Positions 1 to 39,364 of a DNA stretch of 39,364 nt are shown one piece after another. This DNA comes from a bacterium. GTDB lineage: Bacteria; Lernaellota; Lernaellaia; JACKCT01. The stretch is from the NCBI GenBank assembly GCA_019912885.1, contig JAIOHV010000057.1, forward strand, positions 1 to 39,364, in the 5' to 3' direction. The notes below the pieces were generated by a model that saw nothing but the letters and a program-made list of their open reading frames with translations, made no database searches and was not told where the DNA came from. A program made the position numbers and the translations under genes. Positions within the stretch are counted from its first letter, which is position 1, and each line of letters opens with the position of its first letter.

Positions 1-525
1 GGGCGGCACGGCCTGGCCGCCGCCATCCGGCGCCAGGATGCGCTCCCGGTGACGCAGCCGCTTGTGCCGCCGCATGTCGTCGAGCATCTGGTGGATCTCG
101 TCGTGGAAACGCGCGTCGAAGATCATGTATTTCGCGAGCTGGTCCGGGGACAGCACGTCTTCCATCTTGCGATAGTGCTTGTGGCGAAGATCGAGAATCC
201 CACGCTCGGACTTCAGCACCTTGTCGACGGCCGCGCGGATCTGCTTTTCGTCGGTCGAGTCCGATTTGGCGAGGCGCGAAAGCTCCCGCAGCCCTTCGTC
301 GCGCTCGCGCCCCTGTTCGCGAAGCTCCTGCGTGTATTCGTTGAGGATCGGCATCATCGCCGCGATGCGTTCCTGGTCGAGGTCGAGCATCTCGGTGAGT
401 TTCCAGATGCGCACCGTCTCGACCTGCCGCCATACGCGCTCTTCCTGACCGGCCGCGAGGGCATCGGCCGCGAAAAGCCCGAGCACGCACCCCGCCAGGA
501 CCGCCCGCCGCAAGGAATTCGTCAT
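1..525 (-). CDS. Spy/CpxP-like periplasmic protein, partial at the window start
   Basis: The reading frame is open from an ATG at 525 to base 1, giving 175 codons with no stop, so the C-terminus lies outside the window. The start has a strong ribosome site (GGAGGCG, about 4 nt upstream). The N-terminus MTNSLRRAVLAGC runs into a hydrophobic stretch ending in ADALAAG, a likely signal peptide. The mature part is helical and charged, rich in Glu, Arg, Lys and Met, and contains LSPDQLAKYMIF, which resembles the LTxxQ repeat of Spy, CpxP and CnrR-type sensors. Those relatives are periplasmic chaperones or metal sensors linked to envelope stress. It is the third gene after the ECF sigma and anti-sigma genes, 13 bp behind the latter, so it is probably an operon partner or a periplasmic sensor for that pair. 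The class is fairly clear; the exact role is inferred. Confidence 0.75.
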   Translation of the reverse strand, partial: MTNSLRRAVLAGCVLGLFAADALAAGQEERVWRQVETVRIWKLTEMLDLDQERIAAMMPILNEYTQELREQGRERDEGLRELSRLAKSDSTDEKQIRAAVDKVLKSERGILDLRHKHYRKMEDVLSPDQLAKYMIFDARFHDEIHQMLDDMRRHKRLRHRERILAPDGGGQAVPP

Positions 526-538
526 CAAACGCCTCCGA

Positions 539-1249
539 TCAATAATTGTAGGACGCCGTCGCCAGCATCAAGCGCTCGCCGAAGGCGTCGGCCTCCGCGT
601 CGGACAGGCTGGAAAAGCGTGGAACCGCAAAGGACGCCGGGCGCGAATACGCCGCCGCGGCATCTTCGAGCGCGTCGAGCTCCGACTCGTCGTCATCGAG
701 CGCGATCGCCGCGGCCAACTCGCCGGTGGACGGACCGTCCGCCTCGGCCAGAACGCGCGCGGCGCCGTGATCGGCGTCGAACTGGAGTTGCCGCGACGGA
801 TCGAAGGACACCGCGACGCGGCGGACCTCCTCGTCGTCCACGTCGGTCATCTCGTCCAGGTCGACCGTCATCGGCGAACGCCCGGCGAACACCAGCGCGA
901 TCGCGAGCGCGGCGGCCAGCGGCGCGGCGGCCATGACGGGCTTGGCCAAAAGGCGGCGCACCAGGCCGCGCATGAACGAGGCGGGCGAGGCGCCCTCGCC
1001 GGCCTCGATCCGGGCGCGAACGCGCACATTCAGGCTGGCGAAATAGGTGGGCCCGGGATCGGCAAGGGGCGACGCCGCGTAGCGCAGCGTCTTTGCGATC
1101 GCGTCCACCTGGGCGCGGCACGCGGCGCAACCCGCCAGATGCGTTTCGATCGCCGAAAGATCGGCCGCATCGAGCTCGCGCTCGACGTAATCGATCAGCC
1201 GGCCATTATCGGCCATGGGACAGCTCTTCATCTTCTCACTCACTTCCAT
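539..1249 (-). CDS. Zinc-binding transmembrane anti-sigma factor
   Basis: The 236-residue protein has the ZAS/zf-HC2 signature near its N-terminus: HLAGCAAC gives the His-x3-Cys-x2-Cys zinc site, and helices before it (IDYVERELDAADLSAIETH) match the sigma-binding fold. One hydrophobic segment around residues 95-118 (PVMAAAPLAAALAIALVFAG) should cross the inner membrane, leaving an acidic C-terminal half in the periplasm. Family knowledge says such proteins hold an ECF sigma factor at the membrane until an envelope signal releases it. It lies 42 bp downstream of the ECF sigma gene on the same strand, which supports cognate pairing. Three in-frame ATGs lie close together (residues 1, 7 and 12) and none has a strong ribosome site, so the exact start is uncertain. 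Confidence 0.85.
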   Translation of the reverse strand: MEVSEKMKSCPMADNGRLIDYVERELDAADLSAIETHLAGCAACRAQVDAIAKTLRYAASPLADPGPTYFASLNVRVRARIEAGEGASPASFMRGLVRRLLAKPVMAAAPLAAALAIALVFAGRSPMTVDLDEMTDVDDEEVRRVAVSFDPSRQLQFDADHGAARVLAEADGPSTGELAAAIALDDDESELDALEDAAAAYSRPASFAVPRFSSLSDAEADAFGERLMLATASYNY

Positions 1250-1291
1250 ATCCGGGGCCGAATCCCCGCGCGAACCCGCTTCGCGCCGGCC

Positions 1292-1876
1292 TTACGCGCC
1301 GGTGGGATCGATCCTCGAACGCAACGCCTTGACGGCGTAATGATAATTGACCTTCGCGGCCGAAACCGAGCATCCGAGAATCTCCGCGATCTGGGCGAAA
1401 GACAACTCGCCGCCGACCCTCAGCTTCAACACCTGTTTTTGCCTCGGCGGAAGCGTTTCCACCATTTCCGCGACCTGCTGCCGCTTTTCGTCCTGTTCCA
1501 TCGGCTCGGTCGGGTCGGGGCTGTAGGACGCCATCGTGTCCTTGACCTCTTCACCCTCGCGGCGCTTGCGATCGCGCACCAGGTTTTTCGAGTAATTCAC
1601 CGCGATCCGGTAGAGCCACGTCTTCAGCGAGCTTCGCCCCTCGAAGCCCGCGAGGTTGCGGTAGGCGGAGACGAAGGTTTTCTGCGTCACCTCGTCCGCG
1701 TCGTCGTGATTGCCCACGAATTTAAGAGCCACGAAATACACCATTCGCCGGTACCGCGTCATGATTTCGGAAAACGCCGCCTCGTCCCCGCCGACAAACG
1801 CGGACACAAGGCCGGCGTCGTCCGGGCCCGGAAGGGCCTCCTGGGCCATCTGGGGGGCCGTTTGGGCTTTGCTCAT
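1292..1876 (-). CDS. ECF-type RNA polymerase sigma factor (RpoE-like)
   Basis: The protein has the two core ECF domains. Region 2 includes FSEIMTRYRRMVYFVALKF, the DADEVTQKTF helix and SSLKTWLYRIAVN. Region 4 includes LPPRQKQVLKLR, then the helix-turn-helix ELSFAQIAEILGCSVSAAKV. With the ATG at 1876 (MSKAQTAP) it is 194 residues, normal for the family. A TTG at 1900 would add eight residues but has no better ribosome site. It directs RNA polymerase to envelope or stress promoters and is presumably held inactive by the downstream zinc anti-sigma factor. The sigma, anti-sigma and Spy-like genes form a compact minus-strand operon. Confidence 0.92.
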   Translation of the reverse strand: MSKAQTAPQMAQEALPGPDDAGLVSAFVGGDEAAFSEIMTRYRRMVYFVALKFVGNHDDADEVTQKTFVSAYRNLAGFEGRSSLKTWLYRIAVNYSKNLVRDRKRREGEEVKDTMASYSPDPTEPMEQDEKRQQVAEMVETLPPRQKQVLKLRVGGELSFAQIAEILGCSVSAAKVNYHYAVKALRSRIDPTGA

Positions 1877-1913
1877 CGGATCCCATCGGGCGCCCGCCAA
1901 CGCCTGTTAAAGC

Positions 1914-1937
1914 GACACGTGGGGAGCCGGGAGGTTC
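1914..1937 (-). promoter_or_regulatory. Candidate ECF promoter (GAAC-N17-GTC) of the sigma operon
   Basis: On the minus strand GAAC (1937 to 1934) is followed after exactly 17 bases by GTC (1916 to 1914). This is the AAC/GTC pattern of many RpoE-like ECF promoters. It sits about 40 bp upstream of the sigma start at 1876, where an autoregulated promoter would be expected. Motif and spacing are seen; use by this sigma factor is inferred. Confidence 0.4.
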
Positions 1938-2465
1938 AAACCGCCGTTATTTCGCCGGAAATGCGTCACCCGGCCGCGGGCGCGAGAGGGTACGATAATG
2001 GGAAATGCGATTTACGAGAAGAAGTCCGCACGGGTCGTTCCGATCCCTACTCCGTACACGACGACCCGGTCGGTTTGCCTGGAAGTCGCTCTCCGGAAAG
2101 ACGACCTCGGCCAGGCCGGCGGCGCCCGCAGGAACGTTCGGGAAATCGAAAAGCACGACGTTCCCGCCGGCCGAAACGAGCAAACGCCGTCGGGACTTTC
2201 GCGCGATCGTCCAACAGGGGCTCCGGTGCCGGGGTTCCCGGTTTATTTTTTCACACCGGCCATTGGCGCGGGTTTTCGTGCGGGGGTCAAGCGATGGCCG
2301 CCGATTCGGCCTGTCGGGAACACGCCGGAAGAGGGAAACGGAATGAACGCGTTTCACCGACGACACCGCCGGCACGGAGGGACACGACGAATCCCGATAC
2401 CGGCGACGTGACGATCCGTGGTACTATTTATTCTGAAGAAATTGCCGAACTTGAGGTGACACGCG
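1938..2465. other. Intergenic stretch without a supported gene
   Basis: About 530 bp separates the sigma operon from the divergent FG-GAP gene. Open frames exist on both strands but are Arg/Pro-rich and lack ribosome sites and recognisable domains. The AT-richer end includes TACTAT (2422-2427), a possible -10 hexamer for the plus-strand gene, without a convincing -35. Confidence 0.4.
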
Positions 2466-4103
2466 ATGTCTGGCCCGACAAAAAAGACTCCAACGCGAAC
2501 AGCAGCCCTTTCGACACCGGCTGACGGCGCCTTTATGCGGGATCCGATCGAAACACGCACAACGGACCTGCGGCCATTATCGTTTATCTTGGTAATCATT
2601 TTTAGCTCTTTTTTGCGCACAGCTATTGCATTGGATATCCCAGAACGGCCCGACCCGTCATGGTCGTACCCGCCGACGAATGCAATTCCAGCATGGGACC
2701 ATAATCTCGGCGGGCCGACAATCACCTTTCTCGACGCTAACGGCGACGGCTTCGATGATTTGTTATTGGGTTTTACCGGTCTACGCTGGGAACGAGGCGA
2801 TTCCTACGACTTGTCCGGTACAATATTAATATTTTACGCAGATAAGGATGGGTTGCCGCTGGAACCCGATCAATATATTCAACGAAATGACTCGTATTCT
2901 TTCGCTTCGCGCATTCAGAGCGGCGGCGATGTTAATGGTGACGGGTTTGAAGATCTACTGATTCACGACCCTTTGTGGCACCGGGTCATGATTGGGGCGT
3001 ACGGCCGTTATTTTATTCACCATGGATCCCCAACGGGGTTAAATTTAGACTCCGATGCAATTCTTGATGGCGATTACGATACTCGCCATGATTTCGCGTA
3101 TGCAATCGCATCGAATATTGATGTCAATGATGACGAATACAGCGATTTGATTTTGCCGCGCCGTATTTGGAATGACACGCTTGAACTTGATGATGATACC
3201 TACGTGGTTGATATTTATTTAAGTGATCAAAGCGGCATTCCCTTCGAATTACCTTCGCAAAGTCGCTCATATTACAATTCGTACATAGCGGCCACGCCAT
3301 CGCTTGGCGATATAAACAGCGATGGTTACGACGATTTTGCAAATTGTGTATATTATTATGATACCGATGAATTACTTGTTGAAATTTTTCATGGAACGTC
3401 ATTCCCCGACGAAATCGTGCCACATTCTATTATCGCGGCAAATACTCCAGATTTTCCCGTTTGGTACAATATTGGTCGCGCCGGAGATGTTAATGGAGAC
3501 GGATACGATGACATTTGGGGATTTAACGACGAAGAAGTTTACATTTTTTTTGGCTCCGATACAGGATTGACGCCGATTGTTGCACAACTCCTTCCGCGTC
3601 CAACACCTCCACCTGGCCCAGGCGTGATTGCTGCAAAGCGCCTTGGGGATGTCAATGGTGATGGCTACGATGACATTATGGTATCGGCGGATGGTTTGGT
3701 GATTTATATATATTTTGGGACAGACCTTGGCCTTGATACCGGCTCCTATTGGCAATACGATCAATATGACTTCACGTATAGCGCGATAAGTTCCGTGGGA
3801 TACGGTCTTGGTGGCGAAGACAACGATATTCGTAACGATGGGTATTCCGATTTTGGGTGGACTGCGCAAAATTTCTACGATGCGGGTGCTTACGAATTGC
3901 AGGCTCACGTGTTTTACTTGCCTAATATTACGACGACAACGACTACGACAATACCTGGTTCGTCGACGAGCGCAACAACGTCTACAACGTCGACAACCCA
4001 GCGCAATATTCCGGACGATGACGACAACTCGTATTTAAACGATGACGGTGCAAATGTCGAAAACGTCTCTGATGAAACGCGGAACAGTTGCTGCGGCAGT
4101 TAG
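2466..4103 (+). CDS. Exported FG-GAP/VCBS repeat (integrin-alpha-like) protein
   Basis: The 545-residue protein has a hydrophobic stretch near residues 38-56 (PLSFILVIIFSSFLRTAIA) that looks like the core of an export signal behind a long N-region. The ATG at 2466 has a weak GAGGTG ribosome site; the ATG at 2535 would give a more usual signal but has none. The body carries repeated calcium-loop motifs of FG-GAP blades: DANGDGFDDLLLGF, GGDVNGDGFEDLLI, LGDINSDGYDDF, AGDVNGDGYDDIWGF and LGDVNGDGYDDIMVS, so a beta-propeller is likely. The C-terminus is a Thr/Ser-rich stretch, a short Asp run, and the final residues SCCGS. The coding region is visibly AT-richer than its neighbours, suggesting transfer or relaxed composition. 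A surface role is likely; the ligand is unknown. Confidence 0.8.
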   Translation: MSGPTKKTPTRTAALSTPADGAFMRDPIETRTTDLRPLSFILVIIFSSFLRTAIALDIPERPDPSWSYPPTNAIPAWDHNLGGPTITFLDANGDGFDDLLLGFTGLRWERGDSYDLSGTILIFYADKDGLPLEPDQYIQRNDSYSFASRIQSGGDVNGDGFEDLLIHDPLWHRVMIGAYGRYFIHHGSPTGLNLDSDAILDGDYDTRHDFAYAIASNIDVNDDEYSDLILPRRIWNDTLELDDDTYVVDIYLSDQSGIPFELPSQSRSYYNSYIAATPSLGDINSDGYDDFANCVYYYDTDELLVEIFHGTSFPDEIVPHSIIAANTPDFPVWYNIGRAGDVNGDGYDDIWGFNDEEVYIFFGSDTGLTPIVAQLLPRPTPPPGPGVIAAKRLGDVNGDGYDDIMVSADGLVIYIYFGTDLGLDTGSYWQYDQYDFTYSAISSVGYGLGGEDNDIRNDGYSDFGWTAQNFYDAGAYELQAHVFYLPNITTTTTTTIPGSSTSATTSTTSTTQRNIPDDDDNSYLNDDGANVENVSDETRNSCCGS

Positions 4104-4143
4104 GGCAACGTCTGTAGTAATTCATAGAAATTCATTACGCCAT

Positions 4144-4230
4144 GAAAAATAGGGACAATAGGGGACAGTCATGAATGGCGCTAAGTTAAGCGTTTTGCGT
4201 ATCAAGGAAAAGCGGGACAGGCACCAATTT
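4144..4230. mobile_element. Possible REP/IS-like non-coding remnant
   Basis: This stretch holds three related boxes, GGGACAATA, GGGGACAGTC and GGGACAGGCACC, around GGCGCTAAGTTAAGCG. From memory, such GGGACAGxCACC boxes border REP-associated transposase (RAYT) genes and their relics in many bacteria. No transposase frame is present. Short frames on both strands lack ribosome sites and domains. The rest of the 458-bp gap between the two genes shows nothing else I can support apart from a weak promoter near its end. Confidence 0.3.
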
Positions 4231-4445
4231 TCGCGCGGCAATCCGTCGCTTCGCGGCCGCACTCGCGAATTCGCCGACGATTCGGATTTCGGATCGATTT
4301 CGTTTTTCAAGCAACCGACTCCGAAATTTTCCGGCAATTCGTACCGTATTCCAATGCTCGCGAAAAGCGCTTTTCGCTTCGTGGGGAAATCTTGAATTCG
4401 CGCAAGAAGCCGCTCCCTTCGTGCGACCCTTCCCGCGCCCCGGCC

Positions 4446-4475
4446 TTTCCGTGTCCCCTCCTTTTCTCGTACAAT
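4446..4475 (+). promoter_or_regulatory. Weak sigma-70-like promoter candidate for the lipoprotein hydrolase
   Basis: TACAAT at 4470-4475 is a good -10 hexamer and TTTCCG lies 18 bp upstream as a poor -35. The run CTTTTCTC just before the -10 recurs before TACATT (7223-7228) upstream of the second Asp-rich lipoprotein gene, so the two may share promoter architecture. Confidence 0.3.
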
Positions 4476-4561
4476 GCGCGGCTTGTTTGCCGGGGCGGCG
4501 CGGATTCTGATTTTTCGCGCAAGGATGCCCGGCGGATTTCTCGCGTTCAGGAGGGAGCGTC

Positions 4562-6319
4562 ATGTTGAAAGCGGTCGCCGGCCGCCGGCTATTCGTTATT
4601 CCGTTTTTTCTTGTTGCGATCCTGTCGCTTCTCGTTCTGTCCGCCGCCGGTTGCTCGTGCGGCGACGATGACGACGACGATGACGACGACGCCGTCGACG
4701 ACGACACCGGCGATGACGATGCGGACGACGACACCGGCGCGGACGATGATACATCCGACGACGACGCGGACGACGATGCGGACGATGACGGCGACTTCGA
4801 GCTTCGCTCGGACTACCTGCTGCTCGACGGCGCCGCCGCGCCGGCCAACCCCGAGGGCGGATCGACGCCCGCGTCGCTGAACAAGATCCCCATGTTCCGC
4901 TTCCGCGAGGACACGGGCGAAAATCCCCCGCGCGAGGTTGACGCGATCCTCGTGCTCGCCGCGGGCTACACCGCGGGCGCGAACCAGCTTCTCTACATCG
5001 CCGAGCAGATCGTCCGCACGAGCGGCGGCGACGTGGAGGTGTGGGTGCTCGATCGCCGCTTCCACCTGCTCGAGGACCTGCACGGATCGAACGTCGGCGA
5101 GGAGCAGGGCGATCCGTGGCTGGCGTACGACTACTACTACAATGGCCTCGAGCTCGAAGGAAAATCGTTCGGCGGCTACTACGACGACCAGGGCCCGGAA
5201 ACCGCCATGCTCTCCGAGTGGGGACTGGACCTGCAGATGGCCGACTACAAGATCGTCCTGTCGCTCGTGCCCGAGGAGGTGCGTGACAAGCTCGTGTTCT
5301 TCGCCGGGCACTCGCGCGGCGCGTGGTTCGTGCAGACCTACGCCGCCTACGAGTTCGAGGACGGGAGTCTTGGCAAGGACGACATCGCCGGCATGGTGCT
5401 TCTCGACGGCACCGGTCGCTACAACGAAGCATACGACGAGGACGACTACCTCGCCGACCTCGCCGACATCCGCACCGGGGCCAAACCCCGCACGACGCAG
5501 TTCTCCTTCTTCACGCCGCCGCTTTATACGTACCTGGAGATCTTCACGATGGCCGCGGCCGAGGGCCTGTCCGACGGCACCGACCCGACGCTCGGGCCTG
5601 ACGGATTTTTCGGCGAACTCGGGCCGTTTACGGTGCTCTATCCGATCCTGACGCGCTTCAACGACGTGCAGCTCACGAACGAGGCCATCATGGGCCTTGT
5701 GGCCGACGACGAGTTCGGTCCGCTCGACAACTTCAAGGGCCACATGGGCACGATGACCGGCGGGCAGATATGCCAGGACTTCCTCGGGAAGTTCCCGTGC
5801 GAGGACGGCATGACGTACTCCTGGTTGAACTATCAGGAGTCCGATCCGGCCGAGCTCATGGACATCCAGAGCCTCATCCAGAACATCTACAAGGGACCGA
5901 GCAACAACGCGGACCCGTATTACTCAAGCCGCCTCGATTTCGACTTTTTCGTCGCCGACCAGATGGAGACCGAGGGCACCTGGCGGCACGACTACTTCAA
6001 GCTCTACACGTCCGAGGTGGACGTGCCGGTGTACGCGATGGAGACGGCGCTCGTCGCGGAGACGGGCGAGATGGAGAAGTATCGCGACCGCCTGCCGGCG
6101 GTGGAAGGCGGCACGCTGCCGCGCGACGACAACGCGTTCCGCATCCTAACGCTCCCGGATTGGGAGCACATCGACGGCCTGCAGGTGGACGCCGCGTTTA
6201 ACCCCGTCTTCCCCGACCTGCTCGTGTGGATACTGGATTGGTCCGAAGGCTCCGTGCAGGTTCCCCTGTTCGGCACGCCGTGGGACCAGGTGAAGGATCT
6301 GTATCCGCCGGCGCTGTAG
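4562..6319 (+). CDS. Asp-rich lipoprotein with alpha/beta-hydrolase fold
   Basis: The 585-residue protein starts at an ATG with a strong ribosome site (AGGAGGGAG). A lipoprotein signal ends in the lipobox LSAAGC, with Cys31 as the predicted lipidated residue. Residues 35-77 are almost only Asp with a few Ala, Thr and Gly, likely an extended acidic linker holding the enzyme away from the membrane. The catalytic part shows the nucleophile elbow GHSRG, with Ser251 as probable nucleophile after strand DKLVFFA. A His in LPDWEHIDGL near the C-terminus is a plausible triad member; the acid is not clear. No substrate can be assigned: secreted esterases, lipases and peptidases share this fold. It stands alone between an upstream FG-GAP gene and convergent mscL. 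A family resemblance to the lipoprotein at 7250 is limited to the acidic linker. Confidence 0.75.
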   Translation: MLKAVAGRRLFVIPFFLVAILSLLVLSAAGCSCGDDDDDDDDDAVDDDTGDDDADDDTGADDDTSDDDADDDADDDGDFELRSDYLLLDGAAAPANPEGGSTPASLNKIPMFRFREDTGENPPREVDAILVLAAGYTAGANQLLYIAEQIVRTSGGDVEVWVLDRRFHLLEDLHGSNVGEEQGDPWLAYDYYYNGLELEGKSFGGYYDDQGPETAMLSEWGLDLQMADYKIVLSLVPEEVRDKLVFFAGHSRGAWFVQTYAAYEFEDGSLGKDDIAGMVLLDGTGRYNEAYDEDDYLADLADIRTGAKPRTTQFSFFTPPLYTYLEIFTMAAAEGLSDGTDPTLGPDGFFGELGPFTVLYPILTRFNDVQLTNEAIMGLVADDEFGPLDNFKGHMGTMTGGQICQDFLGKFPCEDGMTYSWLNYQESDPAELMDIQSLIQNIYKGPSNNADPYYSSRLDFDFFVADQMETEGTWRHDYFKLYTSEVDVPVYAMETALVAETGEMEKYRDRLPAVEGGTLPRDDNAFRILTLPDWEHIDGLQVDAAFNPVFPDLLVWILDWSEGSVQVPLFGTPWDQVKDLYPPAL

Positions 6320-6347
6320 GTGCGACGCATCGCGCCCTGTTTCGATC

Positions 6348-6432
6348 GCGCCCTGGAAGGGCGCTCCCACAATTGCTGCGCGGTCGGCCTCGCCGGTCAG
6401 GGCCGCAAACGAAGTCCTGCTTCGAGCGGGAC
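6348..6432. terminator. Two hairpins between convergent genes
   Basis: One hairpin has a perfect 7-bp stem (GCGCCCT, loop GGA, 6348-6364). The second has an 8-bp stem with one G-T pair (GTCCTGCT, loop TCG, 6414-6432). They lie between the stop of the hydrolase gene and the stop of mscL, where two-way termination would be useful. Neither has a T-tract. The surroundings also carry a direct repeat TGCGCGGTCGGCC, so this may instead be a dispersed repeat. Confidence 0.35.
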
Positions 6433-6479
6433 GGAGTGCGCGGTCGGCCCAGCCCCGGCATCGCCACGTTCTCGCCACC

Positions 6480-6956
6480 TCACGCCGGCGTCACATCCGC
6501 CGCAGGCGTAAGCTGCGACGTGCACGCCGGGCAGCGCGTCGCCTTGATGAGGATGGACGTGCCGCAGTAGGGGCAATCCTTGTTTGTCGGCGCGCTCGGC
6601 GGCAGATCGGCCGGCCGCGTCATGCGGTTGACCGCGCGCACGAGCAGAAAGATCGCGAACGCGACGATGACGAAGTTGACCGCGGTGTTCGCGAACGCGC
6701 CCCAGGCGATCACCGTCGCGCCGGCCGCGCGCGCGGCTTCGAGCGAGGTGTACGGCCCGGCGCTCGCCGCGCCGTCTGTGATCGTGAAATAGAGGTTCGT
6801 GAAATCGACGCGGCCGAGCACCACGCCAAGCGGCGGCATGATGATGTCGTTGACGAGCGACGCGACGATCTTCCCGAACGCCCCGCCGATGATGACGCCG
6901 ACGGCCATGTCGAGCACGTTTCCCCGCATCGCGAACGCCTTGAACTCCTTGAACAC
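6480..6956 (-). CDS. mscL: Large-conductance mechanosensitive channel MscL with C-terminal zinc ribbon
   Basis: The 158-residue protein begins MFKEFKAFAMRGNVLDMAVG, the conserved N-terminal helix and start of TM1 of MscL. TM1 continues with VIIGGAFGKIVASLVNDIIMPP and TM2 is NTAVNFVIVAFAIFLLVRAVN. It forms a homopentameric inner-membrane channel that releases solutes on hypo-osmotic shock. After TM2 the usual short cytoplasmic helix is replaced or followed by a four-Cys zinc ribbon (CPYCG, 11 residues, CPAC). The start has GGAGGTG 6 nt upstream. It is transcribed alone and converges with the hydrolase gene. Identity is secure; the role of the ribbon is unknown. Confidence 0.95.
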   Translation of the reverse strand: MFKEFKAFAMRGNVLDMAVGVIIGGAFGKIVASLVNDIIMPPLGVVLGRVDFTNLYFTITDGAASAGPYTSLEAARAAGATVIAWGAFANTAVNFVIVAFAIFLLVRAVNRMTRPADLPPSAPTNKDCPYCGTSILIKATRCPACTSQLTPAADVTPA

Positions 6957-7013
6957 AACGCACCTCCGTGAAGTGGGACGCGAAATATAGCGCGATAGGG
7001 GAATCGGGGAAGG

Positions 7014-7111
7014 GGAAACAGGAAACAGGAAACAGGAAACAGGAAACAGGAAATAGGAATTAGGAATTAGGAAATAGGAAAGAGGAAAGAGGAAAGAGGA
7101 AAGAGGAAAGA
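7014..7111. repeat. Heptamer tandem repeat, 14 units
   Basis: Fourteen head-to-tail 7-bp units occupy this interval: five GGAAACA, then GGAAATA, two GGAATTA, GGAAATA, and five GGAAAGA. One strand is pure purine in the last part. It lies in the gap between mscL and the next lipoprotein gene, which otherwise holds only that gene's upstream region. A shorter tract of the same family is at 9248-9296. Confidence 0.95.
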
Positions 7112-7249
7112 GGAAGCGGCGTTCGTGCCGGGGGCCGCCCGGCTCGGAGCGGGGCCCGCTTCGATCGTCGTACGCCGCGCCCTCGTCTCAATTTCTTTTT
7201 CCTTTTTTCTCTTTTCTCATGGTACATTCATGCCTTCGGGAGGGTTGTC

Positions 7250-8659
7250 ATGCGTTGTCATCATCCTGCCTTCATAGCGTTTGCGATGTTGCTCGCCGGG
7301 TTGTGCGTCTTCGCGTCGTTCGGTTGCGATGCCGGCGGCGGCTCGTCGCCTTCCGCCGCGGCCGATGATGACGACGCGGCGAGTGACGACGACGATTTGG
7401 CTGACGACGACTCCGCAACCGACGATGACATGGCGGACGACGACAACTCGGACGATGACACGTCTAACGATGACGATGCCGATGACGACGTTTCGGATGA
7501 TGACGATAGCGACGACGATACCGACGACGATACCTCGGATGACGATGCGGATCCCATGGGACTTCTGTTCGTGTACCCGGTCGACCCCGACGCCTATCCC
7601 GGTTCGGTCGACTTCGATGCGGCGGTAACGGACGCGTCTTTCACGTCATTCACGCCGGCGCCGCTGCCGGCTATCGACACCACGACGCTCGACGCCTGGG
7701 CCGAATCCAACGATTTTTACGTCATGGTCACGCCGGGCGAGTCCGCAACCGTCTACGACAACGGCGCATACGTCGCGCTGAACTTTTGGGCGCAGGAATA
7801 TTGGCAATACAGCCCGCTCACACGCTTTTATTCCTCGGGCGCCGTGCTGCTGCGTTACGACACGATCGCCAACACGTGGTCGACCGAACAGCGCCTTATC
7901 GGTGGCGACTTCGGCGGTTCGATCAACCTGCCGGGGATCAGTTGGCTCTACGACATGCCGGACGGCATCGGCATGATGAACATGGCGCTCAAATTCGAGT
8001 TCTTTTCCCTTGTGCCCGCGGCCTATTTCGAGGTCTACGATCCGAACGCGAAGTCGCACGATTTCCTGTGGGCGGGTGTCTCCTTGATGAGCGGTCTGCT
8101 CAATGACGTGAAGCTGCACTCGCACCGCCACGGTCGCCTGGTCGCCCTCGATCAACGGCTGTTCGACGATCCGAACGCGCGTCTTCTGGTCTATGACGGC
8201 GCGAACCTTTCGTTCGTGACACCGGCGTGGCCGGGTGCGCATTCGATCCGCAATATGTGGAGCGTCGGCGACGACGAGGAGTGGTTTTACGGCTCCTTCG
8301 GCAACCCGCCGCTTTTGCATCGGAACGGCACGACCTTCACCACGGACCATTTCGCGTTTCCGTGTTCGGCGTTCAACGAGATCCAGGGTCCCGATGAGCC
8401 GATCGTCCTGCATCCGGGTTACGGGTTTTCGTATCTCGACGAGGCGACCGACACGTGGCCGTGCGTCCGCGAGCCCACCGTTACCGGAAAGACAATTGCG
8501 TTGATCGCCGTGCGTGACGAGAAATTTTTCTACTTCGTCACGCGCGACGGCGCCGACGTGAAGGTGCATCAATACGACAACGGCGTCGTCAAATCGCTTC
8601 AGGCACCGACGGGATACCGCGGTGCGTTCGCCGAAAACGGAGCCGTGCTGTTGCCGTAA
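7250..8659 (+). CDS. Asp-rich lipoprotein of unknown function
   Basis: The 469-residue protein starts at an ATG with GGGAGGG upstream. The signal MRCHHPAFIAFAMLLAGLC ends in a lipobox-like FASFGC, making Cys26 the likely lipidated residue. Residues 39-100 are repeats of DDD with single Ala, Ser, Thr, Asn or Met, the same design as the linker of the gene at 4562. The remaining ~365 residues are rich in aromatic residues and short strand-like segments (WSVGDDEEWFYGSFGNPPLL, HPGYGFSYLDEATDTW), suggesting a beta-propeller-like fold, but I recognise no family. Probably anchored at the outer membrane or facing the periplasm. No operon partner is visible. Confidence 0.7.
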   Translation: MRCHHPAFIAFAMLLAGLCVFASFGCDAGGGSSPSAAADDDDAASDDDDLADDDSATDDDMADDDNSDDDTSNDDDADDDVSDDDDSDDDTDDDTSDDDADPMGLLFVYPVDPDAYPGSVDFDAAVTDASFTSFTPAPLPAIDTTTLDAWAESNDFYVMVTPGESATVYDNGAYVALNFWAQEYWQYSPLTRFYSSGAVLLRYDTIANTWSTEQRLIGGDFGGSINLPGISWLYDMPDGIGMMNMALKFEFFSLVPAAYFEVYDPNAKSHDFLWAGVSLMSGLLNDVKLHSHRHGRLVALDQRLFDDPNARLLVYDGANLSFVTPAWPGAHSIRNMWSVGDDEEWFYGSFGNPPLLHRNGTTFTTDHFAFPCSAFNEIQGPDEPIVLHPGYGFSYLDEATDTWPCVREPTVTGKTIALIAVRDEKFFYFVTRDGADVKVHQYDNGVVKSLQAPTGYRGAFAENGAVLLP

Positions 8660-8843
8660 TTCGATAACGCTGATTGTGGCGGACGGGCGTCGGCACGACG
8701 CGCCTGACGGAAATCGCTCCCGCCTCGCACAATCAACTTACGGCAAACCTGCGGTGCGCCTCACAGGCGCGCGCGGACGGCTGCGGTAAATTCGTGCGGG
8801 TTTCGCGTCGACACCATTCGCATCTAAAAGAGGGACGTCCCGC

Positions 8844-9248
8844 ATGGCCACGAAGATCTTCGTCAATCTGCCCGTGAAGGACCTTGCGCGATCGGTCGAG
8901 TTTTTCACCGCGCTCGGCTACGCGTTCAATCCGCAATTCACCGACGAAAACGCGACGTGCATGATCATCGCCGAGGACATCTACGCGATGCTGCTCGTCG
9001 AGCCGTTTTTCAAGAATTTCACGCCCAAGCCGATCGCCGACGCCACCGCGACGACTGAGGCTCTTGTCGCGCTCAGCCAGGATTCGCGCGAGGCCGTCGA
9101 CGAGATTTGCAACAAGGCATTCGCCGCGGGCGGGCGCAACTACAAGGCGCCGCAGGATCACGGCTTCATGTACGGCTGGGGTTTCGAGGATCCCGACGGC
9201 CACATCTGGGAGCACTTCTGGATGGACCCCGCGCACGTGCAGAAATAG
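8844..9248 (+). CDS. VOC family (glyoxalase/bleomycin-resistance fold) protein
   Basis: The 134-residue protein begins MATKIFVNLPVKDLARSVEF, typical of the first beta-alpha-beta module of the vicinal-oxygen-chelate fold. The second module ends in YGWGFEDPDGHIWEHFWMD, where His and Glu occupy positions used for metal binding in active relatives. Members include lactoylglutathione lyases, antibiotic-binding proteins and dioxygenases, so the substrate stays open. AGGGACG lies upstream of the ATG. The TAG stop is also the edge of the heptamer repeat starting at 9248. Confidence 0.85.
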   Translation: MATKIFVNLPVKDLARSVEFFTALGYAFNPQFTDENATCMIIAEDIYAMLLVEPFFKNFTPKPIADATATTEALVALSQDSREAVDEICNKAFAAGGRNYKAPQDHGFMYGWGFEDPDGHIWEHFWMDPAHVQK

Positions 9249-9296
9249 GAATCAGGAAATAGGAAACAGGAAATAGGAAATAGAAAAGAGAAAAGA
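9248..9296. repeat. Second heptamer tandem repeat, 7 units
   Basis: Seven 7-bp units follow directly from the VOC stop codon: GGAATCA, GGAAATA, GGAAACA, two GGAAATA, two GAAAAGA. The units match those at 7014-7111, so the family is dispersed in this chromosome. Confidence 0.9.
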
Positions 9297-9367
9297 GAAA
9301 CGCGCGGGCGCACGGTTCGTCCGCGCACATTCGCCCCGATTTCCTCGCATCCTTTTGTGTGAAATTT

Positions 9368-9411
9368 CTCCCTCGGTGTTCTCTGTGTCTTCTCCGTGCT
9401 CTCCGTGTTCC
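9368..9411. repeat. Low-complexity TCTCCGTGTTC-type repeat
   Basis: The stretch is built from variants of CTCCGTG and CTCTGTG with intervening TT or TC. On the opposite strand it reads as NTESTEKTQRTPRE, the kind of spurious peptide often deposited from such intergenic repeats. I treat it as non-coding DNA. It belongs to the gap 9249-9586, which holds no gene. Confidence 0.6.
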
Positions 9412-9421
9412 GCATAGCCGT

Positions 9422-9460
9422 CGTTCGAAAATCGAACGCCCTCTCCGAAAATCGAACACG
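9422..9460. repeat. Palindrome and half copy upstream of comM
   Basis: A perfect inverted repeat CGTTCGA-AAA-TCGAACG (9422-9438) is followed by a second, partial copy (CCGAAAATCGAACACG, ending at 9460). It could be an operator about 130 bp before the comM start or a simple dispersed palindrome. No regulator can be assigned. Confidence 0.45.
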
Positions 9461-9586
9461 TTACCCCGACGCTCGCCCCGTCGATCGTCAAAAAAGCCAG
9501 CATTTCCGCACTTCGCCTGACCGGCGCGGGGCTGGCACGGCCGTTGCTCTTCCTTGGCGCGACACGCATTCACGGGAGGCACGGTC

Positions 9587-10786
9587 ATGGGAATCATTGC
9601 GCGATCCGCGGCGGTCATCGGCGTCGAGGCGCTCGCGGTCGAGGTTCAGGTCGACGCGAGGCTGGGCACCTTCAATTTTCAGGTTGTCGGCCTTCCCGAC
9701 GGCGCCATACGCGAGGCGCGCGATCGCGTCATCTCCGCGATCCGCGCGGCCGGCTACTTCCTGCCGGACAGGCACATCACGGTTAACCTCGCGCCGTCGG
9801 ATCTGCGCAAGGAGGGTTCGGGTTACGATCTGCCGATCGCCGTCGGGGTGCTGACCGCGTCGCGCCTCGTGCCCGAGACCGACGCCATCAACGATTTCGT
9901 GATCATCGGCGAGCTGTCGCTGGATGGCGGCGTGCGTCCGGTGCGCGGCGTCCTCGCGGTCGCGCTGGCCGCGCGCGCGTGGGGCATGAAGGGCGTCATC
10001 GTGCCGGAGGCGAACGCGCAGGAAGCGGCGTTCGTGCAGGGCATCGACGTCATCGGCGTGACCGACCTGCCGCAAATCGTGCAGTTTTTACGCGGCGAGC
10101 TCGACATCGCGCCGACGCGCGTCGATCCGCAAAGCGTTCTCGCCGACAACCACGACGCAAGCGAACTCGACTACGCGCAGGTCGTGGGGCAAGAGCACGC
10201 CAAGCGCGCCATGGAGATCGCCGCGGCCGGCGGGCACAACGTCCTTCTCGCCGGCCCGCCGGGCGGCGGCAAGACGATGCTTGCGCGCAGGCTCACCACG
10301 ATCCTGCCGCCGATGTCGCTCGACGAGGCGCTCGAGGTCACGAAGATCCACTCCATCGCCGGGCGCCTGCCGGACAAGGCGGCCGTCATATCGCGTCGGC
10401 CGTTTGAATCGCCGCATCACACCATCAGCGACGCGGGGCTCGCGGGCGGCGGGGCAATACCCCGGCCGGGCACGATCAGCCTCGCGCATAACGGCGTGCT
10501 GTTCCTGGACGAGTTGCCGGAATTCTCCCGCCACGTCCTCGAAACGCTGCGCCAGCCGCTCGAAGAGGGCGACGTCACCGTCGTTCGCGCGGCGGCGGAT
10601 TGCACCTTTCCCGCGCGATTTTCCATGGTCGCGGCGATGAATCCCTGCCCCACGACCCAACAGCACCAGGAAAATACGCAAAACGCATCCGAACGCAACG
10701 CCGCGTTTAATAAAGGATACTCGCGCTTCCTTCCGCGTTGTCCGTGTACGCGCCTCCAGCGAGAGAGCGAAATCAGCCATGTGTGA
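9587..10786 (+). pseudogene. comM: comM/yifB, Mg-chelatase-like AAA+ ATPase, 3' part replaced
   Basis: The start [20 protein letters not shown] (ATG 9587, GGGAGG upstream) and the N-terminal domain ([14 protein letters not shown]) are standard for the YifB/ComM family. So are the Walker [17 protein letters not shown], the Walker [10 protein letters not shown] and the [22 protein letters not shown] motif. ComM is a hexameric helicase that aids integration of transforming DNA by branch migration. Family proteins are about 500 residues and continue MNPCPCG. Here homology stops after MNPCP (codon ending at 10651), and the frame runs 45 unrelated residues to a stop at 10786. The zinc-site and C-terminal Mg-chelatase regions are missing, so it should not work. 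The break is most simply read as the left junction of the element to the right. comM is a known integration target, for example for AbaR islands in Acinetobacter. Confidence 0.88.
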
Positions 10787-11505
10787 GTTCAAATCGAAAA
10801 AAAGCGCGTGCCTTGAAAATCGCGCATCGATCATGGGGGATTTGAATCGGCAGTCGCGGTGCCCACGGGGGACAAGCGCGATGGAAAAGGTTGCAGAGCG
10901 TGACATCCGGGCTCGGCCGCCGAATCCGAGCAGGAGCAAAAAGGGCGCGTTCCAACGGGTCTCAAAAAGCCCTTGACAGACAAACGGACATCAAAGTAGG
11001 AATAGCCTGTATACTTCGATAAGGCTATCAACAGCGGCTGAGAGAAGGCGATGTTTTTTCGGGCAAGCCACGAGCAGGCGGATCGATCCGCACGAGCCGT
11101 TGCGCTTTTTCCCTCGACGCCTCTGGAGGAGACGCTCGTTGAGCGACCCTCGACTTCATGGCGCCCAATGGGAGGCTATTGCCGCGAAGCTCGCGCGAGG
11201 TCCGACGCGTATCCCGTTCTCCTGCTGCTTGATCCGGCACAGTGCGTGCGTTGCGCGGATGCGGGCTTCCATGTTCAGCAGGAAGAGGACCGTGGCTTGG
11301 CGCGGGGTCGATCAGCGCGTCGTTGCTCCGTCAAACGAGGGATGCAGCAACGTAACCACGATTCACCAAAGGTCGAGGGGAGCGGGCGGGTTTTTCAACG
11401 GGTTACTAGAATAGCTGCCGGTGCAAAGGAATGGACTTTCACACCAGCAAAAGCGGCTTCAGTCCATTTCAGGCTGAACCGGCACATCAAAAGGGAGCAA
11501 TTGAA
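10787..11505. other. Left-end non-coding stretch of the element
   Basis: Between the end of the broken comM frame and the first cargo gene I find no convincing gene. Overlapping frames on both strands are Arg/Ser/Pro-rich with no domain or ribosome site. It contains TTGACA at 10974 and the inverted repeat described at 11002. Confidence 0.4.
11002..11028. repeat. Inverted repeat ATAGCCT-N13-AGGCTAT
   Basis: Perfect 7-bp arms flank a 13-bp AT-rich spacer that includes GTATAC. The size is near that of a recombinase core or dif-like site and it lies about 350 bp inside the left junction. It could equally be an operator or hairpin. Confidence 0.5.
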
Positions 11506-12057
11506 ATGAAAAGACTCTTCGCCATTTTTACATTTGCAGTTCTTTTGTGTGTGGTAATGGAAATTGTTGCGTCAAGTGAAGAACTCAAGAAAAGCAAAAT
11601 TTGGAGAGACCCAACAACCGGCTTAACATGGGAAACAAACCGTAATGTGGGTAATTGGCTTAAAGCTGGTTCTTATTGTGACAATCTAGAATTGGGTGGC
11701 TACAGTGATTGGAGGTTGCCCAATATTGACGAGCTACGAAGTCTAATCCGCAATTGTGATAATACAAGACGTGGTGGTAAATGCAATGTAAATGTTGTGT
11801 GCCTAAAAGTAAAAGGTTGCTATGATGAAGATAAATGTGCCTGTGATAATCCCGGGAATGACTCCTCTCATGGGGTCAAGGAGCTTTTTGGAGATTCCGC
11901 TTTGGGAAACGGTGATCTCTATTTTATTTGGTCTTCATCGAAACTTTCAGACCCCGATCGCCCAAGGGAAGCTTGGACAATAGGTTTTTATTGGGGAAAT
12001 CTTGTTCCTTTTGGCGTTGATTTAGATGAATCGATCGGATGGCGTTGTGTGCGTTAG
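11506..12057 (+). CDS. Exported DUF1566 protein, DGR variable-protein-like
   Basis: I choose the ATG at 11506, with GGGAGC 9 nt upstream, because it starts a clean signal peptide (MKRLFAIFTFAVLLCVVMEI, 183 residues in all). The upstream in-frame ATG at 11431 would bury that signal. The mature protein has the DUF1566 hallmarks DPTTGLTWE and GGYSDWRLPNIDELRSLI, then WSSS and the terminal WRCVR. DUF1566 proteins have a C-type-lectin-related fold and are common targets of diversity-generating retroelements, in which the last ~40 residues are the variable region. Here those are AWTIGFYWGNLVPFGVDLD and following. The gene is AT-rich compared with the host. It is probably a surface or secreted ligand-binding protein. 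No retroelement parts follow this copy. Confidence 0.8.
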   Translation: MKRLFAIFTFAVLLCVVMEIVASSEELKKSKIWRDPTTGLTWETNRNVGNWLKAGSYCDNLELGGYSDWRLPNIDELRSLIRNCDNTRRGGKCNVNVVCLKVKGCYDEDKCACDNPGNDSSHGVKELFGDSALGNGDLYFIWSSSKLSDPDRPREAWTIGFYWGNLVPFGVDLDESIGWRCVR

Positions 12058-12116
12058 ATGGTTGTGGGGGCGTGCTGGTCGCCGCGTATGGTTAATTTCG
12101 GTGAAAGGAGAATGCA

Positions 12117-12578
12117 TTGTCATTCACAAATGGTCTTCGGTTTCTTTTGGCGACGTTTATCGTTATTGTCCTCGGAGTCGCGTTCGCCTTTGCGGGAGGC
12201 GCAAGGATTAAAAACGTAATTGATGACCCTTCGAAGACAATGGGTGATATTATCGTCGAAATTGAAGGAACCGGCTCTTACTGGGTCGGGTGTACGGTTT
12301 TTCCTGTCGGACGCGGAAAATATGAGGTTGATCTTGATGCACAAAAAGTCTCCGCTCCGGGAACTGTGAAATTTCCTGCTGTAAGTAAAGCTGGAGGATT
12401 TAATACACTTACTGGAGGAGGCTTAGATTATACCGTAGCCCTATGGCAAGACAAAATATCGTTAAAAGAGTGTGAAAAAAAGTATGGCGCAAATTCAGAC
12501 AGTTGCCAATGGGCCAAAAGCAATGGTTACCAGATGGAAGGTAGACTAGACAGCAGAGAGGGGAAAATGACGCCTTAG
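12117..12578 (+). CDS. Small exported protein of unknown function
   Basis: A TTG start at 12117 with AAAGGAG 6 nt upstream gives 153 residues. The N-terminus MSFTNGLRFLLATFIVIVLG followed by VAFAFAGG is a clear signal peptide. The mature part has two strand-rich segments (DIIVEIEGTGSYWVGCTVFP, YEVDLDAQKV) and three Cys, and I recognise no domain. It sits 59 bp after the first DUF1566 gene and 13 bp before the next gene, so the three are probably co-transcribed. Composition is as AT-rich as its neighbours. Confidence 0.65.
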   Translation: MSFTNGLRFLLATFIVIVLGVAFAFAGGARIKNVIDDPSKTMGDIIVEIEGTGSYWVGCTVFPVGRGKYEVDLDAQKVSAPGTVKFPAVSKAGGFNTLTGGGLDYTVALWQDKISLKECEKKYGANSDSCQWAKSNGYQMEGRLDSREGKMTP

Positions 12579-12591
12579 GAGGTTTTACTAA

Positions 12592-13410
12592 ATGGGTTAC
12601 AGAGATCGTGTCAGGTGCATGAGACGTTCAGTTTTCGCGGGTGAACAGAATCTGGATCTGCTTCGTGGTCTAATAGCCCATCGACGTTCCCCTTTTACAA
12701 TAAATATACTCACTCGGACTCTAGCGAAAAAAGCCGCTTCTTTTTGGGTGCCATTCTTCTTCGTCGTTTTCTCACAACTACCGCTTGCTTCAACCGCTGT
12801 TTTTGCATTGGCAGAAGAACCATTCGCGGCAGGTGCATACTTCTCGTACCTTGCAACCACCCCTAAAGCGCTTGTTTACCGCTGCGAAGTTCTTGACCGA
12901 GTCACCCACTCTCCAATTAGCGGCGCGAATATCCGGCTTTCCGGGACAGTTCAGGATGATTTGAATCCACGCGAATATCAGCTATCGGCAAAAACTGGCG
13001 GCGATGGCATCGCAGTCTTTTTCCTCCGATGGGATGCATGGAAATGGGCTCCCGGAAAGGATGACGTCAATGCCGCGCAACGCATTGAGGTGTCCCATCC
13101 CGAACATCAATTTTTTACTTCAAGCTCATACAAATTAAGCTCTCTTCAGCGGTCAAATTCATCCTATGATTTCCCTGCCGGAAAAGCAGATGAGGGTGCT
13201 TGGTTTGACAGAATGAACCCGAAAATGTTTTTTCTCTCTTCTTCGGGATCGAGTTCAGATCTTTTTAATAAAGTACGGAATAGGGATTATGGCAATTCCA
13301 TACGCTCATTGGATGCCTCAGTCCAGCCTGGTGCTAAGGCAGGTCTATTTGCGGTATTTGAGGAGACCATTTTTATGGACCCGATCAGCACCATCAGGGT
13401 GATCCCTTGA
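12592..13410 (+). CDS. Exported or membrane-anchored protein of unknown function
   Basis: The 272-residue protein follows a strong AGGAGG. A basic N-terminus of about 45 residues precedes a hydrophobic stretch (FWVPFFFVVFSQLPLASTAV) that could be a signal or anchor. After it, CEVLDRVTHSPISGANIRLS resembles the first strands of carboxypeptidase-regulatory or Ig-like beta-sandwich domains, which are common in secreted proteins. The rest is unrecognised. It lies between two DUF1566 genes in the same orientation and shares their AT-rich composition. An in-frame ATG nearer the hydrophobic stretch is absent, so the long N-region stands. Confidence 0.6.
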   Translation: MGYRDRVRCMRRSVFAGEQNLDLLRGLIAHRRSPFTINILTRTLAKKAASFWVPFFFVVFSQLPLASTAVFALAEEPFAAGAYFSYLATTPKALVYRCEVLDRVTHSPISGANIRLSGTVQDDLNPREYQLSAKTGGDGIAVFFLRWDAWKWAPGKDDVNAAQRIEVSHPEHQFFTSSSYKLSSLQRSNSSYDFPAGKADEGAWFDRMNPKMFFLSSSGSSSDLFNKVRNRDYGNSIRSLDASVQPGAKAGLFAVFEETIFMDPISTIRVIP

Positions 13411-13447
13411 AACTTCAAGACAAATTTGAATGTGAAAGGAGAATATT

Positions 13448-14491
13448 ATGAGAAATATGATGGTCACATTAGCTGTATTAGTATTACTATTTTTTGCAGT
13501 TGGCATCTCGGATGCAGTTAATTGGCCAAAAAATATCTCCGGTGATTGGAGTTTGGATTGGCCGGAAATGTTTGGGAGTGATGACGGTGATTGTACTATC
13601 GTACAGAATGGTGATTCAATAAATTTCACAGTCAGCACTAGTCATGTTAATTTCCGAATCCGAAACGGCGCCATTAGATGGGTTGGCACATATAGAGATG
13701 GGGTTCTTGATGTGCAAACTAAATTTGACGAAGATCAAGGTTACGGTGCGACGAAAAAAGTTAGCTGCTCTTGTGTTTTTAACTGGAGGTCAAATCTGAC
13801 ATTAGTCCCCAGTTCTTGGAATTGCTCAAAAACGCTTTTTGTTAATGGTACTGAGAGCCTTACGGAGAGATTGGGAGGTCCGAATAGGCTGATAATGAGA
13901 GGACATATGTTGGAACGGATTTTCCCCAATGATTTAGGACACGCTTTCCAAAACGAGCTACTAAATTCAGAAAGCTCACAAAGCGATTCACAAACTAGAA
14001 GCCAGCCTCGACCTGCCAACCAGCCTAAACCTGCCAGTCAGAGTCAAATTTGGATAGACCCCGCAACTGGCTTGACCTGGCAGGTATCTCCGACGGGCGG
14101 GTCAATGGAATGGCAAGCGGCTAAGTTCCATTGCGCGGCCTTGAGCTTGGGTGGTTCGAGCGACTGGCGGTTGCCGACGATAGGTGAGCTTCGGAGCCTG
14201 ATCCGGGGCTGCCCGGCGACGCAGAAAGATGGCTCGTGCGGGGCGACGGATTCGTGTTTGACCCACAGTTGTTGGAATGACCCTTGTAAGGGGTGTTCGA
14301 ATAGGGTTGGTCCTGGTCCGGATGGTGCGTATTGGCCTCCGGAACTTCCGGGTACGGTTACTGGGTATTGGTCGTCCTCGGCGGTCGCGAACGAACGCGA
14401 ACGCGGCAGAGCGTGGGCCGTCCATTTCAAAAACGGCCAGGTCAACCTCCACACCGTCCTCCTCGACTACGATGCGCGCTGTGTGCGTTAG
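13448..14491 (+). CDS. Exported two-part protein ending in a DUF1566 domain, DGR variable-protein candidate
   Basis: A signal peptide (MRNMMVTLAVLVLLFFAVGI, AGGAG upstream) leads to an unrecognised N-terminal domain of ~150 residues. A Gln/Pro/Ser linker (about 177-200) and a DUF1566 domain follow: DPATGLTWQ, GGSSDWRLPTIGELRSLI, GYWSSS and terminal DARCVR. The last ~45 codons (VANERERGRAWAVHFKNGQV and on) match the place and look of a DGR variable region, where AAY-type template codons diversify. Composition changes within the gene: AT-rich up to about 14040, then GC-rich through the DUF1566 part, so it is mosaic. A hairpin and a broken avd gene follow at once, the order expected of a retroelement cassette. 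The ligand is unknown. Confidence 0.82.
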   Translation: MRNMMVTLAVLVLLFFAVGISDAVNWPKNISGDWSLDWPEMFGSDDGDCTIVQNGDSINFTVSTSHVNFRIRNGAIRWVGTYRDGVLDVQTKFDEDQGYGATKKVSCSCVFNWRSNLTLVPSSWNCSKTLFVNGTESLTERLGGPNRLIMRGHMLERIFPNDLGHAFQNELLNSESSQSDSQTRSQPRPANQPKPASQSQIWIDPATGLTWQVSPTGGSMEWQAAKFHCAALSLGGSSDWRLPTIGELRSLIRGCPATQKDGSCGATDSCLTHSCWNDPCKGCSNRVGPGPDGAYWPPELPGTVTGYWSSSAVANERERGRAWAVHFKNGQVNLHTVLLDYDARCVR

Positions 14492-14537
14492 CCGACCGTG
14501 ATTTTGGTAATTTGGTTCTTCGGTCCTTTGGTCATTT

Positions 14538-14558
14538 TCACGCGCCGAAGGCGCGTGA
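14538..14558 (+). repeat. 9-bp hairpin downstream of the variable-protein gene
   Basis: A perfect stem TCACGCGCC with loop GAA lies 46 bp after the stop. Characterised DGRs need a short stem-loop just downstream of the variable region for target recognition, and this could be such an element. It could also be part of a terminator: a second, imperfect stem and ATAATTTTTTT (14588-14598) follow. Confidence 0.5.
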
Positions 14559-14600
14559 TCCCGGTCCAAGGCGAAGCCCTGGTCGAAATAATTTTTTTGA

Positions 14601-14780
14601 ATGGCGAAATACGACCATCTGCCGATTTACAAGAAGGCGCTAGAACTAACTGTGTAAGTTGAGGATACGGTGAAAAACTTTTCCCATTACCACAACTACA
14701 CCATTGGCACGCGCCTGCGGGACGTCTGCTGAGAGGTCATGACGGGCATCGTAAAGGCGAACAACAAGCCAGTTATGTAA
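14601..14780 (+). pseudogene. avd: Decayed avd gene (DGR accessory four-helix-bundle protein)
   Basis: From the ATG at 14601 the single frame reads MAKYDHLPIYKKALELTV, stop, VEDTVKNFSHYHNYTIGTRL plus RDVC, stop, EVMTGIVKANNKPVM, stop. This matches the beginning of the bAvd/four-helix-bundle proteins of diversity-generating retroelements, which typically read YDHLPIYK...F.RYHKYTLG..LR...V..I..AN and are about 120 residues. Two in-frame nonsense codons (TAA 14655, TGA 14730) and loss of the second half show it is dead. The position, 109 bp after a DUF1566 gene on the same strand, is where avd sits in intact cassettes. The reverse transcriptase and template repeat that should follow are replaced by the opposite-strand activator gene. 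Identification is from memory of the family; I could not search. Confidence 0.8.
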
Positions 14781-14801
14781 CATTTCACATTGACAATCCT
14801 T

Positions 14802-15770
14802 TCACCAATTTCGCTTTTCATGTTTGACCATCCGCCGCGCCGCGTGATAGTCGATGCCGACAAACGCTGCGGCGGCCATCATGGATGCGTCAGTTTGCTC
14901 GGCCAGAAATTGGATTAGCCGCTGATCCAGCGATTGAGCATTTTTCAAGTTGGGCTGCTGCTCCGATGCACGAACGCCGGGCGGTATGTCCTGGACCGAG
15001 ATTGATTTTCGATTGTCTGCCGCGGCCCGCGCCCTGGCAACCAGGATCGCACTCTGAAGTTCGCGCACATTTCCGGGCCAGGAGTAAGCGCGAAGGATGT
15101 GAGCGGTGAGAGGCTGCAAACGAAGGCCATGCGAATTGTTTGGTCGGCATTCCTCAATAAATGCCCTGGCCAGCATCATGATGTCGCTCGGTCGCTCGCG
15201 GAGAGGCGGAATGTGGACCACAGAGGCCGCGATCCGGTAGTAGAGATCGACGCGAAATTTCCCCTCGTCGACGAGCGCCTTGAGATCCTTGTTCGTCGCA
15301 GCAACGACTCGAACGTCCACGGGCGCCGGCTTGCTGCTTCCCACTCGGACGATCTCTCCTTCCTGGAGAACGCGCAGGAGCCGGGCCTGGAGACCCAACG
15401 GCAATTCTGCGATCTCGTCCAGAAACAGGGTGCCGCCGTTGGCGATCTCGAAGTGACCTTTCCGTGTCGTGATTGCTCCGCTGAAAGCTCCGCGTTCGTG
15501 GCCAAAGAATTCGCTGTCCACGAGACCCTCGGGGATCGCGCCGCAATTCACGGCAACAAATGGTCGAGTGCGCCGGGGACTGTGCCAATGGATGGCCCTC
15601 GCCACGCCCTCTTTGCCGGTGCCGGTTTCGCCCTGGATGACCACAGGAAAATCGGCCGGCGCGTAGATCGTCCGGACTTCTCGGAAAATCTCTGTCAGCC
15701 CGGGGTCCGACGTTTTCAGTGCTTTTCCTGGCCCGTATTCCAAGGTCTCGATGTGCTTGGGCGTTCTCAT
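14802..15770 (-). CDS. Sigma-54-dependent transcriptional activator without receiver domain
   Basis: The 322-residue protein is a PspF-like enhancer-binding protein: a short N-terminus, a complete AAA+ domain, then a DNA-binding tail. Seen motifs are Walker A GETGTGKE (47-54), the sigma-54 contact loop as GAFSGA (94-99, usually GAFTGA), Walker B GGTLFLDE (112-119), and the family's RVDLYYRI and WPGNVRELQ. The tail has a short helix-turn-helix-like segment ([20 protein letters not shown]) rather than a standard Fis domain. It lacks a receiver or other N-terminal sensor, so control may be by expression level or a partner. It is divergent from the nuclease gene. Sigma-54-type promoters at 23783 and 24130, with tandem palindromic repeats between them, are natural targets inside the same element, though binding is inferred. 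Confidence 0.9.
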
Positions 15771-15860
15771 GGGCCGGACATTACGGCATCGTGTCTTCCC
15801 AAATCCTCGGCGGCGGGTCGATTCTTTCTCGGATTTGTGTCGCCAGCGGATCGATCCCCT

Positions 15861-15891
15861 TTGACGTGTCGCCGAACAGTCGGCAGACTGT
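15861..15891 (+). promoter_or_regulatory. Promoter candidate with overlapping palindromic operator
   Basis: TTGACG (15861-15866) lies 17 bp before CAGACT (15884-15889). A perfect 6-4-6 palindrome ACAGTC-GGCA-GACTGT (15876-15891) overlaps the -10. The layout resembles the lexA operator in this element but the half sites differ, so another regulator is likely. The site lies 38 bp before the nuclease start and in the region shared with the divergent sigma-54 activator. Confidence 0.4.
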
Positions 15892-15928
15892 CGGCAAAAG
15901 ATCGGCTCCTGAAAAACGGAGGTGTTCG

Positions 15929-16642
15929 ATGAAACGGGCCTCAGTGGTTGTTCTTCTGGCTTTTGTTTTTCTCGCGTCTGTGTGCCTGGCCGAGGAATCC
16001 GGCAAAACGATCACTGCCAAGGTCCTCCATGCTGTCGACGGCGATACGCTGGCAATTCAAATCGATGGCCGCACTGACAAGGTTCGGCTCATTGGAGTCG
16101 ATACACCCGAAACAGTGCATCCAAGCAAGCCGGTCCAATACTTCGGCAAGGAAGCGAGCGCCTTCACCCACAAGATAGTGGATGGCAAGACTGTTCGCCT
16201 CGAACTCGACCAGGCGAGCGCCGCGACGAACCACCGCGATAAATATGGGAGGCTTCTCGCCTACGTTTTCCTCGAGGATGGCACGCTGTTGAACGCTGAG
16301 ATCATTCGCCAGGGATACGGCCACGCCTATACGCGGTTCCCGTTTGCCAAGATGGAAGAATTCCGGACGCTGGAGCGCGAGGCACGGGAAGCGGGACGTG
16401 GACTCTGGGCAGGGGGCGAGGGTGACACGCCAGCGCCGGGGGTATCAGCCCCGCCGCCAGCTGCACCAACAGATCGACCGTGCAAGATCAAAGGCAACAT
16501 CAGCGCCAGCGGCGACAAGATTTTCCACGTGCCGGGGCAGCAGAACTACGACAAGACGCAGATCAATGAGGCGTCGGGCGAGCGATGGTTCTGCTCGGAA
16601 GAGGAAGCTATTCAAGCCGGTTGGCGAAAAGCCAAACGCTGA
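15929..16642 (+). CDS. Secreted thermonuclease (SNase-like) with C-terminal sunset domain
   Basis: The ATG at 15929 (GGAGGTG upstream) gives 237 residues with the signal [20 protein letters not shown]. The nuclease domain shows [28 protein letters not shown] and [10 protein letters not shown], matching staphylococcal-nuclease strands that carry the metal-binding Asp and catalytic Arg residues. A Pro/Ala-rich linker leads to a ~50-residue C-terminal module ([38 protein letters not shown]) of the kind called the sunset domain, often attached to secreted nucleases. It should hydrolyse DNA or RNA outside the cytoplasm with calcium. In a mobile element it may serve nutrient gain, competition or superinfection control. 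It converges with the helicase gene. Confidence 0.9.
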
Positions 16643-16654
16643 TCCGCATCCTAT

Positions 16655-19414
16655 TCACCCACAGATCCGCACCTCGTTTTCCGGTAGATCGAGCCAGTAC
16701 CCCACCTTCGGCTTGGTCTTGATCAGCCCCTGAATTTCCCGCGCCGCAATTCCATGCCCATTTCCGACCATGCTTCCCAATGACCGGACTAGCGTGCTCT
16801 TAGTGTCGGTGATTTGGTGATCGTAGATCGGGTTGTCTGCCGCGTCGTTGAGTCCCCAGATGCTGTCGTAGATTTCCTGCTTGGTTACGATCTTGCCGGG
16901 CTTCTTCGCAAGGAGCGCGATGAACTTGAGTGGCGTGGGTTGCAAGTCGACCGTCGCACCTTTGTAGGATACGCGGTGCTGCTTGATATCGAGGATCAGA
17001 CTGGGCATGGGGTCGGCTTCGACATCCGGTTCGACCAATCCCACGGGCACGGCTTCCTCTTCCTGATGTATCACCGTGGGAGCGCCCTCTCGAACCAGAT
17101 CGAATAATTTCTTGCCGGTCTTCGGGCCGAGGATTTCACAGAGCCGCGCTTCGGATGATTCTTCCAGGGCACTCTGATCGCAGACCTTAGAATCCACCAG
17201 CTTGCGCAGGACGACACGGCCGACGCCACGAAGTTTCATACGAGCCAACTCCACCGCATCGTTCCCGATGCCCTGGGTCAGACGCAGCGACAGGTCGTGG
17301 ACCTGGTCAACCTGCTTCTCGCTCCATCCGGCGATCTCGCACACCAGCGCCATGCCGTGAATGAGCCAATCGAATTCCCCGGCAATCCTCCGCACAGCGC
17401 CTCCCCAGACATTGAAGGCATCTTCGATCTTTTTGATCGGCATTTCCTCAATCCAGTCGTCCATCATGAGCGCGAGCTTGTAGTGCTTATTGACGTCATA
17501 GATGCAGTGCGTTTCCTTGGCAATCGCCCGAAAGACCGCCCACTGCGCGATGTCGCGGCCCCTGGCGCGGCTCAACACCTGGTCCCGATACCCGGCGCGC
17601 CGATTCTCATCCCCGTCCATTTGGACGTAAATGTCCTCAGCATTGCGGCTGCGCGCGGCGATCACCAGCATTTCGAACTCGGTGGAGAAACGGTCCTTCG
17701 CCGTTTGAGCCCAGCGGAAGAACGCATAGGCGGTCTTCGGATGCAGACACTGCGAAGCGCAGGTGCGCCCCAACTCAGTGATGATCAACTGGGCTTCCTG
17801 TTCAAGCACTGCGGCGCACGAGATGCAGATGTCCACCGCCCGGTCGACATTCTTGTGGAATTGATCCTGCGTCTGGTTCTGCCGCCAGACCTCGTGGCCG
17901 GTGAAACTGCCGAGGAGGAAGTGGTAGAGTTCTTCCCGAGTCGCGCACAGGCCCGATGCGATTAGATTGACGACGTGGCTCTCCAGCGGCGCGTTGGCGA
18001 GTGTCGGCGTGATGTCCTCGAAGCTCCCCTCGATGTAGTGACGCGCCAATGCCCGGGCTGGAAACTCGCCAGTGCTGACCATGATCGAGCGCCCGAAGTC
18101 CAACTCTAGCGAGAGCCGCCCCGCGCGGCCGCTCATATTTTCGTACTCGCTGCGAGTGATGTCCTCGGTGATCACGCGGCGGAACTTGGACGAGTACTTC
18201 CACTTTTGCGTGTCGATGAACACGTTCTTTGCCGGGAGGTTCATGCCCATCGCCAGAGTGGAGGTCGAGAACAGCGCCTTGATTGCCCCGGCGCGAAAAT
18301 GCTTTTCAATCAGGCGGCGCTCGGACCACGTCAGGTCTGCGTTGTGGAAGGCGATTCCCCGGGACAGAAGCTCGGACAATATGTCGCAGGCACGAGTGTC
18401 ATCCAGGTCAGCGAGTTCATCGATGGCCTCCGTCGCGGACGGCAGCGCCACGATGTCAGCCAGAGCGCGGGCGGCGAACACCGTCGATTTGCGGTCCCGC
18501 AGGAAAACCATGCACGGTTCACCGCGCTGGACGAGATTTGCGACATTGAGGAGCATCTGGCGGTCGGCGTTCTTGGAGTTGTCGTCGTCCCAGACCAGTT
18601 CCTCGGAACCGGCGGCGCCTGAGTTGTGTTCGCGGTAGTTGAACACTCCATTGCACAGGATGCCCTTGCGAAGCTCCACAGGACGTTGGTTCTCGACCAG
18701 GACGCGGGCTTTGAGCCACTTCTCCAGGCGGTCGGTTTTGCCGAGCACGGCCGACAGGCCGAGGATTTGCAGCTTGGCATCCGAGGTGACGATCCGCGTG
18801 AGCAAGAGTTCGAGCACCGGCCCGCGGAACTCGTCGGTGATCATCTGCAATTCATCCACGACGATCAGCCCGGCGCTGGTGAGCAGCGACGGCGTGTTCA
18901 CGAGCAGACCCTGCATCTTCTCGTAGACAACGATGGCGATGTCGAAATCGCCGCGCTGGATCGCTTCGTCATACTCGCGGTGGTCGCGGTTGGAGATCAC
19001 GACGCGAATGCCGACCTCGCCATAGCGTTCGCTGAATTCGGTGAACTTCTCCTCGGCGAGCGACTTCTGCGGGACCAGGTAGAAGACCTTGAGCTTTTTA
19101 CGGGCCGCCTTGATCGCGGCCATTTCGCCGATGAAGGTTTTGCCCGACGAGGTGGGTGAGAAGACGATCAGGTTGCGGGATTCGAAGAGACCAAATTGCT
19201 GGATGGCTTTCTCCTGCACGGGCAGGAGCATCTCGCCGATGTGCCGCTTCCAGATGTCTACGATCTGTTTTTCAATGCCGTACCCTTCGAGAAAATCAAT
19301 ACGCATCATGGGCGTTTCCCCCGAAACGCGCCCAATGGTCACAGAGCGAACGAGAGTTTCATCTCCCCCTGGGCGTTGCGGAAAGAGGGGATCTCGCCCA
19401 CCGATACATTGCAT
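16655..19414 (-). CDS. Ski2/Hel308-like superfamily 2 helicase fused to a PhoB-type winged helix
   Basis: The frame starts with an ATG that overlaps the lexA stop (TGATG), giving 919 residues by translational coupling. ATGs at 19309/19306 are alternatives with GGGGG upstream and would begin MRIDFLEGYG. Helicase motifs are Walker A SPTSSGKT (86-93), DExH-box variant VVDELQ (185-190), LSAVLGKTDRL, STSTLAMGMNLPA and YENMSGRAGR (motif VI). A helix-hairpin-helix stretch (GVGRVVLRKLVDSK) follows as in Hel308. The last ~90 residues (LQPTPLKFIALLAKKPGKIV to TKPKVGYWLDL) match the OmpR/PhoB effector winged helix. Hel308/Ski2 enzymes remodel stalled forks or RNA using ATP. Fusion to a sequence-specific DNA-binding module is unusual and suggests recruitment to a defined site. 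Co-transcription with lexA points to SOS control. Confidence 0.85.
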   Translation of the reverse strand: MQCIGGRDPLFPQRPGGDETLVRSVTIGRVSGETPMMRIDFLEGYGIEKQIVDIWKRHIGEMLLPVQEKAIQQFGLFESRNLIVFSPTSSGKTFIGEMAAIKAARKKLKVFYLVPQKSLAEEKFTEFSERYGEVGIRVVISNRDHREYDEAIQRGDFDIAIVVYEKMQGLLVNTPSLLTSAGLIVVDELQMITDEFRGPVLELLLTRIVTSDAKLQILGLSAVLGKTDRLEKWLKARVLVENQRPVELRKGILCNGVFNYREHNSGAAGSEELVWDDDNSKNADRQMLLNVANLVQRGEPCMVFLRDRKSTVFAARALADIVALPSATEAIDELADLDDTRACDILSELLSRGIAFHNADLTWSERRLIEKHFRAGAIKALFSTSTLAMGMNLPAKNVFIDTQKWKYSSKFRRVITEDITRSEYENMSGRAGRLSLELDFGRSIMVSTGEFPARALARHYIEGSFEDITPTLANAPLESHVVNLIASGLCATREELYHFLLGSFTGHEVWRQNQTQDQFHKNVDRAVDICISCAAVLEQEAQLIITELGRTCASQCLHPKTAYAFFRWAQTAKDRFSTEFEMLVIAARSRNAEDIYVQMDGDENRRAGYRDQVLSRARGRDIAQWAVFRAIAKETHCIYDVNKHYKLALMMDDWIEEMPIKKIEDAFNVWGGAVRRIAGEFDWLIHGMALVCEIAGWSEKQVDQVHDLSLRLTQGIGNDAVELARMKLRGVGRVVLRKLVDSKVCDQSALEESSEARLCEILGPKTGKKLFDLVREGAPTVIHQEEEAVPVGLVEPDVEADPMPSLILDIKQHRVSYKGATVDLQPTPLKFIALLAKKPGKIVTKQEIYDSIWGLNDAADNPIYDHQITDTKSTLVRSLGSMVGNGHGIAAREIQGLIKTKPKVGYWLDLPENEVRICG

Positions 19415-20016
19415 CAGTTCAGATCGCGGAAAACCCCTATAACCCTTCCCACGATCCGAACGTCCTGACGTGCCGCGTCGATCAACAAGGGAGCCATCGT
19501 GCTGTTCGCGGGCTGCAAGCGGATGACGTTGCCCTCGCGGTAAAACCGCTTCACGGTCGCTTCGTCGTCCATCAGGGCGATGACGGTCGCGCCGTTTTCG
19601 GCATCCGGTTGTTCCCGCACGATCACCGTGTCGCCATCGAGGATGCCCGCCTCGATCATGCTCTCGCCCCGAACGCGCAGGGCGAACACGTTGCCGTCCC
19701 GATACGCTTTGCGATCCACCGGCAGATAGCCGTCGATGTTCTCGACGGCGAGCAGCGGCGTCCCCGCCGGAACCTGGCCCAAGATCGGAATACGGTTTCC
19801 GCCGGGGTGCTTCACCAATAGCTCGATGGAACGTGGCGAACTCGACCGCCGCAGAAAGCCCTTCTTTTCCATGCGCTTCAGATGCACGAAGACCGTGGAC
19901 GACTTGATCCCGAACTTGCCGCCGATCTCCCTAACGGTCGGCGGCATGCTGCGGCGCTCGCTGAAGTCCTCGATGAAGCGAAGGATTTTGTTCTGCATAG
20001 CGGAAGGGGTTTCCAC
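19414..20016 (-). CDS. lexA: LexA-type SOS repressor
   Basis: The 200-residue protein starts at GTG (20016) behind AAGGGAGG. The N-terminal winged helix reads ILRFIEDFSERRSMPPTVRE and FGIKSSTVFVHLKRME. The C-terminal S24 domain has the self-cleavage site in QVPAGTPL (Ala-Gly), the catalytic Ser in VRGESMIEAGI and the catalytic Lys in DDEATVKRFY. It should repress promoters until RecA filaments trigger autocleavage after DNA damage. A palindrome GCTAAC-N4-GTTAGC lies inside its own promoter, so it is probably autoregulated. The helicase gene overlaps its stop. As a phage-borne LexA it may also serve as the element's immunity repressor, although no second copy of its operator was found by eye in the window. 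Confidence 0.93.
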   Translation of the reverse strand: METPSAMQNKILRFIEDFSERRSMPPTVREIGGKFGIKSSTVFVHLKRMEKKGFLRRSSSPRSIELLVKHPGGNRIPILGQVPAGTPLLAVENIDGYLPVDRKAYRDGNVFALRVRGESMIEAGILDGDTVIVREQPDAENGATVIALMDDEATVKRFYREGNVIRLQPANSTMAPLLIDAARQDVRIVGRVIGVFRDLN

Positions 20017-20041
20017 TTCAGCCTCCCTTGTTCTGATGTAC

Positions 20042-20070
20042 AGGGTAGGCTAACTGGTGTTAGCTGTCAA
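20042..20070 (-). promoter_or_regulatory. lexA promoter with operator in the spacer
   Basis: On the minus strand TTGACA (20070 to 20065) and TACCCT (20047 to 20042) are separated by exactly 17 bp. The spacer contains the perfect palindrome GCTAAC-ACCA-GTTAGC (20064 to 20049). A repressor bound there would block polymerase. This is the best candidate for the binding sequence of this LexA; it differs from the E. coli and Bacillus boxes. Confidence 0.75.
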
Positions 20071-20136
20071 GGGGAAAGCGAAATTTTTTTCGACAGATTC
20101 CGCCCGAAGTGGTGACGAGAGGGAGCTTGAAAACGA

Positions 20137-20167
20137 TTGACAAATCTCCAGGGTGGGTTTTTTCTAT
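20137..20167 (+). promoter_or_regulatory. Weak promoter candidate for the HNH gene
   Basis: A perfect TTGACA at 20137-20142 faces the HNH gene, but the only nearby -10-like hexamer is TTCTAT 19 bp later. It is divergent from the lexA promoter, with about 67 bp between the two -35 boxes. Confidence 0.3.
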
Positions 20168-20212
20168 GGCGGTTTGGTCACTCTGAAGCCCATTTGCGAA
20201 GGAGGTGGAACT

Positions 20213-21163
20213 TTGAATCAGGCATATTGTCCCTATTGCGGCTCCCACAAACCCGAAGAAGAATTCACTGACGAGCACTTTCTCGCGGAATCGCTTGGCT
20301 CCCCAGCGACTTTCACCATTCGGGTCTGCAAAAAGTGCAATGGTGACGCCGGGAGTTCAATTGATGCGGCGCTAATCGATAACTACTTCATTTCATTGGA
20401 ACGAGTTCTGCGCGGCTTGAAAGGTCAGTCGAATCAGCTTCCCGAATTTGAGTTTAAAGGTACCGTGGACATTGAAGGTCAAAATGTCCCAGCGATGTAT
20501 TCTTTCTCAACAGAGAAAAAACGCATGTGGGTTAAACCTGAAGTCAAAAAACGTATTGAAGGCGAGAAGGAACTGTATGAGATCGAATGCTCGGAGGATG
20601 ATCTTGAGAGGATATTGAAGGATATAAAGTCTAAATTGAAGAAGCGCGGTTTAGGCAATCGGCCAATAAAGGAAGAGCAGAAGCGAGTCGTTTCAATCCC
20701 GACTCCCAATATGCGGGTAGGATTCGGTTTCGATATTACATCTATGCAGCGAGGCATGGTCAAAATCGGCCTGGGATTAGGACACCTAGTGCTTGGCGAA
20801 AGCTGGACCTCATCGAAAGACGGCGATCTTTTCCGGCAATTTATTTGGGAACCCGATCCAGATAAAAGGGAAGGAATATTGCACGGCTCAACGTGGCCAC
20901 AAGAAATTGACCAAAAGTTCACAAAAATTCTATCCCATAAGGACTGGCATTTGTTGGCCGTAATGAACAGAAATCCGCTGAGCTTTTACTGCAACTTATT
21001 TGGCAAGTACGCTGGCTGCGCATTGTATTATGACGGAGTTTGGCCTCTTCAGGGCAAGGAAAGCGGTGGTGTCGTTTTCCTGATTGATCCAGTGCAGCGT
21101 CGCAAGTTCCGGTATGGGTTCGACGAGTTCTTCGGCAAAAAAGAAGGTGGCACGCTGCCCTGA
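20213..21163 (+). CDS. HNH endonuclease-like protein
   Basis: I choose the TTG at 20213 because AGGAGG ends 8 nt before it and the product (MNQAYCPYCGSHKPEEEF, 316 residues) then begins right at the zinc-binding knuckle. The N-terminus has CPYC, TDEHFLAESLG and CKKCNGDAGSSID, the C-x2-C, Asp-Glu-His and C-x2-C-N pattern of HNH_5-type endonucleases. The remaining ~250 residues are unrecognised and may read DNA or a partner. Composition is lower in GC than adjacent genes, a sign of recent gain. It converges with the large serine recombinase and diverges from lexA. Roles could include defence, homing or packaging; none is proven. Confidence 0.72.
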   Translation: MNQAYCPYCGSHKPEEEFTDEHFLAESLGSPATFTIRVCKKCNGDAGSSIDAALIDNYFISLERVLRGLKGQSNQLPEFEFKGTVDIEGQNVPAMYSFSTEKKRMWVKPEVKKRIEGEKELYEIECSEDDLERILKDIKSKLKKRGLGNRPIKEEQKRVVSIPTPNMRVGFGFDITSMQRGMVKIGLGLGHLVLGESWTSSKDGDLFRQFIWEPDPDKREGILHGSTWPQEIDQKFTKILSHKDWHLLAVMNRNPLSFYCNLFGKYAGCALYYDGVWPLQGKESGGVVFLIDPVQRRKFRYGFDEFFGKKEGGTLP

Positions 21164-21199
21164 ATCGGCGATTTGCATTTGGAAGAAGGACAACGGCAC

Positions 21200-23299
21200 T
21201 TACTGGTGAACCGCCTGTGGCTTCGAACCGTCGGCCCCGACTATGCCTTCGAATGCGGCCCTGTACTTTTCGGGAATACGCCCGAGGAGTTCCGTCAACC
21301 CGGCATCGCCCAGGCGCGTTCCCTTTTTCCCCTCGAATTCGATCCAGTGGTATTGCTCCTCGGTCATCCCCAGCATCTTGCCCATCTCGCCCTGCGACAT
21401 GCCGATGCACTGGCGAACCGTCCGCAACTTGTACTTGGGTGTGGTGTCTTCCGCGACCGGCTTGATGCCCAGCAGATCGGCGACGCGCACCCCGAAAAAT
21501 TCCGCCACGCGCCTGACTATCTCGTGCTTGTGGGGCACCATCCCACGCCGCTCCCAATTGGAGACCGTGCATTCATCGACGCCGAGGTTCCGCGCCAGTT
21601 CCTTCTTGTTGAAGTGGTTCTTCATCCGGAGCCACTGGAGCCGCTCGCCGAAAGTTTTCGTCTCGGAAAAGTCTTTGATCATGTGGACGTCTTCGCTCGT
21701 GTTGATTTGAATCACCAGGTCGCCGTTCTTGGGGAAGGCAGGCAACAAGCCATTCAGCCCGAAAGCTTCCCGCAGGACATTGAAATCCAGATGAACGTCG
21801 AGACGCCCTTCCTGCATGGCCACGATCTTGTCCACTACGCTGGCGAGCGCCTCCTTCTGTTCCCCGATGTGCAGCCCGTCGAACACGCTGCCGAAGTTGG
21901 CGAAGGCGAGTTTCAGCTTTTCCAAATCAACATGGGTGTGGTCGCCGTCGATCCCGGCTTCCTTCTGCAGGCGCTCGATCTCGCTCTCCAGTATCTGCTT
22001 CTCGGATTTGAGAGGCCGTGCCCGGGCCGCCGCTTCCTCCTGGTCGAGCAGCCCATCCTGGTATGCATCCATGACCCGCTTTAGCGCTTTCTCAACCTCA
22101 GCCAATTGGCGATGCAGCGAACGGGACTGGTCGTCGAGATGCAGCCGGATGAATTCTTTGTTGCTGATCAACTTCAGCGCCTGCTTCACAACCGGCTCCG
22201 GATCTGTCGCCCAATGTGCGAGAGCCTCGACGATCTTTTGTTCGGTGCGTCTACGATCAAAGGTAAGACCCGAACAGACGCTTGCGCCTTTCTGCTGCCG
22301 CCATGAACAGCGGTAATACGACCATGCCCCACCGCCCACCCCTTTTTTCGGATGGTTGTAGCCCGCCATGCTGCCGCCGCAGAGTCCGCATTTGATCAGC
22401 CCCGATAGCAGATAGGTGGACCGTTTGTTGCGATGATGAAGCCCGATCTTGTTGGTGAGAATCTCGTGGACCTTTGTCCAGGTGTCTTTGTCGACAATTG
22501 CCGGGAGCGCGCCCTCAACGACGATCCAGTCCTTTTCTGGGCGCGGTGTTGACGTCGTGCTGGTGCCCTTGCGCTTGTTGTAGGTGGACGCTCCGTAGTA
22601 GGCGGGATTCCCCAGCGTGCGGCTCACGCTGGTCGCGCTCCAGTATTTGGCGTAGCGCGGCTTCGTTCCGCTCGCGTTCAAGTAGTTGGTGATGAACCGG
22701 ATGCTGCGATGCTCCAGATAAAGATCGAACATCTTTCGGACCAATTTGGCTTCGTCGTCCTGGATCAGCAACTTTCCTTCCTGCTCGCGATATCCAAAAG
22801 GAATGACGCCGCCGTTCCATTTGCCTTCCTTGGCGCGCACGAGCATGTGCTCGCGGACGCGCTCGGCGATCATCTCGCGCTCGAACTGAGAGAACGACCC
22901 GAGGACATTCAAGGTCAATCTCCCCATGGGGTTGGATGTATCGAACCGCTGGGAAATCGAAATGAAGGCGACGTCATGGTCCTCCAGGGTGTCGAGCAGA
23001 CGCAGCAGGTCGCGCAGGTTGCGGCTGATGCGGTCGATCTTCGTGACGACCACCGCGTCGAATTTCTTGGCGACCGCGTCGGCCATCATCCTCTTGAAGG
23101 CCGGGCGGTTCTCGGTATTGCTGCCGGACAGCCCCGCGTCGGAATAGTGGTCGTGGATTTTCAGATGATGAAAGGCGCAGTATTCGCGCAACACCTTTTC
23201 CTGGATCGCCAGAGACTCCGATTGCACCTGCATGTCCGTGGACACGCGGGAGTATATGGCGACCACCGTCCCGGTTTCGAGTTTATCGTTTTCTCGCAT
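21200..23299 (-). CDS. Large serine recombinase with C-terminal XRE-type domains
   Basis: The ATG at 23299 has AGGAGG 4 nt upstream and gives 699 residues. The resolvase domain has AIYSRVS with nucleophile Ser20 and KIDRISR (Asp89, Arg90, Arg93). Then come the recombinase domain (~165-295), a zinc ribbon with Cys304, Cys307, Cys331 and Cys342, and a coiled coil (~385-450). These are the parts of phage integrases such as phiC31, which join attP and attB without cofactors. Unusually, the protein continues with an XRE-like helix-turn-helix (about 549-612, KKELARNLGVDECTVSNWER) and a second, weaker copy (~622-665, SQGEMGKMLGMTEEQYHWIE). It is a good candidate for the enzyme that inserted the element into comM. 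It follows a catalytically altered paralogue in the same operon. Confidence 0.92.
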   Translation of the reverse strand: MRENDKLETGTVVAIYSRVSTDMQVQSESLAIQEKVLREYCAFHHLKIHDHYSDAGLSGSNTENRPAFKRMMADAVAKKFDAVVVTKIDRISRNLRDLLRLLDTLEDHDVAFISISQRFDTSNPMGRLTLNVLGSFSQFEREMIAERVREHMLVRAKEGKWNGGVIPFGYREQEGKLLIQDDEAKLVRKMFDLYLEHRSIRFITNYLNASGTKPRYAKYWSATSVSRTLGNPAYYGASTYNKRKGTSTTSTPRPEKDWIVVEGALPAIVDKDTWTKVHEILTNKIGLHHRNKRSTYLLSGLIKCGLCGGSMAGYNHPKKGVGGGAWSYYRCSWRQQKGASVCSGLTFDRRRTEQKIVEALAHWATDPEPVVKQALKLISNKEFIRLHLDDQSRSLHRQLAEVEKALKRVMDAYQDGLLDQEEAAARARPLKSEKQILESEIERLQKEAGIDGDHTHVDLEKLKLAFANFGSVFDGLHIGEQKEALASVVDKIVAMQEGRLDVHLDFNVLREAFGLNGLLPAFPKNGDLVIQINTSEDVHMIKDFSETKTFGERLQWLRMKNHFNKKELARNLGVDECTVSNWERRGMVPHKHEIVRRVAEFFGVRVADLLGIKPVAEDTTPKYKLRTVRQCIGMSQGEMGKMLGMTEEQYHWIEFEGKKGTRLGDAGLTELLGRIPEKYRAAFEGIVGADGSKPQAVHQ

Positions 23300-23330
23300 C
23301 AAACCTCCTAGTGATATTGGGCATGAGCCG

Positions 23331-23708
23331 TCACATCGGCGTGGACGTATCGAACGGCTCGATGATTGGAACGATGACGACGCCGCATCGCTTCAACTCG
23401 TCCGACAGCCGCACTGCATCCTCATAATTTCGGCTCAGGCGGGCGTAGTCCGTCACGATCACGGCGGTGAATTTTCCCGCTGCGGCGTCGGCCATCATCC
23501 GCTGGAACGCTGGGCGGTTCCCCGTCGTATGGCCGCCCTGTCCGTCATCGCAGTAGTGGTCGTGGATTTTCAGTTGACACCGGGCGCAGTAGTCACGCAC
23601 AGCCTTTTCATGGGGCGATGGGGAATCGTTGTGCCCCGGCGGGATGGCGGCCATACGGGAATAGATGGCGACCGTCGTGCCGGGTTCGAGCTTGTCATTT
23701 GTTCGCAT
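23331..23708 (-). CDS. Stand-alone serine-recombinase catalytic domain lacking Ser and Asp
   Basis: The 125-residue product aligns without gaps to residues 1-125 of the downstream recombinase; I count about 68 identities. The nucleophile position is Ala20 (AIYSRMA against AIYSRVS) and the acidic partner is Ala89 (DYARLSR against KIDRISR). Residues 21-38, which form the active-site loop, are almost wholly changed, whereas HDHY, NRPAF and RMMADA segments are kept. Arg18, Arg90 and Arg93 remain. It ends at TGA where the paralogue has Gly126. A strong AGGAGG 4 nt before the ATG indicates translation. It cannot cut DNA but could form mixed dimers or tetramers with the active enzyme. A regulator or directionality factor is possible; simple decay is the alternative. 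Confidence 0.8.
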   Translation of the reverse strand: MRTNDKLEPGTTVAIYSRMAAIPPGHNDSPSPHEKAVRDYCARCQLKIHDHYCDDGQGGHTTGNRPAFQRMMADAAAGKFTAVIVTDYARLSRNYEDAVRLSDELKRCGVVIVPIIEPFDTSTPM

Positions 23709-23710
23709 TG

Positions 23711-23761
23711 GACCTCCTCGGTTCGGGTTTGCACGAGGTGTCCATTACCTCGTTTGGACAC
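23711..23761 (-). promoter_or_regulatory. Leader with two mutually exclusive hairpins before the recombinase operon
   Basis: Hairpin A pairs 23734-23739 (CGAGGT) with 23747-23752 (ACCTCG). Hairpin B pairs 23738-23744 (GTGTCCA) with 23755-23761 (TGGACAC). They overlap, so only one can form. In the minus-strand transcript the free ACCTCG arm can also pair with the ribosome site CGAGGAGGT (23720-23711). This suggests control of translation of the first recombinase-like gene. Pairing is seen in sequence; function is inferred. Confidence 0.45.
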
Positions 23762-23782
23762 ATCATCAAGGCGTTCTTTATT

Positions 23783-23797
23783 GCGAGGAGCGTGCCA
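23783..23797 (-). promoter_or_regulatory. Sigma-54-like promoter for the recombinase genes
   Basis: On the minus strand TGGCACG (23797 to 23791) is a perfect -24 element and TCGC (23786 to 23783) stands at the -12 position with the essential GC and the correct 6-base gap after TGGCA. The T-to-C change weakens it. Transcription would start near 23771, about 63 nt before the start codon at 23708. Confidence 0.45.
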
Positions 23798-23879
23798 CGC
23801 ACGGCGGACCGTTCGGCCCGACAAATGGCCGTAAATCAAGGGGTTGCGCGAGACATCGGGAACGGATGGCTCGCTATTC

Positions 23880-23971
23880 GTTTTGCAAAAGGCCCTTTAA
23901 GTTTTGCAAAACGGCCTTTAAATTTTGCAAAAGGCCCTTTCCGTTTTGCAAATCGGCCTTTCCGTTTTGCA
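23880..23971. repeat. Four and a half 21-bp direct repeats with TTTTGCAAAA palindromes
   Basis: Units start at 23880, 23901, 23922, 23943 and 23964 (partial). Each has TTTTGCAAA(A/T) followed by GGCC and CTTT with small changes. The 21-bp period is two helical turns, so bound proteins would line up on one face. The array lies roughly 110-200 bp upstream of the minus-strand sigma-54-like promoter and 185-275 bp upstream of the plus-strand one, typical enhancer distances. Because 21 is divisible by 3, a minus-strand frame (23874-24071, 65 residues) reads as heptads such as LLQNLKA. I regard that as a by-product of the repeat because it lacks a clear ribosome site. A replication iteron array is the other option. 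Confidence 0.85.
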
Positions 23972-24129
23972 CTTTTGCGGGAAAACGCACCCTCAATATC
24001 CCGTAACCCCTCGTAATCAAAAGCCTATCGTCTTCGATTTGCACTTTTTCAAAAACCACACGGTTCTCCACCCCTCCGTTTTCCTGATTTCCCTTTAGTT
24101 ACAACGGCTTATCGGTTTTTCCCAGGCGC

Positions 24130-24144
24130 TGGCATCCCTCTTGC
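24130..24144 (+). promoter_or_regulatory. Sigma-54 promoter for the replication/recombination operon
   Basis: TGGCA (24130-24134) and TTGC (24141-24144) are separated by six bases, the exact -24/-12 spacing of the sigma-54 consensus. The predicted start is near 24156, 27 nt before the first gene. No comparable sigma-70 promoter was found in the preceding 150 bp. An activator for such promoters is encoded in the same element at 14802-15770. Confidence 0.6.
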
Positions 24145-24182
24145 GCTTAGAGGCGCTCGACCTGTTTGACCGAGGAGGATCG

Positions 24183-24395
24183 ATGAGCGCCACGGGGATT
24201 AAGGAAGTTCGTATCTACCATGCCGCGCTGCCCGAAGCGCATGTAAAACGCCGCGCCGCAGAACTCGTGCGGCTCCTGGCGCTCGGCCTGGCGCGATCCG
24301 TTGTGAAGGCGCCGGTTGGCGCCGGGATTCAAGAGCATCCGGAAAACAAATTTCAGAATCCGGCGGATCTCCCGGCGAGCGGGATGGCGCTGTGA
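24183..24395 (+). CDS. Small protein of unknown function, first gene of the operon
   Basis: The ATG at 24183 follows GAGGAGG and gives 70 residues, with a helical middle (VKRRAAELVRLLALGLARSV). No domain is recognised. Its TGA shares a base with the next ATG (TGATG), so translation is probably coupled. As the first gene after the sigma-54 promoter it may be an early regulator, but nothing in the sequence proves it. Confidence 0.6.
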   Translation: MSATGIKEVRIYHAALPEAHVKRRAAELVRLLALGLARSVVKAPVGAGIQEHPENKFQNPADLPASGMAL

Positions 24396-24862
24396 TGTCC
24401 GCTCGCGCCGCCAAGAGAACCTCGAACGGGAATATGGATGCTGAAGCCGCGCGGCAGTTCCTCATCGACCATTTTCGGGCGCACGCGATCAAAGGCGAAC
24501 TCAAGCCGACACGGACCTATGAGGTGATCGAGCAGGATGCCGCGCACCTAAAAATTTGCACGCGCAACGGCGGCGGCCGCTGGGTTCAATCCCTCTTCGC
24601 GGACCTCGTGACCTGCAAGAGCCTGAAGTACGGCGAATTCCGGCGCGTCGATTTGTTCTGGGGGGTGGAGCGCAAGGGCCGGGACGCTGACGCGGTGTTT
24701 CAGTTTTCGACGGGCGCGACCGCGGACGACGACACGTTCCGTGTTTCCATTCCCGGCCCCGCGTTCACCCCGAGCGGCGAGCCGGTCCCCGTTGACGCAT
24801 TCATGGCGCGCGGCTCTGACCGCCATTCTTCCCGCCGTTCCCGAAAGGAGAAATCAGCATGA
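24395..24862 (+). CDS. Phage-type protein of unknown function
   Basis: The 155-residue product begins MSARAAKRTSNGNMDAEAAR at an ATG overlapping the previous stop. The core (YEVIEQDAAHLKICTRNGGG, SLFADLVTCKSLKYGEFRRV) looks like a compact alpha/beta fold, and the tail is basic (SDRHSSRRSRKEKSA), which would suit nucleic-acid contact. It overlaps the nuclease gene by 4 bp (ATGA). I do not recognise the family. The setting suggests a role in DNA recombination or replication. Confidence 0.65.
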   Translation: MSARAAKRTSNGNMDAEAARQFLIDHFRAHAIKGELKPTRTYEVIEQDAAHLKICTRNGGGRWVQSLFADLVTCKSLKYGEFRRVDLFWGVERKGRDADAVFQFSTGATADDDTFRVSIPGPAFTPSGEPVPVDAFMARGSDRHSSRRSRKEKSA

Positions 24863-25881
24863 CCAACCCGCGCATGACGTCCACGTATTCGATGTGGAGT
24901 TCATTTCGCAATTGCCGCATGGCGTGCAAGCTGCGGTACCTGGATTTTCTCGTTTCCCTGGAATTCGATCCCAATCTTCGCTTCGGTTCCGCGATTCACC
25001 AGTTCCTCGAATGCTGGCATCGGCACAGCGACCTCACCCAGGTGCTCGACCTGATCGACCGCTCGTATCCGAACCGCGCGGGCGACGAGGACCAGCAACG
25101 AGACTGGCATCTCGCCACGGCGATCATGAAGGGCTACGCGACTCGGTATCCGTCAGAGGAATTCGCGGTCGTCGAATTGGAAAAGACGTTCGAGGGCGAG
25201 ATCGTCAACCCGGCAACCGCCGCCATGTCACGCAGTTTCCTGCTGGCGGGCAAGGTCGACGGGATCGTCCGAATTGGCGACGAGTTTTTCCTCTTGGAAA
25301 ACAAGACCGCGTCGCTGCTCGACTCCGGTTACCTCGAACGACTGTGGACCGATTTTCAGATCATCCTTTACTGCTGGTACGTCGAGCAGACACTCGGCCT
25401 TCGCATCAACGGCGTCATTTACAACATCATCGTCAAGGCGAAGCTCCAGCAGTCGCGGGGCGAGACCGAGGCCGAGTTCGAAGCCCGCCGCTCGGAACTG
25501 ATCGCCAAGTCCAAGACCGGCAAATCCTCGGCGCAACGCCGCATGCCGGAAACGGACGACGAGTTCCAGGCTCGTCTCGCTGTGAAGTACATCGAGCCGG
25601 GCATGTTCCACCGGGAGATTCTCTACATCTCCCGCGACCGTTTCGCGGTGCTGCAGTCCGAACTCTGGGAACTGACGCAGAACTTCCTCGATGCCCGCCG
25701 CCGCGACGTTTGGTATCAGAACACCTCGCAGTGCTTTCAGTACGGCCGCCCGTGCAGCTACTTCCCGCTTTGCCGCAGCGATTTCTCGCCGCTCGTCCGC
25801 GAGAACCACTACCGCGTCGAACCGCCCCACACCGAGCTTTCCGACACATCAACAACAACCAACAACACACCCGTTTTTTGA
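24859..25881 (+). CDS. PD-(D/E)XK nuclease of the RecB/Cas4-like family
   Basis: The 340-residue protein shows LRFGSAIHQFLE (helical motif with His), then KVDGIV with Asp134 and LLENKT with Glu147 and Lys149, the PD-(D/E)XK metal site. Two Cys near the N-terminus (NCRMAC, Cys19 and Cys23) and a C-terminal set in QCFQYGRPCSYFPLC resemble the four-Cys iron-sulfur clasp of AddB and Cas4 nucleases. It should resect DNA ends during phage recombination or replication. An adjacent Sak4-like ATPase supports a two-step end-resection and annealing pathway. It overlaps the preceding gene by 4 bp. Assignment to the superfamily is strong; polarity and substrate are not known. Confidence 0.85.
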   Translation: MTNPRMTSTYSMWSSFRNCRMACKLRYLDFLVSLEFDPNLRFGSAIHQFLECWHRHSDLTQVLDLIDRSYPNRAGDEDQQRDWHLATAIMKGYATRYPSEEFAVVELEKTFEGEIVNPATAAMSRSFLLAGKVDGIVRIGDEFFLLENKTASLLDSGYLERLWTDFQIILYCWYVEQTLGLRINGVIYNIIVKAKLQQSRGETEAEFEARRSELIAKSKTGKSSAQRRMPETDDEFQARLAVKYIEPGMFHREILYISRDRFAVLQSELWELTQNFLDARRRDVWYQNTSQCFQYGRPCSYFPLCRSDFSPLVRENHYRVEPPHTELSDTSTTTNNTPVF

Positions 25882-25894
25882 AGAGGAGATGGAC

Positions 25895-26629
25895 ATGATT
25901 CTGCCCAAGGAAAAATCCAAGCCCAAAACCGAACTCACCGAGTTCACGATCTTCGGCTACGGCATGCCCAAGATCGGTAAGACGACATTCGCCGCCGGAT
26001 TCCCCGACGCTGTGTTCCTGGCGACCGAGTCCGGACACAACTCGCTGTCGATCTTCAAGGTCGACCTGCCCGACTGGGAAGCGTTTCTCGAAGCCTGCCG
26101 CGAACTGGCCGAGGGCAAACACAATTTCCGCAACGTCATCATCGACACCGTCGACAACTTGTGGCTCCTGTGCCGCAACCACATTTGCACGAAAAACAAG
26201 ATCGAGCACGAAGCGGACTTGGCCTACGGCAAGGGCTACGCGCTGATCCTGGGCGAGTTCGCCCGCGTGCTCATGAAGCTCTCGATGCTGCCTTACGGCC
26301 TCGTGCTGATCTCGCACGCGACCGTGCAGGAAATCCAGACGCGCACCGGCACGCTCCACAAGATCGTCCCGTCGCTTCCCGAAAAGCCCCGCAAGCTCAT
26401 CCTCGGCATGGCCGACATGATCCTGTTCTTCGACCAGGACATTGTTCGCGCAGACGACGGCAAGCAGACCATCCGCCGCGTCATTCGCACGCAGCCGAGT
26501 CCGAATTTCGAAGCGGGCGACCGCACGGGACGTCTGCCCGAGGTGATCGACCTCGATTACCGGAAGTTCACCGAGGCCTTCGGCCGCCCGGCTCCGACCA
26601 CCGCCAACACCAACAAGAAATCTCAGTAA
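25895..26629 (+). CDS. Sak4-like phage recombination ATPase (AAA_24)
   Basis: The ATG at 25895 has AGGAG 6 nt upstream; an ATG at 25889 overlaps that site and is less likely. The 244-residue product shows FTIFGYGMPKIGKTTFAAGF (Walker A GMPKIGKT), VIIDTVDNLW (Walker B) and GLVLISHA, the pattern of phage RecA-like nucleotide-binding proteins of the Sak4 type. Such proteins promote single-strand annealing with a phage SSB. DUF669, directly downstream, is the usual companion and may act as the ssDNA-binding partner. Confidence 0.85.
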   Translation: MILPKEKSKPKTELTEFTIFGYGMPKIGKTTFAAGFPDAVFLATESGHNSLSIFKVDLPDWEAFLEACRELAEGKHNFRNVIIDTVDNLWLLCRNHICTKNKIEHEADLAYGKGYALILGEFARVLMKLSMLPYGLVLISHATVQEIQTRTGTLHKIVPSLPEKPRKLILGMADMILFFDQDIVRADDGKQTIRRVIRTQPSPNFEAGDRTGRLPEVIDLDYRKFTEAFGRPAPTTANTNKKSQ

Positions 26630-26644
26630 CAGGAGGACATACCC

Positions 26645-27112
26645 ATGACGACGCAAGCCCCCGTTGATTCCACTGATCTCGCCGTCTACGACGCCGACTA
26701 CGCTGCGGCCGATGTGCAGCCCAATCAGTTCGACGATGTGCCGGACGGCAAATACCAGGTGAAGGTCGAGAAGGTCGAACTGGCCCGCACACAGAACGGC
26801 GCGCCGATGCTCAAGTGGCACCTTCGCGTGCTCGGCCCGCAGCATCGCGGCCGCATGATGTTCCGCAACAACGTGATGGCCTCGAGCGAGAACATCAAGT
26901 TCCTGAAGGCCGACCTGCTCGCTTGCGGCCTGGAACTCGGCAAGCTCTCCGATCTGCCCGAGCGTCTCGGCGAATTGCTCGACGTGGCTCTCGAAGTCAC
27001 GCGAAAGACGCGCGGCGAGTACGCCAACGTCTATTTGAGCAAGCGCATCGTCCTGGACAATCCGGACGCGGATTACAAGAGCGCGGCCAAGGGCCCGCTG
27101 TCGGCGTTCTGA
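26645..27112 (+). CDS. DUF669 family phage protein, likely ssDNA-binding
   Basis: The 155-residue protein has an acidic N-terminus and then FDDVPDGKYQVKVEKVELAR, PMLKWHLRVLGPQHRGRMMF, and a C-terminal VYLSKRI. This matches the DUF669 profile of phage early regions, which is thought to have an OB-like ssDNA-binding role. AGGAGG lies before the ATG. Its place between a Sak4-like ATPase and an ERCC4-type nuclease fits a recombination module. Confidence 0.8.
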   Translation: MTTQAPVDSTDLAVYDADYAAADVQPNQFDDVPDGKYQVKVEKVELARTQNGAPMLKWHLRVLGPQHRGRMMFRNNVMASSENIKFLKADLLACGLELGKLSDLPERLGELLDVALEVTRKTRGEYANVYLSKRIVLDNPDADYKSAAKGPLSAF

Positions 27113-27114
27113 GC

Positions 27115-27555
27115 ATGGACGCGGCCGCTATCATCATCGACACCCGCGAGCAGGTTCCCTATGCCTTCGATTCCCGGCAAGTGGTGCGCCAGGCGCTGCC
27201 TGCCGGGGATTACTCGGTCGTGGGATTCGAATCGTCGGTCGCGGTCGAACGTAAGACGCTCGAGGACTTCGTCCACTCGGTGATCCGCGACCGCGAACGG
27301 TTCAAGAAAGAACTGGCCAAACTCGCGGACTATCCCCGTGCCTGCATCGTCGTCGAGGCGAACCTGCCCGATGTGCTTTCGGCCCGATATCCATCGGGCG
27401 CGCATCCCCATTCGGTATTCGGCGCGGCGGTCTCCATCTGCGTGGACCACGGAGTGCCGGTGTTTTTCTGCGGCGACCGCCAGTCGGCCCGCCGGTTCAC
27501 CGAGGAGTTTCTGGAGCGCGCCGCCATGAAAATCAAAGCGGAAACAAATCCATGA
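27115..27555 (+). CDS. ERCC4-type nuclease
   Basis: The 146-residue protein contains the complete active-site signature of the XPF/Mus81 family: IIIDTREQ, LPAGDYSVVG and VERKTLEDFVHS (the ERKxxxD motif). It lacks helicase and HhH parts, so it is a single-domain phage version, likely cutting branched DNA near junctions. The start codon is 3 bp after the DUF669 stop, and its TGA overlaps the next ATG (ATGA). No strong ribosome site is present, so coupling to the upstream gene is probable. Confidence 0.88.
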   Translation: MDAAAIIIDTREQVPYAFDSRQVVRQALPAGDYSVVGFESSVAVERKTLEDFVHSVIRDRERFKKELAKLADYPRACIVVEANLPDVLSARYPSGAHPHSVFGAAVSICVDHGVPVFFCGDRQSARRFTEEFLERAAMKIKAETNP

Positions 27556-29771
27556 ACGAATCGACTCAATACCTGCGTGGCCGCGTGGAGGCGCTGTTTC
27601 ATGCATCGCCGGGCTTTTCCGCCGGGCGGCTGAAGGATGAGAACGACCGCCTCGTCACCTTCGCGGGCAAGGTGATCGCCGCCGTGGGCGAGCAGGTCAT
27701 CCTCCAGGGCGCGTGGGTGAATCATCCGAAGTACGGCAAGCAGTTCCAAGCCGACACTCTCACGCACGATCTCGATTTGTCGGTCGAAGGTCTGGCCCAT
27801 TACCTCGCCAACAATCCCGCGTTCGTCGGACTGGGTCCGGTCAAAGCGCGGCGCATCGCGCAGGCGTTTGGGAAAGACTTCGGGCGTATCGTCGTCGAGG
27901 ATCCCGGGGCCGTTGCCAAGGCGGGGCCGATCACCATCGAGGCCGCGCAGAATATCCGCGCCGAGTGGTTGCGGCACCAAGCGATCAACGCGGCCGCGAC
28001 CGAGCTATCCGCCTTCGGCCTCACGCACCACCAAGTGCGCTCGCTGATCGACAAATACGGAAACGACGCCGTCGCCATCATCAAGAGCGATCCGTATCTG
28101 ATCGTGCGTGACATTCGCGGCTTCGGTTTCAAGCGCGTGGATGCCATCGCCCGCAAGGTGGGTGTGCCGAAGGAATTTCCGCCGAGGGTTCGCGCGGGGA
28201 TTCTCGATTGCCTCGACGACGCCCTCGACCAGGGCCACACCTGGGTTGAGGAAGCCGACCTCATCGAGCGCGCCAACAAGCTGCTTGTCATGGATGTCCT
28301 GAATAGCCGCGACATCATCGAGATGGAACTGAGCGGTTTGATCACCAAGGGCACGCTTTCCTGCGACTCCTATGATGGCCGCTTTCTGATTGCCCGCGCT
28401 GACATCCGTGCAATGGAGCGCGAGGTGGAGCAGTGGCTTCGCGGCGGCGAAAAGGATCATCCCTGCGTGTTCGACATGCTGGGTGTCTGGCAAAAGGTGC
28501 GGGACGGCGAGCTATGCCCCGCGCTTAACCCCAAGCAGCGGGCCGCCGTGGTCGCCGCGCTCACCCATCAGATCACCGTGATATCCGGCGGCGCGGGCAG
28601 CGGCAAGACGTTCACCGTGGGAGCGCTGACAAAGCTGCTGGAGCAGAACTTCATCAAGGTCGTGCTCGCCGCGCCGACCGGTAAGGCCGCCAAGCGCCTC
28701 GAACAGGTCGTCGGTAAAGAGGCGTTCACCATCCACCGACTCCTCGGCTTCAATGGCCACGAATGGTCGCGCGGCCCCGACGATCCCATCGACGCCGACG
28801 TCGTGATCATCGACGAGACCTCGATGGTGGACCTCCACCTGGCGTGGCGGCTCCTGCGGGCCATCGATCACGAGCACACCGCCGTTGTGTTCGTCGGCGA
28901 TCACAACCAACTGCCGCCGGTCGGGCCCGGCGATCTGCTGCGCGACATGATCCATACGTGCATCGTGCCCGGCGTGGTGCTGACCGACATCGTGCGCCAG
29001 GCCGGTGAACTGAAGGAAAACAGCACGGCGATTCTGCGCGGGAACGTTGCTAAGACGTCTGCCCAAGTCGATGCGCGCGGTCGCCGCCCCTGGTATCTGA
29101 TCGACGAGTTCACCGACCCGTGGGATGTGCGCAGGTTTATTCGGGACCTCTATGAGACGGTCCTCCTGGATAAACTGGGTTTCGATCTGCTCGATGATAT
29201 CCAACTCCTGACGCCCAAGCGGAAAGACGTCCTGGGCGTCAACGAACTGAATATCGAACTCCAGAGCCTGATTCAGCGGAAGCTGTACGGCGTCGAAGTG
29301 CCCGCCGTTCCTCCCGGACGCAGGCCGTCCTTTCTCCTTCACGACAAGGTCATCCAGCGCCGCAACAACTACGATCTCGGCATCATGAACGGCGCGATCG
29401 GGCGCGTGTTGGAATTGCTGCCCCACGGCGATCTGCGCGTGCGATTCGACAACGCCGAGGTGACCCTAAGCCGGGCAGACGGCGATATGGATGATCTCCA
29501 GTTGGCGTATGCACTGACGATCCACCAGTGCCAGGGCAGCGAGTTCCCGTGCGCCGTCGTGATCGTCCACAAGAGCCACAGTTTCATGCACAGCCAGAAT
29601 CTTTTTTACACCGGCGTCTCCCGCGCCAAGGAAACCACCATCGTCATCGGCGACCGCTGGGGCGTGCGGAACTGCGCCACGAAGAAGGCCAACGACGAGC
29701 GCAACACCTTTCTGGGTTTGTGGCGCAGGTGCGACGAGGCGGCCTCACTGAAAGAGGCGCTGAATGAGTAG
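27552..29771 (+). CDS. RecD2-like superfamily 1B DNA helicase
   Basis: The 739-residue protein has an N-terminal OB-like part and HhH motifs (FVGLGPVKARRIAQAFG, IRGFGFKRVDAIA) followed by a helicase core: Walker A ISGGAGSGKT (about 345-354), AAPTGKAAKRL (motif Ia), VVIIDETSMVD (motif II), VFVGDHNQLPPVGPG (motif III) and the C-terminal ALTIHQCQGSEF and FYTGVSRAKE (motifs V and VI). This is the layout of RecD2, a 5'-3' helicase acting outside RecBCD. It would unwind DNA for recombination or replication. It overlaps its upstream neighbour by 4 bp and its downstream neighbour by 8 bp. Confidence 0.92.
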   Translation: MNESTQYLRGRVEALFHASPGFSAGRLKDENDRLVTFAGKVIAAVGEQVILQGAWVNHPKYGKQFQADTLTHDLDLSVEGLAHYLANNPAFVGLGPVKARRIAQAFGKDFGRIVVEDPGAVAKAGPITIEAAQNIRAEWLRHQAINAAATELSAFGLTHHQVRSLIDKYGNDAVAIIKSDPYLIVRDIRGFGFKRVDAIARKVGVPKEFPPRVRAGILDCLDDALDQGHTWVEEADLIERANKLLVMDVLNSRDIIEMELSGLITKGTLSCDSYDGRFLIARADIRAMEREVEQWLRGGEKDHPCVFDMLGVWQKVRDGELCPALNPKQRAAVVAALTHQITVISGGAGSGKTFTVGALTKLLEQNFIKVVLAAPTGKAAKRLEQVVGKEAFTIHRLLGFNGHEWSRGPDDPIDADVVIIDETSMVDLHLAWRLLRAIDHEHTAVVFVGDHNQLPPVGPGDLLRDMIHTCIVPGVVLTDIVRQAGELKENSTAILRGNVAKTSAQVDARGRRPWYLIDEFTDPWDVRRFIRDLYETVLLDKLGFDLLDDIQLLTPKRKDVLGVNELNIELQSLIQRKLYGVEVPAVPPGRRPSFLLHDKVIQRRNNYDLGIMNGAIGRVLELLPHGDLRVRFDNAEVTLSRADGDMDDLQLAYALTIHQCQGSEFPCAVVIVHKSHSFMHSQNLFYTGVSRAKETTIVIGDRWGVRNCATKKANDERNTFLGLWRRCDEAASLKEALNE

Positions 29772-32700
29772 TGCGCCTCGTCCGGATGTATCCACCGCCC
29801 GCCGCTTGCTGCGCGAATATTTTTTCTCGCGCATCGATATTGTCGCGGCCCGGCAGTCGTGGGTGGATCGCAAGACCAAGGAAAGTATTTCTCAGCCGCG
29901 CCCGGTCAAGGGCGAAGCGCACCTGGATGGGCTGATTGCATTCCACGTCGCCGGACCCGACCCCAGCAAAGCGCCGCCGCTCAATTACATCAACCGTAAG
30001 ACCGGCGGCCTCGTCGCGGACAAGCGCGGTTTTGATCGTGTCGGCAGTTACGCGGTCGCGCCCGACAATACGACCGTCTGGCTCTGCTTCGACTTCGACG
30101 GCCCAGGCCATCCACTGCCGCTGGCCGACCCTCAGGCGACGATGTTGGCGTGCGAGGAGAAGTGCCGCGTCCTGGGCATCCCCGTCCATATCGAGAAGTC
30201 CGGCAGCGGCCAGGGTTGGCACCTCTGGGTGTTCTTCGAGACGCCGGTGCCCGCCGCAGACGCCCGGTTGCTCGCCCACCATGTTGCACCCACGGGCCAT
30301 GTGCTCACGACCGGCGAACCCGCCGACGTCCGGATCGGGCGCGGGATCGAATGCTTCCCGAAACAGAACACGGTCAGCGACAAGCCGTTCCGCGCGGGCA
30401 ACATGGTGTGGCTCCCGTTCTGGTACGGCGCGAAGGACGGCGGGAACCAATTTCATCGGATTGCGGACGGCGGCGGCCTCGTGCCATACGCGCCCGATGG
30501 CTTCGAACGCCTGACGGCCGCGCGGCTCCAGGAAATCCTCGCGCAGGTGCCCGACGATATCCGGCGTTTCGTATTGAAAACGAAGGGTGGACTAAAAGAC
30601 AGGCCGACCGAAAAAAGTAGTCCATCTGCCGCTCCCAGAGACTTCGCGCCCACAGATTCTGCCGTGGTCCACGCGGCGCTCGATCACGTCTCGCCCGACT
30701 GCTCCTACGACGACTGGGTTCGCATCGGTATGGCGCTCCACCACTGGGACGCGCGGGCGGGCCTTGCCATCTGGGACGCCTGGAGCGCACGCGGCGAGAA
30801 ATATGTTGAAGGGGAGCCGTCGCTCAAGTGGGATGGATTCTCGTCCGGCGGCGGCGTCACTCTCGGCACGCTGTTCGACATGGCGAAGAAAGCGGGATGG
30901 GAGCCGCCGGAAAAACACAGGGCGCCGCTGCCGACCGACGAGGAGATCGCCGCGTTCATGGACGTCGATCCGGCCTCGCTGCTCGACCAGGTCAAGTCCG
31001 GGAAGCAACGGGAAATCCTCGGATGCCTGCTCGAAGCGAATCGTCCGCTCACCCCCAAGGAAATAGCTGCCGAGATCGGCAAGGACCACAACTCCACGAA
31101 GGTGCTTCTGCACCGCATGGCGAAGGACGGAAAAGTCCGGCGCGACGAGGCGGGCGGTTACTTTTTGGGGGCGGATGTAACCCAAAAGGCCGGTGACAGG
31201 GTTACATCGCCGGTTACATCCGAGGAAAATGTAACCCGAAAGACGCACGGAGCGGTTACATCCGCCGCAAATGTAACCCGCGCGGCGCTGAAAAATGTAA
31301 CCGCGCCGGACGGCCCGCGCCTTCCGACCATCGTTGTCAACAACCGCCAGGGCCCGCCGGTCATCGACGAGGCGTGGGCGGCGGTGCGAGCGTCGAACTA
31401 TCCGCCGCGCATTTTCCAACGCGAAGGGTCGCTCGTTCGTCTCGTGATAACGGACGGTGTCCCTGCGATCAGCGCCATGAACTTCGTCGCGGTCTATGGC
31501 CATCTCTGGCGCATTGCCAACTGGGTGGTCGATGCCAACGACATGCAGAAGGCGACCGACCCGCCCCAAAAGATCGCCAGCGACATGCTGGAGTACGTTG
31601 ACGAGTCATTGCCCCGACTCGAATCCGTCGTTTCGACACCCGTATTCGATTCGTCGGGCAACCTCGTGCAGACTCCGGGATATCACCGCGAGGCGCGGCT
31701 CTGGCTCCACCGACCACGAGGATTTGAACCGGCGGATGTTCCGGCACAGCCGTCAAAATCGCAGATCAATAAAGCTCGCGCTCTCCTGCTCGATGATCTG
31801 CTGACGGATTTTCCGTTCGCGGCTGAATCGGATCGTGCGCATGCCGTGGCCGCGCTGCTCCTGCCTTTCGTTCGCCGCTTGATCCAGGGACCGACGCCGC
31901 TTCACCTCGTTGAGGCGCCGACTCCCGGCACCGGAAAGACGCTGCTCGCCGAGGCGATATCCCGTATCGTTCAGGCGAAGCCCGCCGAGATCACCACCAT
32001 CGAGAATGACGAAAAAGAAAACTCCAAGAAAATCACGGCGCTCCTCGACCTCGCTCCCCAAGTCGTGCTGATCGACAACATTCGGATCGGTCTCCGGTCC
32101 TCGCAGTTGGCCGCCGTGATTACGTCGGAAACATGGACCGACCGCGTGCTCGGCGTCACGCGCATGACGTCGCTGCCGAACAACGCACTTTGGATCGCCA
32201 CGGCCAACAATCCGACGCTCTCCCTGGAGATCGCACGCCGGTGCATCCGTATTCGGATCGATCCGCGCATCGACCGCCCGTGGAAGCGGGAGGGATTCAA
32301 GCACGACCCGCTTCGCAATTGGGTGGACCGCCAGCGCGCCGAACTCGTTCATGCGGTACTTACATTGGTGCGCGCATGGATTGCCGCCGGAATGCCCGAA
32401 GGCGCGCACTCAATCGGCTCCTTCGAATCTTGGGCGCGAGTCATCGGCGGCATTCTTGAAGTCGCCGATATCCCCGGCTTCCTTTGCAACACCGAGGAGC
32501 TTTACGAAGTCGCGGACGCCGAGGGCAACGAGTGGCGTGAATTCATCGCGGCCTGGTGGGATCGACTTGGAAACCGATGGGTGAGCACCAGCGAGCTATT
32601 TGACCTTGCCATCAACAACGAGTTGCTGGCGAGCATCACCGGCGACAAGAGTCAACGCTCCCAAAAGACCCGGCTCGGCAAGGCTCTCAGCGCCTTGCGC

Positions 32701-33135
32701 GACCGGCAATTCGATACGTGGCGGATCAAGGTGCGCCGGGAGCGGCACTCAAAACAGGCCGAATACGGGCTTGAAATGGTCGCCTCGGACGGCTCCACCA
32801 CGGGTTCGGTGCTTTCCCTTTTCCCAGAGCAACGTCCCGCATGTCCCGCAGATGTCCCGCAGGAAAATCCTGAGCAAAATCAAAGCGCGGCGGGACGTGC
32901 GGGACATGCGGGACATAATCCCAGCCCCGATACGCGCACGCGCACATACGCATGCACGCCTGAAAAAGGGTTAGGCGGCAACGTCCCGCAAGACCCGCAC
33001 GTCCCGCCAGCCCTTGAAAACATTGAAAAATATCCTGCGGGACATGCCTCGCGCCCAAAAACCGATGTCCTGCAAGTCCCGCAAAAGCCGTCCGGCGACC
33101 TCGCGGACTTCGATCCCCAGGAGGAAGAATCATGA
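29764..33135 (+). CDS. Multidomain replication protein: primase-polymerase, winged helix and AAA-type ATPase
   Basis: The 1123-residue protein begins with an archaeo-eukaryotic primase domain of the TOTE type: CFDFDG (Asp110, Asp112), EKSGSGQGWHLWVFFE and NMVWLPF. Residues ~298-375 (SYDDWVRIGMALHHWD, LKWDGF) match a primase C-terminal (PriCT-2-like) helical domain. Residues ~408-470 form a winged helix (ILGCLLEANRPLTPKEIAAE). A low-complexity stretch with repeated Val-Thr (~470-516) follows. The C-terminal half has an ATPase with APTPGTGKTLLAEA (Walker A, ~717-729), VVLIDNI (Walker B) and LWIATANNPTL (sensor 1), as in phage replicative helicases. The disordered tail is Pro/Gln/Gly-rich. It should start and drive replication of the element. 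Both disordered stretches carry dense DNA repeats listed separately. It overlaps both neighbouring genes. Confidence 0.85.
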   Translation: MSSAPRPDVSTARRLLREYFFSRIDIVAARQSWVDRKTKESISQPRPVKGEAHLDGLIAFHVAGPDPSKAPPLNYINRKTGGLVADKRGFDRVGSYAVAPDNTTVWLCFDFDGPGHPLPLADPQATMLACEEKCRVLGIPVHIEKSGSGQGWHLWVFFETPVPAADARLLAHHVAPTGHVLTTGEPADVRIGRGIECFPKQNTVSDKPFRAGNMVWLPFWYGAKDGGNQFHRIADGGGLVPYAPDGFERLTAARLQEILAQVPDDIRRFVLKTKGGLKDRPTEKSSPSAAPRDFAPTDSAVVHAALDHVSPDCSYDDWVRIGMALHHWDARAGLAIWDAWSARGEKYVEGEPSLKWDGFSSGGGVTLGTLFDMAKKAGWEPPEKHRAPLPTDEEIAAFMDVDPASLLDQVKSGKQREILGCLLEANRPLTPKEIAAEIGKDHNSTKVLLHRMAKDGKVRRDEAGGYFLGADVTQKAGDRVTSPVTSEENVTRKTHGAVTSAANVTRAALKNVTAPDGPRLPTIVVNNRQGPPVIDEAWAAVRASNYPPRIFQREGSLVRLVITDGVPAISAMNFVAVYGHLWRIANWVVDANDMQKATDPPQKIASDMLEYVDESLPRLESVVSTPVFDSSGNLVQTPGYHREARLWLHRPRGFEPADVPAQPSKSQINKARALLLDDLLTDFPFAAESDRAHAVAALLLPFVRRLIQGPTPLHLVEAPTPGTGKTLLAEAISRIVQAKPAEITTIENDEKENSKKITALLDLAPQVVLIDNIRIGLRSSQLAAVITSETWTDRVLGVTRMTSLPNNALWIATANNPTLSLEIARRCIRIRIDPRIDRPWKREGFKHDPLRNWVDRQRAELVHAVLTLVRAWIAAGMPEGAHSIGSFESWARVIGGILEVADIPGFLCNTEELYEVADAEGNEWREFIAAWWDRLGNRWVSTSELFDLAINNELLASITGDKSQRSQKTRLGKALSALRDRQFDTWRIKVRRERHSKQAEYGLEMVASDGSTTGSVLSLFPEQRPACPADVPQENPEQNQSAAGRAGHAGHNPSPDTRTRTYACTPEKGLGGNVPQDPHVPPALENIEKYPAGHASRPKTDVLQVPQKPSGDLADFDPQEEES
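31175..31303. repeat. Seven iteron-like ATGTAACC(C/G) sites inside the primase gene
   Basis: The 9-mer ATGTAACCC or ATGTAACCG occurs in plus orientation at 31175, 31229, 31271 and 31295, and in minus orientation at 31199, 31211 and 31253. Start distances are 24, 12, 18, 24, 18 and 24 bp. Both orientations encode Val-Thr in the single frame, so the array does not break the protein. Replication initiator genes of lambdoid phages and some plasmids hold the origin in this way. Confidence 0.85.
32834..33082. repeat. Second cluster: GTCCCGC/GCGGGAC sites in the 3' end of the primase gene
   Basis: About ten copies of GTCCCGC or its complement lie in 250 bp, for example at 32834, 32843 and 32854 in plus orientation, followed by several in minus orientation and more plus copies near 32974 and 33001. 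They encode the disordered C-terminal tail. The core differs from the upstream array, so this would be a separate binding site or a simple repeat expansion. Confidence 0.7.
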
Positions 33136-33899
33136 GCACGCCCATTATGGCGGCCGCGCTTCGCGTAGCTTCGGACCTTCGCCACATCCAGGTCGATGAT
33201 CAACATGATGAGCCACGCGATTTTATCCAGGGCGACGTCGTCTATCGCCTGCTCGATGCGCCGTACTACGCATGGCTCCGTTGCCGGATGGAGCGCGCCA
33301 AGAAAGCATTCGATACGGGCAAACTACCGACCCAGACGTGGCAGACGCTGCGCGAGCGATTCAACGGGATTCACGAATGGGTCATCACCCATATCGGCGA
33401 GAAGGTTCTGGCCGAGGCAGTCGCTCATCTCGACGAGAATTCGTATCCACCGCCGCGCCATGACCATGCCGTTGCCCTGATCGATTCCTGGTCCGAGCGC
33501 GCGGCCATCATGGAGCACGACGGCGGTCTCGCTCAGGCCGCCGCCGAACATGCCGCCGCCCAGCGGATCTCCCGTGAACTCACGCCCGAGGATGTCGAGT
33601 CGTTCAAGGCGCTCGGCGTCCAGGTCGACGTCAAATCCTCAGTCGGCAATTTCACCCTCGTGCCCGATTACACCGACCAGGCGGGCAAATCTCGTGTCGA
33701 GATATCCGCCGAAGACCTGCGGAAAATCTCGATGATCATGCATACGTTTCCCGGCACCGAGATCATCTACGTCGGGCCGCAGAAAGAAATGCCAGGCGCA
33801 CCTTGGGAGCCGCAAGTTGCCGCGCCTCCCCCGCCGACGCTCAAACCCGAACCCAAGCAATCACTGGCGCAGCAGGCTTATCAGGCCCCGCTGTTTTGA
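33132..33899 (+). CDS. Phage protein of unknown function with C-terminal QAPLF
   Basis: The 255-residue product overlaps the primase gene by 4 bp (ATGA). It is mostly helical in the first 150 residues (WLRCRMERAKKAFDTGKLPT, FNGIHEWVITHIGEKVLAEA) and has a short strand region (VGNFTLVPDYTD, EIIYVGPQKE). The Pro-rich tail ends in QAPLF, which fits the QxxLF type of motif that docks proteins on the beta sliding clamp. I do not recognise the family. The operon position and tail suggest a replication accessory protein. Confidence 0.65.
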   Translation: MSTPIMAAALRVASDLRHIQVDDQHDEPRDFIQGDVVYRLLDAPYYAWLRCRMERAKKAFDTGKLPTQTWQTLRERFNGIHEWVITHIGEKVLAEAVAHLDENSYPPPRHDHAVALIDSWSERAAIMEHDGGLAQAAAEHAAAQRISRELTPEDVESFKALGVQVDVKSSVGNFTLVPDYTDQAGKSRVEISAEDLRKISMIMHTFPGTEIIYVGPQKEMPGAPWEPQVAAPPPPTLKPEPKQSLAQQAYQAPLF

Positions 33900-33910
33900 G
33901 GGAGATGACG

Positions 33911-34297
33911 ATGACTACACCGATCACCACTCATGCCGCCCCGATAAAGATTGCCTACATCGCCGGACCCTATCGCGGCCGCACGCACAACGACGTCGCC
34001 CAGAATATCGCAGCAGCCCGCGAGGTCGCCGTACATTTGTGGTCGCTCGGCTATGCGGTCATCTGCCCGCATTTGAATTCCGCGTTCATGAGCGGCGTCG
34101 CCCCCGAGGAGGTCTTCATGAACGGCGGCCTTGAGATGTTGCGGCGCTGCGACCTCGTCGTCCTCGTCGACGGTTGGCAAGCGTCCCAGGGCACCGCCCG
34201 CGAGATTGAAGAGGCTCGCTCATGCGGCCTTCCCATTTTCTCCGACATCGAGTTCGTTCCACCGGCCAGCGCCACGGAGCGATGCGCCAATGAGTAA
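33911..34297 (+). CDS. DUF4406/nucleoside 2-deoxyribosyltransferase-like protein
   Basis: The ATG at 33911 lies 7 nt after GAGGGAG; an ATG at 33905 is inside that site. The 128-residue protein has KIAYIAGPYRG at strand 1, REVAVHLWSLGYAVICPHLN, EVFMNGGLEMLRRCDLVVLV and GTAREIEEARSCGLPI, the pattern of the deoxyribosyltransferase fold (GPYR, DxxV, GTxxEI). Phage members may act in nucleotide metabolism or recognise nucleotide signals. It is part of the long operon and is followed closely by a small zinc-binding protein gene. Confidence 0.82.
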   Translation: MTTPITTHAAPIKIAYIAGPYRGRTHNDVAQNIAAAREVAVHLWSLGYAVICPHLNSAFMSGVAPEEVFMNGGLEMLRRCDLVVLVDGWQASQGTAREIEEARSCGLPIFSDIEFVPPASATERCANE

Positions 34298-34331
34298 TCC
34301 CAATCCCAACACTCACACCAACGGAGGTTTT

Positions 34332-34652
34332 ATGAACGACAGCACTCCCAAATCGCCGCGCCGCGTCTATTGCGCCAACTGCCTGCACTGCAAGGAGTTC
34401 TCGCACATCTCACCACTGACCGGCATCGGCGAACGCCGCATCCGCTGCGCCGCCGGTCAGTGGACCGCGCCATCGGGCAAGCTGAAAACCTACGCCCTCC
34501 ACACGGCGCTCATCAGGCGCATGGGCCAGTGCGCCGACTACGACAGCATGGGCGAGGACGATCTCCCAGAGTTTCTCAAGACGCTGCGTGAGACCTTGCC
34601 CGCCGAACGGATCTTCGAGGGTACGCCGCGTGCGGAAAGGCAGAGCGCGTGA
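34332..34652 (+). CDS. Small Cys-rich phage protein
   Basis: The ATG at 34332 follows GGAGG by 5 nt and gives 106 residues; an ATG at 34290 overlapping the previous gene would add 14 residues. The N-terminal half has CANCLHCKEF and IRCAAGQW, likely a zinc site of three or four Cys. The C-terminal half is helical (LPEFLKTLRETLPAERIFEG). No named family is recognised. Its TGA overlaps the next ATG. Confidence 0.65.
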   Translation: MNDSTPKSPRRVYCANCLHCKEFSHISPLTGIGERRIRCAAGQWTAPSGKLKTYALHTALIRRMGQCADYDSMGEDDLPEFLKTLRETLPAERIFEGTPRAERQSA

Positions 34653-34918
34653 TGCGAAGTCGGAAGGCCGAAGCCGTGAAAATCCTGCCGCCAGACCTGG
34701 TCGAGCGGATTCAGGAGTACTTCACCGGCGGCTACCTGTACGTGCCGTCTCGCATGAAGGCGAAGCGCGTCGTGCGCAATATGGAAATCATCCGGATGTT
34801 CAATGCGGGCAAGACCATCACCGAAATCGCCGAGACGTTTTTGCTCACCCGCACGGGCATTCGTTTCATCCTGAAAGGCGCTGGACGGAAGCAAGGGGGT
34901 GGAAGTCATGCGGGGTGA
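34652..34918 (+). CDS. CD3324/Mor-like small DNA-binding protein
   Basis: The 88-residue product has ILPPDLVERIQEYFTGGYLY then RNMEIIRMFNAGKTITEIAE and LTRTGIRFIL. This is the pattern of the CD3324 family and related Mor-type activators, with a C-terminal helix-turn-helix. It may regulate late genes such as the terminase genes that follow. It is the last gene before a terminator. Start ATG overlaps the previous TGA. Confidence 0.72.
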   Translation: MRSRKAEAVKILPPDLVERIQEYFTGGYLYVPSRMKAKRVVRNMEIIRMFNAGKTITEIAETFLLTRTGIRFILKGAGRKQGGGSHAG

Positions 34919-34941
34919 AAACTTCCATTTTTTGAACTTGG

Positions 34942-34963
34942 CCACTGGAATCCGGTGGTTTTT
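34942..34963 (+). terminator. Rho-independent terminator of the replication operon
   Basis: CCACTGG and CCGGTGG form a 7-bp stem with one G-T pair and loop AAT (34942-34958), followed at once by TTTTT. It ends the operon 24 bp after its last gene and separates early genes from the terminase region. Confidence 0.75.
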
Positions 34964-35033
34964 ACTGGTGGGCACGCGGCCTCGCGCCGATCGGCGATTT
35001 GGCCGGATTCGATCCACAGACGAAAGGTAGAAA

Positions 35034-35606
35034 ATGGTCGATTCCATAAAGAAACCGCAAGACGAGGACTTCGTCGTCCGCATGGGAAAGCAGTTTCGGC
35101 GCTGTAAGGCGCGGATGAAGGGCAACGGCGAGCGTTGCACCCACCCCGCCGTGGCCGGGTACTCGGTTTGCCGCATGCACGGCGCGAATCACAAGAACCA
35201 TCCTGGCCCGCCGCCAGGTAACACCAACGCGCTCAAGCATGGGGCCTACGTCAAGAAGATGCTGACCGACGAAGAGAAGGCAATCTTCGAGGACATCCTG
35301 GCCGCAATCCACCGGGACTTCGATCTGAACCAGTCGACGGACTTGGCGCAGGCTTCGATGGCCGCCTTTTATTACGCCAAGTGGCACTGCGCGGTGCTCG
35401 GCAACGCCGAAGCCGCCGTCGGAAATTACGACGTGTTGTTCCGCAAGCAGTTGGAGTGCCTCAAGACCACGCGAGCGCAGCGGGACACCGGCGGCGGCCC
35501 GCAGACCTCGCCCGCTGAGTGGGCGGTTGCGTTGCTGGAAAGCGTGCGAGGCGAGGCGCCGGGCAAGGCGCCAATCAAGACACCGAAGGAAAAACCGGAG
35601 GACTGA
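35034..35606 (+). CDS. Likely phage terminase small subunit or HGGxR-type packaging protein
   Basis: The 190-residue protein starts with RCKARMKGNGERCTHPAVAG and CRMHG, a Cys/His knuckle, then PPGNTNALKHGAYVKKML. This combination is common in small phage proteins encoded near the large terminase and often called terminase small subunit. A helical middle (EKAIFEDILAAIHRDFDLNQ) would suit oligomerisation. AAAGG lies 6 nt before the ATG. It is separated from the large terminase by a minus-strand block of about 2.4 kb, which is unusual and suggests an insertion between packaging genes. Confidence 0.6.
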   Translation: MVDSIKKPQDEDFVVRMGKQFRRCKARMKGNGERCTHPAVAGYSVCRMHGANHKNHPGPPPGNTNALKHGAYVKKMLTDEEKAIFEDILAAIHRDFDLNQSTDLAQASMAAFYYAKWHCAVLGNAEAAVGNYDVLFRKQLECLKTTRAQRDTGGGPQTSPAEWAVALLESVRGEAPGKAPIKTPKEKPED

Positions 35607-35737
35607 TGCTGCGAGAACGCAAAACCAATCGCGTGGAAGTCGCTCGCGGTGGTCGGCGCAAGTGCGCGGACTGTCGCGGTTCGGCCTTCAGCCGTTCCGC
35701 GCATAAGACGCCTTCTGCGAGGAAAAAGCCGGGCGGC

Positions 35738-36694
35738 TCAGAGGCTCTCGAGGGCGTCCTCAAAATCGTCGTCGGTGATGTGGGCGTAGACCTGGGTGGT
35801 GGTGACGCGGGCGTGGCCGAGGGCCTTGGACACGAGGAGCAGGTTCTTCGTGCGGCCATAGAGCAGCGTGGCGAAGGTATGGCGCAGGCCGTGGACGCTG
35901 ATCTTGCCGTCGAGTCCCGCCCAGGCGAGCCAGAGGCCCATGCGCTCCTGGACCTGGCGCGTGCTGATGCGCCTATTGCGATTCGAGAGGAAGAGCGCGT
36001 CGGTCTCGGCCATCTCCTTGCGGCGGCGCTGAACGTACTTGCGCAGGATCGACCGAAGCTCGGTGTTCAGGAACCGCACCTGGGCCTTGCCGCCCTTGGC
36101 GCGCTTGATGCGCAGTTGCTTTTCGTCGAGGCGCACGTCGCCGATGTCGAGGCCGACCAGTTCCGCCAGACGGATGCCCGTTCCGAGCAGGACGCGCAGC
36201 ATGACCAGGTCGCGCTCGGCGGCCTCGCCCTTGTGCGCCGCGACCGCCTTGAGCAGGGCTTTGACCTCGGCGGGCGAGAGGAAAGACGGCGCTTCCCGCT
36301 CGTACCGTTTGATCTTGATCCAGTCGGCGGGGTCGCGGCCCGTTGCGCCCACGTTGGCCACGTAGCGCCCGAAGCTGCGGAGGCAAGCCCTTATGCGCCC
36401 CAGGCTCGCGTCGCCACGGGGCGCGCCCGTGTGCGTCGTGGTGACCGGCGCGGACAAAAGGAACCGCGCCAGCAGATCCGCCGTGAGCGCCGCCGCCTCC
36501 ACATCGCCCGCGAAGGCGAGCAGCAGGCGCAGGTCGCGGCGGTAGCAGCTGAGGGTGTGCGGGCTTTTGCCGTCGGCCTCCAGGCGAGTCAGGTAGCTCT
36601 CGATCAATTCCGAAAGTGTTCGGGACGGGTGGAGCAGAATGACAGGGGTCTGGAGAGGGTCGCAAGGGTTCACGCAGGGTGCGGGCTGATTCAC
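35738..36694 (-). CDS. Tyrosine recombinase/integrase
   Basis: The 318-residue protein (GTG start overlapping the upstream stop) has an N-terminal core-binding domain (LSELIESYLTRLEADGKSPH) and a catalytic domain. The conserved residues are Arg in TGIRLAEL, Lys in AKGGKAQV, His-x-x-Arg in VHGLRHTFAT, His in LGHARV and Tyr in TTQVYAHI. It resembles XerC/D and phage integrases and should be active. As the element also has a large serine recombinase, the two may serve integration and multimer resolution, or mark nested elements. It is the last gene of a minus-strand cluster of small genes. Confidence 0.92.
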   Translation of the reverse strand: MNQPAPCVNPCDPLQTPVILLHPSRTLSELIESYLTRLEADGKSPHTLSCYRRDLRLLLAFAGDVEAAALTADLLARFLLSAPVTTTHTGAPRGDASLGRIRACLRSFGRYVANVGATGRDPADWIKIKRYEREAPSFLSPAEVKALLKAVAAHKGEAAERDLVMLRVLLGTGIRLAELVGLDIGDVRLDEKQLRIKRAKGGKAQVRFLNTELRSILRKYVQRRRKEMAETDALFLSNRNRRISTRQVQERMGLWLAWAGLDGKISVHGLRHTFATLLYGRTKNLLLVSKALGHARVTTTQVYAHITDDDFEDALESL

Positions 36695-36924
36695 TTGCTC
36701 GCCTCCTCGTCCAGCGGCACCAGATCTTCGCGCCGCGCGTCGCTCGTGACCCAGGAGAACCGCTGCTCCTTCTCGATCCAGGGCGCGACGTCCCAGAGTC
36801 CGGTGGGCCGTCCGTTGTCGCCCAGGATCGGCTCGTTCACCCTCACTTTGAGGCCGGTCATGAAGACGTGGACCGTTCCCACGTACCGGGCGACCATGCC
36901 GCGTCGCAATCTAGCGGTTTTCAT
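36691..36924 (-). CDS. Small beta-rich protein of unknown function
   Basis: The 77-residue product (MKTARLRRGMVARYVGTVHV) has GGGAGG upstream and looks like a small SH3-like barrel (VHVFMTGLKVRVNEPIL). Its stop overlaps the integrase start (GTGA), so the two are translationally coupled. No family is recognised. Confidence 0.6.
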   Translation of the reverse strand: MKTARLRRGMVARYVGTVHVFMTGLKVRVNEPILGDNGRPTGLWDVAPWIEKEQRFSWVTSDARREDLVPLDEEASK

Positions 36925-37081
36925 GGACGACCTCCCTTTTGGCCATGAGTTGCCGAATCTCGCGGCGGATCTGCGCCGCCGTGTATTTCAGGCCGCCCGC
37001 CGCCGCGAACGCGGCTTCGGCTTCCATCCGGCGGATCGTCGCCGTCTTACGGGTTTTCGATTTCTTGGTCTTGGTCATCAT
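36911..37081 (-). CDS. Small basic protein of unknown function
   Basis: From the ATG at 37081 (AAGGGAGAG upstream; a second ATG follows directly) the product is 56 residues. A Lys/Arg/Thr-rich start (MMTKTKKSKTRKTATIRR) is followed by an alpha-helical stretch (YTAAQIRREIRQLMAKRE). It could bind DNA as an accessory to the integrase. It overlaps the next gene by 14 bp. Confidence 0.5.
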   Translation of the reverse strand: MMTKTKKSKTRKTATIRRMEAEAAFAAAGGLKYTAAQIRREIRQLMAKREVVHENR

Positions 37082-37193
37082 GCTCTCCCTTCGGTTTTGG
37101 TTCCTCGTGCTCACGCGCCGCACAAGGGCTTCGGGTCACATCAAAGTCAAGGGAAAACAACCACTTATGCGAACTTTTCCGGCCCGAAGAGAA

Positions 37194-37211
37194 GCGCCCG
37201 TCGGCGGGCGC
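37194..37211. terminator. Hairpin in the gap between small genes
   Basis: A perfect 7-bp GC stem (GCGCCCG with loop TCGG) sits 29 bp past the stop of the DUF5049 gene on the minus strand. It has no T-tract on that side. It may end or attenuate transcription of the upstream three genes. Confidence 0.35.
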
Positions 37212-37240
37212 GAGAGGTGGGAAAGTGTTCGTGGTGGGCG

Positions 37241-37495
37241 TTATGGGGTGAGTGTCTTGTCCTCGGTTCGACTCTGCTCACCGCAGGCTCGGAAGCCTCG
37301 GAAGATTCCCTCGGCGTAGGCCTTGCGGTTGGCCTTGTCGTCGAGCCAGAAGGCGGCGTCGACGTGGCCAAGGTCCAGGGCGATGGCGGCGACCGCGTTC
37401 CGGTCGAGCATGTTCGTGCGCCCGGAGATGCGCACGGCCTCGATGCCCTTGAGTACCTCAGGTGGGATGGCGACTTTGGCGTTGGTGTCCGACAT
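37241..37495 (-). CDS. DUF5049-like phage protein
   Basis: The 84-residue product (VLKGIEAVRISGRTNMLDRN, AVAAIALDLGHVDAAFWLDD, AYAEGIFRGF) fits the DUF5049 pattern VRxSGxTNM...V..IA seen in many phages. The function is unknown. It is 3 bp behind the stand-alone integrase-domain gene, so the two are likely co-translated. Confidence 0.7.
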   Translation of the reverse strand: MSDTNAKVAIPPEVLKGIEAVRISGRTNMLDRNAVAAIALDLGHVDAAFWLDDKANRKAYAEGIFRGFRACGEQSRTEDKTLTP

Positions 37496-37498
37496 GGC

Positions 37499-37930
37499 TT
37501 ACTCGGCGCTCGCGGCGGTCTTTTCGCCGTCAGCGGCAGGATCGGCCTCGGCGCTCGTCTTGACCTTGGCCATCTCGTCCTTGGGCAGCGGCACCTTGTC
37601 GAGCCATCCCTGGTCCTTGCAGAACACCAGCATCATGCGGAAGACGCGCTTGGTCTTGGTGATGGTGATCGGACTCTTGGGCCGCTCCTGGCGCGGCTTG
37701 CCCGGTTCCTTCGCCTCGCGGATCAGCTTGTTGACGTTGTCGGCCTTGAAGAAGGCGGCGACGTGGACGGGCAGGATCTTGGCGATGTCTTTGCCCTCGC
37801 CGAAGTACTCGACCGCGAGTTCGAGGTCCTTGCCGTAGGTGTAGATGGTCCGCTCGTTCTTGCCGATGGTGCGCAGGTGCGCGAGATACTGCTCGGTCGC
37901 CTCTTTCATCGTGACGGTCTTCGTGCTCAT
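37499..37930 (-). CDS. Stand-alone core-binding (SAM-like) domain of a tyrosine recombinase
   Basis: The 143-residue product has TVTMKEATEQYLAHLRTIGK, NERTIYTYGKDLELAVEYFG and, after a basic loop, TITKTKRVFRMMLVFCKDQG WLDKVPLPK. This matches the N-terminal DNA-binding domain of integrases, helix by helix, including the place where the catalytic domain would start. Instead there is an Ala/Glu/Asp-rich tail and a stop. No catalytic residues are present. AAAGGAACG lies before the ATG. It may bind att core sites and compete with, or assist, the full integrase 0.8 kb downstream. Truncation debris is the alternative, but the ribosome site and tight spacing argue for a kept gene. Confidence 0.7.
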   Translation of the reverse strand: MSTKTVTMKEATEQYLAHLRTIGKNERTIYTYGKDLELAVEYFGEGKDIAKILPVHVAAFFKADNVNKLIREAKEPGKPRQERPKSPITITKTKRVFRMMLVFCKDQGWLDKVPLPKDEMAKVKTSAEADPAADGEKTAASAE

Positions 37931-37945
37931 GGGTCGTTCCTTTCG

Positions 37946-38137
37946 TTACTTGGGTTGGTTGGGCTTCACTTCGCGCCGCAGACGCGCGGCGGTCTTGATC
38001 CGGACTTCGCGGTGGGTGACGGTGTTGACGCCGACCCAGCCGTTGCGCGGGTGTTCGGCCTGGATGCGAACCGGCACAACCGCGCCGGACACCTTGGCCA
38101 GATACGTCCCGCCGAGCTTTACATCGTCTTTCTTCAT
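37946..38137 (-). CDS. Small phage protein of unknown function
   Basis: The 63-residue product (MKKDDVKLGGTYLAKVSGAV, VPVRIQAEHPRNGWVGVN, REVRIKTAARLRR) looks like a small basic beta-barrel that could bind nucleic acid. AAAGGAGAA stands 5 nt before the ATG. It is the first gene of the minus-strand cluster. TTGACT at 38203-38198 upstream may be part of its promoter. Confidence 0.65.
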   Translation of the reverse strand: MKKDDVKLGGTYLAKVSGAVVPVRIQAEHPRNGWVGVNTVTHREVRIKTAARLRREVKPNQPK

Positions 38138-38277
38138 GCTGTTTCTCCTTTCAAATCAGCAGCTTACGACGTGTCACATCGCTTCGCGGGGCGGGTAAGT
38201 CAAGGGAATATTTGCGGCGCATGCGAGATTCTTCGGCCCGGTCGCCGGGGCGCAGTCAGCCCGTGCCGGGAGGCGGC

Positions 38278-39364
38278 ATGATGGCCAGTACCGCGCTACC
38301 CGAAAACCGCCATGAGATCGCTCGCGTCCTGGGCGACCCCGTGCTCTGGGGCCAGGCGTACCTGCACGACCGCAACGGATCGCGCCGCGTTTTCTGGAAG
38401 CACCAGGCCGAGGACCTGCGCTGCGAGCGCGGCAACATCATCCACCTGGACGGCAGAGATTCTGGAAAGTCGATCACGTTGGCGGGCGATGTCCTGCACT
38501 ACGCCTTCACCACGCGCAACGGCATGGGCCTTGTGGCCGCGCCGCACCAGGGGCACCTCGACACGATCATCGACGAGGTGGAGTTCCAGATCGGCGCGAA
38601 TCCGGACCTGGAGGCATCCATCGCCAAAAACAAGAACGGCACACCCAAGATCAAGCGCAGTCCCTATTTCCGGATCGAGTTCACCACGGGCACGGTGCTG
38701 CACTTCCGGCCCGCCGGACCCTATGGCGAAGCGTCGTTTCGGTCGCTTCACGTGGACCGGCTCTGGGTGGACGAGGGCGCGTGGATTCCGGAGAGGGCGT
38801 GGAATGCTCTGCGCCAGTGCCTCAACGCGGGCGGCAAGTTCCGCATTTATTCGACGCCCAACGGCCTGCGCGATACGACCTACTACCGGCTGACGGAAAC
38901 GAAAAAGTGGAAGGTGTTCCGCTGGCCGTCGTGGATCAACCCGACGTGGACGCCCGAGCGCGAGGCCGAACTGGTCGAGTTCTACGGCGGCAAGGACACA
39001 CCGGGTTGGCAGCACGAGGTCGCGGGCGAGCACGGCAAGCCGAGCTTCGGCGCGTTCGACCTGGACGCGCTCCACGCCTGCCGCAAGGACATGCCGGATT
39101 ATCGCCTGGTCGTCATCACCAGCGAGGAGTTGGAGGGTTGCGAGGACGAGGCCGCGGTGCGCGAGCGCTTCGACATGCTGGTGAATCTATCGCCGAAAAT
39201 GGGCGCCTATTGGCTCGGCATCGACACCGGCTACACGAGCGATCCGACGGAACTGGTGGTTTTCCGCGAGGACGAATCCGGTCTCGTCATGGTGCTGCGT
39301 GTCCACGGCGAACAGGTGCCGTACCCGTGGCTCTCCGAACTTATCCGCATCCTGGACATCTACT
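38278..39364 (+). CDS. Phage terminase large subunit, partial at the window end
   Basis: From the ATG at 38278 (GGGAGGC upstream; a second ATG follows) the frame is open to the window end, 362 codons. The ATPase part shows HLDGRDSGKSITLAG (Walker A-like) and DRLWVDEGAWI (Walker B with the catalytic Glu). The C-terminal part visible here has WLGIDTGYTSDPTELVVF, the start of the RNase H-like nuclease domain with its first Asp. It should package DNA into proheads, which makes the element phage-derived rather than a plain integrative plasmid. Portal and capsid genes are expected beyond the window. Confidence 0.9.
   Translation, partial: MMASTALPENRHEIARVLGDPVLWGQAYLHDRNGSRRVFWKHQAEDLRCERGNIIHLDGRDSGKSITLAGDVLHYAFTTRNGMGLVAAPHQGHLDTIIDEVEFQIGANPDLEASIAKNKNGTPKIKRSPYFRIEFTTGTVLHFRPAGPYGEASFRSLHVDRLWVDEGAWIPERAWNALRQCLNAGGKFRIYSTPNGLRDTTYYRLTETKKWKVFRWPSWINPTWTPEREAELVEFYGGKDTPGWQHEVAGEHGKPSFGAFDLDALHACRKDMPDYRLVVITSEELEGCEDEAAVRERFDMLVNLSPKMGAYWLGIDTGYTSDPTELVVFREDESGLVMVLRVHGEQVPYPWLSELIRILDIY

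Follow-up and report, generated by a model that had tools for sequence, protein, structure and literature searches.

Sigma-54 operons that diverge from a shared activator site have been described before, and prophages are also known to affect a host activator. On the D. vulgaris plasmid pDV1, two divergent sigma-54 T3SS operons share one enhancer, and the activator is DVUA0100 (PMC4641369). In Salmonella, the prophage Gifsy-1 affects the activation of the host activator RtcR (PMC9879122). Among open-access papers, we found no report of a sigma-54-driven phage early promoter, that is, of a prophage integrase or replication genes under this factor, the closest articles being PMC9879122 and PMC7693777.

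The locus analyzed here can be compared with four described systems. (i) It resembles pDV1 in having diverging sigma-54-type promoters, common upstream sites, and a nearby activator gene carried by a mobile replicon (PMC4641369), but the genes concerned are a prophage integrase and replication genes instead of secretion genes, and the upstream sites form a tandem 21-bp array. (ii) As in the Gifsy-1/RtcR case, a prophage is linked to a sigma-54 activator; in contrast, sigma-54 control of the early genes of Gifsy-1 itself is not reported there (PMC9879122). (iii) With PspF/RtcR-type proteins, the activator shares the AAA+ sigma-54 interaction domain and a putative C-terminal DNA-binding segment, and it resembles PspF in lacking a response-regulator domain and in its best defence-library match, RtcR_PspF2. 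It differs from this type in that it has no CARF or other sensor, carries a GAFSGA loop, and is encoded by a prophage. (iv) The integrase has the Resolvase-Recombinase-Zn ribbon architecture of the phiC31/A118 class and likewise integrates inside a protein gene, but it has an extra C-terminal HTH and a sigma-54-type promoter.

The window, that is, the whole stretch of DNA analyzed, comprises 39,364 nucleotides (contig C57 of the host genome, G000). Its relevant features are as follows.

9533..9547, plus strand: sigma-54-type promoter of host comM, TGGCACGGCCGTTGC
9587..10654, plus strand: comM, 5' part, cut at MNPCP by the prophage insertion (attL); the 3' part is on contig C140
14802..15770, minus strand: sigma-54 activator (bEBP) of 322 aa without a sensor domain, with a GAFSGA loop and a C-terminal three-helix segment
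19414..20016, minus strand: LexA-like repressor
20049..20064: operator GCTAAC-N4-GTTAGC at the lexA-like promoter, the sole such site in the window
21200..23302, minus strand: large serine recombinase (integrase) with Pfam domains Resolvase, Recombinase, Zn_ribbon_recom, and HTH_31 (C-terminal HTH)
23331..23708, minus strand: decayed remnant of an integrase N terminus (49% identity, two in-frame stops), located between the promoter and the integrase gene
23783..23797, minus strand: sigma-54-type promoter preceding the recombinase genes, TGGCACGCTCCTCGC (TGGCACG-CTCC-TCGC)
23880..23971: repeat array of 4.4 x 21 bp with the core TTTTGCAAAA + AAAnGGCCnTTT, proposed shared enhancer
24130..24144, plus strand: sigma-54-type promoter of the replication operon, TGGCATCCCTCTTGC
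24183..24395, plus strand: first gene of the operon (70 aa), a candidate for the recombination directionality factor
24392..24862, plus strand: conserved 156-aa protein
24859..25881, plus strand: PD-(D/E)XK nuclease
26645..27112, plus strand: DUF669 protein
27552..29771, plus strand: RecD2-like helicase, with a sigma-54-type site of its own in G006
29764..33135, plus strand: archaeo-eukaryotic primase/AAA helicase

The phage genes of the window encode the serine integrase, the LexA-like repressor, helicases, a primase, a Mor-like late activator, and the small and large terminases, and those of C140 a tail sheath, a tape measure protein, a baseplate, and an endolysin, so that the tailed-phage gene set (terminase, sheath, tape measure, baseplate, lysis, and integrase) is complete across both. 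C140 also carries the single ComM C-terminal domain of the genome. In G002, a single contig holds the matches to both C57 and C140, about 6 kb apart, and from this synteny we infer that C57 and C140 are adjacent; joined in this way, the blocks amount to about 80 kb (28.7 + ~6 + 45.5 kb). The element is thus an approximately 80-kb contractile-tail prophage in comM. In G001, G004, and G006, comM reads through without interruption; in G002, G003, and G005, it is broken at the MNPCP codons as well. Unexpectedly, strong sigma-54-type promoters directly before the start of comM were observed in G000 (CTGGCACGGCCGTTGCT, window 9532-9548), in G006, where comM is intact (TTGGCACAACCGTTGCT), and in G005 (TTGGCATCGCCCTTGCT); outside the window, the positions concerned are about 1436 in locus L104 and 9380 (minus strand) in locus L084. 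The promoter is weak in G002, and none was seen in G001, G003, and G004.

The intergenic region 23,709-24,182 contains two diverging sigma-54-type sites that flank the repeat array. An initial annotation had placed TGGCA-N6-TTGC on the plus strand before the replication operon and TGGCA-N6-TCGC on the minus strand before the recombinase genes, and we found the two motifs exactly there (24,130-24,144 and 23,797-23,783). Both sites combine the GG of the -24 element and the GC of the -12 element at the fixed spacing and correspond to the TGGCACG-N4-TTGC layout; the minus site departs from TTGC with TCGC at -12, as it does in all three genomes with this integrase. The window holds three matches to TGGCA-N6-TYGC, compared with an expectation of 0.82, namely, the divergent pair and one before comM. 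We scored the sites with our own rough approximation of the published sigma-54 consensus, a weight matrix for which a score of at least 12 bits arises roughly every 35 kb on each strand. When the 120-bp upstream regions were dinucleotide shuffled, the observed score was reached in 7 of 4,000 shuffles for the plus site and in 2 of 4,000 for the minus site. The host genome carries the rpoN gene on which the initial annotation depended (one copy in G000), and rpoN is present in all 7 class members examined. Against sigma-54 control of the region by the phage activator count the minus-site TCGC, a GTGT at -12 of the plus site in G003, the GAFSGA loop of the activator, and the approximate nature of the weight matrix. 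We consider it highly probable that the two sites are sigma-54 promoters.

Prophages usually use repressors, and ordinary sigma-70 transcription controlled by a repressor on the array or on the conserved integrase leader, be it the LexA-like protein or the integrase through its own C-terminal HTH, was considered as an alternative. In its favor, a 67-bp block covering the minus promoter and the integrase leader (23746-23812) is about 91% conserved into G003; this conservation exceeds the needs of a promoter and suggests that something besides it is kept there. The potential for RNA structure in this leader was not significant (z about -1.2). However, a crude scan of 23,600-24,300 revealed no sigma-70-like promoter, and the operator GCTAACN4GTTAGC, which is conserved upstream of the lexA-like gene (also at L065 12644 and L067 3142) and was not detected near host lexA (L109), occurs only at the promoter of the lexA-like gene itself. 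LexA-like control of the divergent region was rejected because of this operator distribution, and by its sites the protein is probably not a direct regulator here. Repressor control thus appears very improbable. As a separate matter, attP was ruled out as the role of the conserved block, since the attL/attR junctions in comM give another core, TGCCCC.

The array consists of 4.4 copies of 21 bp with 84% matches according to TRF, and its direct repeats are spaced 21, 21, and 21 bp. The even spacing of the initial annotation was thus confirmed, whereas the palindromic nature of the repeats holds in part: near-palindromes (TTTTGCAAAA and AAAAGGCCCTTT) lie inside the units, and the whole unit is a direct repeat. 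The distances had been described as usual for an enhancer on both sides, which agrees with our measurements of about 160-250 bp to the plus site and 83-175 bp to the minus site; repeated sites some 80-250 bp upstream are the spacing of sigma-54 enhancers (UAS). On the basis of its sequence, the array is likely to act as an enhancer.

The arrangement is kept in several relatives. (i) In G002, of the same family, both sites are identical (15/15), the array has 4-5 repeats, and the intergenic identity is 74%. (ii) In G003, of another family, the minus site is identical (15/15) and the plus site, TGGCACGACTTGTGT, retains TGGCACG together with the poor -12 element mentioned above; its array contains AAAAGGGCCTTAGAAAT-type repeats at 21 bp. 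(iii) In G006, about eight ~21-bp repeats (AAATGRGCCACTTTTC) are found 97-262 bp upstream of CTGGCACAGCCGTTGCT, a near-perfect sigma-54 site that precedes the 156-aa gene and the nuclease gene and is the counterpart of the plus site. The RecD2 helicase gene is relocated to the other strand in this genome, with ATGGCATAGTCGTTGCT directly upstream of its ATG. An AAAnGGCCnTT-like core and the ~21-bp spacing are common to all four arrays (G000, G002, G003, and G006), and the TTTTGC half of the repeat is found in G000 and G002 only. The G006 array is directly preceded by histidine kinase and response regulator genes (L085, 5312-7257), which suggests a signal input in that element. In viral contigs, no comparable arrangement was detected at 12 loci of integrase or nuclease homologs scanned for 15-45-bp arrays and sigma-54 sites, and a search for the exact leader motif among wider relatives gave no match.

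On the minus side, the integrase has the Resolvase, Recombinase, and zinc ribbon domains of a large serine integrase and is 62% identical in G003. The decayed fragment upstream of it, with YSRMAA in place of YSRVST, is absent in G003, where about 74 nt separate the promoter from the integrase start. Among the loci compared, the 70-aa gene on the plus side was found only with this integrase (G002 and G003) and not at the G006, G000:C150, G002:C6, and G003:C108 loci, and it is therefore a candidate directionality factor, a protein that excision would require in addition to the integrase.

Sister elements in G000:C150, G002:C6, and G003:C108 encode a replication nuclease that is 85-91% identical, and in G000:C150 a 4.6-kb stretch of the operon is 88% identical at the DNA level. 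In none of the three did we detect a sigma-54 site upstream of the operon (best scores in the regions tested, -5.6 to 7.0), a ~21-bp array there, or an activator gene among the ORFs of the stretch read, the contigs being short. A sigma-70-region-4-like gene was observed upstream in place of the sigma-54 module (L096 13233-14135; L098 1886-2623; L097). In two of the three sisters it lies just upstream, with a Pfam E value of about 8e-4 that is below Pfam's own cut-off, and the ORF of the third resembles it by eye. With near-identical replication genes and a sigma-70-like gene, these sisters represent a natural experiment in the swapping of control modules. They also bear on the possibility that the array is the replication origin of the phage, its repeats being iterons and the sigma-54 sites separate or spurious. 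Origins are commonly laid out as AT-rich direct repeats ahead of the replication genes, and a spacing of 21 bp suits iterons. However, the elements with the 85-91% identical PD-(D/E)XK gene have no such array there, and in three lineages the array accompanies sigma-54 sites at a promoter-typical distance, so that we regard an origin as quite improbable. By the same comparison, the proposal of the initial annotation that one enhancer drives both sides gains support: the sites and the array are conserved together, and both are absent where the replication genes belong to elements without an activator in the stretch read.

The activator that had been reported for the same element was identified at 14802..15770 (Pfam Sigma54_activat, 1.9e-65) and is kept in the relatives inserted in comM. 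The G002, G003, and G005 elements contain homologs, and G006 has a more distant one; the G002 homolog is split by frameshifts, perhaps by sequencing error. Its AAA+ sigma-54 interaction domain has invariant Walker motifs, and the loop reads GAFSGA, not GAFTGA, in G000, G002, G003, and G005 and GSFTGA in G006. PADLOC matched it to RtcR_PspF2 (3e-100) without the N-terminal sensor part. The window protein has no Pfam HTH match, and the G006 homolog matches HTH_11. AlphaFold predicts three helices at 281-321 (pLDDT about 76), the only usable part of a model that was too poor for a fold search. Matches among INPHARED phage genes were discarded, as judged by record names and lengths they mostly look like host contigs filed as phage. 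Four genomes share a block upstream of the gene (window 15771-15930, CCGACAGTCTGCCGACTGTTCGGCGA...CGTCAAAGG), which is a possible operator controlling the activator gene; the LexA operator was not found in this upstream region.

The promoters might instead depend on a host activator that responds to stress, nitrogen, competence, or a surface signal and binds the array, with the phage activator acting elsewhere. G000 has 15 activator-domain matches, i.e., about 14 other host activators that could act at the array; comM has a sigma-54-type promoter, so that a host regulon may be shared; and the G006 activator has a different C terminus, although the G006 repeats share the GGCC core. Conversely, the 4.8-Mb host genome has the array motif at this locus alone, with no second cluster, and array and activator gene are kept or missing together among the elements, as far as the contigs show. 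A host activator at the array is therefore considered unlikely.

The sites, the array, the activator gene, and rpoN, together with their conservation and co-occurrence as read from the sequences, are consistent with the following mechanism, to which we assign a probability of about 0.68 with the phage activator as the ligand of the array. The region would be the early control region of the contractile-tail prophage in comM, with two diverging sigma-54 promoters that stay closed until activated. Once a presumed trigger leads to its synthesis, the sensorless activator would bind the array as one or more hexamers and, by looping, enable host sigma-54 polymerase to open both promoters simultaneously. 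One transcript would encode the serine integrase; the other would encode the 70-aa protein, as the candidate directionality factor, along with the replication proteins. If the array serves both promoters, excision and replication would be triggered from a single enhancer, and the absence of the activator would suffice for lysogenic silence; if the 70-aa protein is the directionality factor, a single activation event would supply it together with integrase and replication. In temperate phages, silence is usually maintained by repressors that act at sigma-70 promoters. Sigma-54 promoters for integrase and replication would instead leave a prophage silent unless an ATP-driven activator is present, and the logic of the lysogeny switch would be turned around. 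A further idea, tentative and rather doubtful, is that the decision to excise and replicate runs on the same sigma factor as the interrupted comM, so that a competence signal could activate the prophage and its excision restore comM, a sigma-54-run "active lysogeny"; related elements would have swapped the whole regulatory module for a self-encoded sigma-70-like factor.

Two other observations concern the prophage as a whole. A XerC-like tyrosine recombinase gene (window 35741-36910, minus strand) and an ORF with a SAM-like N terminus (37502-37945, minus strand) sit between the small and large terminase genes, as they do in G002, and may constitute an insertion or a second recombination module. 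Near attR, locus L068 (G000:C140:30000-45500) contains genes for a DrmD/DrmMI- or type IIG-like methylase, a DruE-like helicase, SIR2, and HerA, apparently a defence cluster carried at the prophage end.
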